The notes under the pieces: model-generated
What the model saw: the letters and a program-made list of their open reading frames with translations, nothing else
Told to the model about the DNA's origin: nothing
Databases searched by the model: none
Shown here: positions 1 through 6,568 of the stretch, piece after piece
How the letters are laid out: each line of letters begins with the position of its first letter
How positions within the stretch are numbered: the stretch's first letter is position 1
Made by a program: the position numbers and the translations under genes
DNA from: Methanobacteriota archaeon
GTDB taxonomy: Archaea > Thermoplasmatota > Thermoplasmata > RBG-16-68-12
Assembly: GCA_005878995.1 (NCBI GenBank)
Contig: VBME01000095.1
Coordinates: 1-6,568, forward strand
Reading direction: 5' to 3'
Length of the DNA: 6,568 bases

Positions 1-670
1 CGATCTCGCGGACCGCACTCGCTGCGCGATCCGGCGGTACCGCCAAGTCGGCGCCGGAATCGAGGGCCGCCTTGCGGGCTTCTTCCCGCACATCGACCGC
101 GAGGACCCGAGCCCCATGGACCTTCGCGACTTGTATGGCGGAGAGCCCAACCCCGCCCGCGCCGATGACGACCGCGAGATCGCCTTCCCCCGCTTGGCCG
201 AGCGCTACAACGGACCGGTACGCGGTCGCGCCGCTGCATCCGAGGGGAGCCGCGAGGGCGGGTTCTAGATTCGGCGGGAATGGGAGGACGGTCGTCTGCT
301 TCGCGACGACGAACTCGGCGTAGCCTCCGGGCGCGTCGAAGCCGAGCGTGGTCCCGTTCTCGCAGAGGTTCGTCCGCATCCGCTTGCACTGCCGACACGT
401 CCCGCAGGGCTGCTCGAAGTGCACGACGACGCGATCCCCGACGTTCGACGCGTAGACGTCCGAGCCGACCTTTGCGACGCGGCCTGCGATTTCGTGACCC
501 GGGATCAGCGGGTCGTGGTTGCCCGCCTTCACCTCATCGAGAAGATGGAGGTCCGTGTGGCACACGCCCGCCGCGAGGACCTGCACGAGGACGTCCTCGG
601 GGCCCGGCTGTGGGTTCGGGACCTGGACGAACTTCACCGTCCCGTCCCGCTCGAATCGGACCGCACGCAT
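1..670 (-). CDS. Zinc-dependent medium-chain alcohol dehydrogenase (partial, C-terminus outside window)
   Basis: Cytoplasmic NAD(P)-dependent oxidoreductase of the medium-chain dehydrogenase/reductase family, oxidising an alcohol or reducing an aldehyde/ketone; the substrate cannot be read from sequence. About 223 residues are visible from the ATG at 668-670; the frame runs off the window's left edge, so roughly the last third of a normal 340-350 aa protein is missing. The GroES-like catalytic domain carries the catalytic-zinc region GVCHTDLH (Cys37, His38) and PGHE (His59, Glu60). A complete structural-zinc cluster follows, with Cys89, Cys92, Cys95 and Cys103 in the classic C-x2-C-x2-C-x7-C spacing. 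The Rossmann fold starts at GAGGVG (170-175), and Asp193 closes the second strand (VLAVD), which favours NAD over NADP. The ATG is preceded by a strong GGAGG ribosome site that lies inside a hairpin. The gene is divergent from the cupredoxin gene. Confidence 0.93.
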   Translation of the reverse strand, partial: MRAVRFERDGTVKFVQVPNPQPGPEDVLVQVLAAGVCHTDLHLLDEVKAGNHDPLIPGHEIAGRVAKVGSDVYASNVGDRVVVHFEQPCGTCRQCKRMRTNLCENGTTLGFDAPGGYAEFVVAKQTTVLPFPPNLEPALAAPLGCSGATAYRSVVALGQAGEGDLAVVIGAGGVGLSAIQVAKVHGARVLAVDVREEARKAALDSGADLAVPPDRAASAVREI

Positions 671-820
671 CTCCCTCCGTTACGGAGGCACGACGGAAAA
701 CGGTTTGGTCTCGACCGAAATTTACATTAGGGTTGCCGGAATCCGCGCCGCGGAGGATGGGCCTCGCATGGCTGCCGGCAGGGATCCACGCTCCATCTAG
801 CCCTTCCGAGAGGCGCGATC
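671..820. promoter_or_regulatory. Divergent intergenic region, dehydrogenase / cupredoxin
   Basis: These 150 bp separate two divergent genes and must hold both promoters. The only AT-rich patch is GAAATTTACATT at 717-728, in an otherwise GC-rich spacer. On the minus strand it would place a transcript start near 697, giving a leader of about 27 nt for the dehydrogenase. On the plus strand it would start near 752, leaving a leader of about 70 nt for the cupredoxin gene. No clear operator other than the hairpin at 674-688 is visible. Confidence 0.35.
674..688 (-). promoter_or_regulatory. Hairpin masking the ribosome site of the alcohol dehydrogenase
   Basis: A perfect 6-bp inverted repeat (CCTCCG, 3-nt loop, CGGAGG) lies immediately before the dehydrogenase start. 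Read on the minus strand, the second arm is the Shine-Dalgarno sequence itself, ending 3 nt from the ATG. A folded mRNA would therefore hide the ribosome site. The repeat is seen directly; regulation is inference. Confidence 0.4.
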
Positions 821-1636
821 ATGGAAGCGACTGAACCGGAAATGGCGAGAAAGGCGCGCGGGCCGTGGACGTTCAACCGACTCCTCCTCACGATAGCGTT
901 CTTTGATCTCGTCCTGGCCCTGCTGGTCAGCGGAGGGTTCTCTCCGGCAGCGTTCCTCCTCTACGGCGCTTTCCTGATTCCCGGGCTCGTCTTCATCGCC
1001 CTCCTGACGTGGAGGCCGAACCCGTGGTTCTACCTCGCGACAGGGATCTCCGTGAGCTATCTCTTCATCGTGTTCCTGCCCTTCATCATCGGAGGGCTGG
1101 CGAACCCGGCTAGCCCATACGAGTTTTCGGGCGACGTCCTCGGCTTGGTCGCGGTGTTCTGGGCGCTCCCGGCCGGCGTCCTCGGGTTCTTGCAAGGCAG
1201 GAGAAGGACCGCGCAACTCGATGCGCGGTCGGGATGGCGGACCCGACAGGGTTTGTACGCCCTTGGCGTCGCGTTCGTCGCGATTGGCGCCATCCTGACG
1301 AGCGCCATCGCGTACAACCATGCGGCCGGCACGCAGACAGGGGGCGGCTTTGACTTCCAGGTTGGCGCGACCGTGAACGTGACGGCTCAAAACTTCGCGT
1401 TCGATCCGTCGACGTTTACCGTGTCCAATCACACTTTCACAGCAATTGTCGTCACGAACCGGGACGCTGTCCTCCATACGTTCACGTACGACTTCAACGG
1501 ACAAACATACACTCACGACTTCTTGCCGGGGACCACGACGAAGTTCCTCGTCTTCTTCGCCGTGTCCGGCTCCATCCCGTTCTGGTGCATCCCGCATCGG
1601 TCGATGGGGATGACGGGGACGATAACGGTTTCGTAG
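821..1636 (+). CDS. Membrane protein with C-terminal cupredoxin (blue-copper) domain
   Basis: A 271-aa membrane-anchored copper protein. Five hydrophobic helices are visible at about residues 19-37, 42-64, 68-91, 105-125 and 144-166. The arginine-rich loop after helix 4 (GRRR, 126-129) and the basic N-terminus (ARKARG) both fall on the cytoplasmic side, so the C-terminal domain faces outward. Residues 175-271 form a plastocyanin-like domain. Type-1 copper ligands are readable as His219 (AVLHTF), then Cys256, His259 and Met264 in FWCIPHRSMGM, with the usual C-x2-H-x4-M spacing. Such domains carry electrons between membrane redox complexes or bind copper; the partner here is unknown. The ATG at 821 follows a weak GAGAGG site. 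An alternative start at Met8 would still keep all helices. The gene stands alone, divergent from the dehydrogenase and convergent with the GYD gene. The N-terminal helices do not match a family I can name. Confidence 0.88.
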   Translation: MEATEPEMARKARGPWTFNRLLLTIAFFDLVLALLVSGGFSPAAFLLYGAFLIPGLVFIALLTWRPNPWFYLATGISVSYLFIVFLPFIIGGLANPASPYEFSGDVLGLVAVFWALPAGVLGFLQGRRRTAQLDARSGWRTRQGLYALGVAFVAIGAILTSAIAYNHAAGTQTGGGFDFQVGATVNVTAQNFAFDPSTFTVSNHTFTAIVVTNRDAVLHTFTYDFNGQTYTHDFLPGTTTKFLVFFAVSGSIPFWCIPHRSMGMTGTITVS

Positions 1637-1641
1637 GGGCG

Positions 1642-1680
1642 AGTCGGATCCGGACCTGAACGGGTGGCCTGGTCCGATCT
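1642..1680. terminator. Possible stem-loop between convergent genes
   Basis: CGGACC (1651-1656) and GGTCCG (1671-1676) form an inverted repeat with a 14-nt loop. Beyond a one-base bulge the pairing continues (GATC before the first arm, ATC after the second). It sits in the 90-bp space between the stops of the convergent cupredoxin and GYD genes. There is no T-run, which archaeal terminators usually have, so the role is uncertain. Confidence 0.25.
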
Positions 1681-1726
1681 GAGATGCTCACTGAGGCGAC
1701 GTGAAGCGTCCGGCAGGCCGAGCGTC

Positions 1727-2017
1727 CTACTGCAGCTTCGCGATGATCTTCGTCCCTTCCGACACGGTCCACGCCTTCAGCGTCTCCGTGCGGACGTTGC
1801 CGAGTCTCCCGATTTCGAGGAGGAGCTGGTTCGCGATCTCGTCGTTGGCGGCTTCCGTAATGGCGACGATGTCGTACCGGCCCATCGTATAGAAGATTTC
1901 CATCTTGGCGCCCAGTTTGTTCGCCAAGGCCGTCACCGCGTCCGCGCGCTTCGGCGACTCTTTCAGGTTCTTGATTCCCTGGTCCGTCCATTTCCCCAAG
2001 CTGATGTAGTGTGGCAT
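1727..2017 (-). CDS. GYD-domain protein
   Basis: A 96-aa soluble protein that looks like a GYD-family member (a small ferredoxin-like alpha/beta domain, PF08734 type). The family has no established biochemical role. The signature appears as GRYDIVAITEA, matching the G-[RY]-[YF]-D core that names the family, preceded by a strand-helix unit beginning PHYISLGKWTDQGIKN. It ends in a charged helix and the strand KAWTVSEGTKI. The ATG at 2015-2017 was chosen over the GTG at 2042-2044 for two reasons: GAGGG sits 8 nt upstream of the ATG, and a TATA-like GTTAAGTA near 2053-2060 would start transcription around 2031, downstream of the GTG. Length and start both suit the family. It is transcribed alone, convergent with the cupredoxin gene and divergent from the Asp-box protein. 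Confidence 0.88.
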   Translation of the reverse strand: MPHYISLGKWTDQGIKNLKESPKRADAVTALANKLGAKMEIFYTMGRYDIVAITEAANDEIANQLLLEIGRLGNVRTETLKAWTVSEGTKIIAKLQ

Positions 2018-2052
2018 AACCAATCCCTCGCGATTCCCTATCACCTGGGGCG

Positions 2053-2060
2053 TACTTAAC
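2053..2060 (-). promoter_or_regulatory. TATA-like element of the GYD gene
   Basis: On the minus strand the sequence reads GTTAAGTA, starting 43 nt before the GYD ATG. The same GTTAAGT string lies at a similar distance before the divergent Asp-box gene. A transcript starting about 25 nt downstream (near 2031) would have a short leader containing the GAGGG ribosome site. Confidence 0.4.
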
Positions 2061-2190
2061 GCGAGCGGGCGGGCCTTCGTCGGTTCGTTGGGATTGCACC
2101 ACGATCCCCGCGGAACGGGAAGCGTCTTCGTTATCGCATTTGAGACCGTCGACGGAGGTGGCCTTGAGGGTTCGCTCCAGTTGCAACAGG

Positions 2191-2198
2191 GTTAAGTG
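2191..2198 (+). promoter_or_regulatory. TATA-like element of the Asp-box protein gene
   Basis: GTTAAGTG starts 47 nt before the chosen ATG at 2238 and predicts transcription from about 2218-2222. It overlaps the in-frame GTG at 2196, which argues against that codon as the translation start. The match to the archaeal TATA consensus is moderate. Confidence 0.38.
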
Positions 2199-2237
2199 GT
2201 CCGCACCGATACCGGGCGAAATGGGTGGGGGAATCCC

Positions 2238-4121
2238 ATGCGGTACGTTGTTGGAATTGTGGTCCTGGTACTCGGATTTGTGTTAATCGCGGCCGGAGCG
2301 CCGGCGTCGGCTGCGTCGAAGGGAAACTCGCAGACGTTTGACATCACGACCCTGGCGGGAAAAGTTGCTTCGATCCAAGCCACGGACGGGTTCTATCTCC
2401 GTGTGTCGCCGTTCTTGGAACAGGAGGCAGACGCGGCGGATGCCGCTCCCGCTCCCGGTCCGTCGTCGCCGATTACGCCGACATTCATCCTGTCGAGTCC
2501 GCTCGACGGCACGTCCGTCGCGGCGCCCGCTGTAACCGTCAACCAGGACACGCTGGGCGCGCCCCAGAACGAACCCGCGATTGCGGTGGATCCGAACAAC
2601 GCGGACCGGATTGTGGTCGGGTCCAACGACTACATCACCCGGACGTGGACGTGCACGATTGACGGCACCCCATGCAGCGCCCTCGGTGACGCCTATTCCG
2701 GCACGTACTACTCGAACGACGGCGGAGCGACCTGGTGTTGCGTCGCGACGGATCCGTCGCACCTCGGGACGTTGATCCCAGGAGTCGAGCGGTTGACCGG
2801 CGGGATCTACGATGCAGGCGGCGACCCGTCTCTCGCGTTCGATAGCCAAGGCCACGTCTTCTTCGCGGGACTCGGCTTCGACCGGACCGCGGCCCCGAAC
2901 ACGGTCGCTGTGAACAAGGGCACCTTCGATTCGGAAGGGGCCCTCACCTGGGGTCCGCCCACGTTCATCAACCCGACCAATTCGCCTTCCACGTTGAACG
3001 ATAAGGAGTGGATCGGCGCGGACACGCACGCCGGGAGCCCGTTCCAAGATCGTGTCTACGTGAGTTGGACGCGGTTCCTCTTCAACCCGCACAACGGGCG
3101 GTATGTCCAGTCTCCCATCGCGTTCGTCTTCTCTTCGGACGGCGGTGCCACGTTCAGCGATCCCCAGTTGATTGTCAGCAACGTGCTGTACGACCAGGGC
3201 TCGCGCGTCGTCGTCGGCCCGGATGGAACGGTCTACGTCTTCTGGGAAGGGTCTACCCGGTTTGCGTCGTTCAACAGCATCTGGATGGTTGCCTCCTCGG
3301 ACGGCGGAGTCTCCTGGAGCAAGCCCGTCGCGGTGGCGCCCGCGGTCGATATCATTCCGCCGTTCAACACGGTGTTCCGCGTCAACAGCTTCCCGGCGGC
3401 CGACATCGCCCCGGACGGGACGCTGTACGTTGCCTGGTCATCCGAGGTGAACAACGACGCGACGACATACGGAGCCGACCCGGTCTGCGCGTATTTCATT
3501 TCCGGCGTCTCCTCGGTCTACAACAACTGCCACTCCTCCGCCGTGTGGAGCAAGTCGACGGATGGCGGCGCGACCTGGAGCAGCCCGGTTCCGATCCTCA
3601 CGACTCTCGACGGATCGAACCGCGCCGCGATTGGGTACCCCGTCACGCAGCCGGATGGCAAGACGAAGCTGTTCGCGCCCCCCGATCGTCGCGTGGACAG
3701 CTTCTGGCCGGCCATCGGCGTGACTCCATCCGGGAACGTCTACATGTCCGCCTACGCCGCGGACGTGGTCTCGCCGTGGCAGCTCTGCAAGAGCCCCGCG
3801 ACACCGACGGCGGTTGGTCGAATCAACTGCCTCGAACTCGGGAACTACACCCACAACGCTCGACTCGACTACGTCGTGGCCGATCTGACGACGGGCGTGA
3901 CGAACACCGTGACGACCCATCCCATCAACTCGCGGTACGGCTTTGGCGGCGGGTTCATCGGGGACTACACGAGCCTGGCGGTTGGTTCCGACAATGTCTT
4001 CCATGCGGTCTGGACGGACACGAACAACAAGCAGTCGGTCGACTGGTGGTTCGGGTTCGAGTTCGCGTCCGGGACGGCCACCCACCAACAGGATATCGTG
4101 ACCGCGTCGGGAGACTTCTAG
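2238..4121 (+). CDS. Secreted sialidase-like Asp-box (BNR) beta-propeller protein
   Basis: A 627-aa exported protein. The ATG at 2238 is favoured over the in-frame GTG at 2196: it follows GGTGGGGG and begins a clean signal peptide (MRYVVGIVVLVLGF, then an alanine-rich end with a likely cut after PASA, residue 25). Four Asp-box motifs (S-x-D-G-G-x-x-W/F) occur at about residues 159-166, 299-306, 353-360 and 440-447, the hallmark of sialidase-fold propellers. Other blade-like repeats are GDPSLAFDSQGHVFFA, VVGPDGTVYVFW and DIAPDGTLYVAW. Eight cysteines (139, 146, 167, 168, 417, 431, 517, 531) suit an extracytoplasmic protein with disulfides. No C-terminal membrane anchor or S-layer signal is visible. 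The family includes true sialidases and many non-enzymatic propellers. I do not see a clear RIP motif or the full arginine triad, so sialidase activity should not be assumed; glycan or protein binding is equally possible. The gene is transcribed alone. Confidence 0.88.
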   Translation: MRYVVGIVVLVLGFVLIAAGAPASAASKGNSQTFDITTLAGKVASIQATDGFYLRVSPFLEQEADAADAAPAPGPSSPITPTFILSSPLDGTSVAAPAVTVNQDTLGAPQNEPAIAVDPNNADRIVVGSNDYITRTWTCTIDGTPCSALGDAYSGTYYSNDGGATWCCVATDPSHLGTLIPGVERLTGGIYDAGGDPSLAFDSQGHVFFAGLGFDRTAAPNTVAVNKGTFDSEGALTWGPPTFINPTNSPSTLNDKEWIGADTHAGSPFQDRVYVSWTRFLFNPHNGRYVQSPIAFVFSSDGGATFSDPQLIVSNVLYDQGSRVVVGPDGTVYVFWEGSTRFASFNSIWMVASSDGGVSWSKPVAVAPAVDIIPPFNTVFRVNSFPAADIAPDGTLYVAWSSEVNNDATTYGADPVCAYFISGVSSVYNNCHSSAVWSKSTDGGATWSSPVPILTTLDGSNRAAIGYPVTQPDGKTKLFAPPDRRVDSFWPAIGVTPSGNVYMSAYAADVVSPWQLCKSPATPTAVGRINCLELGNYTHNARLDYVVADLTTGVTNTVTTHPINSRYGFGGGFIGDYTSLAVGSDNVFHAVWTDTNNKQSVDWWFGFEFASGTATHQQDIVTASGDF

Positions 4122-4162
4122 GTCGGCCGTCTCCGGGAGAGAGGGCGTCGCGACAGAAAGAG

Positions 4163-4177
4163 CGCGGAGTCTCCGCG
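4163..4177. terminator. Perfect GC-rich palindrome between convergent genes
   Basis: CGCGGAG and CTCCGCG flank a single T, making a perfect 7-1-7 inverted repeat. It lies in the 59-bp gap between the stop of the Asp-box protein and the stop of osmC. A bidirectional transcript-end hairpin is plausible, but no T-run follows. A shorter repeat, TCTCC-G-GGAGA, lies at 4130-4140. Confidence 0.35.
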
Positions 4178-4180
4178 AAC

Positions 4181-4603
4181 CTATGCGAGCTTCGCCGTCA
4201 TCGTGATGTCCGCCTTCAGGAGGCGGGATATCGGGCACCCTTTCTCGGCCGCGGTCGCGGCGTTTTGGAACTTCCCGGGCTCTGCTCCGGGGACTTTCGC
4301 GGCGACGTCCAGGTGGATCGACTTCACGGTCCAGCCCGCGTCCGTCTTGTCGAAGTTCAAGGTCGCCTTCGTGTCGATCCGTTCCGGGTGGTACCCGAGC
4401 TTCTCGAGCTCGCTCGACAAGGCCATCGAGAAGCAGCCCGCGTGCGCGGCGGCGACCAGCTCCTCGGGATTCGTCCCCGGGGTGTCGCCGAACCGCGTTG
4501 CGAAGCTGTACGGAATGCCCTTGAGGGCGCCGCTCAACGTCGATACCGTGCCCTTCCCGTCTTTCAGGCCTCCATTCCACTGCGCGCTCGCCTTGCGGTC
4601 CAT
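4181..4603 (-). CDS. osmC: OsmC-family peroxiredoxin-like protein
   Basis: A 140-aa cytoplasmic protein of the OsmC/Ohr superfamily, thiol peroxidases that reduce organic hydroperoxides and related oxidants; it belongs to the OsmC branch. The two redox cysteines are Cys57 (AAHAGCFSMAL) and Cys123 (EKGCPISRLL). The conserved arginine is in ATRFGD (Arg37) and the acidic pair in NPEELV (Glu47-Glu48). Length matches the family. The ATG at 4601-4603 was chosen because the family's N-terminus (MDRKASAQWNG) starts there and GGTGAT lies 3 nt upstream; a longer reading from 4750 would run through the overlapping rhodanese remnant. It begins 35 bp after the stop of that remnant, on the same strand, suggesting that rhodanese and osmC were once neighbours or co-transcribed. 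A GTTAA element about 40 nt upstream may now serve as its own promoter. Confidence 0.92.
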   Translation of the reverse strand: MDRKASAQWNGGLKDGKGTVSTLSGALKGIPYSFATRFGDTPGTNPEELVAAAHAGCFSMALSSELEKLGYHPERIDTKATLNFDKTDAGWTVKSIHLDVAAKVPGAEPGKFQNAATAAEKGCPISRLLKADITMTAKLA

Positions 4604-4634
4604 CGAATCACCGGTGGGTCCGAAGTCGAGCGGG

Positions 4635-4646
4635 AACGTTAACGTT
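4635..4646 (-). promoter_or_regulatory. Palindromic AACGTTAACGTT at the osmC promoter position
   Basis: This 12-bp perfect palindrome (itself a tandem AACGTT) lies 32-43 nt upstream of the osmC ATG, where an archaeal TATA box would be expected. It also covers the TAA stop of the rhodanese fragment. It could be the promoter core, a regulator site, or both; this is inferred from position and symmetry only. Confidence 0.35.
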
Positions 4647-4797
4647 TGCCTCCCTCCGTCGGATTTCGCACGAGGTTTCCCCACTCGGTCCAGGACCCAT
4701 CGTAGTTCCGGACCTCCGGGTAGCCGAGGAGGTACTTCAGGACGAACCACGTGTGCGACGATCGCTCGCCGATCCGTCCGGATTCACCGACCCGGCA
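4639..4797 (-). pseudogene. Rhodanese 3' fragment (displaced or truncated copy)
   Basis: This stretch encodes the last ~50 residues of a rhodanese (thiosulfate sulfurtransferase), nearly identical to the C-terminus of the intact gene at 5785-6568: both read [18 protein letters not shown] and [13 protein letters not shown]. Homology begins at the active-site loop, ends at a TAA stop at 4639-4641, and is lost beyond the catalytic cysteine codon (4795-4797). The whole N-terminal domain and most of the catalytic domain are missing. The loop is also altered, reading [13 protein letters not shown] where the intact gene has CRIGERS, as if six codons were duplicated. A frame from ATG 4804-4806 would give a 55-residue peptide still carrying the cysteine, but nothing suggests it is functional. 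It overlaps the promoter side of the opposing antitoxin gene. Confidence 0.85.
4667..4776. repeat. Direct repeat, left copy (rhodanese 3' end)
   Basis: This is the left copy of a 110-bp direct repeat whose right copy is 5804-5913. Aligned by eye without gaps, 100 of 110 positions match; the longest identical run covers the segment coding LKYLLGYP and its flanks. The two copies bracket the toxin-antitoxin block. Confidence 0.9.
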
Positions 4798-4804
4798 CGA
4801 ATCC

Positions 4805-4812
4805 ATAAGTAT
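4805..4812 (+). promoter_or_regulatory. TATA box of the DUF7557-like antitoxin
   Basis: ATAAGTAT, in an AT-rich patch that stands out from its surroundings, predicts a start of transcription near 4832-4836. That is at or just before the candidate start codons 4832 and 4841, so the mRNA would be leaderless or nearly so. No Shine-Dalgarno site is visible upstream of either ATG. Confidence 0.5.
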
Positions 4813-4822
4813 CATGAGATCA

Positions 4823-4837
4823 ATGCATATCATGCAT
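4823..4837. promoter_or_regulatory. ATGCAT-ATC-ATGCAT dyad over the antitoxin start region
   Basis: Two copies of ATGCAT separated by 3 bp form a 6-3-6 inverted (and direct) repeat between the TATA box and the ATG at 4841. It covers the predicted transcription start. Antitoxins commonly repress their own promoters at such dyads, so this is a candidate operator; binding is inferred. Confidence 0.4.
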
Positions 4838-4840
4838 CCA

Positions 4841-5059
4841 ATGGCTTCGAAAGTTCGCGAGTACACGACCCTGCCGGTCCGCAAAGAGACGCTACGCCGC
4901 CTGAAGGGCTACAAGGTCGGCGGCGTCAGTTATGACGAGCTCCTCAACGACCTTCTTGACGCCCACCCGCCGGAGGAATTCTTCCTAGAGCATCTGCGAC
5001 GACTGAAGCGAGAACCCAGGCGGCCCTGGTCCGAAATCAAGAAAGAACTCAACCTCTGA
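4841..5059 (+). CDS. Orphan antitoxin-like protein, DUF7557 type
   Basis: A 72-aa, highly charged protein resembling the archaeal DUF7557 family of small putative antitoxins. It opens with a short strand ([18 protein letters not shown]), followed by a Gly-Gly turn and the helix [14 protein letters not shown], which suits a ribbon-helix-helix-like DNA-binding fold. A basic/acidic C-terminal tail ([20 protein letters not shown]) could wrap a toxin. The ATG at 4841 was chosen because the conserved region starts there; in-frame ATGs at 4832 and 4814 are alternatives, and 4832 coincides with the predicted transcript start. Members usually lie beside a PIN-domain toxin, but the next gene here is another antitoxin, so this one has no dedicated partner. 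The family call comes from recognising sequence style and is less certain than the VapBC call. Confidence 0.72.
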
Positions 5060-5100
5060 GGAAGGATCGTTGGCCGCGTATGAGATTGTCCACGACACGG

Positions 5101-5108
5101 TTATATAC
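5101..5108 (+). promoter_or_regulatory. TATA box of vapBC (leaderless promoter)
   Basis: TTATATAC is a near-consensus archaeal TATA box centred about 27 nt before the vapB ATG at 5131, so transcription should start at or within a base or two of the ATG. The only purine-rich site (AGGTG, 5125-5129) is 1 nt from the ATG, too close to act as a Shine-Dalgarno site. Confidence 0.7.
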
Positions 5109-5126
5109 ACAGAAACACATACACAG
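5106..5126 (+). repeat. TACACAG direct repeats in the vapBC promoter
   Basis: TACACAG occurs at 5106-5112 and again at 5120-5126, a 14-bp period, between the TATA box and the start codon. The position fits an operator through which VapB or VapBC would block transcription. This is seen in the sequence; the function is inferred. Confidence 0.4.
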
Positions 5127-5130
5127 GTGC

Positions 5131-5370
5131 ATGGGTACAAAGACCATTTCCCTCGAAGATTCCGCGTACGTGAAGCTCAAAGCGGCGAAACGACCGGGGG
5201 AGAGTTTCTCCGACGTAATCAACCGTATCCTGGGAGGCCGCGAGCCGTCCCTGCTCGACCTCCGGGGGCTGTTTGATCGCAAGTCCGTGGACCAGCTCGC
5301 TGCAGCGATTGCTCGAATGCGGGACGAGGATCTCGAGGCACAGAAGCACCGGCCCCCGCTTCGACGGTGA
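5131..5370 (+). CDS. vapB: VapB-type antitoxin (DUF217 family)
   Basis: A 79-aa antitoxin that neutralises the VapC ribonuclease coded directly downstream and probably represses their shared promoter. The N-terminus GTKTISLEDSAYVKLKAAK followed by GESFSDVINRIL is the signature of the archaeal VapB family: a short DNA-binding strand and helices. The C-terminal part (residues 45-79: LRGLFDRK, then an alanine helix and RMRDEDLEAQ) is the likely toxin-binding tail. The ATG at 5131 is favoured because the family starts with M-x-TKTISL and the TATA box predicts a transcript beginning there; an upstream in-frame start at 5080 would precede the promoter. The stop codon lies 4 nt before the vapC start and forms part of vapC's ribosome site. 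Confidence 0.9.
   Translation: MGTKTISLEDSAYVKLKAAKRPGESFSDVINRILGGREPSLLDLRGLFDRKSVDQLAAAIARMRDEDLEAQKHRPPLRR
5366..5370 (+). promoter_or_regulatory. Ribosome site of vapC overlapping the vapB stop
   Basis: GGTGA, complementary to the 3' end of archaeal 16S rRNA, lies 4 nt before the GTG at 5375 and includes the TGA stop of vapB. This supports the GTG start and suggests translational coupling, so toxin is made only from mRNA on which antitoxin is already being translated. Confidence 0.65.
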
Positions 5371-5374
5371 GGCC

Positions 5375-5776
5375 GTGGGAATCACCTTCGACACCAACTT
5401 CATCATCGACCTGCTCCGGTCCGACCGACTCGCTGTCGCAAAAGCGAAAGAGATCGAGACGCGCGGCGACACTCGGTTCCTTACGGCACCGGTCCTCTAC
5501 GAGATCACCGCGGGTCTCCTCTTCGCGCGGTCCCGTTCGGAGGCCGCTGCTTTCCGCGCCTTCGCCTCCCGCCTCACCGTGCTGCCGTTCGACGAAAGCT
5601 CTTCGGTAAAGGCTGCGGAGATCCGGGCCGAGCTCATGCGGCTCGGAAGGTCGAAAGGCCACCTCGATACGATGATCGCGGGAATCGTGATCCAAGGAGG
5701 GCACACGCTCGTCACGAGGGATCGAGACCTCATGGAGATCTCCCAGGCGGTGGGTTTGACCGTCGAGGGGTACTAG
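5375..5776 (+). CDS. vapC: VapC toxin, PIN-domain ribonuclease
   Basis: A 133-aa PIN-domain endoribonuclease, the toxin of a type II toxin-antitoxin pair; known relatives cut tRNA or rRNA using Mg2+ or Mn2+. The acidic metal site is complete: Asp6 (TFDTNFIID), Glu43 (PVLYEIT), Asp98 (GHLDTMIAG) and Asp116 (LVTRDRDL), in the expected order and spacing, so the toxin appears intact. The GTG at 5375 was chosen because FDTN normally falls within the first ten residues and GGTGA precedes it; the frame is open much further upstream inside vapB, but that would add a non-family extension. It is in one unit with vapB. Its stop is only 8 bp from the stop of the convergent rhodanese gene. Confidence 0.92.
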   Translation: MGITFDTNFIIDLLRSDRLAVAKAKEIETRGDTRFLTAPVLYEITAGLLFARSRSEAAAFRAFASRLTVLPFDESSSVKAAEIRAELMRLGRSKGHLDTMIAGIVIQGGHTLVTRDRDLMEISQAVGLTVEGY

Positions 5777-5784
5777 GCCAATCC

Positions 5785-6568
5785 TCACTTCTCGATCGGC
5801 GTCCGCACGAGGTTCCCCCACTCCGTCCAGGAGCCGTCGTAGTTCCGGACGTTCGGGTAGCCGAGGAGGTACTTCAGGACGAACCAGGTGTGCGATGACC
5901 GTTCGCCGATCCGGCAGTACGCGATGACTTCCTTGTCCGGCGTGACGCCTTTCGGCTCGTAGAGCGCCTTCAACTCATCCGGCGCCTTGAACGTCCCGTC
6001 CTCGTTGACGGCTTGCGCCCAGGGGATGTTCTTTGCCCCGGGGATGTGCCCGCCGCGCTGCGCGTGCTCCGTCGGATATTCCGGCGGCGCGAGGATCTCG
6101 CCGCTGAACTCCTTCGGTCCGCGGACGTCGACGAGGACTTTCCCCGCCTGCTTGTACGCCTCCCGGGCGTACGCGAGATAAACGCGGAGGGTCTCGTCCG
6201 GCTCCTTCGCGGTGAAGGTCGTCGCCGGGAACGACGGCACGTCCTTCGTCACGGGCAGATCCTGCTCGATCCATTTCTTTCGACCGCCGTTCAGGAGGAC
6301 GACGTTCTCGACGCCGTAATACTTGAACACCCAGAAAGCGAACGCCGCGAACCAGTTGTTGAAGTCGCCGTAGAGGACGATCTGATGGTCGTTCGAGATG
6401 CCGAGGCGGCCGAAGAGCGCCTCGAGGCCGTCCTTCGAGACGATGTCCCGGCGCACCGGATCGTTGATGTCCTTCTTCCAGTCGATCAGGACCGACCCCG
6501 GGATGTGCCCGAGGTTATAGTTCGGCGTCGGGTCATAGTCCACCTCGACGATTCGCACGGTCTCGTTG
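5785..6568 (-). CDS. Thiosulfate sulfurtransferase, tandem rhodanese domains (partial, N-terminus outside window)
   Basis: Cytoplasmic sulfurtransferase that moves sulfane sulfur from a donor such as thiosulfate to cyanide or a thiol acceptor through a cysteine persulfide. About 261 residues are visible; the frame is open to the right edge (in-frame residues NETVRIVEVD), so the true start lies some 20-25 residues outside, and an apparent GTG start at 6556-6558 is only an internal valine. The first rhodanese domain has no cysteine at the active-site position (VLYGDFNNWF) and is catalytically silent, as usual in tandem rhodaneses. The second has VLVDVRGPKEF, GHIPGAKNIPW and the loop CRIGERS with catalytic Cys at codon 5914-5916. 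The [12 protein letters not shown] loop resembles CysA/SseA-type enzymes. Its last 110 bp before the active site are duplicated at 4667-4776. Confidence 0.93.
   Translation of the reverse strand, partial: NETVRIVEVDYDPTPNYNLGHIPGSVLIDWKKDINDPVRRDIVSKDGLEALFGRLGISNDHQIVLYGDFNNWFAAFAFWVFKYYGVENVVLLNGGRKKWIEQDLPVTKDVPSFPATTFTAKEPDETLRVYLAYAREAYKQAGKVLVDVRGPKEFSGEILAPPEYPTEHAQRGGHIPGAKNIPWAQAVNEDGTFKAPDELKALYEPKGVTPDKEVIAYCRIGERSSHTWFVLKYLLGYPNVRNYDGSWTEWGNLVRTPIEK
5804..5913. repeat. Direct repeat, right copy (inside intact rhodanese)
   Basis: This is the right copy of the 110-bp repeat. It ends exactly at the arginine codon next to the catalytic cysteine codon (5914-5916). The left copy at 4667-4776 loses colinearity at the same codon. 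Confidence 0.9.

Follow-up and report, generated by a model that had tools for sequence, protein, structure and literature searches.

Toxin–antitoxin (TA) operons are usually regarded as moving along with plasmids, viruses, transposons and integrons, and integron arrays can also carry TA cassettes. Among the described elements closest to the locus reported here are the cis-mobilizable elements (CIMEs), which hold no recombination genes, stand in tandem at the 3' ends of conserved genes, are bounded by direct repeats and measure 1.2–13 kb, and the microCIMEs, which are gene-less and measure 130–220 bp (available part of PMC7563491). For Thaumarchaeota, tandem insertion is described for casposons at ef-2 (PMC6563490, in the text available), and nearly all VapBC loci of S. 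islandicus LAL14/1 are reported to have degenerated IS copies on their flanks (PMC3718332, likewise from the text available). Among the publications listed in word searches of the literature, none was seen to describe TA operons bracketed by the 3' ends of host genes.

A VapBC operon between two rhodanese 3' ends

We analysed a 6,568-nt stretch of archaeal DNA (contig VBME01000095.1), hereafter the window, in which the following features were located.

4181..4603, minus strand: OsmC family peroxiredoxin (PF02566, TIGR03562), after the stump
4654..4776, minus strand: copy B, stump of the rhodanese 3' end beside osmC (repeat comparison)
4720..5074, no strand: 355-bp tract identical to genome G026; flanks diverged (rhodanese 88.7%, osmC 93.6%)
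4823..5059, plus strand: DUF7557 antitoxin-like gene (PF24434, E 5.5e-6)
5070..5087, plus strand: relE remnant, first six codons, LAAYEI (ORF 5070 compared with RelE of G026, G032 and G033)
5101..5108, plus strand: TATA-like element before vapBC (by eye; comparable sequence in the cassettes of G025 and G037)
5131..5370, plus strand: VapB antitoxin (PF02697, E 1.1e-15)
5375..5776, plus strand: VapC toxin, PIN domain (PF01850, E 1.9e-14)
5785..6567, minus strand: rhodanese/sulfurtransferase, open frame to the stop codon with its start beyond the window edge (PF00581, E 9.5e-34)
5791..5913, minus strand: copy A, duplicated rhodanese 3' end within the intact gene (repeat comparison)

Comparison of the window with itself reproduced exactly the 110-bp direct repeat reported in a first-pass annotation (4667–4776 and 5804–5913, 100 of 110 positions identical, ungapped) and extended it to 4654–4776 and 5791–5913 (108/123 identical). 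No other direct repeat listed for the window comes near this duplicated rhodanese 3' end in size, the next measuring 31 nt. The annotation had also described one copy as completing an intact rhodanese and the other as a stump, with three antitoxin and toxin genes enclosed on the strand opposite to the rhodanese; the frame at 5785–6567 with its PF00581 match and the stump at 4654–4776 bear this out, and Pfam assigned the enclosed plus-strand genes to DUF7557, VapB and VapC. The vapB and vapC genes lie 4 bp apart in one operon, the adjacency of a type II VapBC pair, and the vapC stop codon is 8 bp from that of the rhodanese gene. The relE remnant, joined to the upstream sequence of vapBC, sits between the DUF7557 gene and the VapBC promoter. 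As was first noted, the target is a protein gene and no recombinase gene is present inside the unit, which consists of VapBC, DUF7557 and the six relE codons. Relatives of the window rhodanese are up to 97% identical within the archaeal order of the window's closest relative, and in seven loci, the window included, the rhodanese region has osmC next to it on the downstream side.

A DUF7557 gene identical to that of the window occurs in G026, where it is paired with relE, and in the window relE is cut to six codons at the point where VapBC begins. The window cassette is composite, its DUF7557 gene being left over from a DUF7557-RelE cassette. The VapBC cassette would have settled on top of this older cassette, with loss of the intervening relE and stump. 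One end of the 355-bp tract falls inside the stump, mid-repeat, 69 nt before the codon-260 end (window-frame numbering). A clear mosaic was seen in only one genome pair, and comparisons among G026, G032, G033, G034/G001 and G029/G030 looked mostly vertical.

Rhodanese stumps and TA cassettes across the order

We surveyed 37 draft genomes of the order. Rhodanese 3'-end stumps were found in 14 of them (G010, G019, G021, G025, G026 and G029–G037); G038 was left out of the count since its piece runs up to the end of a contig and could belong to a complete gene that is truncated there. Extra rhodanese copies in the order are mostly 3'-end pieces, up to eight of which lie on a single contig. By eye, most stumps begin about 138–148 nt before the codon-260 end, a narrow start zone shared by stumps of several cassette families, and several stumps of G037 begin further upstream. 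An uninterrupted rhodanese-osmC arrangement, which the first-pass annotation had proposed looking for, was not found among relatives; in G002 the rhodanese gene is followed directly by an alcohol dehydrogenase gene. Neither a circle nor an excision product was seen, and one pattern scan of viral contigs gave 0 matches to a viral carrier of the rhodanese 3' end.

A TA pair was present in 16 of the 18 intervals shorter than 2 kb between consecutive rhodanese copies, with at least five families represented; the other two hold a HicB-like gene alone and a glyoxalase-family gene, respectively. These assignments were made by Pfam scanning of representative genes and by eye for the rest, and the families recognised by Pfam were the type II families VapBC, ParE/RelE, HicBA and MazE-PIN. 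Most operons are oriented against the rhodanese gene, the stop codons of toxin and rhodanese being no more than tens of bp apart. No TA pair was found in four G037 intervals of 3–9 kb, nor in the G019 interval. In G037 and G025, rhodanese 3' ends flank homologues 97% identical to the window VapC, and across the three genomes the VapBC cassette is joined to an almost unchanged 3' end and spacer. Separately, a HEPN/MNT-like pair was noticed by eye on contig C173 of G010, Pfam giving no family for the HEPN-like frame.

Other TA cassettes flanked by host-gene 3' ends, the second check proposed at the outset, were indeed present. Long direct repeats bracket 17 of 59 non-rhodanese TA loci against 0 of 60 controls, the remaining 42 loci being unbracketed; three integrase loci and one weak HicA locus were not bracketed when tested. 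Eleven of the 17 repeats resemble gene ends (tRNA, RNase P RNA, prefoldin and others), and six were not recognised as gene 3' ends; L211 resembles paralogous ABC genes and L216 a helicase 5' end. The DUF7557-RelE cassette at rhodanese in G026 matches one in an array beside a tRNA gene (G002:C29) at 71% over 542 bp, the likeness ending 11–26 bp from the repeats in G026 and 36–174 bp from them in G002, and HicBA at rhodanese in G021 matches HicBA at the repeats of another gene in G010 and G009 at 74–77% over 405–420 bp. In the tRNA-Thr array of G021:C17 the repeat begins at the anticodon stem, and in G019:C96 it begins at the 3' side of that stem, after an intron. Repeats reach 186 bp in length, and copy pairs are near-identical for RNase P RNA in G002:C33 (134/134) and for rhodanese in G032 (97.6%) and G025 (98.3%).

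Origin of the bracketed operons

We propose, with a probability of roughly one half, that compact cassettes were inserted at gene 3' ends via a crossover within the 3' end and were retained because the TA pairs punish their own loss. On this reading the window shows a single position of a cassette array behind rhodanese. Each unit would join a compact TA operon to a single copy of its target's 3' end, a piece of about 145 nt that spans approximately the region between the active-site loop and the stop codon. In circular or linear form, the unit would recombine with the resident 3' end by a single crossover that keeps the resident gene intact and creates a stump. Successive insertions could build arrays such as the 38-kb interval of G037, and the direct repeats would allow intervening DNA to be lost by the same recombination; the enrichment in TA pairs and the compactness of the units may arise because operons that punish loss would survive it best. 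For the crossover itself we lean towards host homologous recombination rather than an unlinked site-specific recombinase. More tentatively, and with some doubt, we suggest a general integrase-free archaeal system, in which TA operons, as minimal mobile units, would employ the 3' end of the conserved gene in front of them, be it a gene for a protein, a tRNA or RNase P RNA, as portable homology for ordinary homologous recombination, forming integron-like arrays that persist since loss is punished.

The first-pass annotation had recognised the geometry of elements that integrate into the 3' end of a gene and restore it with their own copy. Insertion with a second 3' end is well supported by the various cassettes behind rhodanese and by related ones at other genes, among them those for tRNA and RNase P RNA; an element of the integrase type is unproven. 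Had site-specific integration been carried out by a recombinase that acts in trans or has since disappeared, the units would be att-flanked cassettes comparable to CIMEs. Their att sites would extend from a core close to where the stumps begin up to the end of the gene, and the TA operons would be what remained of the cargo once other genes had gone. The targets are classic for such integration (tRNA, RNase P RNA and protein-gene ends), CIME accretion has been published for the 3' ends of rpsI, fda, rpmG and rplL (PMC7563491, available part), and the narrow zone in which rhodanese stumps start, together with the anticodon-stem start in G021:C17 and its counterpart in G019:C96, fits site-specific recombination better than plain homology. 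However, PF00589 gave no match in 10 of the 14 stump-bearing genomes, drafts in which absence is not proof, and its matches in the other four are never on the array contig; the model, which is not specific to IntI, matched in 17 of the 37 genomes, and the PF16795 integrase in none of these drafts. Nor was a recombinase noticed in the other units read, part of whose frames were covered by the domain scan. The repeats are also long compared with the generally short att or target-duplication sites of Thaumarchaeota (PMC6563490, available part), and the G026 exchange tract ends away from the stump start. We regard this explanation as rather unlikely.

Less probable still is that a bare TA unit was inserted by an enzyme that duplicates the resident 3' end, as a CRISPR repeat is duplicated at spacer acquisition. 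Related units with different targets and target-specific repeats would suit such a process, as would the near-identical copy pairs, and the 103 non-synonymous codon differences observed over 19 pairs of copies (174 expected if all were neutral, 87 if half were) fit decay of one copy after duplication; the nearly constant 3' end and spacer adjoining VapBC in three genomes speak against it, being what a cassette that carries its own 3' end would be expected to show. We know of no enzyme that duplicates 40–190 bp. Synonymous-codon identity within the order was 0.75–0.78 in the last 43 codons against 0.63–0.74 in the body, and in the outgroup 0.57–0.68 against 0.58–0.73, so that the last codons were slightly more alike within the order alone. 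Judged from the codons, the synonymous and non-synonymous counts appear compatible with both a donor copy and a duplicate that then decayed; the 9% divergence of the window copies, earlier taken to argue against a very recent simple duplication, does not date the event. A stump beside an intact copy in a single genome would also be explained by tandem duplication of the rhodanese gene and later replacement of most of one copy by the cassette, the alternative offered at first. This was rejected as scarcely credible, since no contig with two full tandem copies was present among the matches listed for the 37 genomes, the pieces reach eight per contig and operons of these types also lie between pieces of unrelated genes.

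Comparison with known systems

TA operons occur in this one archaeal order as nearly bare units, in arrays that have a host-gene end as the repeat and lie behind several kinds of gene, which suggests that such arrays are a little-known way for TA pairs to settle and spread. If confirmed, insertion by crossover within gene 3' ends would give a simple account of how TA pairs that bring no recombinase pass from one chromosome to another, and of why they gather beside conserved genes. It would also provide a signature searchable in any genome (gene 3' end, operon, gene 3' end) and make it testable whether TA operons survive between direct repeats since their loss is punished.

Like CIMEs, the array units lie between repeats that represent the 3' end of a gene, and no recombination gene was noticed in those read. 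CIMEs derive by deletion from an ICE or IME that has the same att sites; on the array contigs, PF00589 and PF16795 revealed no parental integrative element. The units differ from CIMEs in being mostly 0.5–1.8 kb long with little else than a TA operon, in using several kinds of target within one order and in their archaeal hosts. The integrated elements of Thaumarchaeota use targets of the same kinds, tRNA genes and the 3'-distal parts of protein genes, whereas their att or target-duplication sites measure, for instance, 13 bp (according to the available part of PMC6563490), and the repeats here are long with no recombinase seen in the units. With integrons, including those of archaea (PMC9668308, available part), the arrays have in common that a repeated sequence alternates with small gene units, but here the repeat is a host-gene 3' end that differs from locus to locus; both window copies folded no better than shuffled sequences (z 0.2–0.5), unlike what is expected of attC. 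By Pfam, the cargo belongs to the same families as known type II TA modules, from which these loci are set apart by their bracketing with the 3' ends of host genes.

The duplicated rhodanese end and its composite cassette

The 110-bp direct repeat claimed by the first-pass annotation was confirmed (4667-4776 versus 5804-5913, 100/110 identical and ungapped) and was found to extend to 4654-4776 and 5791-5913 at 108/123 identity. As had also been proposed, one copy forms the end of an open, intact rhodanese frame and the other is a stump, i.e. a copy of the 3' end only, followed by osmC; the two copies enclose three genes on the opposite strand.

Genes between the repeat copies and neighbouring genes in the window
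4823-5059, strand opposite rhodanese, DUF7557, between the repeat copies
5131-5370, strand opposite rhodanese, VapB, between the repeat copies
5375-5776, strand opposite rhodanese, VapC, between the repeat copies
1-670, alcohol dehydrogenase-like, neighbour
821-1636, cupredoxin-domain protein, neighbour
1727-2044, GYD protein, neighbour
2196-4121, BNR/Asp-box repeat protein, neighbour

Genome G026 has the same gene order (rhodanese, cassette, stump, osmC) with a DUF7557-RelE cassette. In the window relE is reduced to its first six codons and the sequence upstream of vapBC starts right after them, while in genomes G025 and G037 a VapBC cassette with its own stump lies between rhodanese 3' ends; the window DUF7557 gene is therefore most simply the orphan of an older cassette. 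At the relE/vapBC junction (window 5080-5100) three bases (TTG) are common to the relE side, as in G026, and the vapBC side, as in G025, which resembles an illegitimate deletion joint.

The DUF7557 genes of the window and G026 are identical at 234/234 positions, against 88.7% for rhodanese and 93.6% for osmC. The identical tract covers 355 bp (window 4720-5074): from the start of relE it takes in the antitoxin gene together with its promoter and stops within the stump, 69 nt short of the end of codon 260 (numbering of the window rhodanese frame). From this sequence comparison we read the tract as the trace left by an exchange whose breakpoint fell inside the duplicated 3' end. The remaining genome pairs compared were mostly vertical in appearance.

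Rhodanese stumps and the intervals between them

The nearest named rhodanese relatives belong to the Euryarchaeota metagenome genomes EA_13 (88%) and RBG_19FT_COMBO_69_17 (80%). A rhodanese protein match was found in 23/37 genomes of the EA_13 order, and a DNA profile of the rhodanese 3' end, run on retrieved contigs, revealed stumps in 14 of the 37 (G010, G019, G021, G025, G026 and G029 to G037); G038, where the piece touches a contig edge, and short remnants in G027 and on a second G031 contig were left out of this count. G037 carries eight rhodanese pieces on one contig downstream of the intact gene, one of them spanning the upstream half of the profile only. In a wider search the 61-residue rhodanese end was matched in 136/400 genomes of the class and, contig-edge fragments and one frame in G327 aside, no clear 3'-only copies were found elsewhere in the class among the matches listed. 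That frame (G327:C161:14244-14423, outside the order) is short and 3'-only within a 91 aa open frame, and is possibly another stump. In the window, G025, G026, G028, G029, G037 and G038, osmC lies downstream of rhodanese or of a rhodanese 3' end and shares a contig with it. G028 has a DUF7557-RelE cassette and no stump.

Eighteen intervals shorter than 2 kb separate consecutive copies (four in G037 and one each in the window, G010, G019, G021, G025, G026 and G029-G036). With representative genes checked against Pfam and the remainder assigned by eye from likeness to those, 16/18 were found to contain a toxin-antitoxin pair, in the combinations DUF7557 plus a ParE/RelE-type toxin, VapB-VapC, MazE-PIN, HicB-HicA, or PIN plus a small antitoxin-like gene. 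One other interval (G037 26276-27264) has a HicB-like gene only and another (G019) a glyoxalase-family gene. One pair in G037 is broken, and the antitoxin-like gene paired with PIN_2 in G037 had no Pfam match. Most interval operons are oriented against rhodanese, the toxin and rhodanese stops being no more than tens of bp apart; the G021 HicBA, the G019 glyoxalase and two G037 units are oriented with it. Between the window, G025 and G037 the 3' end and spacer of the VapBC cassette hardly differ; the RelE and MazE-PIN cassettes have two or more spacer forms.

Four more G037 intervals, of 3-9 kb, contain RHS/YD-repeat-like, ABC-transporter-like and other genes, with no pair visible by eye. The rhodanese-osmC interval of this genome is 38 kb long (G037:C37, L118-L120, 8.7-46.6 kb) and contains, besides RHS/YD-repeat-like and ABC-transporter-like genes, others that are methyltransferase-like, as well as part of a second osmC copy at 25442-25636.

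Cassettes at other gene ends

Bracketing direct repeats (minimum 30 bp and 75% identity, E no higher than 1e-4) were sought around DUF7557, VapC and HicA relatives in the order, at the loci returned with DNA (30/34 listed DUF7557 matches, 30 VapC matches and 12/12 HicA matches). Overall 27/72 loci were bracketed, and 17/59 away from rhodanese (DUF7557 6/20, VapC relatives 5/28, HicA 6/11), against 0/30 AsnC-family and 0/30 integrase control loci (Fisher P 3.9e-6 for 17/58 versus 0/57; P 1.4e-6 for 17/58 versus 0/60). Eleven of these 17 repeats look like gene ends; the other six (L211, L214, L216, L267, L268, L271) could not be matched to a gene end or look different.

Repeats that look like gene ends, bracketing loci away from rhodanese
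L175, L180, L181, L182, L188: tRNA ends (L180 by likeness alone, intact tRNA not seen)
L198: RNase P RNA end
L225: prefoldin beta end, the repeat ending exactly at the stop
L229, L262, L263: one protein gene end on two contigs, frame ending YDFYLIAHEHLYVFR..., no intact gene seen there
L270: another protein frame end

Arrays were found at RNase P RNA (G002:C33) and between copies of one gene end in G010:C173, the latter with VapBC, a PIN gene beside HicBA and, by eye, a HEPN-like pair. The DUF7557-RelE cassettes of G026, at rhodanese, and of the G002:C29 array, with a tRNA gene at its end, share 71% over 542 bp, a likeness that stops before the repeats on both sides. The tRNA-gene repeats in L310 (G002:C29) and L222/L319 (G031:C79) reach about 30 nt past the tRNA end, with a possible GC-rich hairpin similar in both.

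Outside the order the same test bracketed 5/24 HicA loci, among which only L342 looks like a gene 3' end. At L342 (G199:C51), in an AT-rich genome, HicBA lies between the copies of a 209-bp repeat.

Mode of insertion and relation to known elements

Overall, several operon families with target-specific repeats have inserted recurrently behind the same gene ends, and one exchange broke inside a repeat. A unit carrying one 3' end would integrate by a single crossover, accretion would follow integration, and toxin-antitoxin addiction may filter which DNA stays. For the crossover itself, the length of the repeats, the mid-repeat position of the exchange breakpoint and the lack of a linked integrase (PF00589 was not found in 10/14 stump-bearing genomes) favour homologous recombination, and a site-specific enzyme is favoured by the narrow zone in which rhodanese stumps start and by a G021:C17 repeat that starts at the anticodon stem. 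The copies may also reflect target duplication at insertion.

Integration into tRNA genes and the 3' ends of protein genes is described in PMC6563490, and accretion of cis-mobilizable elements (CIMEs) at gene 3' ends in PMC7563491. A keyword-level literature search found no description of toxin-antitoxin units arrayed, nearly bare, at the ends of several genes.
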